IMG/VR virus record: IMGVR_UViG_3300044911_002177
Location: 1-29,154 of that record
DNA: 29,154 nucleotides
From: a virus
Strand: one strand, 5' to 3'
How positions within the stretch are numbered: the first letter of the stretch is position 1; every line of letters starts with the position of its first letter. Positions 1 through 29,154 of the stretch are shown one piece after another. The notes beneath the pieces are model-generated. The model saw nothing but the letters and a program-made list of their open reading frames with translations. It had not been told where the DNA came from and searched no databases. Position numbers and translations under genes: made by a program.

Positions 1-1
1 G

Positions 2-550
2 CATCCAGACAGAGCCATCACAGGTGGTGGTTATACAAGTACTGCGGCAGGCGCTTATCAATTCTTGTCGCCCACCTGGAACGAGCAAGCAAAAGCCCTA
101 GGTCTGTCTGATTTTAGTGCGCAAAACCAAGATCTTGCGGCAACTCGACTCCTACGGAATCGTTTGATGCCAATTGGGGGCTTGTCCGTTTTAGAAAAAG
201 AAGGTTTTAGTCCTCGCGTATCTGCAGCACTTGCTCCAGAATGGGCATCCCTTCCTACGGAAAGCGGTAAAAGCTATTACGGTCAACCTGTCAAAAAACT
301 TTCTGAATTACAGAAAATTTATGGGCAGGCTGCTCAACCAGCTTCTACAGCTCAACAACAAGCCAGTAGCGGACAAGATGTATCTGCGGGTAGTTTCCTG
401 CAGGGATTCATGTCAGCCATGGCAGGCAGCCAACCCAAGGAACTTTCTACTACTGATCTGGTAAAGCAAGAGTTAATGGCTAGGCTGTTAACTCCTGCCC
501 AGGGGATTGATCCGTTAGATTTTCTAGCTAACATGAGGCCTATTGGTTAA
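2..550 (+). CDS. Lambda R-like (GH104) peptidoglycan lytic enzyme domain, 5' partial
   Basis: The reading frame is open from base 2, so the N-terminus lies outside the window. The visible start carries a run like TAAGAYQFLSPTW, followed by a QDLAA segment and then PEWASLP and YGQ. This order matches the second half of lambda R endolysin (GRYQLLSRWW, SQDAVAL, WASLPGAGYGQ), a lytic transglycosylase that cuts the glycan strand of peptidoglycan. The catalytic Glu would lie upstream and is not visible. About 70 residues of Ala/Gln/Ser-rich tail follow the domain, ending in a Leu-rich segment. Virion-type genes follow directly, so I infer a particle-associated lysozyme used during DNA entry rather than the lysis enzyme. 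Family call fairly sure; location in the particle is inference. Confidence 0.72.
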   Translation, partial: HPDRAITGGGYTSTAAGAYQFLSPTWNEQAKALGLSDFSAQNQDLAATRLLRNRLMPIGGLSVLEKEGFSPRVSAALAPEWASLPTESGKSYYGQPVKKLSELQKIYGQAAQPASTAQQQASSGQDVSAGSFLQGFMSAMAGSQPKELSTTDLVKQELMARLLTPAQGIDPLDFLANMRPIG

Positions 551-592
551 ATCACGTTAGAATTGGAAAATCAGTAAAAGCGCAGTAGAACC

Positions 593-1372
593 TTGGCCTC
601 GAGTAGCACAAACAAGCAGCCCATGTTGGTTGATCGCCCACTGTTTGATTCAGTGCGTGTCACAACTCAAACTGTAGGCAGCGCTTCAGCTAACACGCTG
701 TTTGTCCAGGGGGGCCAGGCGCCCTCCATCTTGGTGGACATGGACGCCAACCTTAGCGAAGATAATAACAGCGGTGGTGTTGTTGATTCCATCAGTATTG
801 TCCGCAATGATTACTACCGTGATCCGGACTACACAGTAGCCACCGCAACCTCTGGCACTCCTATTTCGCTGACCAGCGGTCAAATTGTTTTCATCTCTCA
901 GACTGGTGTTCTTACCACCCCTGCTCAAAGCGGGTATGGTTACTACACCTACACAGGGGCAACTACCCTGACAGGTATTAACACCAGCCTGATTTACTCG
1001 GGCGGCATTGGAAGCGGCTTTAGTTACAACGGCATTAAGTACGGATCCCAGCCCGAAGTAACTTTTGTTGTTTACCAGACTCGTGGTACGACCACACCCA
1101 TCCCTGCCTCTGGTGACTACAAAGTTGTATTTGCCAAGCGTGTGCCGGCTGATGCACAAGAAGTCGACTGTGCTGACGTGATGCCTCAACTGGCTGCTCC
1201 TGTTGTTTCCGCAGGTAACACCACAGGACTTGGCCAAACCGCACCGCTGCGTAACAAAGGCATTTACCTGGAGCGTGGCGACCGCCTCTACATTGGCGTA
1301 TTTGCAGACGGCCCGAACATCTCTGGATATATTCCTGGGGCGCACGTCTACGCACAAGGCGGCTTCTTCTAA
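593..1372 (+). CDS. Probable virion structural protein
   Basis: This 259-residue protein uses a TTG start at 593. The alternative of a later ATG would remove the conserved-looking N-terminus. It is rich in Gly, Ser, Thr and Tyr, has no predicted membrane segment and no catalytic motif that I recognise. The composition suggests beta structure. The C-terminal part contains ERGDRLYIGVFADGPN and ends HVYAQGGFF, a hydrophobic beta-type ending common in phage structural proteins. It lies 43 nt after the lysozyme-domain gene and 3 nt before the next gene, so it is in a plus-strand virion operon. I do not recognise the specific family. A 243-residue antisense frame exists on the other strand, but its composition is not protein-like. 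Confidence 0.65.
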   Translation: MASSSTNKQPMLVDRPLFDSVRVTTQTVGSASANTLFVQGGQAPSILVDMDANLSEDNNSGGVVDSISIVRNDYYRDPDYTVATATSGTPISLTSGQIVFISQTGVLTTPAQSGYGYYTYTGATTLTGINTSLIYSGGIGSGFSYNGIKYGSQPEVTFVVYQTRGTTTPIPASGDYKVVFAKRVPADAQEVDCADVMPQLAAPVVSAGNTTGLGQTAPLRNKGIYLERGDRLYIGVFADGPNISGYIPGAHVYAQGGFF

Positions 1373-1375
1373 GTC

Positions 1376-2836
1376 ATGTCGCCCAAAAAGGGTGATCTCT
1401 TTGGTAACTTCAACCAAAAGATTGATTTTAAACTAGGCGCAATTAAACCAATCTCTACGGAATTTTCTGTTGGTGCGGTGCCAAACTCCATTGTCGCAAT
1501 GGATCGGGAATCATCCTGGGCACGTTGGCGCCGTGGGTATGAACTTGCTGTAACGGTAGGCATCCAACGAGGGTTAACATTCCCCTTCCGCTACACAATG
1601 CCAACACCACCAGGAACAACGATTCCTCCTGGTAACCAACCGTTAATTGTTGGTGTTGTACAAGGCTTTCCTACAGCACGCAGGGAATTTGGCATCCATT
1701 GGACTGGTTGTCGTGTAGGTGCACTGCTGCGCTTCGATAACGTATTTGATTCCACTGGGACTAGGGCAAGTGTTGCCATGGTCACAGAAGACGCTGATTA
1801 TTGGTACGTACAGCTTGCCGGTACCTGGAGCATAAGCAACCCACTCCCAGCCCCTCTCTACGTGCCTCCTGTGGGCAGTAACGCAGCTCTCAAGCCACTG
1901 AATGGCGAAGTGATTGAGGACCGCCTCCTGGAGCCTGGTGGGACGCCCCTGACAAGTGCAACGGTAAACCCTGCCACCAATAAAAAATACGGTTACGTCC
2001 AGGCGTTACTAGTAGATGTAAATGGTCCAGCGGGAGTACTCACGTTAAAAAAAGCAGGATCCTTTGAATCAACGCCTGACGGTGTATATGTAACACCAGC
2101 AAGTCGTCCGCCTGCTATCGACAGGTTCCTGACGCTTGGCACGAGATACGCTTGCACCTGCCAAGATTTCAGCCGCCGTAGTTACGCGTATTTCCGTGAC
2201 ATGAAAGGTAGCTCCACAAAGCGCTTTCCTTATACAAGGCCATCATCTTTAAAGTATGGGCGGCACGAATTAATTACGGATGCAGACGGAACTATCAATA
2301 ACAATGCCGAAACCAGCATTGATAAAAACCGTAGGCTTTCACTTACGTTTGAATCAATTGACAACCCTGGAGTATTTAGTGATTTTGGCGGAAGATATTT
2401 GCGGAACGTGCCAAGCGTAGGCGCAGCCGAAGGCCCTGGCACATTTGTTGACTACAAAGCTGTTGATAATCAGATTGTTAGTTTTGATGACTACTGGACG
2501 CCGTTGTTAGATGAGATGCGATACTGCAAACACATCTATGCACTGCGCTTCCAAGAAGGTATTATCCTCCCTGAGCCGTCTGACGTACCTATTGATATGG
2601 ACGAGGGAATGGTCAGTTGGGAACAGAAGCTTGTCAATGAATCAAGCACGATGAAAAAACATTCGGAATACGTAGATTCAATTAACGGCTTGAAATATAT
2701 GGACCTTCCGCCCAGTAATTTCCAATCACCGCAAATGCTTCCAATGATGCAAAAGCTTTTAAACGTGCCGACCAGTTTTATTAAGCGTGCTAACTTTGAG
2801 ATACAGCGTAAAGACGGAGCGTTCACAAGTGGCTGA
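1376..2836 (+). CDS. Probable virion structural protein, 486 aa
   Basis: The ATG lies 3 nt after the stop of the previous gene. The protein has N-terminal SPKKGDLFGNF and a SSWARWRRGYELAV segment early on. A CTCQDFSRRSYAYFRDMKG segment contains two Cys residues, and the rest is mixed beta-rich sequence. No enzyme motif is visible. CxCxDF(S)xRxY-type segments occur in conserved cyanophage virion proteins of unknown role. The end overlaps the next gene by 8 nt, consistent with coupled translation. The size and context suggest a tail or baseplate component, but this is inference from position only. Confidence 0.65.
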   Translation: MSPKKGDLFGNFNQKIDFKLGAIKPISTEFSVGAVPNSIVAMDRESSWARWRRGYELAVTVGIQRGLTFPFRYTMPTPPGTTIPPGNQPLIVGVVQGFPTARREFGIHWTGCRVGALLRFDNVFDSTGTRASVAMVTEDADYWYVQLAGTWSISNPLPAPLYVPPVGSNAALKPLNGEVIEDRLLEPGGTPLTSATVNPATNKKYGYVQALLVDVNGPAGVLTLKKAGSFESTPDGVYVTPASRPPAIDRFLTLGTRYACTCQDFSRRSYAYFRDMKGSSTKRFPYTRPSSLKYGRHELITDADGTINNNAETSIDKNRRLSLTFESIDNPGVFSDFGGRYLRNVPSVGAAEGPGTFVDYKAVDNQIVSFDDYWTPLLDEMRYCKHIYALRFQEGIILPEPSDVPIDMDEGMVSWEQKLVNESSTMKKHSEYVDSINGLKYMDLPPSNFQSPQMLPMMQKLLNVPTSFIKRANFEIQRKDGAFTSG

Positions 2837-3050
2837 TTTTGGAGACGTAGTAGAAACTAAATACGTGTTGTCAGCTGAGCAACTAAACGCCAGCGCCTTT
2901 GGTAATAGCACCGTTTACTACAGTGGCAGTCCAATTGTATATGCCCCTGGAGACGTAGTTAATCTTCCTTACACCAGTGGAGAGTTGTCCACAATGGAAG
3001 CAGTGGGCTTAGCTTGGGCAGCTTACGCAAGTGGAATTGAGCCTGAATAA
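2829..3050 (+). CDS. Small virion-operon protein, 73 aa
   Basis: I chose the GTG at 2829, which overlaps the end of the upstream gene by 8 nt. An earlier in-frame start would lie well inside that gene. The protein begins MADFGDVVETKYVLSAEQ and is acidic, with Tyr/Ser/Gly-rich middle sequence and no membrane segment. It is the last plus-strand gene before a minus-strand HTH gene whose terminator directly abuts its stop codon. I do not recognise the family. Its tight coupling to a probable structural gene suggests a minor virion or assembly component. Confidence 0.6.
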   Translation: MADFGDVVETKYVLSAEQLNASAFGNSTVYYSGSPIVYAPGDVVNLPYTSGELSTMEAVGLAWAAYASGIEPE

Positions 3051-3078
3051 AAAAACAGCCCCGTATTACCGGAGCTGT
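3049..3078 (-). terminator. Rho-independent terminator of the minus-strand HTH gene
   Basis: Read on the minus strand, an arm at 3078-3070 pairs with 3063-3055 (8 of 9 pairs) around a 6-nt loop, followed directly by a run of T residues (complement of the A-run at 3049-3055). It lies 24 nt past the stop of the 3102-3320 gene. There is no T-run in the plus direction, so it should act on the minus strand only. Confidence 0.75.
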
Positions 3079-3101
3079 GATTACCCACCCTTTGCCAGAA
3101 C

Positions 3102-3320
3102 TCACGCCATAGCGGCGAGCTTCTCTTGTTTGGCCAGGTGCTTACGTACTGCGGCTACGTTCCACAGATAGCTATCCCGTGAACGTGTGCAGTCAAAAGC
3201 TGCGAAATGCGGTCCCAGCTTCAGGGTACCGTCATCGCGGTACTTGAAGAGCGTCTTGCGGTCAATGCCAAGGATCTCTCCTACTTGCTGGGCAGAGACC
3301 CAACCTGGATGCTTAGCCAT
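3102..3320 (-). CDS. Small HTH DNA-binding protein (excisionase/MerR-like)
   Basis: This 72-residue protein carries VSAQQVGEILGIDRKTLFKYRDDGTL at about residues 8-33, a compact helix-turn-helix of the HTH_17/excisionase kind. A basic C-terminal helix with AAVRKHLAKQ follows. Such proteins bind DNA as small regulators. It is the only minus-strand gene inside a plus-strand virion block and has its own good sigma70-type promoter (3345-3372) and its own terminator (3049-3078), so it is a self-contained transcription unit of the moron type. Its target is unknown; the two TTGAC repeats in its own promoter could be its operator. The HTH assignment is good, the role is inferred. Confidence 0.75.
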   Translation of the reverse strand: MAKHPGWVSAQQVGEILGIDRKTLFKYRDDGTLKLGPHFAAFDCTRSRDSYLWNVAAVRKHLAKQEKLAAMA

Positions 3321-3344
3321 GGAAGCGGCAGTGGTTACCTACGT

Positions 3345-3372
3345 ACCTTACACGGAGTCAAGATGGTGTCAA
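3345..3372 (-). promoter_or_regulatory. Sigma70-type promoter for the HTH gene
   Basis: On the minus strand, a perfect -35 TTGACA (3372-3367) is followed after 16 bp by TAAGGT (3350-3345), about 25 nt before the ATG. A second TTGAC lies 11 bp inside the spacer, making a one-turn direct repeat that could also be an operator. It differs from most other promoters here, which lack a -35 box. Confidence 0.5.
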
Positions 3373-3428
3373 CAGTCTTAAGCAAATTTTTATCTTGTTT
3401 CTTTGCGGGGAAGAATGCATAGGGAAAT

Positions 3429-3434
3429 TAGAAT
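3429..3434 (+). promoter_or_regulatory. -10 element TAGAAT before the HNH gene
   Basis: TAGAAT lies 13 nt before the TTG start at 3448. No convincing -35 box is present at normal spacing. It belongs to the recurrent set of -10-like hexamers close to start codons in this window. Confidence 0.4.
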
Positions 3435-3447
3435 CAATTAACGGCAA

Positions 3448-3813
3448 TTGAAGAGCATGTTTTGCAGCCAGCACGAGCCCCTTGCCCTGCTAGTTGAATT
3501 AACACCAAAACTTGCCAAGAAAAGATTTAGAGAAAGTATATACCAAGCCTGGAACTATCAATGCGGCTATTGCGAAGAGCAAGCAACAAGCTTAGATCAC
3601 GTTGTGCCACGATTTAAATCCGGGTGCTCCAACAGAAGTAACTTGGTTCCAGCATGCACTAAATGCAATGCAAACAAGGCATCAGCTGAAATGGAGTCTT
3701 GGTATCGTCAGCAGTCCTTTTTTACAGAAGAAAAATTGGGTAGAATAAAAGCTTGGATGGAACCAGACGGTTTCAATTTGATTGATCTTCAGCTACGCAA
3801 AGAAGCCTCATGA
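3448..3813 (+). CDS. HNH endonuclease
   Basis: The 121-residue protein has the full HNH layout: CGYC zinc pair at residues 39-42, LDHVVPR with the catalytic His at 51, the Asn of SNRSNLVPAC at 65, and the second zinc pair CTKC at 70-73. This is the beta-beta-alpha metal fold that cuts or nicks DNA. The start is either TTG at 3448 or ATG at 3457; neither has a strong Shine-Dalgarno. The stop overlaps the next gene's ATG by 4 nt (ATGA), so the two are translationally coupled. HNH genes of this size in phages are often free-standing homing endonucleases or packaging-associated nickases. No terminase gene is seen beside it, so I favour the former. Confidence 0.85.
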   Translation: MKSMFCSQHEPLALLVELTPKLAKKRFRESIYQAWNYQCGYCEEQATSLDHVVPRFKSGCSNRSNLVPACTKCNANKASAEMESWYRQQSFFTEEKLGRIKAWMEPDGFNLIDLQLRKEAS

Positions 3814-6017
3814 TTCGTTTCGAGACTGTCAACGGCTTACTAAAGCCTGTGTTGCCTACCGATGCGACAGGTGATGAAGTCAAAGCAGCGGATACAATTG
3901 CACAGCGTTTAAACAAAATTCAAGGCTCTGGTGAAAACTACAAAACCTTAATGGAGTCTCTTGACAAAGAACTTCAAGGGAATAACAGCAACGCTCGGGA
4001 CTACATTGACGCCGAAACAATCACGGCGGTTGAGAATTTTTATCAAAAAGCAACAGGGTTAACTCCCTGGGATTCTTCCAAGCACGGGGTGCCTCTCGAT
4101 AGTTTTAACGCAAAATTTTACGCGCAACAGGTTCCAGAAGAAGTTAAAAAATGGAACGAGGCTGCCACTGCGGTTTCATTTGGAGGCAAGAAAATTTCAG
4201 ATATTGATATCACTAAAAAATACCCTGATTTAGATTCTTTTTTGCATTCAGAATACACATTTGTCGGTGCGCCAGCAGGTCTTTTGGGTGAACCCAGAGA
4301 TCTTGAGGTTTACAAAGAAACATTAAGGGCGCCCACCGATGCGGAACGCCAAATTTTGCGCGAAGCATTACTTGGAAAACCCGGAGGCGCAGAATCTCTT
4401 GCCGAAATGGCAACACAAAACTACATCAATAAACAAGGAGAACAAACCTTTGGTGCTTTATCTGCTGATGCATTAAAAGCAACTTTAAGCGAATATGCAA
4501 ACGCACTTAAAAAACAGCAAATGTCTGACATGCTTGAAGGCATGGGCATGCCTAGTGTTGGCAACATTAAACAAGACATTAAAAACGCAATCCTTGGTGA
4601 TAGTGGCGTTGGTGGTTACATGAATTTTGGAGCCGGTTCTAATATCGGCAAAAGTTTGTCTGACAGCTTAGATCGTAGTCTTGGCATGGGTTCGTCTGTC
4701 CAGTACAACTGGCAAAAGTGGTTTGATGAAACCTTGGCAAAACGATACGAGGATCGTTCTCAAATTACAGACCCAACAGATGCGTCTAAAACATATGAAC
4801 TTGAAAAAGAATTTGCCAAATCTTTTGTCGAAGATTATTTAAAGCCTAGATTCGATACATCAAAATCTATATCTGAATTTGTTAGCTATATGGATGTAAA
4901 GGATGACGAGCAAAACGTTCTACAAACACAACTTGCTTCTAACGCGTTAAAACAATATGCCAACGAAAAGGCCAAAGAATTTATTACTAGTCTTGGAGCC
5001 GCAGCAACACAAAAAGAATTTGACCCAAATTTTTACTGGAATCCAGAGCTGCTGTCCGGAACAGATGTAACAAACAAAAAAAGTGCATACGAACAGCAAA
5101 AGCAAAATGTTCAAGATTCCTGGGACAAACGCAATACAGACGAAGATGTAAAAAACGGCAAATCATGGAAAGAACTTGCTTATGAATATGGCGTTGATCT
5201 AGAAAACAAAAGCGATTTTGCTCGATTACATTATTCTGTTATCGGCAAAAATAAAAACTATGATCCGGTTGCCGATACCTACAACAGGCAAGATCTTGCC
5301 GCTTTTATCCAGGGGCCTCTTGCGGAAGCTTTGCAAGGTAAAAAAGCTTCTTTTGGTAATCCGGTTTTTCTTGATTTTGTTTCAGCAGAACAAAAAGCTG
5401 CTGAATTTGTCGATAAAATAAATATTTCCGATTTGCCCGAAGATATAAAAAAACAATTAGAAGGCCTTGGCTATGACACAAGTACAGATTCTGTTGCAGA
5501 ATTGCAAAGTGTTTTAACTGGTCTTTTAAGCACAGATCCTGCTTTTCAAATACGTGAAAGTATTAGGCAATTAAACGAACAACGTATTAAACCAACGCAA
5601 GAGCAACTAGGATTTGGTTATATCCAAAGGGACTCAGACGAGAAAGTTCAGGCTCCTGCTGGTGGCAGTGCATTGTTTGATGTTTTCCAAAAGGCTGGGT
5701 ATGGCGGAAGCGAAAGCGAATTTTACGCTGAGTTTTTTCCTGATGCTACTGAAGAAGACAAGAATTTAATGTCTCCAGGCTTAGGCAAATCAGGATCAAC
5801 TAAAGGCGTGCAAGGATTAATGGGATTCAGTATGCCAGATTTTTCTGATCCTTTTGCAGCAATGGGTTCACTGGATCAAATGCTTTCGGATGATAATATA
5901 AACAAGAAAGAGACGTATAAGCCGCGTCGGTCTAATTATTTCAAATACTTTACAGAAGAAGAAGACGAAGAAGCGCCTTCTTTCTTTGGTGGTGGAATCG
6001 GCTCTTTATTTGGTTAA
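3810..6017 (+). CDS. Large probable internal or structural virion protein, 735 aa
   Basis: The ATG overlaps the HNH gene stop (ATGA). The protein is highly charged, Lys/Glu/Asp/Gln-rich, mainly helical in appearance, with no membrane segment and no enzyme motif that I can identify. The C-terminus is distinctive: a Met/Phe/Pro-rich stretch, then an acidic run (FTEEEDEEAP), then a Gly/Phe tail FFGGGIGSLFG. The codon use is more A/T-rich than in the flanking virion genes. Size and position inside a virion operon suggest an internal, ejected or tail-associated protein. I do not recognise the family. Confidence 0.6.
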   Translation: MIRFETVNGLLKPVLPTDATGDEVKAADTIAQRLNKIQGSGENYKTLMESLDKELQGNNSNARDYIDAETITAVENFYQKATGLTPWDSSKHGVPLDSFNAKFYAQQVPEEVKKWNEAATAVSFGGKKISDIDITKKYPDLDSFLHSEYTFVGAPAGLLGEPRDLEVYKETLRAPTDAERQILREALLGKPGGAESLAEMATQNYINKQGEQTFGALSADALKATLSEYANALKKQQMSDMLEGMGMPSVGNIKQDIKNAILGDSGVGGYMNFGAGSNIGKSLSDSLDRSLGMGSSVQYNWQKWFDETLAKRYEDRSQITDPTDASKTYELEKEFAKSFVEDYLKPRFDTSKSISEFVSYMDVKDDEQNVLQTQLASNALKQYANEKAKEFITSLGAAATQKEFDPNFYWNPELLSGTDVTNKKSAYEQQKQNVQDSWDKRNTDEDVKNGKSWKELAYEYGVDLENKSDFARLHYSVIGKNKNYDPVADTYNRQDLAAFIQGPLAEALQGKKASFGNPVFLDFVSAEQKAAEFVDKINISDLPEDIKKQLEGLGYDTSTDSVAELQSVLTGLLSTDPAFQIRESIRQLNEQRIKPTQEQLGFGYIQRDSDEKVQAPAGGSALFDVFQKAGYGGSESEFYAEFFPDATEEDKNLMSPGLGKSGSTKGVQGLMGFSMPDFSDPFAAMGSLDQMLSDDNINKKETYKPRRSNYFKYFTEEEDEEAPSFFGGGIGSLFG

Positions 6018-6022
6018 CAAAC

Positions 6023-6295
6023 ATGTCAGATAAATCACGTAAAGCGGCCAGTGCTGCAAAAATTCACAAGGATTCCATGGAGTGCAACAAGCCTCGGCGA
6101 GACGTGCAGGGGGGTAAAAAGTCTGTTGTAAAAGCATGTGAAAACGGGCAAGAAAAAATCGTACGTTTTGGTGACGCCAACATGGAAATCAAACGAGACA
6201 ACCCAGAACGTCGCAAAAACTTTCGTGCCAGACACAACTGCGACGAACCCAAGAGCAAGTTGACGGCTGGTTACTGGTCGTGCAAAGCCTGGTGA
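6023..6295 (+). CDS. Small basic Cys-containing phage protein, 90 aa
   Basis: The ATG is 6 nt after the previous stop. The protein is strongly basic and has a conserved-looking layout: MECNKPRR, a VKACENG segment, KIVRFGDANMEIKRDNPERRKNFRARHNC in the middle and TAGYWSCKAW at the end. Four Cys residues and a His (C22, C39, H72/C74, C87) could bind a metal ion, though this is inference. Proteins ending in RKNFRARHNC...YWSCKAW recur in cyanophage and pelagiphage genomes as conserved hypothetical proteins near virion genes. Function unknown. Confidence 0.7.
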   Translation: MSDKSRKAASAAKIHKDSMECNKPRRDVQGGKKSVVKACENGQEKIVRFGDANMEIKRDNPERRKNFRARHNCDEPKSKLTAGYWSCKAW

Positions 6296-6331
6296 ATTAG
6301 GCTAAACTGCTGACGTTGTTACCTCAACACC

Positions 6332-6457
6332 ATGGCAAAACCCAAGTCAACCTCATTGGTCAAAATTGAAGCCAAGCCTAAGCTCACCCGTCAAGGCGAC
6401 GGCAAGCATTCCAAGCCCAGTCACGGCCGCAAGCTATCTCGCGGTCAAGGTAAGTAA
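6332..6457 (+). CDS. Very basic 41-aa protein
   Basis: An ATG at 6332 opens a 41-residue frame, MAKPKSTSLVKIEAKPK..., that is about 30% Lys/Arg/His with no acidic run, ending HGRKLSRGQGK. It is likely to bind nucleic acid or the packaged genome. A weak -10-like TAAACT lies at 6303-6308. The gene sits between the Cys-containing basic protein and the GH24 lysozyme, all on the same strand. Comparable short Lys-rich genes occur again at 27.8-28.5 kb. Confidence 0.6.
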   Translation: MAKPKSTSLVKIEAKPKLTRQGDGKHSKPSHGRKLSRGQGK

Positions 6458-6463
6458 ATTGTG

Positions 6464-6492
6464 TATGATTGGAGGTAATTGTAGTTACCTCC
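6464..6492 (+). promoter_or_regulatory. -10 element plus perfect hairpin masking the lysozyme Shine-Dalgarno
   Basis: TATGAT at 6464-6469 is followed by a perfect inverted repeat, GGAGGTAA (6471-6478) and TTACCTCC (6485-6492), around a 6-nt loop. The ATG of the lysozyme starts at the very next base. The left arm is the only good Shine-Dalgarno for that start, and the right arm is its exact complement. In long read-through RNA this would hide the ribosome site. As DNA it is a dyad that overlaps the expected transcription start and could be an operator. Confidence 0.6.
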
Positions 6493-7152
6493 ATGGCGGA
6501 TCTTTCGCATGCCGTTAACCTAATTCGTAAATACGAAGGGTTTAACGAAAAGGCATACCCCGATCCGTCATCAGGCGGCGAGCCATACACCATCGGGTTT
6601 GGGACTCAGTTCTACCCCGATGGTTCTCCCGTCAAGCGTGGCCAGTGTTGCAGTAAGGAAAAAGCACTGGAGTATCTCTTCCATGAGGTCTCTGTTATTG
6701 ACACGCAGCTTTCAAAGCTAAACCTTGGCCTTGATGACAGCATGCGTCAGGCTTTGCTTTCATTCATTCATTCCATTGGCTGGGAGCCATTTTTGTATGG
6801 ACGAGTGATTGACTGCATTGAACACGAAGATTTTGGCGCAGCTACAGAAGAGATCGGTCGGTGGGTCTTTGATGAAGACCACCAAGTAATTGGGAGCCTG
6901 CTCCACAGGCGTCGTGAAGAATCTCATCTTTTCCTTCGGGAAGTTGGTGCCAACACCTTGTCTTCTTCCGATGTACTGCTTGCTGCATTCCGCAACTACA
7001 CTGCTGCTCCGCACCAGGTAAAAGCCATTCGCTTCCTGGAGCAGGGACTTAGCCCGTACCTTCTTGCACAGTTTGCCAACGAGTTTCGGATTGACGATGA
7101 TCCCTGGGACGATTACACCAGTGATGCCGTCAATTTGGAATTCAGCAGCTAG
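6493..7152 (+). CDS. GH24 (T4-type) lysozyme, endolysin
   Basis: I place the start at ATG 6493, giving 219 residues beginning MADLSHAVNLIRKYEGF. The upstream TTG at 6469 would put the hairpin inside the coding region. The N-terminus has the GH24 active site: Glu15 in KYEGF, Asp24 in YPDP and Thr33 in EPYTIGFGT, matching Glu11, Asp20 and Thr26 of T4 lysozyme. RRREESHLF near residue 140 matches the GLxxRRxxExxLF motif of the family. About 70 extra residues follow the lysozyme fold. It hydrolyses the MurNAc-GlcNAc bond of peptidoglycan and is the best candidate for the lysis enzyme. No signal peptide or membrane anchor is visible, so it would need a holin to cross the membrane. Confidence 0.88.
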   Translation: MADLSHAVNLIRKYEGFNEKAYPDPSSGGEPYTIGFGTQFYPDGSPVKRGQCCSKEKALEYLFHEVSVIDTQLSKLNLGLDDSMRQALLSFIHSIGWEPFLYGRVIDCIEHEDFGAATEEIGRWVFDEDHQVIGSLLHRRREESHLFLREVGANTLSSSDVLLAAFRNYTAAPHQVKAIRFLEQGLSPYLLAQFANEFRIDDDPWDDYTSDAVNLEFSS

Positions 7153-7155
7153 GCT

Positions 7156-7161
7156 TAGAAT
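7156..7161 (+). promoter_or_regulatory. -10 element TAGAAT before the NblA-like gene
   Basis: TAGAAT lies 15 nt before the ATG at 7177. TTTGGA at 7134-7139 with a 16-bp spacer is a possible -35. Initiation about 7 nt downstream would leave a leader of under 10 nt. Confidence 0.45.
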
Positions 7162-7176
7162 ACTTGCAGTAAAGAA

Positions 7177-7479
7177 ATGCAAAGCGGAATGGAGCGGTCA
7201 GTTGAACCCAGGGAATTTGAACTTCCTCTAGAACTCCAGTTTGCGATGCGCAAAGCCGAGCTTCAGGCTCAAGAGATGACCTGGGATGAGCTTCACGCCG
7301 CTTTGCTGAACCTTTACCACCAACGCTTGATGGAATGGTACGCCATTCGGGACATCATGGCGTCTGAAGACATTGAAATCGACTGGGATCACCCAACCGA
7401 CATTGAGCTAGCAGAACTCGCCGCCGCATGTTTGTACGACGACGAGGATGAGGACGAAGATACCTGTCAGCCCTTCTGA
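7177..7479 (+). CDS. NblA-like phycobilisome degradation adaptor with acidic extension
   Basis: Residues 13-62 read FELPLELQFAMRK, AELQAQEM, then LLNLYHQRLMEWYAIRDIM. This follows the NblA pattern: (L)xLExxFxLRxxExQ, Met, then LxxLYxQxMxRExxY in a second helix. NblA proteins are about 60 residues, form a helical hairpin dimer, bind phycobilisome subunits and deliver them to Clp protease. Some cyanophages carry nblA to dismantle host antennae. Here the NblA-like core is followed by about 38 residues that end in a strongly acidic stretch, which ordinary NblA lacks. The gene has its own -10 element, and its end overlaps the minus-strand DUF3310 gene tail to tail by 13 nt. The family call is by eye; a generic helical hairpin is the alternative. 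Confidence 0.55.
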   Translation: MQSGMERSVEPREFELPLELQFAMRKAELQAQEMTWDELHAALLNLYHQRLMEWYAIRDIMASEDIEIDWDHPTDIELAELAAACLYDDEDEDEDTCQPF

Positions 7480-7955
7480 ACTTCGTCCAACTCAACTAGC
7501 CGAGAGAGGTACCACTGTGCTTTTTTCAGTGATTCTGTCCCGCCTTTATGTTTCTCACGCCACACATACTTGGCAATATTGCCCTTTAGGTATCCGCGAT
7601 ACTCTTCGGCGGTTAGCTGGGCCTCGATTGCTTCGATACATTCGATCCCTCCGTCAGCGTAGTGCGGGGGATGATTGACCAAGTCCTCCTGGATAACGGG
7701 AGGCTTTTCTTTGGTGGCCCAGGGCACTGGGCACACACCATCCTTGCATCCGTTATCGTCTATCGGAGCAAACCACGACGTTTCGCCGAAAGCATCTTCT
7801 CCGATTCCCCTGGACCCTGCAGCTCCAACACTAAGGTCTTGGGACGGGGCGATGCTCCCATTGACATCCCCTGTTCCATCGAGGGAATGTACCCCGTCGT
7901 TCCAAGCCGTGCTCCCTCGAGATTCAACGGATTCCTTTCGAGTCCCTGCTCGCAT
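7467..7955 (-). CDS. DUF3310 protein (T7 gp1.7-like domain at C-terminus)
   Basis: The C-terminal part has VNHPPHYADGGIECIEAIEA, a GYLKGNIAKYVWREKHKGG segment and KKAQWYLSRL, which is the DUF3310 signature. In T7 gp1.7 this family is a nucleotide kinase acting on dTMP and dGMP, so a role in nucleotide supply is plausible, as with dcd nearby. The first ~90 residues are Gly/Ser/Asp-rich and unlike the family, which usually starts shortly before VNHPPHY. Residues up to about 65 are read from DNA that also encodes another frame (7760-8104). The true start may therefore be internal (for example the GTG of GVCPVPW), or the two frames may be joined by a frameshift. Domain call good, start uncertain. 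Confidence 0.75.
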   Translation of the reverse strand: MRAGTRKESVESRGSTAWNDGVHSLDGTGDVNGSIAPSQDLSVGAAGSRGIGEDAFGETSWFAPIDDNGCKDGVCPVPWATKEKPPVIQEDLVNHPPHYADGGIECIEAIEAQLTAEEYRGYLKGNIAKYVWREKHKGGTESLKKAQWYLSRLVELDEVQKG

Positions 7956-8104
7956 AGCGTTAAGCCCCTGTTATACATGTCATACAATGGTACATCATTT
8001 TCTTCGTTGTCAAGAGGCGCACCGAAATCTTCTTCAGTAAGACAACGGCAGTCCAGTTCATCTTGAACAAAGCTATCCAGGAACCCTGCGGCGGAATGCA
8101 TCAC
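7760..8104 (-). CDS. Hypothetical protein overlapping the DUF3310 frame
   Basis: The frame begins MMHSAAGFLDSFVQDELDCRCLTEEDFGAPLDNEEND at 8104 and is acidic and protein-like over its first ~60 residues. It then runs for 196 nt in a different frame from the DUF3310 gene and ends at 7760. Its start is divergent from the plus-strand gene at 8141, leaving a 36-nt gap that holds a plus-strand -10 element. I do not recognise the family. Either it is a genuine overlapping gene, or its N-terminal half belongs to a DUF3310 fusion reached by a -1/+1 shift somewhere in 7760-7955. Confidence 0.5.
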   Translation of the reverse strand: MMHSAAGFLDSFVQDELDCRCLTEEDFGAPLDNEENDVPLYDMYNRGLTLCEQGLERNPLNLEGARLGTTGYIPSMEQGMSMGASPRPKTLVLELQGPGESEKMLSAKRRGLLR

Positions 8105-8128
8105 GGTGTTTAAGCGATTTACTTCTCT

Positions 8129-8134
8129 TACAAT
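8129..8134 (+). promoter_or_regulatory. -10 element TACAAT directly before a start codon
   Basis: TACAAT ends 6 nt before the ATG at 8141, so transcription would be expected to begin at or beside the start codon, giving a leaderless message. There is no -35 match at normal spacing. Confidence 0.35.
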
Positions 8135-8140
8135 GATAAG

Positions 8141-8467
8141 ATGGCAAACACTTATAGACCTACATACGATCCAGGTGTTAACTCTGGAACTTCAGGCGCT
8201 GAAGTATCGGACCTAAGGCCGGAGCAAGCGTATGACACAGATATGCGGCGTGTTGAACCACAGGAGCGTTCAGCTGCAGCCTCGGTCAACAGCAAACAAG
8301 ACCGTGTTGAAAAATTTATGCGGGCAGCAAAAACTGCTGGTGCATACCAACAAAGGTCTCAAATTGCCGAACCTACCGTTTTTAATGAAGACGGAGATGC
8401 CTATGGGACTGTAGGTAGTACGGCATATTCCCGTAAACCACAGTCCCAATTTGGCAAGGCGTTTTAA
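8141..8467 (+). CDS. Hypothetical protein, 108 aa
   Basis: The ATG at 8141 gives a hydrophilic protein MANTYRPTYDPGVNSG... that is rich in Ala, Ser, Gln, Arg and Asp. It has no membrane segment and probably little fixed structure. It lies alone on the plus strand between two minus-strand blocks. Its stop overlaps the stop of dcd by 4 nt, so the two genes converge. I do not recognise it. The absence of a Shine-Dalgarno and the adjacent -10 hexamer point to a leaderless transcript. Confidence 0.6.
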   Translation: MANTYRPTYDPGVNSGTSGAEVSDLRPEQAYDTDMRRVEPQERSAAASVNSKQDRVEKFMRAAKTAGAYQQRSQIAEPTVFNEDGDAYGTVGSTAYSRKPQSQFGKAF

Positions 8468-9051
8468 ACCTGAGAGAACACCACGTTATGTGGTTGATCT
8501 TGATACTTGCCCTTCCGGTCCTGGTAGCTAACCTCGCAAGGGTTGCCCCGGTAGAAGAGAAGTTGAGTGATCCCCTCGTTCGCGTAGATGCGATTGAACA
8601 GTCCGGTGCAGTTACTGATTTCCAGCGTCAGGTAACCTTCCCAGCCGCTTTCAGCAGGCGTAATGTTGACCAGGATGCCTGAGCGGGCGTACGTAGATTT
8701 GCCAACTGCAACCACAGTGACATCACGTGGCAGCTTCAGACGTTCTTGCGCAACACCCAGACAGTAGCCGTACGGAGGGAGCAGGAAATACTGACCACGT
8801 TCGTCTTCTAGGAGATCGGCAGGTTTGAGGATGTCAGGATCAAAGTTCTTCGGATCACAGTCCCCAGCCTGGACCTTACCAAAAATTAAGCACTGACCAG
8901 GGGAAAGCCTAATGTCATAGCCGTATGAGCTAAGACCGTAACTAAGAAGTTTGCGTCCGTTTTCTTTGTTAACTAGGTGATCAACAAAGGGTTCAATCAT
9001 CCCCTTTTCTTCGGCAAGTTGCTTGATCTCCCAGTCGGCGAGGACGCTCAT
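8464..9051 (-). CDS. dcd: dCTP deaminase
   Basis: The 195-residue protein converts dCTP to dUTP, feeding thymidylate synthesis for phage DNA. The family motifs are all present: SSYGYDIRLS (41-50), AVGKSTYARSGI (115-126), TPAESGWEGYLTLEISN (131-147, with the catalytic Glu in LEI), EGITQLLF and a GKYQDQ end. The length fits bacterial and phage Dcd. An AAGGA Shine-Dalgarno lies just before the ATG, and a -10 TATACT is at 9078-9073. It is the last gene of the 10932-8464 minus block, but has its own promoter. Confidence 0.93.
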   Translation of the reverse strand: MSVLADWEIKQLAEEKGMIEPFVDHLVNKENGRKLLSYGLSSYGYDIRLSPGQCLIFGKVQAGDCDPKNFDPDILKPADLLEDERGQYFLLPPYGYCLGVAQERLKLPRDVTVVAVGKSTYARSGILVNITPAESGWEGYLTLEISNCTGLFNRIYANEGITQLLFYRGNPCEVSYQDRKGKYQDQPHNVVFSQV

Positions 9052-9072
9052 GGTTCCTTGTAATCGTCTTTC

Positions 9073-9078
9073 AGTATA
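9073..9078 (-). promoter_or_regulatory. -10 element TATACT before dcd
   Basis: On the minus strand TATACT is followed by 21 nt containing AAGGA and then the dcd ATG. It lies in the 33-nt gap between dcd and the upstream gene. Confidence 0.45.
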
Positions 9079-9084
9079 CCCGGT

Positions 9085-9678
9085 TCAAGAAAGGATATGC
9101 CCACGTTCCGAGTAAATGTCTATAAACCGTTCGGTCGCTTCACCTGAGGAGTCCATGGGAGGCAAGTACACAAGAAAAGAAGTGCATGTTATTGCAGGTT
9201 CGATTTTCCCTTGGCGATGCCTGTTAAGTTTTGGTATTGTTTTTAGAATGCACATGGGAAACTTAAAGATTTTAGGCTCGTAACGAATCATGTCAGGGCA
9301 GTTGCTGAAGTAAAGACCTTGCTTTACTTGACCCGACAGCCATTCGTGGTACAGACGCCGAAACCACACGGCGTGAGAAGATGTTAACGACAAAGACGAA
9401 GCTCGGGTCATCTTCCACTTTTCATTCTTTTTGTCCCAGAAGTAAGCGCCGGCAGGCGGAAACAAATACACGTTTCCATACCAGAGTTGCGTATTTAACG
9501 CATCGTCTGACGGCGTGTAAAACTGTTTGGCCTGCACGTACTCATTAGCAATCCTGGAACTTGCTACGTCTAAATCGATGCCGCCCATCAGCTCATTAGC
9601 TGCACACACAAGGTCAGAGCTGGTAATCCACTCAATTTCCTCGGCTTTAGATTTGACCTTCCGAACACCGTCACTCAT
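9085..9678 (-). CDS. Phage Dam-like N6-adenine methyltransferase family, catalytic motif degraded
   Basis: The N-terminal half follows the phage DNA N6-adenine methyltransferase family (PF05869 type): EWITSSDLVCAANELMGGIDLDVASS, then NEYVQAKQFYTPSDDALNTQLWYGNVYL. In active members this is followed by NPPY or DPPY. Here the position reads FPPAG (residues 73-77), so the first catalytic residue and the aromatic residue are both changed. About 100 residues follow with HAVWFRRLYHEWLSG and FLVYLPPM segments. It may therefore be inactive as a methylase, or have become a DNA-binding protein. The ATG overlaps the upstream gene stop by 4 nt. Family call moderate. Confidence 0.65.
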   Translation of the reverse strand: MSDGVRKVKSKAEEIEWITSSDLVCAANELMGGIDLDVASSRIANEYVQAKQFYTPSDDALNTQLWYGNVYLFPPAGAYFWDKKNEKWKMTRASSLSLTSSHAVWFRRLYHEWLSGQVKQGLYFSNCPDMIRYEPKIFKFPMCILKTIPKLNRHRQGKIEPAITCTSFLVYLPPMDSSGEATERFIDIYSERGHILS

Positions 9679-10067
9679 TTCTTTTCGTTCACCTTGTTGT
9701 AATCAATTTCTAGATAACGCATGCCCTCGTGATCATTGATGAGGTAACCAGCTTTTTCTAGCGGATCAATTTTTTGCGCCGCCCCAAGAACACGCCGGAA
9801 TGTTTCGGCAAGGTCTCCGTCATTTTCACGTTCACACTCCTCTTGTGCAGAATGCAACTCTTTAAGTGTCATAAAGAACATCGAACGCTCTTTGTTTTGG
9901 GGCTGGAAGACCATGACGCCTGGCCCCTCAATTTCCCACATCTTGCAGTAGTGCTGGCCCATGTCGCCAAGAATCAGCTTCAAAGTGCCTTCAAGTACTT
10001 TGGCCTTGGTATCGTCCATCTCTGGACCGATGACAGAAGCAATCAGTTTTTCACGTCGACTTGACAT
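9675..10067 (-). CDS. Hypothetical protein, 130 aa
   Basis: The protein starts MSSRREKLIASVIGPEMDD and has a mix of helical and beta-type segments, including GPGVMVFQPQNKERSMFFM and a helical stretch MTLKELHSAQEECERE. It has no membrane segment or known catalytic motif. The start overlaps the end of the upstream gene by 25 nt and its stop overlaps the Dam-like gene ATG by 4 nt, so it is in a tightly packed minus-strand operon with the HTH gene. Role unknown; the operon context suggests DNA or nucleotide metabolism. Confidence 0.65.
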   Translation of the reverse strand: MSSRREKLIASVIGPEMDDTKAKVLEGTLKLILGDMGQHYCKMWEIEGPGVMVFQPQNKERSMFFMTLKELHSAQEECERENDGDLAETFRRVLGAAQKIDPLEKAGYLINDHEGMRYLEIDYNKVNEKK

Positions 10068-10522
10068 TTCTCTAGTAGCCCCTGGCGTTGTAAAGATTCT
10101 AAAAGTTTTTTGGTGGGTTGGTACAACACAACCAACTTGCCAAGGATACCGCGTTTTTTAACAAGGCGCCCTGTGTTGTCTCGTACCTTGTTAAATTCAC
10201 CTGAGCGAATCAGATACTCAGCAACGCATCGAAGGCGTCTCTTCAAAGGTAATTCTGCCTGTGGGAATTTACCACAGATCGTATCGGGCTGTAAATCTTG
10301 GAACACAAGCCGCAATCGATTTGCCAGGGTCATATTTGAATTGGCGTCTTCCTCTTCGTATTTTTTTAAGTTTTCAAGGTATCGACGCAGGCACCCATCA
10401 TCGAATGAGCCACTGGGTGGCAGAAACATTTCCACTTGGTTGGCCAGTGACTCAGGTAATGTCTCCTGGTAATTATCGATGGTGACTTCATCGATATCCA
10501 CAATTTGAAATCGATGTGCCAT
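10043..10522 (-). CDS. Hypothetical protein, 159 aa
   Basis: I use the ATG at 10522, which overlaps the HTH gene stop (TGATG). A GTG one codon upstream is also possible. The protein begins MAHRFQIVDIDEVTIDNYQETLPESLANQ and is acidic in its first half. The second half is basic and helical, with LPLKRRLRCVAEYLIRSGEFNKVRDNTGRLVKKRGILGKL, which may fold as a winged-helix-like DNA-binding unit, though I cannot show this. No family recognised. It is the second gene of the operon led by the HTH protein. Confidence 0.65.
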   Translation of the reverse strand: MAHRFQIVDIDEVTIDNYQETLPESLANQVEMFLPPSGSFDDGCLRRYLENLKKYEEEDANSNMTLANRLRLVFQDLQPDTICGKFPQAELPLKRRLRCVAEYLIRSGEFNKVRDNTGRLVKKRGILGKLVVLYQPTKKLLESLQRQGLLEKCQVDVKN

Positions 10523-10932
10523 CACTCAAGAAACTGGTTGGTCGACTTGTACATGTGTGGCCTACTTCGCAGATCACTTGGTACAAGGTCTCGGTTTTTG
10601 GCAAAGGATTGAACCAGTTGATTCCAGGGAATTCTTAGCACTGCTTTGCGGTGGGTACCAGGGGAAACATTGACGTAATGAATGCCTTCTACCCAGCCTT
10701 TGTCAGGTTCTTTCCTTCCGATTGCAATCCAATTCCGCACCGTCTGGTCAGATACCCCAAGACGTCTACTACATTCTTCGGTCGAAATATATTCATCTGC
10801 ATAAGCATCAGGACATAAAGCGTCCGTTTCTCCGTTTGAATAACGGCTATGCCACATGGAAGCAAGGATATTTCGAATTCCTTTTAGCTCTTGCGCAACA
10901 TCTTCAAGCCCTTTTCTAATTCCGTAACTCAT
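10522..10932 (-). CDS. HTH DNA-binding protein
   Basis: The 136-residue protein has YISTEECSRRLGVSDQTVRNWIAIGRKEPDKGWVEGIHYVNVSPGTHRKAVLRIPWNQL at about residues 49-110. This is a helix-turn-helix of the HTH_17/excisionase type followed by a wing. It should bind DNA. It is the first gene of a four-gene overlapping minus-strand operon, so it may autoregulate this operon. The intergenic space to the divergent plus-strand gene at 10986 is about 50 nt and must hold both promoters. A second protein of the same general class is at 3102-3320. Confidence 0.78.
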   Translation of the reverse strand: MSYGIRKGLEDVAQELKGIRNILASMWHSRYSNGETDALCPDAYADEYISTEECSRRLGVSDQTVRNWIAIGRKEPDKGWVEGIHYVNVSPGTHRKAVLRIPWNQLVQSFAKNRDLVPSDLRSRPHMYKSTNQFLE

Positions 10933-10985
10933 AGCAACAGGCGTTCTGTTTATATGTTAGTCTGTCGGGAAAACCATCTGTGACA

Positions 10986-11294
10986 ATGGAAGAACAAGTT
11001 TCGCCCAGTCAATTACCAATGCAGCCTCCTGCACGTCCTCAGATCACGCCTGAGCAGCTGGAGGAAATGAAAGCTATTGCCCGTGAGCGAGCTATTCAGC
11101 AGACCATGGCGCAACGTACAGTAATGATGCCGCAGCCGCAGCAGCAACCTCAAGTCATTTATGTACGGCGCAATTTCACCGTTGCAGAAATTTTTCTGGT
11201 GATTTTGCTTTCTTGCGGAATTGTAACAGGGGTTCAAATTGGATGGAATGCCGTCTCTAATTTTCTTCCTCGCATTGAAGTAAAGGTGCGTTGA
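10986..11294 (+). CDS. Single-span membrane protein, 102 aa
   Basis: The ATG at 10986 is preferred; a GTG at 10980 is an alternative. A Gln/Pro/Met-rich cytoplasmic-type N-terminus of about 60 residues, with the segment PQPQQQPQ, is followed by one strong membrane helix, FLVILLSCGIVTGVQIGWNAV (broken here at about residues 72-92). A short basic tail follows. There is no signal-peptidase site. It precedes the tail-fibre gene by 48 nt. A holin or spanin-like role is possible from size and topology but is not shown. TATGTT at 10953-10958 may be its -10. Confidence 0.6.
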   Translation: MEEQVSPSQLPMQPPARPQITPEQLEEMKAIARERAIQQTMAQRTVMMPQPQQQPQVIYVRRNFTVAEIFLVILLSCGIVTGVQIGWNAVSNFLPRIEVKVR

Positions 11295-11305
11295 ATAAAA
11301 GGCTC

Positions 11306-11311
11306 TATAAT
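11306..11311 (+). promoter_or_regulatory. -10 element TATAAT before the tail-fibre gene
   Basis: A perfect TATAAT lies 31 nt before the GTG start at 11343. Initiation near 11318 gives a leader of about 25 nt containing AGCAGG as a weak ribosome site. No -35 box is seen at 16-18 bp. Confidence 0.5.
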
Positions 11312-11342
11312 TGAAAACATAGATATATCGCAACAATAGCAG

Positions 11343-14300
11343 GTGGCAAATAGAAGGATTACGGAGTTCCCGGCCATCAACGGGCTCGACATTAACGAAC
11401 AGGACCTTCTTACGTTGGTCCATGTTTTTGAAGTGGACCCTACGCTACGCAATAAGAAGATTACATTTGAGCAGTTTAAAGATTATTTAAACATCTACTA
11501 CGCCTCTACTAGTGGCACTACCTTTAGTGGCAACATTGCCATCTCTGGGAACCTAACCGTTTCTGGACTTGGTAGCTTTGGTACAATTCTTTCTTCTGGC
11601 CTCAGCACATTTAGTGGTATTGTTGTCCAAAATAATGCCGTAGTTAGTGGTACCGTAAGTGGCGCCACGATTACAGGTGCTAACCTGCAAGGCGTCAACG
11701 TCAATGCAACTACTGTTACTACAACCACTGCAACCGGCACTACAGCGTTATTTACCAGTGGTCAGTATCAATCCCTGTCTGGTGCAACAATTACCGGCGG
11801 ACAAGGCTCTTTCACTTCTGGGACGTTTGTAAATTTAAGCGGTACCTCAATCACCGGCACAACCGTAGCTGCTACTACGGGCACATTCCAAACCCTTTCT
11901 ACTCCTGTTCTTAACGTCAGCGGAAACCTTTCTGTTGCTAGTGGATTAACAGTAACGGAGACGGCACAATTTGCTGCAGGCGTACAAGTCACTGGTACGT
12001 TATCAGGCACAACAGTCACTGGTACAACGGCAAGGTTTAGCACCGTTAGCGGGGTGTCTGGTGTATTCACTACGAACCTTTCTGGCGCAACTATTACTGG
12101 TAATACGGTACTTGTTAGCAATATTACAGGAGTATCAGGAGTATTTACAACACAGGTTTCAGGTGCAACCGTCACAGGTAACACTGGTGCATTTGGAAAC
12201 GTAAGTGGTATTTCTGGTGTATTTACTCAGTTTCTTTCAGGTGCTGTAATTACTGGTGACGCTGGCCGGTTTACAGCTATTACTGGCGTATCTGGCGTAT
12301 ATACCAACCTGTCTGGTGCCGCTGTCACTGGGGATACTGTTGCGGCTACTAGCATCACTGGTGTGACTGGTGTGTTTACCAGTCGTATCTCAGGTGTAAC
12401 CGTAACCGGAACCACGGCAGCATTCACAACCATCAGCGGCGTATCCGGTGTATTTACCACAAATCTTTCTGGTGCAACTATTACAGGAGACAGTGTTCAA
12501 GCCTCTGGTTTAACTGCTGGCACTGGTAACTTTGTCCGTGTATCTGGAACAACCGTCACTGGTGATACGGGTGCGTTTACAAACCTCACTGGAATTGTAG
12601 GCGTATTTACAACAAGTGTTTCCGGGACCACCGTAATTAGCACAACTGTTACGGGTGCAACCGGTACGTTTACTTCGTTGACCGGTACCACAATTACGGG
12701 TACAACCGTCAATGCAACCACAGGTGTATTTAATACTCTTCAAGCGGTTAACTTAAGTTTTACCAATACAACGGTCTCCGGTAACTTAACAGTTGTAGGC
12801 TCTGGTTACTTTGGTTCTGGTGTTTCCGTAACAGGCACAATCAGCGGTATCACGGTTACTGGTACAAGTGGGCAGTTTACAAACATTACTGCTGACACAG
12901 CAAACTTTACAACTGCTACTGGCGTAACCGCAAGTTTCACAACCATCACTGGCGTTACTGTTACTGGCACCACTGCAAATTTTACTAGTGGCAACTTTGT
13001 CAGCTTTAGTGGTGGTACTTACATTGCCACGTCAGGTGTATTTGCATCCGGTACAGCCGCTAATCCCTCAATTTCTATTCTTGGAGACGCTGATACAGGG
13101 GTGTACTCTCCTGGTGCAAATCAACTAGCAATAACAACAAGTGGCACTGGCAGGCTGTTTGTTAACTCGGCAGGGAGAGTCGGGATTGGTACCGCTTCGT
13201 CGATTGCCCCCAGCGCCCCTCTTGACGATTTTCACATTGCGTCAACGGATCCTGCCGTTTTGTGGGAAGAAACAGACGCTGGTACTGATGAAAAATATTG
13301 GCGCATTCGTGCGGAAGGAAGCATTCTTCGTTTTGAAGGCATCAACGATGCGTTTAACGCAACAACTGCATGGTTAAACGTCACACGCACCACTGGCGCA
13401 CGCTCTGTTGACAACATTGCGTTTAGCACTGGCACTACCGAGCGTTTGCGTATTACCTCCGCAGGCAACGTAGGGATTGGCACCAGCATTGGCACTTGGA
13501 CTCCTGGAGTAACACTTGACGTGCGTTCTGGTTCCAACAACACAGCCGTCGAAGAAATTGCTGCTTTTGCACGGCCAGACGCATTAGTACGTGCATCTAT
13601 CAACAAAGGCATCGTTTCTGGTAATGGCATTTCATTTGGCACTACTACAAATCATCCGCTTGCATTAAGGACAAACGCCCTTGAAAGAATTGTCATTGGC
13701 GCTACTGGCACAACAACATTAACGTCTGACGCGTCTACTGCACCGTTAATTGTCAATATCAGCGCCAGCGAAGTAGCCCGCATCGACAGCTCCGGCAGGT
13801 TGTTGGTGGGTACAAGCGCGGCGCGGTCTTTTACTGCAGGTGCTCAGCCGGCTATTCAGATTGAGTCCGCAACACTGTCTACTGGGCTAGGGATTACAAC
13901 CAATCGCAATGATAGTGCTTGCAATGTTCTGCACTTTGGTAAATCACGATCTGGCACCTTGGGTGGGTTTGGCATTGTCTCTAGCGGAGACGCTGTAGGA
14001 GAGGTTCGTTTTGAGGCCGCAGACGGCTCTGCAATGATTCGCGCTGCGACTATCCAGGCTCAAGTAGACGGCACCCCCGGCGCTAACGATATGCCAGGGC
14101 GGCTTGTACTCTCCACGACCGCGGATGGTGCGAGCAGCCCGACGGAGCGGATGAGGATTGATTCATCAGGTCGCGTAGGGATTGGCACTACTAGCCCTTC
14201 TGCATTACTCGACGTTAACGGCACGCATGTCGAACCGGGTTCAATTAGGTTTTTTGCAAATGCGACTTCTTTCCTGGGAAACTCTATTGGCGTTTTAAGT

Positions 14301-15950
14301 GGCAACAATTTTGTATTTACACTTGGAAGCACAGAACGCGCCCGCATCGACAGCTCCGGCAGGTTGTTAGTTGGCACGTCTACTGCGCGTTCTAATTTTA
14401 CAAACAGAACCGATGTAGCGCCAGCACTTCAAGTAGAAGGACTGGCAACCGCATTGGGCGATAAAGCCATTTCCATTGTATCAAGCAGTTCTGTTACTTC
14501 AAGGGGCGCTCATTTGTATATGAGCCACCAGTTGAGCGGAACTATTGGCGGAAATACAGTACTTGGGAACAATAACCAAATTGGGTTGATCTCTTTTAAC
14601 GGCAGTGACGGGAGTGAGTTTGTAGAAGCTGCAACGATTGGGGCGTTTACTGACGGCACTCCTGGCACTGACGACATGCCAGGGCGGCTTGTACTCTCCA
14701 CGACCGCGGATGGTGCGAGCAGCCCGACGGAGCGGATGCGGATTACGTCGGCAGGTTTGATTGGGATTGGCGCCACGAACCCTGCCACATTGCTGCATTT
14801 GTCCTCAGCAACAGGCAGTGCAACGCCCACTCCCACTGAGCTAAGGATTGCAACTACAACGGTTGCATCAGATTGGTCCGTAACCAATCCATGGGGCAGA
14901 ATTAGTTTTTATAGCGAAGATGGTTCAGCTTTCGGTCCCAAAATTCATGCATCTATTGATGCGACGGCACTAACAACGGCAGGTGGAACGTCGGATATTG
15001 TATTTAGAACAAACAACAATACGAGCAATACATTAGACGCTCGAATGGTTATCAAGGGCGACTCAAGTGCTGCAGGGGCAAGGGTAGGCATTGGAACGAC
15101 AAGCCCTGGCGGAGCCCTTGAAATTCAAGCTGCTGCAACAATTCACCCTTTAATTGTTCAAGGTCCGTCGAGTGAGTTTGCCCGCATTGATAGTTCTGGC
15201 AGGTTGTTGGTGGGCACTTCTACTGCTTATGGAATCAGCGGCCTAGCAACTCCTGACGTACAACTTTCCAAAGCAAATCAGGACTCCACTCTTGCAGTGA
15301 CTGCATGGAAAGGAGACAGCAATGGCTTTAATCCAACGCTGCAATTCATGCGTTCGTATAACAATACAACGGGAACTCATACTGCTGTTCCAGATGGGGC
15401 CCGTTTAGGATCTATTCGTTTTGCTGGTTCTGATGGAACTGCTTTCTTTCCTGGCGCAGAAATTGTTGCAAATTCTGATGGTCAAACATGGGCTTCAGGA
15501 GATTGCCCAGGCCGCCTAGCATTCCTTACTACCGCCGACGGTGCGAGCAGTACGACGGAGCGGATGAGGATTACGAGTGACGGTTCAACTTTAATTGGTA
15601 CTACGAGTACGTCAGGAGCTGTTAGCAATACTTCACTTGCCGTGGCAGGAATCTTTAGAAGTATTAGCGGGGCAACCGCATCAACTGCTTCTGCAACTCC
15701 AGTCACATTGTTCGCGTTGCCTTCTAGTGGCATTGCTACATATTTTTTAACTGTAACATTATCCCCGGCTGCCGCTGCAAGCAATTATCACGCTACTTAC
15801 ATGGTTGGTTGTTCCGCCAATACTGCCGTAATTCAGCCCATAAAAGCAGGCACTTCGCTTACTGTTGCTCTAAGTGGAATGAACGTGCAGGCGACTCAAA
15901 CCAGCGGAGCAGCTCAAGTTATGAATTGGAGCGCTGTCAGGATGGCCTAG
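11343..15950 (+). CDS. Tail fibre / receptor-binding protein, 1535 aa
   Basis: A GTG start gives MANRRITEFPAINGLDINEQDLL, an N-terminus typical of cyanophage tail fibres and probably the tail-attachment part. Residues ~55-580 are Gly/Thr/Ser/Val repeats of about 25 residues built around SGATITGDT and GVSGVFTT. These suggest a fibrous beta-helix. From ~580, repeats change to the type SSGRLLVGTS and TERMRIDSSGRVGIGTTSP, interleaved with unique segments such as DADTGVYSPGANQL. The last ~95 residues form a distinct cap starting IFRSISGATAS and ending MNWSAVRMA. There is no S74-type intramolecular chaperone. It should bind the host surface. The repeats are also near-identical at the DNA level in places. 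Confidence 0.85.
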   Translation: MANRRITEFPAINGLDINEQDLLTLVHVFEVDPTLRNKKITFEQFKDYLNIYYASTSGTTFSGNIAISGNLTVSGLGSFGTILSSGLSTFSGIVVQNNAVVSGTVSGATITGANLQGVNVNATTVTTTTATGTTALFTSGQYQSLSGATITGGQGSFTSGTFVNLSGTSITGTTVAATTGTFQTLSTPVLNVSGNLSVASGLTVTETAQFAAGVQVTGTLSGTTVTGTTARFSTVSGVSGVFTTNLSGATITGNTVLVSNITGVSGVFTTQVSGATVTGNTGAFGNVSGISGVFTQFLSGAVITGDAGRFTAITGVSGVYTNLSGAAVTGDTVAATSITGVTGVFTSRISGVTVTGTTAAFTTISGVSGVFTTNLSGATITGDSVQASGLTAGTGNFVRVSGTTVTGDTGAFTNLTGIVGVFTTSVSGTTVISTTVTGATGTFTSLTGTTITGTTVNATTGVFNTLQAVNLSFTNTTVSGNLTVVGSGYFGSGVSVTGTISGITVTGTSGQFTNITADTANFTTATGVTASFTTITGVTVTGTTANFTSGNFVSFSGGTYIATSGVFASGTAANPSISILGDADTGVYSPGANQLAITTSGTGRLFVNSAGRVGIGTASSIAPSAPLDDFHIASTDPAVLWEETDAGTDEKYWRIRAEGSILRFEGINDAFNATTAWLNVTRTTGARSVDNIAFSTGTTERLRITSAGNVGIGTSIGTWTPGVTLDVRSGSNNTAVEEIAAFARPDALVRASINKGIVSGNGISFGTTTNHPLALRTNALERIVIGATGTTTLTSDASTAPLIVNISASEVARIDSSGRLLVGTSAARSFTAGAQPAIQIESATLSTGLGITTNRNDSACNVLHFGKSRSGTLGGFGIVSSGDAVGEVRFEAADGSAMIRAATIQAQVDGTPGANDMPGRLVLSTTADGASSPTERMRIDSSGRVGIGTTSPSALLDVNGTHVEPGSIRFFANATSFLGNSIGVLSGNNFVFTLGSTERARIDSSGRLLVGTSTARSNFTNRTDVAPALQVEGLATALGDKAISIVSSSSVTSRGAHLYMSHQLSGTIGGNTVLGNNNQIGLISFNGSDGSEFVEAATIGAFTDGTPGTDDMPGRLVLSTTADGASSPTERMRITSAGLIGIGATNPATLLHLSSATGSATPTPTELRIATTTVASDWSVTNPWGRISFYSEDGSAFGPKIHASIDATALTTAGGTSDIVFRTNNNTSNTLDARMVIKGDSSAAGARVGIGTTSPGGALEIQAAATIHPLIVQGPSSEFARIDSSGRLLVGTSTAYGISGLATPDVQLSKANQDSTLAVTAWKGDSNGFNPTLQFMRSYNNTTGTHTAVPDGARLGSIRFAGSDGTAFFPGAEIVANSDGQTWASGDCPGRLAFLTTADGASSTTERMRITSDGSTLIGTTSTSGAVSNTSLAVAGIFRSISGATASTASATPVTLFALPSSGIATYFLTVTLSPAAAASNYHATYMVGCSANTAVIQPIKAGTSLTVALSGMNVQATQTSGAAQVMNWSAVRMA
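14091..14153 (+). repeat. 63-nt exact direct repeat in tail-fibre gene, copy 1
   Basis: This stretch encodes the end of MPGRLVLSTTADG and the run to TERM. It is identical base for base to 14676-14738, 585 nt downstream and in the same frame. A diverged third copy is near 15500-15575. Confidence 0.9.
14676..14738 (+). repeat. 63-nt exact direct repeat in tail-fibre gene, copy 2
   Basis: Identical to 14091-14153. A second pair of exact repeats, 29 nt long, lies at 13776-13804 and 14340-14368. Recombination between copies would delete or add fibre modules in frame. Confidence 0.9.
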
Positions 15951-15968
15951 TAGTCCTACTCCCTAACA

Positions 15969-15997
15969 ACCTCCTAACTTTCTCCCAATTAGGAGGT
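15969..15997 (+). terminator. Perfect hairpin after the tail-fibre gene, no U-tract
   Basis: ACCTCCTAA (15969-15977) pairs perfectly with TTAGGAGGT (15989-15997) over an 11-nt loop, 19 nt after the tail-fibre stop. No T-run follows on either strand, so it is not a standard intrinsic terminator. It may stabilise the 3' end or cause weak termination. Confidence 0.35.
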
Positions 15998-16026
15998 GCC
16001 TAGTCACCTTCACTAATTACCCCTGG

Positions 16027-16040
16027 TAAAATAAAGAAAA
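16027..16040 (+). promoter_or_regulatory. Promoter-like 14-mer TAAAATAAAGAAAA
   Basis: TAAAAT serves as the -10 and ends 18 nt before the ATG at 16051. The same 14-mer occurs on the minus strand at 18087-18074, 12 nt before another ATG. There is no Shine-Dalgarno in the short leader. Confidence 0.45.
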
Positions 16041-16050
16041 CTTTTTAATC

Positions 16051-16371
16051 ATGTCTGATACTTACACCTGGGGCATTGCTAACCTGGAGCGTCATCTTTC
16101 TGATGGCGCTGTGTACACTGCCCATTGGACCCTTAGTGCAGAACGGGTATTTGGCGGAGAAATTATTAGTACCGGTTCTTACGGTTCTATCGGTTTCTCT
16201 GATCCTGATCCCGATACTTTTACGCCGTACGATCAACTCACCCTGCCCCAAGTTATCACCTGGGTGCAAAATACCCTGGATACAGAAAAAGTAGCAGAAA
16301 TGGAAGCTGCTCTTAGCAACCAACTTGATCAGTTGGTAACCCCTACTGATGCATCTGGTACTCCTTGGTGA
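16051..16371 (+). CDS. Small conserved cyanophage-type protein, 106 aa
   Basis: The protein starts MSDTYTWGIANLERHLSDGAVYTAHWTLSA and is acidic, with an SIGFSDPDPDTFTPYDQL loop and a C-terminal helix rich in Glu and Gln. Proteins starting TYTW-I-NLER-L-DG-V--AHW are frequent in cyanophages downstream of tail-fibre genes, with unknown function. It has no membrane segment. It is the first of a series of short genes between the fibre and the GH73-C39 hydrolase. A role in the virion or in fibre assembly is inferred from position. Confidence 0.72.
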   Translation: MSDTYTWGIANLERHLSDGAVYTAHWTLSAERVFGGEIISTGSYGSIGFSDPDPDTFTPYDQLTLPQVITWVQNTLDTEKVAEMEAALSNQLDQLVTPTDASGTPW

Positions 16372-16379
16372 TTTTTTGT

Positions 16380-16385
16380 TATACT
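16380..16385 (+). promoter_or_regulatory. -10 element TATACT
   Basis: TATACT ends 21 nt before the ATG at 16407. No -35 box at normal spacing. It lies in the 35-nt gap after the previous stop. Confidence 0.4.
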
Positions 16386-16406
16386 TTGTAAAGTCACTTG
16401 TTTAAA

Positions 16407-16583
16407 ATGACCTGCAAAAAGTCTGAACTTGTCTCTGCCATTAATTCCTTTAGCTCTGCACGTGTTACTGGTGACGGTAACCTTATTGCTTTTGCTGGCA
16501 ACTTAGTTGGCCAACTCCTTGAAACTATTGAGTTTGAACCGGAAGAGCCCGTAGAAACTACTGAGACCGAAGTCGTCGAGTGA
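16407..16583 (+). CDS. Small acidic-tailed protein, 58 aa
   Basis: I prefer ATG 16407 (MTCKKSELVSAINSFSSARVTGD) over a TTG at 16398, because the TTG would fall within the expected leader. The middle is a short amphipathic helix, FAGNLVGQLLETIEF. The C-terminus is very acidic (EPEEPVETTETEVVE). No family recognised. It sits between two genes of the fibre-lysis block on the same strand. Confidence 0.55.
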   Translation: MTCKKSELVSAINSFSSARVTGDGNLIAFAGNLVGQLLETIEFEPEEPVETTETEVVE

Positions 16584-16625
16584 TTCGGTACACCTGACTT
16601 AGAGTTGATAAAAAGCTCTAGGTCG

Positions 16626-17738
16626 ATGTCTATTAAACTTGTTGACGCGGCACGTTATTTCAAAGAAGAGCCCCATCAAATCGATGCGTGGAATTGGCTC
16701 CAGGCTCAGATTCCTTCTGAGGCCCTGGAGTCTTTTGCTACTAAGTATCGCACCGAGCCAAAACCTGTAGTCACTTACCTTAATACTTGGGAAGGTGTCA
16801 TGAAAGCAGGAAAAGATGCTGGTGCAAAATACCCTGAATGTGTTGCTGCCCAATGGGCGCTCGAATCAAACTGGGGTAAAAATACTTCAGGCACACACAA
16901 CTACTACGGCCTTAAAGGATCTGGCACAACGGTTAATACTCAAGAATTCATTAACGGTCAATGGGTAACAATAAAAGCCGGGTTTATTGACTTTCCAGAT
17001 CTCTATACCTGTACTTGTTACTTAGTTGATCGCTGGTATAAAGACTACGGCACATACAAAGGTGTTAACCGTGCCACAAGTAGGAATAACTGCGCCAATT
17101 TGTTGGTTACCGAAGGATACGCTACAGATCCCGGCTACGCAACAAAATTAATTCAGATCATGGATCGACAGCTTGGTACTCCAGGCGTCAATGCAACGGA
17201 TTTAACAACTGCCAAAACTCTGTCTGTACCTTACTTCTATCAACTTGATAATCAATCTGGCACGGGATACCGCGAATGTTTTTCGTCAAGTTGTGCAATG
17301 ATCGCAGCTTATTACGGTTTGGTTAAGTCGGATGATGAGTACAATAAAATCCGTTCCAAGTACGGAGACACTACAGATAAAGACGCCCAGTTAGCAGCGT
17401 TACGATCCTTGGGACTCAAGCCAACTTTTATTACAAACGGCAATGCCGCATTATTGGAAAATGAGATTCGCAATGGCAGGCCCGTAGCTGTTGGTTGGCT
17501 GCACCAGGGCAATGTAAACTACCCTACTGGTGGCGGGCACTGGACTTGCTGCGTTGGTTTCTCTGCTGATTACTTTGTGCACAACGACCCAAACGGCGAG
17601 GCAAATATGGTAAACGGTGGGTACGTCAGCAATTCGGCTGCACGTGGCAAAGATGTAAAATACAGCCGCAAAAATTGGCTGCGCCGTTGGGAATGCGACG
17701 GTAACAATACAGGTTGGGCAATTACCGTAGCAAAGTGA
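16626..17738 (+). CDS. Two-domain peptidoglycan hydrolase: GH73 glucosaminidase + C39-like peptidase
   Basis: I choose ATG 16626; the upstream TTG at 16605 lies in the promoter region. Residues ~65-185 form a glucosaminidase/muramidase domain (GH73 type), with catalytic Glu80 in QWALESNWGK, the NYYGLKGSG segment and GYATDPGYATKLIQIM. Residues ~200-345 form a C39-type cysteine peptidase: YRECFSSSCAMIAAYYG with Cys218, GGHW with His305 and HNDPNG with Asp321 as the likely triad. A short basic end follows. The enzyme could cut both the sugar chain and the peptide cross-links. There is no signal peptide. A second endolysin or a virion-borne hydrolase are both possible. The stop overlaps the next start (GTGA). 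Confidence 0.85.
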   Translation: MSIKLVDAARYFKEEPHQIDAWNWLQAQIPSEALESFATKYRTEPKPVVTYLNTWEGVMKAGKDAGAKYPECVAAQWALESNWGKNTSGTHNYYGLKGSGTTVNTQEFINGQWVTIKAGFIDFPDLYTCTCYLVDRWYKDYGTYKGVNRATSRNNCANLLVTEGYATDPGYATKLIQIMDRQLGTPGVNATDLTTAKTLSVPYFYQLDNQSGTGYRECFSSSCAMIAAYYGLVKSDDEYNKIRSKYGDTTDKDAQLAALRSLGLKPTFITNGNAALLENEIRNGRPVAVGWLHQGNVNYPTGGGHWTCCVGFSADYFVHNDPNGEANMVNGGYVSNSAARGKDVKYSRKNWLRRWECDGNNTGWAITVAK

Positions 17739-17896
17739 AACGTAATAAAAATTTAAGGATTCGCATCAATATGTGCTGGGAAGTTGGCGACGAAAAAAAA
17801 TGCGTAACCCTCAGTAAAGAAGAGGCTTACGCAACTAAAAAATGGGTAGAAGACAACGATGGCGTTATATTCTGGACGCAGGTGCTGCCAGATTGA
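17735..17896 (+). CDS. Small protein coupled to the hydrolase, 53 aa
   Basis: The GTG at 17735 overlaps the hydrolase TGA (GTGA). The protein begins with a basic segment MKRNKNLRIRINMCWEVG and continues with LSKEEAYATKKWVEDND, ending FWTQVLPD. It has two Cys residues and no membrane helix, so it is not a holin. Function unknown. It could be a partner or inhibitor of the hydrolase, by coupling only. Confidence 0.6.
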   Translation: MKRNKNLRIRINMCWEVGDEKKCVTLSKEEAYATKKWVEDNDGVIFWTQVLPD

Positions 17897-18061
17897 TCAG
17901 CGTTGTTTTGCCCGGCCAATCACCAGTCCACCAATTTCAATTAACTTGTACAACTTGCGTGCAACCCGATCGTCCTTAGGGGTAGGGGTCAATGCGCAGA
18001 TTGCGGAACATGCCGCGTGAATGGCAAGAGCCACTTCAAAGTACTGGTTAAGATGTGCCAT
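17897..18061 (-). CDS. Small conserved phage protein, possible holin-like, 54 aa
   Basis: Minus-strand ATG at 18061 gives MAHLNQYFEVALAIHAACSAICALTPTPKDDRVARKLYKLIEIGGLVIGRAKQR. It has a weakly hydrophobic N-terminal helix, the turn ALTPTPKDD and a second amphipathic helix ending GRAKQ (quoted in pieces: HAACSAICALTPTPKDD at ~15-31). Small proteins with ALTPTPKDD and a terminal GKAK are widespread in phages, often near lysis genes and sometimes named holins, without firm proof. It abuts the end of the plus-strand block, stop to stop. Its promoter motif is the 14-mer at 18087-18074. Confidence 0.65.
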   Translation of the reverse strand: MAHLNQYFEVALAIHAACSAICALTPTPKDDRVARKLYKLIEIGGLVIGRAKQR

Positions 18062-18073
18062 GGTCTTAGGTAA

Positions 18074-18087
18074 TTTTCTTTATTTTA
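18074..18087 (-). promoter_or_regulatory. Promoter-like 14-mer TAAAATAAAGAAAA (minus strand)
   Basis: This is the same 14-mer as 16027-16040 on the plus strand, again 10-12 nt before an ATG (here 18061). TAAAAT is the likely -10 and the rest the initial transcribed region. Confidence 0.45.
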
Positions 18088-18090
18088 AAC

Positions 18091-18225
18091 TTAGCACTCG
18101 TAAATGCGACACTCAAGAGCGTTTGGGTTTTCATCACAGTATTGCTTCCAGGCTTGCGCGGGCAAGTGCTTTGTTTTTACAGGACGTTTAAACCTTTGTA
18201 ATAACTTAAGAAGTTGTTTGATCAT
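18091..18225 (-). CDS. CP12-like mini protein, 44 aa
   Basis: Minus-strand ATG at 18225 encodes a 44-residue protein. Residues 1-19 are basic (MIKQLLKLLQRFKRPVKTK). Residues 25-44 read AWKQYCDENPNALECRIYEC, which reproduces the C-terminal end of CP12: Cys, eight residues with a central Pro, Cys, then R-I/V-Y-acidic. CP12 uses this redox-active Cys pair and tail to bind GAPDH and, with phosphoribulokinase, to shut down the Calvin cycle in the dark. Cyanophages are known to carry cp12. This version lacks the N-terminal Cys pair and the AWD-VEEL core needed for phosphoribulokinase, and has an extra terminal Cys44. The ATG overlaps the stop of the gene at 18222-19010 (ATGA). Confidence 0.6.
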   Translation of the reverse strand: MIKQLLKLLQRFKRPVKTKHLPAQAWKQYCDENPNALECRIYEC

Positions 18226-19010
18226 GACCTGTTTGTCAAAGGTACAAAAATTTCAGGGAAAGGATCCGTGTCTTGATGCTCATTTTGCCATGCGCTTTTC
18301 CATTCGGATAACGAGTGATCGTGCACGGTGTTGAAATACCCATCATCTACGATTTCCACAATAAAACCATACTGTAAAGTTGGGGCTGCTGTGAACGTGT
18401 TTTGTGATGCAGGTGCGTCTTCTTGAAGAAAAACGCCTCCCGCAGTATCTTCTAGTTCAAAGAAAAGGCTTGTATCTGGAAATTCAATAACAACACCTAG
18501 CTCATAAGCCAAAGGTTCGTTGCGTGTTGTAGCAACACAGACTAGATAGCTACCTGCCTCTAAGGGATAATATCGCTCGTCTCCACGGTCAAGACGTGAG
18601 TTATCAAAGGTATTGTATAAATCAGACTGTGCACCCATTGCCGTATCCATGTACGGAAAATAAGTACTGCCATTATTGTTTACCGAGATAGAGTCCTTAC
18701 TAAAAATTTCACGTCCTTCAATAGGATTTTTGTTTAAATCATAGGTTGATATTTGGATGTAATTAGGACGCGGCGGTCCTTTTGCAAGAATGATCCACGC
18801 TGGAGACGTGATGTTGATCTGGAACCAATGATTGTAAGTTCCGCCACCAAAGCCACCGTTTGAGTTTTGATTTGTATCAGCACGCCCAACAACTTTGTTT
18901 TGCGGCCCCAGGGTGCCCTTTAAGTAACGAAGCGATGTATTACTAAACGTACCAAGTACCAATGGGTTATGGACACTCCGCTGGGCTTGTGCGTTTTGAT
19001 TACGAGACAT
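18222..19010 (-). CDS. Probable virion-associated protein, 262 aa
   Basis: The protein starts MSRNQNAQAQRSVHNPLVLGTFSN and is Asn/Gly/Ser/Tyr-rich with many beta-type stretches such as THNHWF-like and GSYLVCVATTRNEP segments. The middle resembles a jelly-roll or carbohydrate-binding type domain (PLEAGSYLVCVATTRNEPLAYELGVVIEF, residues roughly 150-180). The end is acidic, DTDPFPEIFVPL. No catalytic motif is seen. It is the only structural-looking gene within the minus-strand block, and its stop is coupled to the CP12-like gene (ATGA). A decoration or fibre-type role is a guess from composition. Confidence 0.55.
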   Translation of the reverse strand: MSRNQNAQAQRSVHNPLVLGTFSNTSLRYLKGTLGPQNKVVGRADTNQNSNGGFGGGTYNHWFQINITSPAWIILAKGPPRPNYIQISTYDLNKNPIEGREIFSKDSISVNNNGSTYFPYMDTAMGAQSDLYNTFDNSRLDRGDERYYPLEAGSYLVCVATTRNEPLAYELGVVIEFPDTSLFFELEDTAGGVFLQEDAPASQNTFTAAPTLQYGFIVEIVDDGYFNTVHDHSLSEWKSAWQNEHQDTDPFPEIFVPLTNRS

Positions 19011-19036
19011 TATTACAGCTGAGACTATGCATTACT

Positions 19037-19714
19037 TCAATCATAATCGGGGGTATTTTTGTGGGCCAATGGATGTTGAATAGTGCGTTTGTACTCTCGT
19101 TCCGTTAATAGTGTTGGTACGCCACGACGACATGCTTCGCTATAAAGCATTAACTTCTCGTATTCAAACTCAGGAAAAAACGGATGGATATTACCAGGGG
19201 GAAACACCCTGTTCCAGCTCGTAATCAAGTGCAATGGATTCAGGCAGTCTTTGTTACCACAGGTGCGTGTTACGCGCATAGACCCAACGTCTCCCCATGC
19301 ACATTGATAGATCAGCTTATGTGCTGTTTGATTGTTGTTTGTTTTGTCGGTCGTCAGATTTCTGTAGGAAGGTAACCCATAACGCCCACGTGCAACTTTC
19401 GGTGCTTTCCAGCAATCTTCCACATCTTGTACAGGGATTTGTTTCCAGATCCTGGCGTACTGGTGCTTACAGTCACTGCTTAGGTAGTTGATGTCAAAGC
19501 CACAGATATTGCTGCGGATTTTTTGTGCGCAGTAATAACACCAATGCTTTGTCTTTTCCCGGATGACATGGTTGTGAAGGCACGGGTACCCCTTGTAGTA
19601 ACCATGGGAATCAAGTTCTTCCTTTGACATCTTCTCGATGCCAGGAATGGGAGGGTAGTCCGAAGGTGCCAGGACTGCTTGACGTATGTTGCGGTTGTCC
19701 AACGTGTTTGCCAT
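19037..19714 (-). CDS. HNH-like endonuclease with two zinc-binding segments
   Basis: The C-terminal half has TAHKLIYQCAWGD, a RVTRTCGNKDCLNPLHL segment and SWNRVFP, the zinc-binding loop HNH pattern (C-x4-C-x-N-P-x-H-L) seen in phage HNH nucleases. The N-terminal half carries a separate Cys/His cluster: CLHNHVIREKTKHWCYYCAQKI, with two CxxC-like elements, and a further C-x-H pair at SSDCKHQYARIW. It should bind and cut DNA. A 3-nt gap follows the upstream gene, which is also HNH-like. Together they lie beside the candidate origin, consistent with homing endonucleases or replication-linked nickases. Confidence 0.75.
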   Translation of the reverse strand: MANTLDNRNIRQAVLAPSDYPPIPGIEKMSKEELDSHGYYKGYPCLHNHVIREKTKHWCYYCAQKIRSNICGFDINYLSSDCKHQYARIWKQIPVQDVEDCWKAPKVARGRYGLPSYRNLTTDKTNNNQTAHKLIYQCAWGDVGSMRVTRTCGNKDCLNPLHLITSWNRVFPPGNIHPFFPEFEYEKLMLYSEACRRGVPTLLTEREYKRTIQHPLAHKNTPDYD

Positions 19715-19717
19715 AGC

Positions 19718-20125
19718 TCAAGCCTCCGTAAGTTTGTTGTTCATTGCAATGACTTCCTCATCGGATAGCCCAACCTTTATTGCAGTCCGGTAATAAGAGC
19801 GTTTCACCGGGTTACGTGCTTTCCTTTGGCGCAGAACCAACGTTTTTCTGTTGTCTTTATCAGGGTTGTCGTCACCGTGAACTACGTCTGCTGCGCCGGG
19901 ATCTTCGCCAGTGCGTAGGTAGTACACAATCCTGTGGGCTACGTAGGCAGTGCCGCAGAGCCAGACCTTGTATACGCCATGTACCCGATCGAGCTTGCCA
20001 GCCACATCCCCAGCCTTGTGACGCTGGAACGACATGGTCCAGACCAAGCCACTGGGGAATTCGTCCGACAGTGCCAGGCGTTCTTGGATGTACCAGAGCG
20101 GCATCTGCTCCGTGTAGGTGCGCAT
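19718..20125 (-). CDS. HNH-like (AP2/HNH homing) protein with altered motif
   Basis: The 135-residue protein has GVYKVWLCGTAYVAHRIVYYLRTGEDP followed by ADVVHGDDNPDKDNRKTLVLRQRKARN. This follows the HNH-AP2 homing nuclease layout, where R(I/V)-Y-L-TG-DP precedes VDHIDGNP-NNR-ENL. Here DH is replaced by VH, keeping the His and the later Asn residues. It may be active or partly degraded. The start codon ATG is at 20125, and a TATACT on the minus strand (20161-20156) overlaps iteron 1, so origin binding could control its transcription. Confidence 0.65.
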   Translation of the reverse strand: MRTYTEQMPLWYIQERLALSDEFPSGLVWTMSFQRHKAGDVAGKLDRVHGVYKVWLCGTAYVAHRIVYYLRTGEDPGAADVVHGDDNPDKDNRKTLVLRQRKARNPVKRSYYRTAIKVGLSDEEVIAMNNKLTEA

Positions 20126-20155
20126 GAAATGAGTTGGTGGATACTCAACACAGCA

Positions 20156-20161
20156 AGTATA
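20156..20161 (-). promoter_or_regulatory. -10 element TATACT overlapping iteron 1
   Basis: On the minus strand TATACT lies 30 nt before the ATG at 20125. Four of its bases are the first bases of iteron 1 (20158-20170), so the iteron-binding protein would be expected to repress this promoter. Confidence 0.4.
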
Positions 20162-20515
20162 GCGGTAAACGGGCGTGAAAGTGCGGTATAGCGGGAAAAT
20201 TCTACATATTTTTACAGCTATACGCTTAATTCAACTTATCCTAGAGAAAAACGAACTTATGGATAAGTTAGGTTTTCCGGGAAAGTTGCGCATGTATAGC
20301 TGTAAACTTCTACTTTTCAGGTGTAGTACATCTGTATCCCCCGGACCCCCAGTGTTCTCACCACCGTCTCATCTTAAGACCAGATCCGTAGAACTTTCCA
20401 CCTATACATGCACAACCTTCTGGCCAGACCTAACTTATCCATAAGTTCGTTTTTCCTATAAACTAGATGAATCAGGCCTATAGCGGCAAAAAACAAGGGG
20501 TACTTTCCAGCTATA
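20158..20515. other. Candidate replication origin: mirror-symmetric iteron array
   Basis: This gene-free stretch (20126-20580 overall) holds seven 13-bp iterons of consensus TATAGCKGNAAAN. Plus-strand copies are 20158-20170, 20187-20199, 20295-20307 and 20479-20491. Minus-strand copies are 20210-20222, 20394-20406 and 20503-20515. Copies 3/6 and 4/5 are placed as exact mirror images about 20350.5, and 2/7 within 1 bp. AACTTATGGATAAGTT at 20254-20269 and its complement at 20432-20447 are palindromes containing DnaA-box-like TTATCCATA. Iterons plus AT-rich and DnaA-like sites are the usual parts of plasmid and phage origins. The PrimPol-SF3 primase-helicase gene is 1.7 kb away. The role as an origin is inference. 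Confidence 0.6.
20247..20454. repeat. Long inverted repeat, 61-nt arms, 86-nt spacer
   Basis: Arm 20247-20307 is the inverse complement of 20394-20454. The outer 27 nt (20247-20273 with 20428-20454) match perfectly. A 7-nt non-pairing block follows, then 19 nt with two transitions that still allow G-U pairs (20281-20299 with 20402-20420). The inner ends are iterons 4 and 5. The loop is 20308-20393. RNA or single-stranded DNA of either strand could form a long hairpin. Confidence 0.92.
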
Positions 20516-20531
20516 CCCTGCTTTCCGCCAC

Positions 20532-20559
20532 AAAAAAGCCCCCACATGACGTGGAGGCC
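20532..20559 (-). terminator. Rho-independent terminator of the glycosyltransferase operon
   Basis: On the minus strand GCCTCCAC (20558-20551) pairs with GTGGGGGC (20545-20538) with one mismatch over a 5-nt loop, followed by six T residues. It lies 22 nt after the glycosyltransferase stop and separates that operon from the origin region. Confidence 0.8.
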
Positions 20560-20580
20560 TTGGCACCAGTACGACTGTAC

Positions 20581-21852
20581 TTACGTTGCACTACCGGTAA
20601 GAACACGTTTGCCACGCTTCTTGCTTGGCTTCTTTGGTTCCGGTGTCTCACTCGAGACTGTTTCCTGTTCCTGGAGCAGCACATCCTCGAAGATGCCGCC
20701 AAACTGAGACGCAACTGTCTCCCATGAGAATTGAGAATCCGTCACCCGTTCGTAGCAGCGTTCGCCGATTTCCTTGCGGAGTTCAGGCATGGCATACAGT
20801 CGCTCCAGGATTTCTGCCAGGTGATCGGCTGAAGGGCAGGGCATTTCCCTTCCGTAATTGGTATCACAATCGATGTGGTCACAGCGAATCAACTCGCCAT
20901 AGCCCTCAAAGATCTCCTTACAGGACGTATGATCTGGCACCACCTGAGCCACCTTGCAGGCAGCGTGCTCAAAGTTGACAAGGCCCCAGCCCTCACCCTT
21001 GCAGGTATTAACGCCCACATCAACGGCGTTATAGATGACGTTCAGAGCATCTACAGAAACGTTTGGGGGGCCATCCGTTTGGGTGGTCATAATGATCCGG
21101 TTGTTCGGGTTGGCGCCAACGCGTTGCATTTCGCGAGCAAAGATTTGCATGATCTCCCAGCCCTGGTCCTTAAGACCCATGTGCAAGTACAGCTTTGCAT
21201 TAGGTTTGTCTACGGCAAACTGAGCAAATGCTTTGATTGTGATGTCGATCCGTTTACGGAATTGATTACGGTTACCGTTGAATACAATGAAGTCATCCGG
21301 ATCTAAGCCCAGTTTTTTACGACATTCATTCCGGTCCAGGGGATAGAACTGCCCAGGTGTCACCCCATGGGGCACCACAGCAATGGGCTTGGTAATACCA
21401 CCACGAATAAATTCGTACGCACCAAATTCTGTATACGAAACAACGGCATCCCAGCTATTGGCAGTATCTGCAAGACAACCAGTCCAGCCATAGCTGTCCA
21501 TAGGTGCATAACCTACGAACTTAAACTTGCCAGCCTGGTGCAAATCCTTGATCTGTTTGTATTGGTTATTGATGATCCACATGTCATTGATAGTGAACAC
21601 CAAATCGGGCTGTTCATTCTCAACTACTTCGCGGATACGTTGCTCACCAAACGGGGCCACCTGGAACCTGTTCGACGAAGGGTACATCTTGTAATCCTTC
21701 TGTTGTTCACAGGGATCCCCCCACCAGTTATTGCCCAGCACCACGATGTCAAATTTATCTTTGAGGTGCTTCAGGACATTTTCCGTCACACGTGCAAAGC
21801 CAGTCATGGCAACAATGTCACCAGACCACAGAAGCTTAGGTTTTTTAGTCAT
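20581..21852 (-). CDS. GT4-family glycosyltransferase
   Basis: The 423-residue protein has the GT-B two-domain layout. The N-terminal domain begins KPKLLWSGDIVAMTGFARVTENV with a Gly-rich acceptor loop. The C-terminal donor domain has FNGNRNQFRKRIDITIKAF (191-209) and the E-x7-E motif, Glu287 and Glu295 in GEGWGLVNFE. It would move a sugar from a nucleotide donor to an unknown acceptor: modified phage DNA, a virion protein or host surface glycan. About 25 residues of Lys/Pro-rich tail (EPKKPSKKRGKR) are added at the end. It is the last gene of the minus-strand replication operon, 24 nt after speD, with a TATAGT -10 at 21881-21876. Confidence 0.88.
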   Translation of the reverse strand: MTKKPKLLWSGDIVAMTGFARVTENVLKHLKDKFDIVVLGNNWWGDPCEQQKDYKMYPSSNRFQVAPFGEQRIREVVENEQPDLVFTINDMWIINNQYKQIKDLHQAGKFKFVGYAPMDSYGWTGCLADTANSWDAVVSYTEFGAYEFIRGGITKPIAVVPHGVTPGQFYPLDRNECRKKLGLDPDDFIVFNGNRNQFRKRIDITIKAFAQFAVDKPNAKLYLHMGLKDQGWEIMQIFAREMQRVGANPNNRIIMTTQTDGPPNVSVDALNVIYNAVDVGVNTCKGEGWGLVNFEHAACKVAQVVPDHTSCKEIFEGYGELIRCDHIDCDTNYGREMPCPSADHLAEILERLYAMPELRKEIGERCYERVTDSQFSWETVASQFGGIFEDVLLQEQETVSSETPEPKKPSKKRGKRVLTGSAT

Positions 21853-21875
21853 TAAACAGAAAGTATTCTTGTTTA

Positions 21876-21881
21876 ACTATA
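21876..21881 (-). promoter_or_regulatory. -10 element TATAGT before the glycosyltransferase
   Basis: On the minus strand TATAGT overlaps the last codons of speD and lies 23 nt before the glycosyltransferase ATG at 21852. It may allow the glycosyltransferase to be made independently. Confidence 0.35.
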
Positions 21882-22236
21882 CCGAAACAGACGGCGTAAT
21901 CGACCGTACAAGTTCTTTTTCTTCTGATGTTTTGGCTTTGAGTTTTGCTTTTAGGAACTCAGCTGCACGGTGCGTTTCCGTTGTGTCACCACACGTGTAG
22001 AGATCGATTGCGGCATACCCAATTTCTGGCCACGTATGAACAGATGCATGTGATTCCGCCAGCAGTGCCAGTAGTGTCACTCCTTGCGGTTCAAATTTCT
22101 CACCAATGATGCGTAAGATATTTGCCTTTGCCATGACAAGAGAAGCCTCAAGCAATCGCTGAAGCTCCTCATAGTCATTCAACACTTCTGGATCACAGTC
22201 GTACAGGTCCAGAATCAGATGGCGTCCGTTACTCAC
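21877..22236 (-). CDS. speD: S-adenosylmethionine decarboxylase proenzyme
   Basis: The 119-residue protein is a short bacterial-type AdoMet decarboxylase, which makes decarboxylated AdoMet for spermidine synthesis. The self-cleavage site is present as Glu61-Ser62 in LLAESHASVHTWPE; Ser62 becomes the pyruvoyl group. His67 and Cys82 (LYTCGD) match the processing and catalytic residues. The start GRHLILDLYDCDPE and the FEPQGVTLLAL segment also fit. speD is a known auxiliary gene in cyanophages; polyamines neutralise packaged DNA and may support photosystem function. Its ATG overlaps the primase-helicase stop by 4 nt, so it is made together with replication proteins. Confidence 0.93.
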   Translation of the reverse strand: MSNGRHLILDLYDCDPEVLNDYEELQRLLEASLVMAKANILRIIGEKFEPQGVTLLALLAESHASVHTWPEIGYAAIDLYTCGDTTETHRAAEFLKAKLKAKTSEEKELVRSITPSVSV

Positions 22237-24872
22237 ATTTCGGCAGGCATATCATTTATCTTCGCATCACCAGCCTTAATTTGGACAGAACCGTAGAAAG
22301 GAATATACTCTTCCGGGTTGGCGGCCAGTTCAACAATCGAAGGATAGTCAGCGTACTTGTTGTTACTGTCCCTGATTGCCACGTTGTTGATGCGAAGACC
22401 CTGCGTGTTTTTCATGCTGTAGGCATTTAGCTTCAACTGATGTTGAATGATGTCCATCAGCAGCACTTCAAAACGAGCGCGTGAAATAATGCCGACGTTA
22501 CAGCTACGGCAGAACTCTGCATAGCTTGGGTACAGCCAGGTGCCCCAATTCATGTAGACACCAGACCCACCACTTGCAGCTACTTTGCAGTAGCCAACAG
22601 GAGTCGATTCATTTGGCTCGAACACCACCTTGTTATCTAGCCAATCAAGCATGGGGTTGGAACGCAGGGATTGCGCCTTCTCATACTTCTTGAAGAACGG
22701 CACATGTTGACTGGTCTCCATCAGAAGTTCCCGCATGTCATCCTCACTCATGTCCAGGACCCAGTTAACGAGACCAGGAAGCAGTGGCGCAAACACACCC
22801 TGCGGGTTCCCCTTGGTGTCAAACTTAATCAATTCCTTTTGCTCGGCCTGTCCACCTTCAAATGGACGATCAAACGGAATGGTGAGACGGCGACGAGCAA
22901 GACCAGACGTGTAGTCAGTCGACTGGATAGCTTCGTTGGCGGTAATAATGACAACACCGTGATACTGGAAGGGATCCATTGCATCGCCCTGATACTTACG
23001 CTCAGCACGAATCCAGTCACAACCTGTGATGGCCTTTAGTTTTGATACGGAGCCACCCCAACGGTCGGCATCCTGGAACAGCAGCAGTTTTTTGTTGAAG
23101 CAATATGCGGCTTCAAATCGGTTCTTCTCCAGGTTCTCCATGTCCGTGGAGTAGCAGTTAGCCTTACCGACCAGTGCAACTGCCAGGTTTGCGTAGGTAG
23201 ATTTACCCGACTTACCAGGTCCAACAATCTCAAGGAACTTTTGAGTTTCGTAACGACCCAGAAGGGTTGCCCTTAACCATGCACGCAGTACTTGAGTGCG
23301 CTTCCAACTGTCGTGTTGGGTGTGCTTCAACCATTGGACAATGGCTTCGCATGTAGCAGACGGGTCATACTCATAGGGCATTTGTTGGGTCATGTACATG
23401 TTCCGATTAAACGGAAGCAGTTCACGCGTTGCCACATTCAAGATGCCGTTCGTGAACAGCAGGTAGTCAGTGCCGTCATACCACTCACTGAATGCCAAGG
23501 ACGCCTGGAGCTGAATGAAGACATCATTCATCATGTTCGACGTGAAGCCCTTTGGAAGAAACTTGCCAAGCATCGAAAGATCATGGCGAATCTTGCCCAT
23601 CGCCTCGATTTTTGTCAGCGGTAACCAGACATGTTGACGAGTGTCATAAACAAAAAACTGGTTATGTGGCAGGCTGTACAGCACATCGCCTTTGTACTTA
23701 CCTAGGAGTACATCAGCAATTTCAGATGTAGATGGATTGCGTTTGCTTTCTTCTACCGTCCTGACATCTTCGCCCATCGTCATGGCTTCTTCAAGTGAGT
23801 TCGCAATATGCCCAACGCTGGACATCAAGCGCTCCTCTTTTTCTTTAGGAATGGTTACGACCATACCCTCGCTTTCCTCAAGGGCCTTCAGCTTTGCCGC
23901 TGCAGCCTCAAGCGTCTCGTCATCTACGCTTTCTGCCCGATAGTCCTGGGGCACGACAAAGCCATGCTCCTGGGCGGTCTGGATGAGGGTGCCAATGCCA
24001 CGACCACCGCCTTTACTGAAGGACAGCCAACGCTTGTGACACTCACCTTCCCGATACTTGTCCGACTGTTGCGACCAGTTATCCCAGTCATCTAACAGAG
24101 ATTCGTCCAGGCTGTGGAGCGACTGACCGATCATGATCCAGATGTCATAATCATCCGCAGCTTCCGGAGGCAAAGCCCACATTGCTTTGACGGCCAGCTT
24201 CATGTCACGGTCAACGCTGATCACACTGTGAACAACGCTGCTTGGCATGACGACCCGACTAATCTCGGTCGAGGGGATACCCTGCTTTACATTCTTGTTA
24301 ATGATGGCAGCCAGCAGCCATTCCGGGAATTCAGGCAGCTCCTGGGACCACTCAAAACCACAGCCTTCTCCCGTGAAGTAACCATCGGTCTCAGGGTGCA
24401 GACCCATTAGCACGCCTTGGTGCTTTTTCCACAAGATCTCAAGCTTTTCTTTGTCTCCTTCTGCGTGCCACGTATATTTGTTACGCGCAAAATGCTTATG
24501 TTTTTCTCGGTCTAAACGGTACAGTTTCCGTTCACGTCCGATTTTGCCACTGAAAATTGTCAGGGTTGGCGGCAGTGCGTCTTGTAGGGGTAATCCGGAG
24601 ATGTCTTCGAGTAACTTGTAGACACTTGGGCCATCAACATCCACCCACACCAAACCATAAGGATGGTTGTAGACAGGCCCGCCCAGTAGCCCGATGGCTT
24701 TGCAGTCTCCCGTGGTAAGTTCTTCTTCAATTTCTCGTACGCTAAAAGGTTTGTTTTGCCAGCCTGCGACATACGGATCCTTGTTACCGCCTAATGGCGT
24801 TAACGGCCAATCGATGGGGATGTAGTCGAGACGAATTTCGCCGGGTTTCAGGAGTTGTTGGTTTGCGTTCAT
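22233..24872 (-). CDS. PrimPol-PriCT2-SF3 (D5-like) primase-helicase, 879 aa
   Basis: Residues ~15-190 form an archaeo-eukaryotic-type PrimPol domain with the metal-binding VDVD motif (Asp78, Asp80). Residues ~228-305 match PriCT-2, with DIWIMIGQSLHSL and CHKRWLSF then GIGTLIQTAQEHG. Residues ~430-700 form the D5/SF3 helicase: FTNGILNV, Walker A GPGKSGKST (551-559), Walker B LLLFQDAD (596-603) and IITANE then ARRRLTIPF (sensor and Arg finger region). It would unwind DNA and lay primers. This is the replication type of plasmids, satellites, large eukaryotic viruses and some phages, and differs from the T7-type gp4 common in cyanopodoviruses. It fits an iteron origin nearby. Confidence 0.9.
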   Translation of the reverse strand: MNANQQLLKPGEIRLDYIPIDWPLTPLGGNKDPYVAGWQNKPFSVREIEEELTTGDCKAIGLLGGPVYNHPYGLVWVDVDGPSVYKLLEDISGLPLQDALPPTLTIFSGKIGRERKLYRLDREKHKHFARNKYTWHAEGDKEKLEILWKKHQGVLMGLHPETDGYFTGEGCGFEWSQELPEFPEWLLAAIINKNVKQGIPSTEISRVVMPSSVVHSVISVDRDMKLAVKAMWALPPEAADDYDIWIMIGQSLHSLDESLLDDWDNWSQQSDKYREGECHKRWLSFSKGGGRGIGTLIQTAQEHGFVVPQDYRAESVDDETLEAAAAKLKALEESEGMVVTIPKEKEERLMSSVGHIANSLEEAMTMGEDVRTVEESKRNPSTSEIADVLLGKYKGDVLYSLPHNQFFVYDTRQHVWLPLTKIEAMGKIRHDLSMLGKFLPKGFTSNMMNDVFIQLQASLAFSEWYDGTDYLLFTNGILNVATRELLPFNRNMYMTQQMPYEYDPSATCEAIVQWLKHTQHDSWKRTQVLRAWLRATLLGRYETQKFLEIVGPGKSGKSTYANLAVALVGKANCYSTDMENLEKNRFEAAYCFNKKLLLFQDADRWGGSVSKLKAITGCDWIRAERKYQGDAMDPFQYHGVVIITANEAIQSTDYTSGLARRRLTIPFDRPFEGGQAEQKELIKFDTKGNPQGVFAPLLPGLVNWVLDMSEDDMRELLMETSQHVPFFKKYEKAQSLRSNPMLDWLDNKVVFEPNESTPVGYCKVAASGGSGVYMNWGTWLYPSYAEFCRSCNVGIISRARFEVLLMDIIQHQLKLNAYSMKNTQGLRINNVAIRDSNNKYADYPSIVELAANPEEYIPFYGSVQIKAGDAKINDMPAEM

Positions 24873-25057
24873 TGGGCTTCCTTGGTGTTTTGTAGTTCTA
24901 CTTTAAAGTCTCGCTCGGCGAACATCCCATCTTTGAGGAGGGTAAATGCATGGAGGTGCATGTATGTAGGCAAGAGAAAACAATCCCCATCCATCGCATT
25001 CGTCATGCGACTTTGGAGCGTGTTTATCCACTCGCCCATGAAAATCGGAATTTCCAC
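24869..25057 (-). CDS. Small protein upstream of the primase-helicase, 62 aa
   Basis: The stop overlaps the primase-helicase ATG (ATGA). The start is GTG 25057, giving MEIPIFMGEWINTLQSRMTNAMDGDCFLLPTYMHLHAFTLL. An ATG at 25039 is an alternative; neither has a good ribosome site. It has no membrane helix and no known motif. The tight coupling suggests an accessory replication protein, but nothing in the sequence shows this directly. Confidence 0.55.
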   Translation of the reverse strand: MEIPIFMGEWINTLQSRMTNAMDGDCFLLPTYMHLHAFTLLKDGMFAERDFKVELQNTKEAQ

Positions 25058-25132
25058 AGGAGGGCTTGACTTGTGTGTTTCTTTATCTTACGGCCGGCAA
25101 TCCAAGAGCACCATCAAGATTTCATTAAATCA

Positions 25133-25312
25133 CTAAGTCTTATGCGACTCATCCAATGTGATATGTCCGTACTTATCAACGTCATCCCATTCGTCCATCA
25201 GCCTATTGTAGACAGCCACCGGATCCTGCCTGGTCTCAATACAAGACGAAGTTGCGACAGACCAAGCAATACGCTTGCGTCTCTCCATGGGGTCATCAGT
25301 GTTCCAGGGCAT
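25133..25312 (-). CDS. Small acidic protein, 59 aa
   Basis: Minus-strand ATG at 25312, 3 nt after the stop of the PD-(D/E)xK gene, opens MPWNTDDPMERRKRIAWSVATSSCIETRQDPVAVYNRLMDEWDDVDKY (cut here), a mostly helical, charged protein ending HITLDESHKT. No motif recognised. The gap of about 75 nt before the next gene is the only loose spacing in this operon and holds no clear promoter. Confidence 0.6.
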   Translation of the reverse strand: MPWNTDDPMERRKRIAWSVATSSCIETRQDPVAVYNRLMDEWDDVDKYGHITLDESHKT

Positions 25313-25315
25313 AAC

Positions 25316-26170
25316 TCAAATCAAATCAGGATCATAGACATTACAGCGCTCGATCTGACTGTAATACTCCTCTACGACCGCCAGCCAGTCTCCCCTCAAG
25401 GAATCCAAAAACTTCCTGGAGATCTTAAAGACCTGAGTACGTACAGGTGTTGATACCAAAATGGCTGCTTGCTGGACCCGCATCCCAAGAGTCTGCTCAA
25501 TACCTAGGTCATAAGCAGCAAGTTGTTTGCAGGTCTTTTTGAATTTCATGTGACCACCCAAGAGATCACGCCATTCCATCGACCCCTTTTCCAGATCCTT
25601 AGGCCACTTACGGCTATACGGTTTGACACTGGTCTTGAGGTCAGCAAGCGTCAGCTTGTTCCCTACGACACCAATGATGTCAGGTGAACCCACCCAGGCA
25701 CGACCCTCATCATCATGGGCCCACACCCTACCGATACCATCTTCCGATAATGTGAATTGATGCTTGTCCAACAGAGGAGTTTCAGCCCATAGCACCTCAT
25801 CAAACTGATCAAGAATCCCTGGCATACCCGACCAAAAGTCCTGGTACTCTTCAGCAATTTCAGGGTTCTTATCCCCTTTCAAGTAACACTCCATGCCATA
25901 GTGGATAGCAGTTCCACGTTCGGCAGCAGCTTCCTTTACGCCTGGATTGTTTTTACTCCACATCTCCAGCTTCCGTTTGTTAGCTTCGGAGGCCGTCTCT
26001 GAAATAATTGTAGTTACACTGGGCGCCGGCCCTGTTACAAACGGTGTATGGTAGTGTCGCTTTCCGTTAATTGTAATACGGGCGGGGCGGCTGTTCAGCT
26101 CCCGCATCAACTCTGGCTGCTCTTGATATTTCAGCGACCATGGATCGCTTGATTCAATTCTAGCAACCAT
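25316..26170 (-). CDS. PD-(D/E)xK (RecB/Cas4-like) exonuclease
   Basis: The 284-residue protein has the RecB-family nuclease order: RGTAIHYGMECYL with His90, AETPL with Glu130, VGSPDIIGVVG with Asp164, LTLADLKTS with Asp177 and Lys179, and KQLAAYDLGIEQ with Gln216. These are all the metal-binding and catalytic residues of the fold. It probably processes DNA ends in recombination or replication, or degrades host DNA for nucleotides. It lacks the four-Cys iron-sulphur cluster of Cas4. It heads the minus-strand replication operon, and the ATG at 26170 is divergent from the hli operon across 52 nt. Confidence 0.85.
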   Translation of the reverse strand: MVARIESSDPWSLKYQEQPELMRELNSRPARITINGKRHYHTPFVTGPAPSVTTIISETASEANKRKLEMWSKNNPGVKEAAAERGTAIHYGMECYLKGDKNPEIAEEYQDFWSGMPGILDQFDEVLWAETPLLDKHQFTLSEDGIGRVWAHDDEGRAWVGSPDIIGVVGNKLTLADLKTSVKPYSRKWPKDLEKGSMEWRDLLGGHMKFKKTCKQLAAYDLGIEQTLGMRVQQAAILVSTPVRTQVFKISRKFLDSLRGDWLAVVEEYYSQIERCNVYDPDLI

Positions 26171-26198
26171 TGAAGGTTTTGTATATTGCTGTTATCCT
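26170..26198 (+). promoter_or_regulatory. Sigma70-type promoter for the hli operon
   Basis: TTGAAG (26170-26175), a 17-bp spacer and TATCCT (26193-26198) precede the ATG at 26223 by 24 nt. On the opposite strand TATACA at 26186-26181 could drive the nuclease operon, so the two promoters overlap and may compete. Confidence 0.45.
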
Positions 26199-26222
26199 AG
26201 CGTATAGACCTAGTGACTGACG

Positions 26223-26327
26223 ATGGAAAGCCAAAAGCAAACGATTATGTGGCTGATTGCCGCTATCGTTCTTGTTGTAGGGGTTGACGCCTACCTGTTC
26301 ATTGCCGAAGTCTTCAAGAACCAATGA
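26223..26327 (+). CDS. One-helix membrane peptide, 34 aa
   Basis: MESQKQTIMWLIAAIVLVV starts a 34-residue peptide with one membrane helix from residue 8 to about 28 and a short KNQ tail. The stop overlaps the hli ATG (ATGA). Size and topology resemble small photosystem or cytochrome b6f subunits, but no specific family is recognisable. Its pairing with hli suggests that it works in the thylakoid membrane; this is inference. Confidence 0.65.
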   Translation: MESQKQTIMWLIAAIVLVVGVDAYLFIAEVFKNQ

Positions 26328-26563
26328 ACAAAGCAATGCTCTGGATCCAAGAATGGTACAACTGTCTCTCCTGGATCGCCCAAGAAATTGTCAGTCGGTA
26401 TTGCCCCGATCTTGACATGACCAACTTCCCGACCCATCCTGAGGATTACCTCTGGTACGCCGAGCGTTTTAATGGGAGGGCTGCTATGCTTGCCGTGATC
26501 TTTATCCTTCAATGGGAGTTGGTAACCCACAAATCCATTTGGGAGTTCATTGGTGTCTATTAA
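26324..26563 (+). CDS. hli: High-light-inducible protein (single-helix chlorophyll-binding)
   Basis: The 79-residue protein has the chlorophyll a/b-binding motif AERFNGRAAM at 46-55 (E47, N50 and R52 are the pigment-binding and salt-bridge residues). One membrane helix, AMLAVIFILQWEL, follows, and then the usual end IWEFIGV. Hli proteins bind chlorophyll and carotenoid and protect photosystem II during repair and high light; they are typical auxiliary genes of cyanophages. The N-terminal 45 residues are longer than in most phage Hli and contain a Trp-rich helix. After the motif Met the usual Gly is Ala57. It is second in a four-gene overlapping operon. Confidence 0.88.
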   Translation: MNKAMLWIQEWYNCLSWIAQEIVSRYCPDLDMTNFPTHPEDYLWYAERFNGRAAMLAVIFILQWELVTHKSIWEFIGVY

Positions 26564-26714
26564 TCTCACCAGATTTTATTACGACATTGATGACGAAGAA
26601 CGCACCGGCATCTTAAACCAAAGCATCTTTGATGATGTTGAGACACTAGAAGCCGATGCGTTTGAGCTAGAGTTACAATCCAAAGACATTGAATACATTC
26701 GAGTCGACCTGTGA
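26553..26714 (+). CDS. Small acidic protein, 53 aa
   Basis: A GTG at 26553 inside the end of hli (11-nt overlap) starts MSINLTRFYYDIDDEERTG. The protein is acidic and ends EYIRVDL. The stop overlaps the next start by GTGA. There is no membrane segment. Function unknown; the overlaps on both sides show it is part of the hli-methyltransferase operon. Confidence 0.65.
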   Translation: MSINLTRFYYDIDDEERTGILNQSIFDDVETLEADAFELELQSKDIEYIRVDL

Positions 26715-27307
26715 CCCAAGCAACTGACTGGACCACGTATTTTTCCGAGATCAAACTTAAGCTCGGTGCGCGTGCCAACGGGTTCCAAAAAATTTTCGAC
26801 CACCTAAATGGGGTCCAAAACCCCATCATTATTGAGACAGGTACCTACCGAGAAGAAAACAATTACACGGGCGACGGTTGCTCAACTCTTCTCTTTGATA
26901 CATACGTCAGCTGCCATGGTGGCCAACTGATCTCCGTTGACATTGACCCAGAAGCTTGTGAGTTAGCCGCTGCAAGCACCGGCAATAACACTGAAGTTAT
27001 TGAGTCAGACTCGGTCGAATTCCTTGGCACCCTAGAGGGACGCTGTGATCTGTTGTACCTAGACTCGTACAACATCTCTGATTGGAACAATGATTGGGCA
27101 CCGGCTGCTCATCACCTCAAGGAATTGTTTGCCGCCAAGAACATCATCAACCCTGGCACCTTAATCATTGTTGATGACAACATCACATCTCCACAAGGTC
27201 AGCGTCTAGGCAAAGGACGTTTGATCTATGAACTGATGGAATCCCTTGGCATCCCTTGCTTCATTGATGCGTATCAAGTGGGTTGGGTCTGGGAAGAACT
27301 GCAGTAA
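26711..27307 (+). CDS. SAM-dependent methyltransferase (class I)
   Basis: The 198-residue protein starts at GTG 26711, overlapping the previous stop. It has the class I layout: IIIETGTYREENNYTGDGCST as the AdoMet-binding loop region (motif I, E-x-G), LISVDIDPEACELA as the acidic loop that binds the ribose, then CDLLYLDSY and GTLIIVDDN. This resembles Methyltransf_24 proteins such as the cyanophage FkbM-like or CmcI-like enzymes that act on sugars or small molecules. Target unknown; partnership with the glycosyltransferase in glycan modification is one possibility. Confidence 0.78.
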   Translation: MTQATDWTTYFSEIKLKLGARANGFQKIFDHLNGVQNPIIIETGTYREENNYTGDGCSTLLFDTYVSCHGGQLISVDIDPEACELAAASTGNNTEVIESDSVEFLGTLEGRCDLLYLDSYNISDWNNDWAPAAHHLKELFAAKNIINPGTLIIVDDNITSPQGQRLGKGRLIYELMESLGIPCFIDAYQVGWVWEELQ

Positions 27308-27363
27308 ACCCTACTGCTTTCTTCGGTCTATCCCATAGTCATATCCACAAAGATACGGCACAC

Positions 27364-27393
27364 TTAACAAAGTATTAAACGTGGGGATAGAAT
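27364..27393 (+). promoter_or_regulatory. Promoter TTAACA-18-TAGAAT
   Basis: TTAACA (27364-27369), an 18-bp spacer and TAGAAT (27388-27393) precede the ATG at 27437. It lies in the 130-nt gap after the methyltransferase, where I see nothing else. It probably drives the run of small genes from 27437 to 28273. Confidence 0.5.
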
Positions 27394-27436
27394 GCGACAA
27401 GTACTTCTTCTACCAAGACAGCCCAAAGGTTCTGAA

Positions 27437-27649
27437 ATGACTCTCTCCAATCAGGTTAAGCAAGCTGTTGAGGAAGCCACCGTAAATTTACGTGAGGCCC
27501 TTGCGTTTGCTGCACGCACTGAGCATCCCGTAACGATTAACGCCTTGACAGATATTCTCATGCACCTAGAGTCCCTGGAGACTATTGAAGAAATTATGGT
27601 CAAATTTGGTAAACAACACAACATTCCCAATAATTTTGGCCAAGTATAA
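27437..27649 (+). CDS. Small helical protein, 70 aa
   Basis: The ATG at 27437 has an AAAGG ribosome site 6 nt upstream and gives MTLSNQVKQAVEEATVNLREALAFAARTEHP. An earlier in-frame ATG at 27392 lies on the -10 element and is unlikely. The protein is helical throughout with a middle TINALTDILMHLESLETI. It may dimerise. No family recognised. It is the first gene of the small-gene run and overlaps the next by 14 nt. Confidence 0.6.
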   Translation: MTLSNQVKQAVEEATVNLREALAFAARTEHPVTINALTDILMHLESLETIEEIMVKFGKQHNIPNNFGQV

Positions 27650-27806
27650 ATTTTCATCGGAGGCTGAACGCCTCCAGAATTATTTTTGCGAACTTGAAGC
27701 CAAGATCCCGAATCCTGGTAAGGACTGGGCACGGTCTGCCAAGGAATGTAAGTGGCTTAAAATATTAAGAGAAAGAGAATCAAAGTTGAGTGGCACAAGA
27801 CGATAG
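27636..27806 (+). CDS. Small basic protein, 56 aa
   Basis: A TTG at 27636, within the end of the previous gene, starts MAKYKFSSEAERLQNYFCELEAKIPNPGKDWARSAKECKWLKILRERE (cut here). It is charged and helical, with a C-terminal basic end SGTRR. An earlier start deeper in the previous gene is possible but less likely. It overlaps the next GTG by 17 nt. Unknown function. Confidence 0.5.
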   Translation: MAKYKFSSEAERLQNYFCELEAKIPNPGKDWARSAKECKWLKILRERESKLSGTRR

Positions 27807-28074
27807 CAAGTATTCCAAACCAGAGTTACGCGAAGGTATTAAAGATCGCGTAATGGCCGGCTCCAAGGGTGGCAAGCCGGGTCAATGGAGTGCACGCAAA
27901 GCCCAGCTTGTTGCTCAGCAATATGAGAAAGCAGGCGGTGGATACAAGGGCGGCAAGGGTGAAAAGCAAAAGTCTCTAGAGAAGTGGGGTAAAGAAAAGT
28001 GGCAGACCAAAGACGAGTACGAGAAACGCGGTAAGGCTAAAGCTGCAGCCAAGAGGTATAAAGATGGCGAGTGA
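27790..28074 (+). CDS. DUF5872-like basic protein
   Basis: The GTG at 27790 gives 94 residues. GSKGGKPGQWSARKAQLVAQQYEKAGGGYKGGK and SLEKWGKEKWQTKDEYEKRGKAKAAAKRY (in pieces here) match the DUF5872 pattern: KGG-x-GxWSARKxQL, GGGYKGxK and SLxKWxxEKW. This family is known from cyanophages and large algal DNA viruses and has unknown function. It is about 30% Lys/Arg, so DNA or RNA binding, perhaps in the packaged genome, is likely. It overlaps the next gene by 11 nt. Confidence 0.75.
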   Translation: MAQDDSKYSKPELREGIKDRVMAGSKGGKPGQWSARKAQLVAQQYEKAGGGYKGGKGEKQKSLEKWGKEKWQTKDEYEKRGKAKAAAKRYKDGE

Positions 28075-28273
28075 TAAAGCAATTCAATCTGGCTACACTA
28101 AGCGCTACCTACCAGAGAAAGCGTGGGCCTCATTATCTAAAGAAGAACGTGAGGAGACTGATCGCAAGAAACGCGCTGGCAGTAGAGAAGGAAAACAATT
28201 TGTACCTAACACTGAGACCGCAAAGAAAGCTGGCAAAGCAGCCCGTGCATCTAAACGTTATAAAGACAAATAG
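28064..28273 (+). CDS. Small basic DUF5872-associated protein, 69 aa
   Basis: The ATG lies within the end of the DUF5872-like gene. YTKRYLPEKAWASLSKEEREETDRKKRAGSREGKQFVPNTE is the core (quoted in part: TKRYLPEKAW, TDRKKRAGS, FVPNT), followed by an Ala/Lys end that closes in KRYKDK, the same end as the previous protein (KRYKDG). The RYLPxxAW-xLS-xE-xxTDRKKR pattern also occurs in large algal viruses next to, or fused to, DUF5872. The two adjacent genes look like halves of that arrangement. Probably a nucleic-acid-binding protein. Confidence 0.7.
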   Translation: MASDKAIQSGYTKRYLPEKAWASLSKEEREETDRKKRAGSREGKQFVPNTETAKKAGKAARASKRYKDK

Positions 28274-28279
28274 CTCACG

Positions 28280-28285
28280 TATACT
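28280..28285 (+). promoter_or_regulatory. -10 element TATACT
   Basis: TATACT ends 21 nt before the ATG at 28307; the downstream AATAAAGA resembles the start of the shared 14-mer at 16027. No -35 box seen. Confidence 0.4.
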
Positions 28286-28306
28286 TAATAAAGATTCCCG
28301 ATCATC

Positions 28307-28453
28307 ATGGAAAAGAAAAAAGCTATTCCCCCCAAGAAAGCTACGTCTTCTGCTAAAGGCAAAGCTGGTGTATCTGATAAGCAAGCTGAAGCTCGTGAAA
28401 AGTTTAAAGAAATGATTGCCAAGAAAAAAGCAACCGCTGCTAAAAAGAAATAA
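28307..28453 (+). CDS. Lysine-rich 48-aa protein
   Basis: MEKKKAIPPKKATSSAKGKAG starts a peptide with about 40% Lys that ends TAAKKK. It resembles a histone tail in composition and is probably disordered when free and DNA-bound in the cell or particle. It has its own -10 element. No other family feature. Confidence 0.6.
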   Translation: MEKKKAIPPKKATSSAKGKAGVSDKQAEAREKFKEMIAKKKATAAKKK

Positions 28454-28463
28454 GGTATCGCGC

Positions 28464-28469
28464 TATACT
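28464..28469 (+). promoter_or_regulatory. -10 element TATACT driving a gene-free segment
   Basis: TATACT lies 10 nt after the stop of the Lys-rich gene, and the next gene does not begin until 28586, after a strong terminator. It is therefore the expected start of a short RNA at about 28476. Confidence 0.4.
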
Positions 28470-28475
28470 TTCAGT

Positions 28476-28559
28476 GCTCAATACACACGTCTCGTCCCCG
28501 TAGGTATTGGCGGTAAGTAGTCAGTTTTAAATCTCGGCTTGAGCAACCGAGATTTTTTT
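28476..28559 (+). ncRNA. Candidate small RNA, about 84 nt
   Basis: The segment is bounded by a -10 element (28464-28469) and an intrinsic terminator (28529-28559) and has no ORF longer than about 9 codons. The region before the terminator is C/G-rich with CGTCTCGTCCCCG and a possible pairing of TACC/GGTA type around GTAGGTATTGGCGGTAAG. It could be a phage small RNA or simply the 3' end of read-through from upstream. Evidence is arrangement only. Confidence 0.4.
28529..28559 (+). terminator. Strong rho-independent terminator
   Basis: AAATCTCGG (28529-28537) pairs perfectly with CCGAGATTT (28547-28555) over a 9-nt loop and continues into T residues to 28559. It ends transcription of the small-gene run and the candidate small RNA. 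Confidence 0.92.
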
Positions 28560-28567
28560 GTTAGAAT
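28539..28567 (+). promoter_or_regulatory. Promoter TTGAGC-17-TAGAAT inside the terminator
   Basis: TTGAGC (28539-28544, in the terminator loop), a 17-bp spacer and TAGAAT (28562-28567) lie 18 nt before the ATG at 28586. The same DNA therefore ends one transcript and begins the next. Confidence 0.5.
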
Positions 28568-28585
28568 ATGTTTTTAAACATAAAC

Positions 28586-28873
28586 ATGACACGCGACAAT
28601 TTTGGTGGCCGCCCTGGCAAACCTTCAATCAATAAACCCAGCTCTGGTGGCGGCGGCAAAGGTAAAGGTAAAGGCTCTGCTACCCCTTCAATTAACAAAC
28701 CTAGCTCTAGCAGCGGTGGCAAAGGTAAAGGCTCTGCTACCCCTTCAATTAACAAACCTAGCTCTAGCAGCGGTGGCAGAGGTAAAGGCCCTGGCAACCC
28801 TTCAATTAACAAACCTAGCTCTAGCAGCGGCGGTGGCAAAGTTAAAGGTAAACCCGGTGCACCTACATGGTAA
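28586..28873 (+). CDS. Low-complexity repeat protein with PSINKPSS units, 95 aa
   Basis: The ATG at 28586 is preferred; the ATG at 28568 overlaps the promoter. The protein begins MTRDNFGGRPGKPSINKPSS and has four units PSINKPSSSSGG followed by KGKGSAT-like Gly/Lys linkers, ending GKPGAPTW. The period is 19 residues in the last three units. It is basic, disordered and of no known family. Gly/Ser/Lys repeats with Pro suggest binding of nucleic acid or a linker role. It closes the small basic gene group. Confidence 0.65.
   Translation: MTRDNFGGRPGKPSINKPSSGGGGKGKGKGSATPSINKPSSSSGGKGKGSATPSINKPSSSSGGRGKGPGNPSINKPSSSSGGGKVKGKPGAPTW
28622..28855 (+). repeat. Tandem 57-nt repeat encoding PSINKPSS units
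   Basis: Units begin at 28622, 28685, 28742 and 28799 (spacing 63, 57, 57 nt). The second and third units are almost identical base for base, and the first differs most, which suggests recent in-frame duplication. Confidence 0.88.
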
Positions 28874-28878
28874 AAACA

Positions 28879-29154
28879 TTAAATAAGTTTGTTATAATTC
28901 TGAGTGATAGAGGCCAGGTCCCTGTGCGCGTTAGGCACATAGCCTAGAAGGCGACACACCTGGTCCATCACACAACCCATACTGCTTTGTTGGTATGGCG
29001 CAGCGCATGGACCGGAAATTTCTAGTCGCCGCGCTTGCATAAAGGAGTAGTCCACCTTTGAGCCGGGGACCCATTTGGCAAGCTCGACGGACTCTGTATG
29101 TAAAGCCCTGAAGCGAGTCAGGTTTTGCAACCTGGCAACATACAGCAACACCCC
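28879..29154 (-). CDS. Hypothetical protein, C-terminal part, runs off window
   Basis: An open minus-strand frame enters from the right edge and stops at 28879. The visible ~91 residues include RLQNLTRFRALHTESVELAKWVPGSK, DYSFMQARRLEISGPC and MDQVCRLLGYVPNAHRDLASI. The composition is protein-like, with three Cys and no membrane helix. No family recognised. It converges with the repeat-protein gene. The DNA also has notable self-complementarity (28904-28971 and 29093-29145), so a structured element cannot be excluded. Confidence 0.45.
   Translation of the reverse strand, partial: GVLLYVARLQNLTRFRALHTESVELAKWVPGSKVDYSFMQARRLEISGPCAAPYQQSSMGCVMDQVCRLLGYVPNAHRDLASITQNYNKLI
28893..28898 (+). promoter_or_regulatory. 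-10 element TATAAT facing the minus-strand gene end
   Basis: A perfect TATAAT on the plus strand lies just after the stop of the minus-strand gene. No plus-strand gene follows within the window, so a product would be antisense to that gene or a structured RNA beginning near 28905. Confidence 0.3.

Follow-up and report, generated by a model that had tools for sequence, protein, structure and literature searches.

A probable remote homologue of NblA with a conserved C-terminal bridge, a variable acidic linker and a conserved tip in an S-EIV1-like cyanophage

Introduction

NblA delivers phycobilisomes, the light-harvesting antennae of cyanobacteria, to the Clp protease. It has been described as an adaptor of ClpC (PMC7966870), and binding to ClpC has been reported for a motif near its N terminus, and binding to phycobiliproteins for one near its C terminus (PMC4103541). 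Phage-encoded NblAs are already known from Ma-LMM01, MaMV-DC, PaV-LD, S-TIM5, S-SCSM1, cyanopodoviruses and uncultured marine phage (Nadel et al. 2019), and expression of several of them in cyanobacteria has been reported to bring about a loss of phycobilins (PMC9602691). A 2017 survey lists the S-EIV1 group as being without nblA (PMC5332604). On the host side, Synechococcus WH8102 is noted to carry a divergent nblA-like gene, and Prochlorococcus to carry no such gene (PMC7439483).

The gene described here lies in a window of 29,154 nucleotides, the whole stretch of viral DNA that was analysed, and like the NblAs above its product is phage-borne. The protein shares with NblA (PF04485; Anabaena structure 1OJH) an ungapped helix-loop-helix core of 50 residues with the same helix boundaries, an L-x-L-E-x-x-F start, and the pattern L-x-x-L-Y-x-Q in helix 2. 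It differs in scoring below the Pfam cut-off, in the replacement of K-H-x-W-G-L, and in 38 extra residues made up of a bridge helix, an acidic linker and a tip. The NblAs of S-TIM5 and S-SCSM1, in contrast, are about 54 residues long and have no tail, and the candidate in P-SSP7 has an extension unrelated to that of the window protein. What the window protein would add to the known phage NblAs is a variant with a conserved bridge, a variable linker and a conserved tip.

Two other systems bear on this C-terminal region. In SspB, the ClpX adaptor of proteobacteria, the folded dimer that binds the substrate is joined by a flexible linker to a short C-terminal peptide that binds ClpX. The window protein may be likened to it in layout only, as a folded domain followed by a flexible linker and a short, conserved, putative docking peptide at the C terminus, whereas its tip does not have the basic residues of the XB type. 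The C-terminal tip of single-stranded DNA-binding protein (SSB; EDEIPF in hosts, x-P-F in phages) is similar in that P-F comes after an acidic run and lies at the C terminus or close to it; the NblA-like tip differs in that one more residue separates P-F from the acidic run, and in not being strictly terminal in three groups.

Results

The gene and its genomic setting

The reading frame at positions 7177–7479 (plus strand) was found as the original prediction had stated, and encodes 100 amino acids from Met1, or 96 amino acids from an alternative start at Met5 (7189). That the gene is real is shown by low dN/dS ratios and by the presence of over 80 distinct homologues on contigs of phages. Pairwise dN/dS over residues 13–62, for pairs with unsaturated dS, was 0.02–0.08, and the NblA-like core is under strong purifying selection. 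One scan of IMG/VR yielded at least 396 candidate stretches with homologues and another yielded 510; 63 distinct sequences and about 25 further ones were inspected. The first residue common to all clades of the phage family is Met5, and position 1 is a GTG codon in some relatives, so the start may be either Met1 or Met5.

The upstream neighbor is a phage lysozyme (PF00959, E 3.4e-16; 6493–7152, plus strand), which ends 24 nt before the NblA-like gene, in agreement with the prediction that the gene directly follows a lysozyme. This neighbor is invariant: a lysozyme was immediately upstream at all loci with enough flanking sequence (158/158), and the NblA-like gene was downstream of all 36 close lysozymes. 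The order of HNH nuclease, large ORF, lysozyme, NblA-like gene, two convergent small genes and dCTP deaminase is that of Synechococcus phage S-EIV1 (KJ410740), and on this synteny the window is assigned to an S-EIV1-like cyanophage. The S-EIV1 orthologue, AHV82245.1, has 65% identity over 81 aligned residues and is annotated only as "hypothetical protein". A search of Rfam detected no RNA family near the gene.

The −10 element that had been proposed for the gene is a TAGAAT at 7157–7162 (plus strand), which is conserved among relatives and can be retained as a putative promoter. The same hexamer is kept upstream of nearly all homologues, those of S-EIV1 and the marine relatives among them, and a few have TAAAAT instead. 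In S-EIV1, 18 of the 128 genes are preceded by TA[AGT]AAT at a distance of 15–45 nt, compared to a mean of 1.5 at random positions, an enrichment that is approximate because the random positions include coding sequence. A generic sigma-70 promoter scan performed no better on the real sequence than on shuffles. Conservation and enrichment together support the interpretation of TAGAAT as a phage promoter element, and the spread of TA[AGT]AAT through the S-EIV1 genome suggests many single-gene promoters of one type.

Homology of the core to NblA

Residues 13–62 (7213–7362, plus strand) follow the NblA pattern, as predicted. PF04485 was the sole credible Pfam match of the window protein, covering residues 15–61. 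The HMM search proposed as a check thus returned the expected family at E 8.6e-5, but the score of 23.3 bits lies under the gathering cut-off of 25 bits, and the protein falls outside formal PF04485 membership. Ten relatives scored singly gave 16.1–23.6 bits or no match, all below the cut-off and with the most divergent unmatched, and 23 of 32 diverse family members matched at E ≤ 1. When whole phage records were searched, the gene that matched PF04485 best was the NblA-like one, both for S-EIV1 and for two further records (G004 and G005). The NblA structure 1OJH was also the top PDB sequence match, with E 0.017 for the single sequence, and 0.0017 and 0.00084 with profiles.

Profile-profile comparison, the more sensitive of the proposed checks, bore the prediction out: with hhalign, a profile of 32 phage proteins aligned to one of 18 host NblAs over 50 columns without a gap (residues 13–62 against NblA 4–53; E 7.9e-7, probability 91.7%). 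An HMM built from host NblAs, run against six-frame ORFs of five cyanophages represented by complete or partial sequences, ranked the S-EIV1 orthologue first, though weakly (E 0.027), above the S-TIM5 and P-SSP7 candidates. In an AlphaFold2 monomer model, helices were predicted at residues 18–32 and 36–63, which correspond to 9–23 and 27–54 in NblA numbering (offset 9); a control model of a Nostocales NblA had helices at 9–22 and 27–55. The helical-hairpin part of the structural prediction is thus upheld. The pLDDT values, in blocks, were 74–88 over residues 11–60, and the alignment supplied for the window protein contained phage relatives only.

Other searches contributed little. Foldseek against PDB and BFVD, together with VIA-align, retrieved no NblA and nothing usable; for Foldseek this is uninformative for such short hairpins, because the model of the genuine NblA used as a control also missed 1OJH. 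PHROGs and NCBIfam gave weak or unrelated matches only, and tblastn with an NblA query found no match in the phage records, the known phage NblAs having been obtained through accessions and the HMM. The Pfam and 1OJH matches, the profile-profile alignment, the placement of the helices and the synteny with S-EIV1 support an NblA-like adaptor domain in a cyanophage, and we regard it as highly probable that the window protein is a remote homologue of NblA.

Departures from canonical NblA

In a diverse set, host NblAs were invariant at L7, E10 and F13 (and L34), and the window protein has all four, as L16, E19, F22 and L43. Relatives are less strict at two of these positions. Glu19, equivalent to NblA Glu10, is replaced by Gln in the S-EIV1 clade and by His in a marine clade, and the same marine clade has Leu in place of Phe22 (NblA Phe13). 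The C-terminal L-L-K-H-x-W-G-L region of NblA is absent from the window protein, in which the aligned residues 60–66 read IMASEDI, and the third helix of the phage protein has no NblA counterpart. Short host proteins of the NblA2 type (51 aa) also do not have the WGL end, so its loss alone does not exclude a function in phycobilisome breakdown.

The C-terminal module

An acidic tail of about 38 residues not found in ordinary NblA had been predicted. The extension itself, residues 63–100, is confirmed as such, being missing from about 40 distinct host NblAs of 51–66 aa. Its acidic character holds for a run of Asp and Glu at about residues 88–95, but not for the whole tail, which also includes a helix (75–89) and a tip (96–100). 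Three parts can be distinguished. The bridge, residues 63–87 (7363–7437, plus strand), is conserved as ENIEIDWDxPTDLELAELAAxC, forms most of the predicted helix 75–89, and replaces the C-terminal end of host NblA. The acidic linker, residues about 88–95 (DDEDEDED; 7438–7461, plus strand), is hypervariable in sequence and length among relatives, and its end is predicted to be disordered. The tip, residues 96–100 (TCQPF; 7462–7476, plus strand), has the consensus [DE]-L-Q-P-F and is a candidate docking motif.

Among the 69 distinct genes of the window's clade, every one encodes QPF as the last three residues, although the Pro is written with four different codons and the Phe and the Gln with two each. 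The preceding residue is Leu in 63; it is Cys in the window protein. The linkers between bridge and tip in these same genes are of 34 different kinds, 10–15 aa in length. Other clades end in L[ASTV]PF, YIPF, CSPF, CQPF, ISPF or [FY]S[VIF]F, and in three groups P-F is internal rather than C-terminal (TPFFG, DPFAPLA and DPFLS). A plain acidic solubility tail was rejected as an explanation, as the tip stays constant in genes whose linkers diverge. An unchanging tip on a spacer that varies suggests instead a tethered short linear motif, in which the tip would serve for docking.

Two further cases concern such tails. Searching 300 genomes of one picocyanobacterial family with the phage-type profile gave a single match, a distant homologue of 102 aa with the tail DTDEEDPFLS (L390:5402–5710; genome G394, contig C41). 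Its contig of 8.2 kb also carries rhomboid-like, trigger-factor-like and nuclease-like ORFs, so that the gene may be cellular or belong to a mobile element rather than to a phage. In P-SSP7, the cyanopodovirus ORF PSSP7_019A (L347:13741–14052) gives a weak match to the host-NblA HMM, and its C-terminal extension, about 40 residues long, is of another kind, suggesting that phage NblAs may have acquired tails on separate occasions. Separately, the SSB genes of the S-EIV1-like lineage (L340–L346; 29657–30466 in S-EIV1) were all seen to encode P-F ends after an acidic or mixed stretch, like host SSB tips.

NblA in the potential hosts

Among 101 sampled genomes of one picocyanobacterial family (that of genome G187), none had a PF04485 match above the cut-off and four had weak matches, and phycobiliprotein genes were present in all ten members tested; the family is one of small genomes with full phycobiliprotein sets, and may include genomes with few phycobiliproteins. 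We assume that the host of S-EIV1, being a picocyanobacterial Synechococcus, belongs to this family. An adaptor supplied by the phage would then fill a gap, as the tested members have phycobiliprotein genes and no sampled genome has an NblA over the cut-off. The virus may supply an activity that its hosts do not have, or have only in very divergent form.

Discussion

The interpretation that we favor, with moderate confidence, is that the window protein is a divergent NblA of a phage lineage that promotes phycobilisome loss via Clp and has gained a C-terminal docking module. The helical-hairpin domain, presumably dimeric, would be made during infection by S-EIV1-like phages and act as an adaptor for the Clp protease, binding both Clp and phycobilisomes, and promoting the disassembly and Clp-dependent degradation of the latter. 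Their breakdown would free amino acids and lower light absorption. The fused C-terminal module, consisting of the conserved bridge helix, a flexible acidic linker tolerant of changes in length, and a hydrophobic x-P-F tip, would function as a tethered docking motif.

Resemblance by chance, in which a phage protein unrelated to NblA happens to form a helical hairpin and carries an acidic tail for solubility, is very improbable. Short helical proteins easily give weak profile scores, and every score was below the Pfam cut-off, but the ungapped alignment of 50 profile columns at E 7.9e-7, the position of NblA at the top of both the Pfam and the PDB searches, and the agreement in helix placement all argue for common descent, as does the setting in a virus of cyanobacteria; a conserved tip would, moreover, be needless in a mere solubility tail. 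It is conceivable, although unlikely, that the NblA fold has been re-aimed, with the hairpin engaging Clp and the replaced C-terminal half picking other cargo or blocking the adaptor site, so that host proteolysis would be redirected or inhibited in infection. The retention of the helical core while the C-terminal NblA motif has given way to a new conserved module is consistent with this, as is the reported separation of the ClpC-binding motif near the N terminus from the phycobiliprotein-binding one near the C terminus (PMC4103541). However, NblA2-type host proteins of 51 aa do not have WGL either, and any alternative cargo is hypothetical.

The partner of the tip raises a further alternative. 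A Clp chaperone is the candidate that we favor by analogy with SspB, and the rival is a tip that imitates the SSB tail: with its acidic run and terminal P-F it might occupy the pockets in which replication and repair proteins normally hold the C terminus of SSB, and either recruit these proteins to Clp or compete with SSB itself. Of the two SSB paralogues of host type, one usually has EDEIPF or similar at its end, the SSBs of six phages of the S-EIV1-like lineage end in x-P-F (EEPF, EVPF, EIPF, ELPF, HEPF) and that of a seventh in KEPF, and the NblA-like tips end in LQPF, LxPF, CSPF or ISPF, with one EEEYIPF in a phage whose own SSB ends in DEIPF. The likeness is incomplete, however. Terminal P-F is found in most clades of the NblA-like protein, but within [DE]-L-x-P-F as opposed to [DE]-x-P-F in SSB; the residue before P-F is polar in most clades, compared to Ile, Val, Leu or Glu in SSB; and some clades end in FSVF. 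In the TPFFG, DPFAPLA and DPFLS groups the aromatic residue is not C-terminal, yet KEPF is retained at the end of the SSB in the TPFFG phage, and a C-terminal P-F is not very rare in any case. We therefore consider an SSB-like tip quite improbable, and a strict identity with the SSB tail was not accepted, as P-F is internal in three groups.

With either candidate as the partner, one may tentatively picture a modular protease adaptor in which an NblA hairpin has had its C-terminal half replaced by bridge helix, acidic tether and x-P-F tip, the second partner being a Clp chaperone or SSB-binding replication proteins; we regard this broader proposal as possible but doubtful. If it were true, phages could degrade antennae, or new cargo, in picocyanobacteria without a canonical nblA. 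The pairing of a variable linker with a fixed tip would represent a compact adaptor design, useful for understanding how Clp adaptors choose their partners. S-EIV1-like phages occur widely in freshwater and in the sea, and an NblA among them would mean that phage-driven phycobilisome loss reaches a lineage for which no nblA has been listed (PMC5332604).

Three other ORFs in the window were noted. A 1535-aa ORF at 11343–15950, in which a TGVSGVFTTxLSGATITG-like unit is repeated in long runs, probably encodes a tail fibre. The ORF at 16605–17735 combines a glucosaminidase domain (PF01832) with a C39-like peptidase domain (PF13529), and a small ORF at 28568–28873 is built from tandem repeats of the SINKPSSSSGGKGKG type.

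Follow-up and report, generated by a model that had tools for sequence, protein, structure and literature searches.

CP12 proteins of cyanobacteria, algae and plants (PF02672) are among the closest known relatives of the protein studied here. In the solved complexes, the C-terminal domain of CP12 binds GAPDH, in such a way that its tail fills the active site, and the contacts with PRK are made by its two N-terminal helices (PMC10253348). The PRK-binding hairpin, the AWD_VEE core and the N-terminal Cys pair all lie in the first half of the CP12 profile (PMC3906501, PMC10253348). Tails with the CxxxPxxxxC motif that are grafted on GapB and on Chlamydomonas ADK3 also bind GAPDH (PMC9406205). In marine cyanophages, cp12 is highly expressed in light and has been linked to inhibition of the Calvin cycle (PMC5082946), and the existence of cyanophage proteins similar to the C-terminus of CP12 has already been stated in reviews (PMC3906501, PMC9406205).

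The window, a stretch of 29,154 nucleotides that corresponds to the IMG/VR virus record IMGVR_UViG_3300044911_002177, encodes a 44-residue protein that we call mini-CP12. The position given to it in the original prediction was exact, and the strand, not given there, is the minus one. Translation from 18225 to 18091 yields MIKQLLKLLQRFKRPVKTKHLPAQAWKQYCDENPNALECRIYEC, in which every one of the features listed beforehand is present: Cys30-x8-Cys39, the central Pro, ECRIYE, Cys44 and a basic N-terminus. The Cys pair has the form C30-x3-P34-x4-C39, which is the CxxxPxxxxC motif followed by the tail. A profile search with the Pfam CP12 model gave E=2.7e-8 and 34.9 bits, against a cut-off of 22.7, with residues 9-43 aligned only to profile positions 36-70 of 70 and positions 1-35 unmatched. 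A six-frame search of the 29,154-base record detected this single CP12 match (E=4.3e-9), and phmmer found CP12 chains of the PDB, the best being the 23-residue CP12 peptide of 3zdf (E=1.6e-5). The Pfam and six-frame E values and the matches across the lineage rule out a chance motif. The segment matched is the GAPDH-binding domain of the published structures (PMC10253348), in agreement with the proposed homology to the C-terminus only; the N-terminal Cys pair, the AWD_VEE core and the PRK-binding helical hairpin are all absent. The features of the locus are collected in Table 1.

Table 1. Features of the mini-CP12 locus (coordinates of the window).
Feature	Coordinates	Strand	Basis and remarks
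Downstream small gene, 54 aa, conserved neighbour	17897..18061	-	Homologue in 18/33 loci compared; weak PHROG match
mini-CP12 gene, 44 aa	18091..18225	-	ATG start; TAA stop at 18091-18093; PF02672 match, homologues, purifying selection
CP12 C-terminal tail (GAPDH-binding by homology), residues 21-44	18094..18165	-	Helix predicted at 22-32, followed by a loop that Cys30-Cys39 closes; Pfam and PDB matches, AF2
Cys39 codon, second of the pair	18109..18111	-	Conserved in 46/46
Cys30 codon, first of the pair	18136..18138	-	Conserved in 46/46
N-terminal basic amphipathic segment, residues 1-20	18166..18225	-	Predicted helix 2-12; stands in place of the PRK-binding half
ATGA overlap, upstream stop/mini-CP12 start	18222..18225	-	ATGA in most relatives
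Upstream gene, 262 aa, constant left neighbour of mini-CP12	18222..19010	-	50 IMG/VR loci; no Pfam match

Relatives were gathered through the upstream gene (50 IMG/VR loci) and through the endolysin gene (80), and the 50 IMG/VR records plus the phage S-EIV1, an isolate whose host is a Synechococcus, were searched whole. A CP12 match was found at the same place in 42 of these 51 records sharing the upstream gene, including S-EIV1, and the PF02672 cut-off was exceeded in 26 of the 51 in the six-frame search. All the matches in the 42 records are C-terminal, starting at profile positions 28 to 50 and ending at 70, within open frames of 38-58 aa, and one of 96. IMG/VR and S-EIV1 together supply 46 distinct full sequences, with lengths of 37-46 aa and no stop or frameshift in any of them, and every one carries C-x8-C-[RK]-x-[YH]-[DE]-x at its extreme C-terminus. 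The last residue varies among them (D 16, V 14, I 7, C 3, N 3, S 2, E 1), so that the extra Cys44 that had been pointed out is real in the window protein but is not conserved in the family, and its role as a third functional Cys was ruled out. In the GenBank record of S-EIV1 (KJ410740) the gene, at 5934-6068 on the minus strand, lacks annotation and sits between the CDS at 6068-7006 and PurM (5040-5930).

Neither a second, full-length CP12 in the same phages nor a full-length form within the lineage was found in the 51 records, each match being the only one in its record. A full-length CP12 frameshifted or truncated in this genome alone was also ruled out, because the frame before it belongs to another conserved gene and the short form is found lineage-wide. 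In the nine records without mini-CP12, another sequence follows the upstream gene; the gene is therefore accessory and dispensable. In one relative (L025:10925-11024), a tail-only CP12-like frame, QNNFKYYCKKNPWYQGCRMYDV, without an ATG, lies directly after the upstream gene, and could be a decayed copy or have a non-ATG start. This frame and the nine records without the gene would fit a decaying, functionless remnant of a once full-length phage CP12, but the constancy of length, Cys pair and tail, the intact frames, the failure to find a full-length ancestor in the lineage and the low dN/dS values described below make this reading very improbable. As judged from these comparisons, mini-CP12 is a conserved phage gene and no fragment.

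Selection was studied through Jukes-Cantor-corrected Nei-Gojobori estimates. In close pairs of mini-CP12 genes dN/dS was about 0.05-0.2, with dN 0.11 and dS 0.95 between the window and L002, 0.05 and 0.59 between L003 and L005, and 0.05 and 0.97 between L063 and L060. Pooled dN/dS was 0.33 for the tail vs 0.86 for the N-segment, in a set of 80 pairs that are not independent and many of which are distant. These data indicate that mini-CP12 is under purifying selection, with the tail more constrained than the N-segment. The window and the 81 kb record L033 (from L033:10786 onward) are mostly 92-100% identical in the 1.6 kb that precede mini-CP12 and again between about 360 and 1,860 nt past its start codon, but in the 180 nt that begin at this codon identity falls to 67-73%. 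The drop spans positions 18225 to about 17870 of the window, with recovery by about 360 nt, pointing to the replacement of mini-CP12 by a diverged allele in the window phage or in that of L033. This pair was kept outside the dN/dS list, its synonymous divergence being too high.

Compared with canonical CP12, mini-CP12 shares the CxxxPxxxxC loop, the short helix that precedes it and the tail [RK]-x-Y-[DE]-x, but it is half as long, has a basic instead of an acidic N-part, and is devoid of the elements of the first half of the profile. The CP12 proteins of picocyanobacteria and of T4-like cyanophages (Kyanoviridae), of around 70 aa, have the same GAPDH-binding tail and likewise lack the N-terminal Cys pair, but their matches extend over the full profile (1-70 or 3-70), and they have a conserved acidic N-domain (SIDEHIxKDxxE...RHLxxELxxLExY), of which mini-CP12 has nothing. 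A search of 71 picocyanobacterial genomes gave 80 CP12 matches in 68 of them, all starting at profile position 20 or earlier, and no cellular mini-CP12 was found among these 80 matches or among 10 genome-wide pattern matches; a phylum-wide search of 386 genomes returned best matches only and has no bearing on short forms. In GapB and ADK3, as in mini-CP12, a CP12 tail is joined to an unrelated N-part, which is an enzyme in those proteins and around 20 residues, predicted as a basic amphipathic helix, in mini-CP12.

A length of about 70 residues, as stated for cyanophage CP12, holds for the T4-like phages examined, mostly with 69-75 aa, but not for S-CREM2 and S-CRES3, in which proteins of 57 and 54 aa (gp30) are annotated. 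Both are short and, like mini-CP12, correspond only to the C-terminus of CP12 (profile 47-70 and 38-70), but they are longer, have other N-parts and belong to different phage lineages with different gene neighbours. In S-CRES3 gp30 (L287:605-769) and in an unannotated frame of S-CBS2 (L288, about 593-799) both Cys are replaced (FLEENPSRLEAKIYDV and ANEENPSRLEARIYDV, respectively), and these cyanosiphovirus tails are possibly redox-independent. Another virus group (L183:3947-4114 and L184:3639-3806) encodes a 56-aa protein that has only the C-terminal part of CP12, behind an acidic N-part (Pfam E=8.7e-9, profile 43-70). The original prediction had named, as evidence against it, a missing HMM match, which the Pfam result contradicts, and homologues with the same motif in phages of non-photosynthetic hosts. 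The only such match inspected, in Pseudomonas phage psageK4e, runs on the strand opposite to annotated genes, does not carry the motif and was discarded as chance, and two Bacillus phage records gave matches with E up to 10. Among the papers searched, none was found in which the mini form of the S-EIV1 lineage is described.

The position of the gene directly behind the upstream one resembles T4-like phages, where cp12 is often found directly behind a large gene. The junction is TAATG in S-EIV1, and TAA with a nearby ATG in some relatives; the ATGA overlap seen in the window likely reflects translational coupling. The 54-aa downstream protein is hydrophobic (MAHLNQYFEVALAIHAACSAICALTPTPKDDR...) and encoded near the endolysin gene, and could be holin-like. 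Transaldolase, photosystem D1/D2 (psbA) and the RNR large chain were not found in 12 relatives, nine of them of 79-86 kb, among which the linear-class records may be fragments; the usual cyanophage set for carbon redirection was thus not detected in them. Of the genes for carbon metabolism and photosynthesis that were sought, mini-CP12 was the only one found, and the annotated genes of S-EIV1 include PurM, ThyX, dCTP deaminase and sulfate adenylyltransferase. Elsewhere in the window, positions 14062-14381 (+), within a 1535-aa fibre-like gene, show about 87% identity to the tail fibre gene of the Synechococcus podovirus S-CBP4, which points to module exchange between unrelated phages.

What could such a protein do in the infected cell? 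Lacking the PRK-binding hairpin, mini-CP12 cannot recruit PRK, and would hence be a plug and not a bridge. In Synechocystis, a CP12 mutated in its N-terminal Cys pair kept NAD(P)H re-oxidation wild-type-like and growth on glucose almost at the wild-type level, which a CP12 mutated in the C-terminal pair did not (PMC9623430); the behaviour of the N-terminal variant favours direct inhibition of GAPDH over mere uncoupling. In light, about 59% of the C-terminal pair of CP12 is reduced and about 40% oxidised, as against 17% reduced in dark (PMC13214033), so that an oxidised fraction exists in light. From the solved complexes, the Synechocystis mutants, this redox state and the marine cp12 data, we infer that mini-CP12 is a GAPDH-only CP12 that plugs the active site of GAPDH without recruiting PRK, a reading that we consider fairly probable as regards both binding and inhibition. 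In an infected freshwater picocyanobacterium, the oxidised form, with a Cys30-Cys39 disulfide, would fold into a short helix and a loop, and its C-terminal IYE tail would enter the Calvin-cycle GAPDH at its active site and lower the NADPH-driven reduction of 1,3-bisphosphoglycerate. With the site occupied, host CP12 would be kept off and PRK left outside the complex, in such a way that carbon fixation would slow and NADPH would be spared for phage nucleotide synthesis; we infer this benefit to the phage as well. The affinity of a free peptide may be lower than that of whole CP12 in the ternary complex. The dispensability of the gene and the failure to find the usual carbon-redirection set in the 12 relatives also speak against this reading.

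The presence of the GAPDH-binding element of the host protein and the absence of the PRK-binding one could also be read in the opposite sense, as a decoy that displaces host CP12, so that the dark complex releases PRK and GAPDH and the Calvin cycle stays partly active. However, the same tail occupies the active site of GAPDH in the solved complexes (PMC10253348), so that a competitor would itself inhibit; in Synechocystis, control of GapDH outweighs that of PRK (PMC9623430), and carbon fixation is inhibited by marine cyanophage infection according to PMC5082946, which cites Puxty 2016 for it. We regard the decoy as unlikely. With GAPDH plugging as the preferred reading, this freshwater cyanophage lineage probably uses a natural, stripped-down peptide to switch off carbon fixation in its host.

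GAPDH plugging leaves the N-segment unexplained. The mean charge of residues 2-17 was +4.35 in 17 cluster representatives vs -0.24 in 74 S-EIV1 proteins (p=2e-9). The representatives were also higher in hydrophobic moment, with 0.42 vs 0.22 for S-EIV1 proteins (p=9e-6). The segments are poor in acidic residues, and their sequences diverge from MIKQLLKLLQRFK to MMGFYNWLICKLFKRC to MFKFILHLLKKK; what is conserved is their basic, amphipathic character, and not their sequence. The basic N-terminus described as unusual is thus a family-wide feature, in charge and in moment. AF2 with an 18-row alignment predicted helices at residues 2-12 and 22-32, with a pLDDT of 75 overall and about 78 in residues 1-10, the second predicted helix fitting the short helix before the C-terminal loop of plant CP12 (PMC10253348). 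A Foldseek search of the PDB with a low-confidence single-sequence model (pLDDT 69; at 44 aa, too short) gave no match.

The N-segment is perhaps a second conserved module that holds the peptide at a membrane. The predicted basic amphipathic helix could lie on the thylakoid or plasma membrane while the tail draws GAPDH there, relocating or concentrating the enzyme and not only plugging it. The maintenance of this character in 17 distinct clusters despite sequence divergence, a moment above that of shuffled segments (0.43 vs 0.28 across the family) and the predicted helix 2-12 speak for such a recruiter, but the small size of the segment tells against it, nucleic acid or an acidic protein would be just as plausible a partner for a helix of this kind, and the acidic N-part of the L183 and L184 proteins shows that a short CP12 can do without a basic one; we hold anchoring to be possible, if rather doubtful. 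Slightly less likely still is a two-part adaptor, in which a cationic amphipathic helix on the host membrane and a GAPDH-seizing CP12 tail would silence carbon fixation by both relocating and plugging the enzyme, from one gene of about 130 bases, the only one for carbon metabolism that was found, whose alleles have been replaced between close phages.

The basic helix as a putative membrane anchor, the allele replacement and the absence of psbA, talC and RNR from the relatives are the most interesting points of this locus. With about 44 residues, mini-CP12 can be synthesised as a peptide, which makes its function cheap to test. The gene is missing from the annotation of S-EIV1, a reference isolate whose lineage has many members in IMG/VR, so that an effect of this lineage on carbon fixation has probably been overlooked. 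If GAPDH plugging is true, mini-CP12 would be a natural GAPDH-only CP12 that separates the plugging of GAPDH from the bridging to PRK, and would show which of the jobs of CP12 a virus needs.
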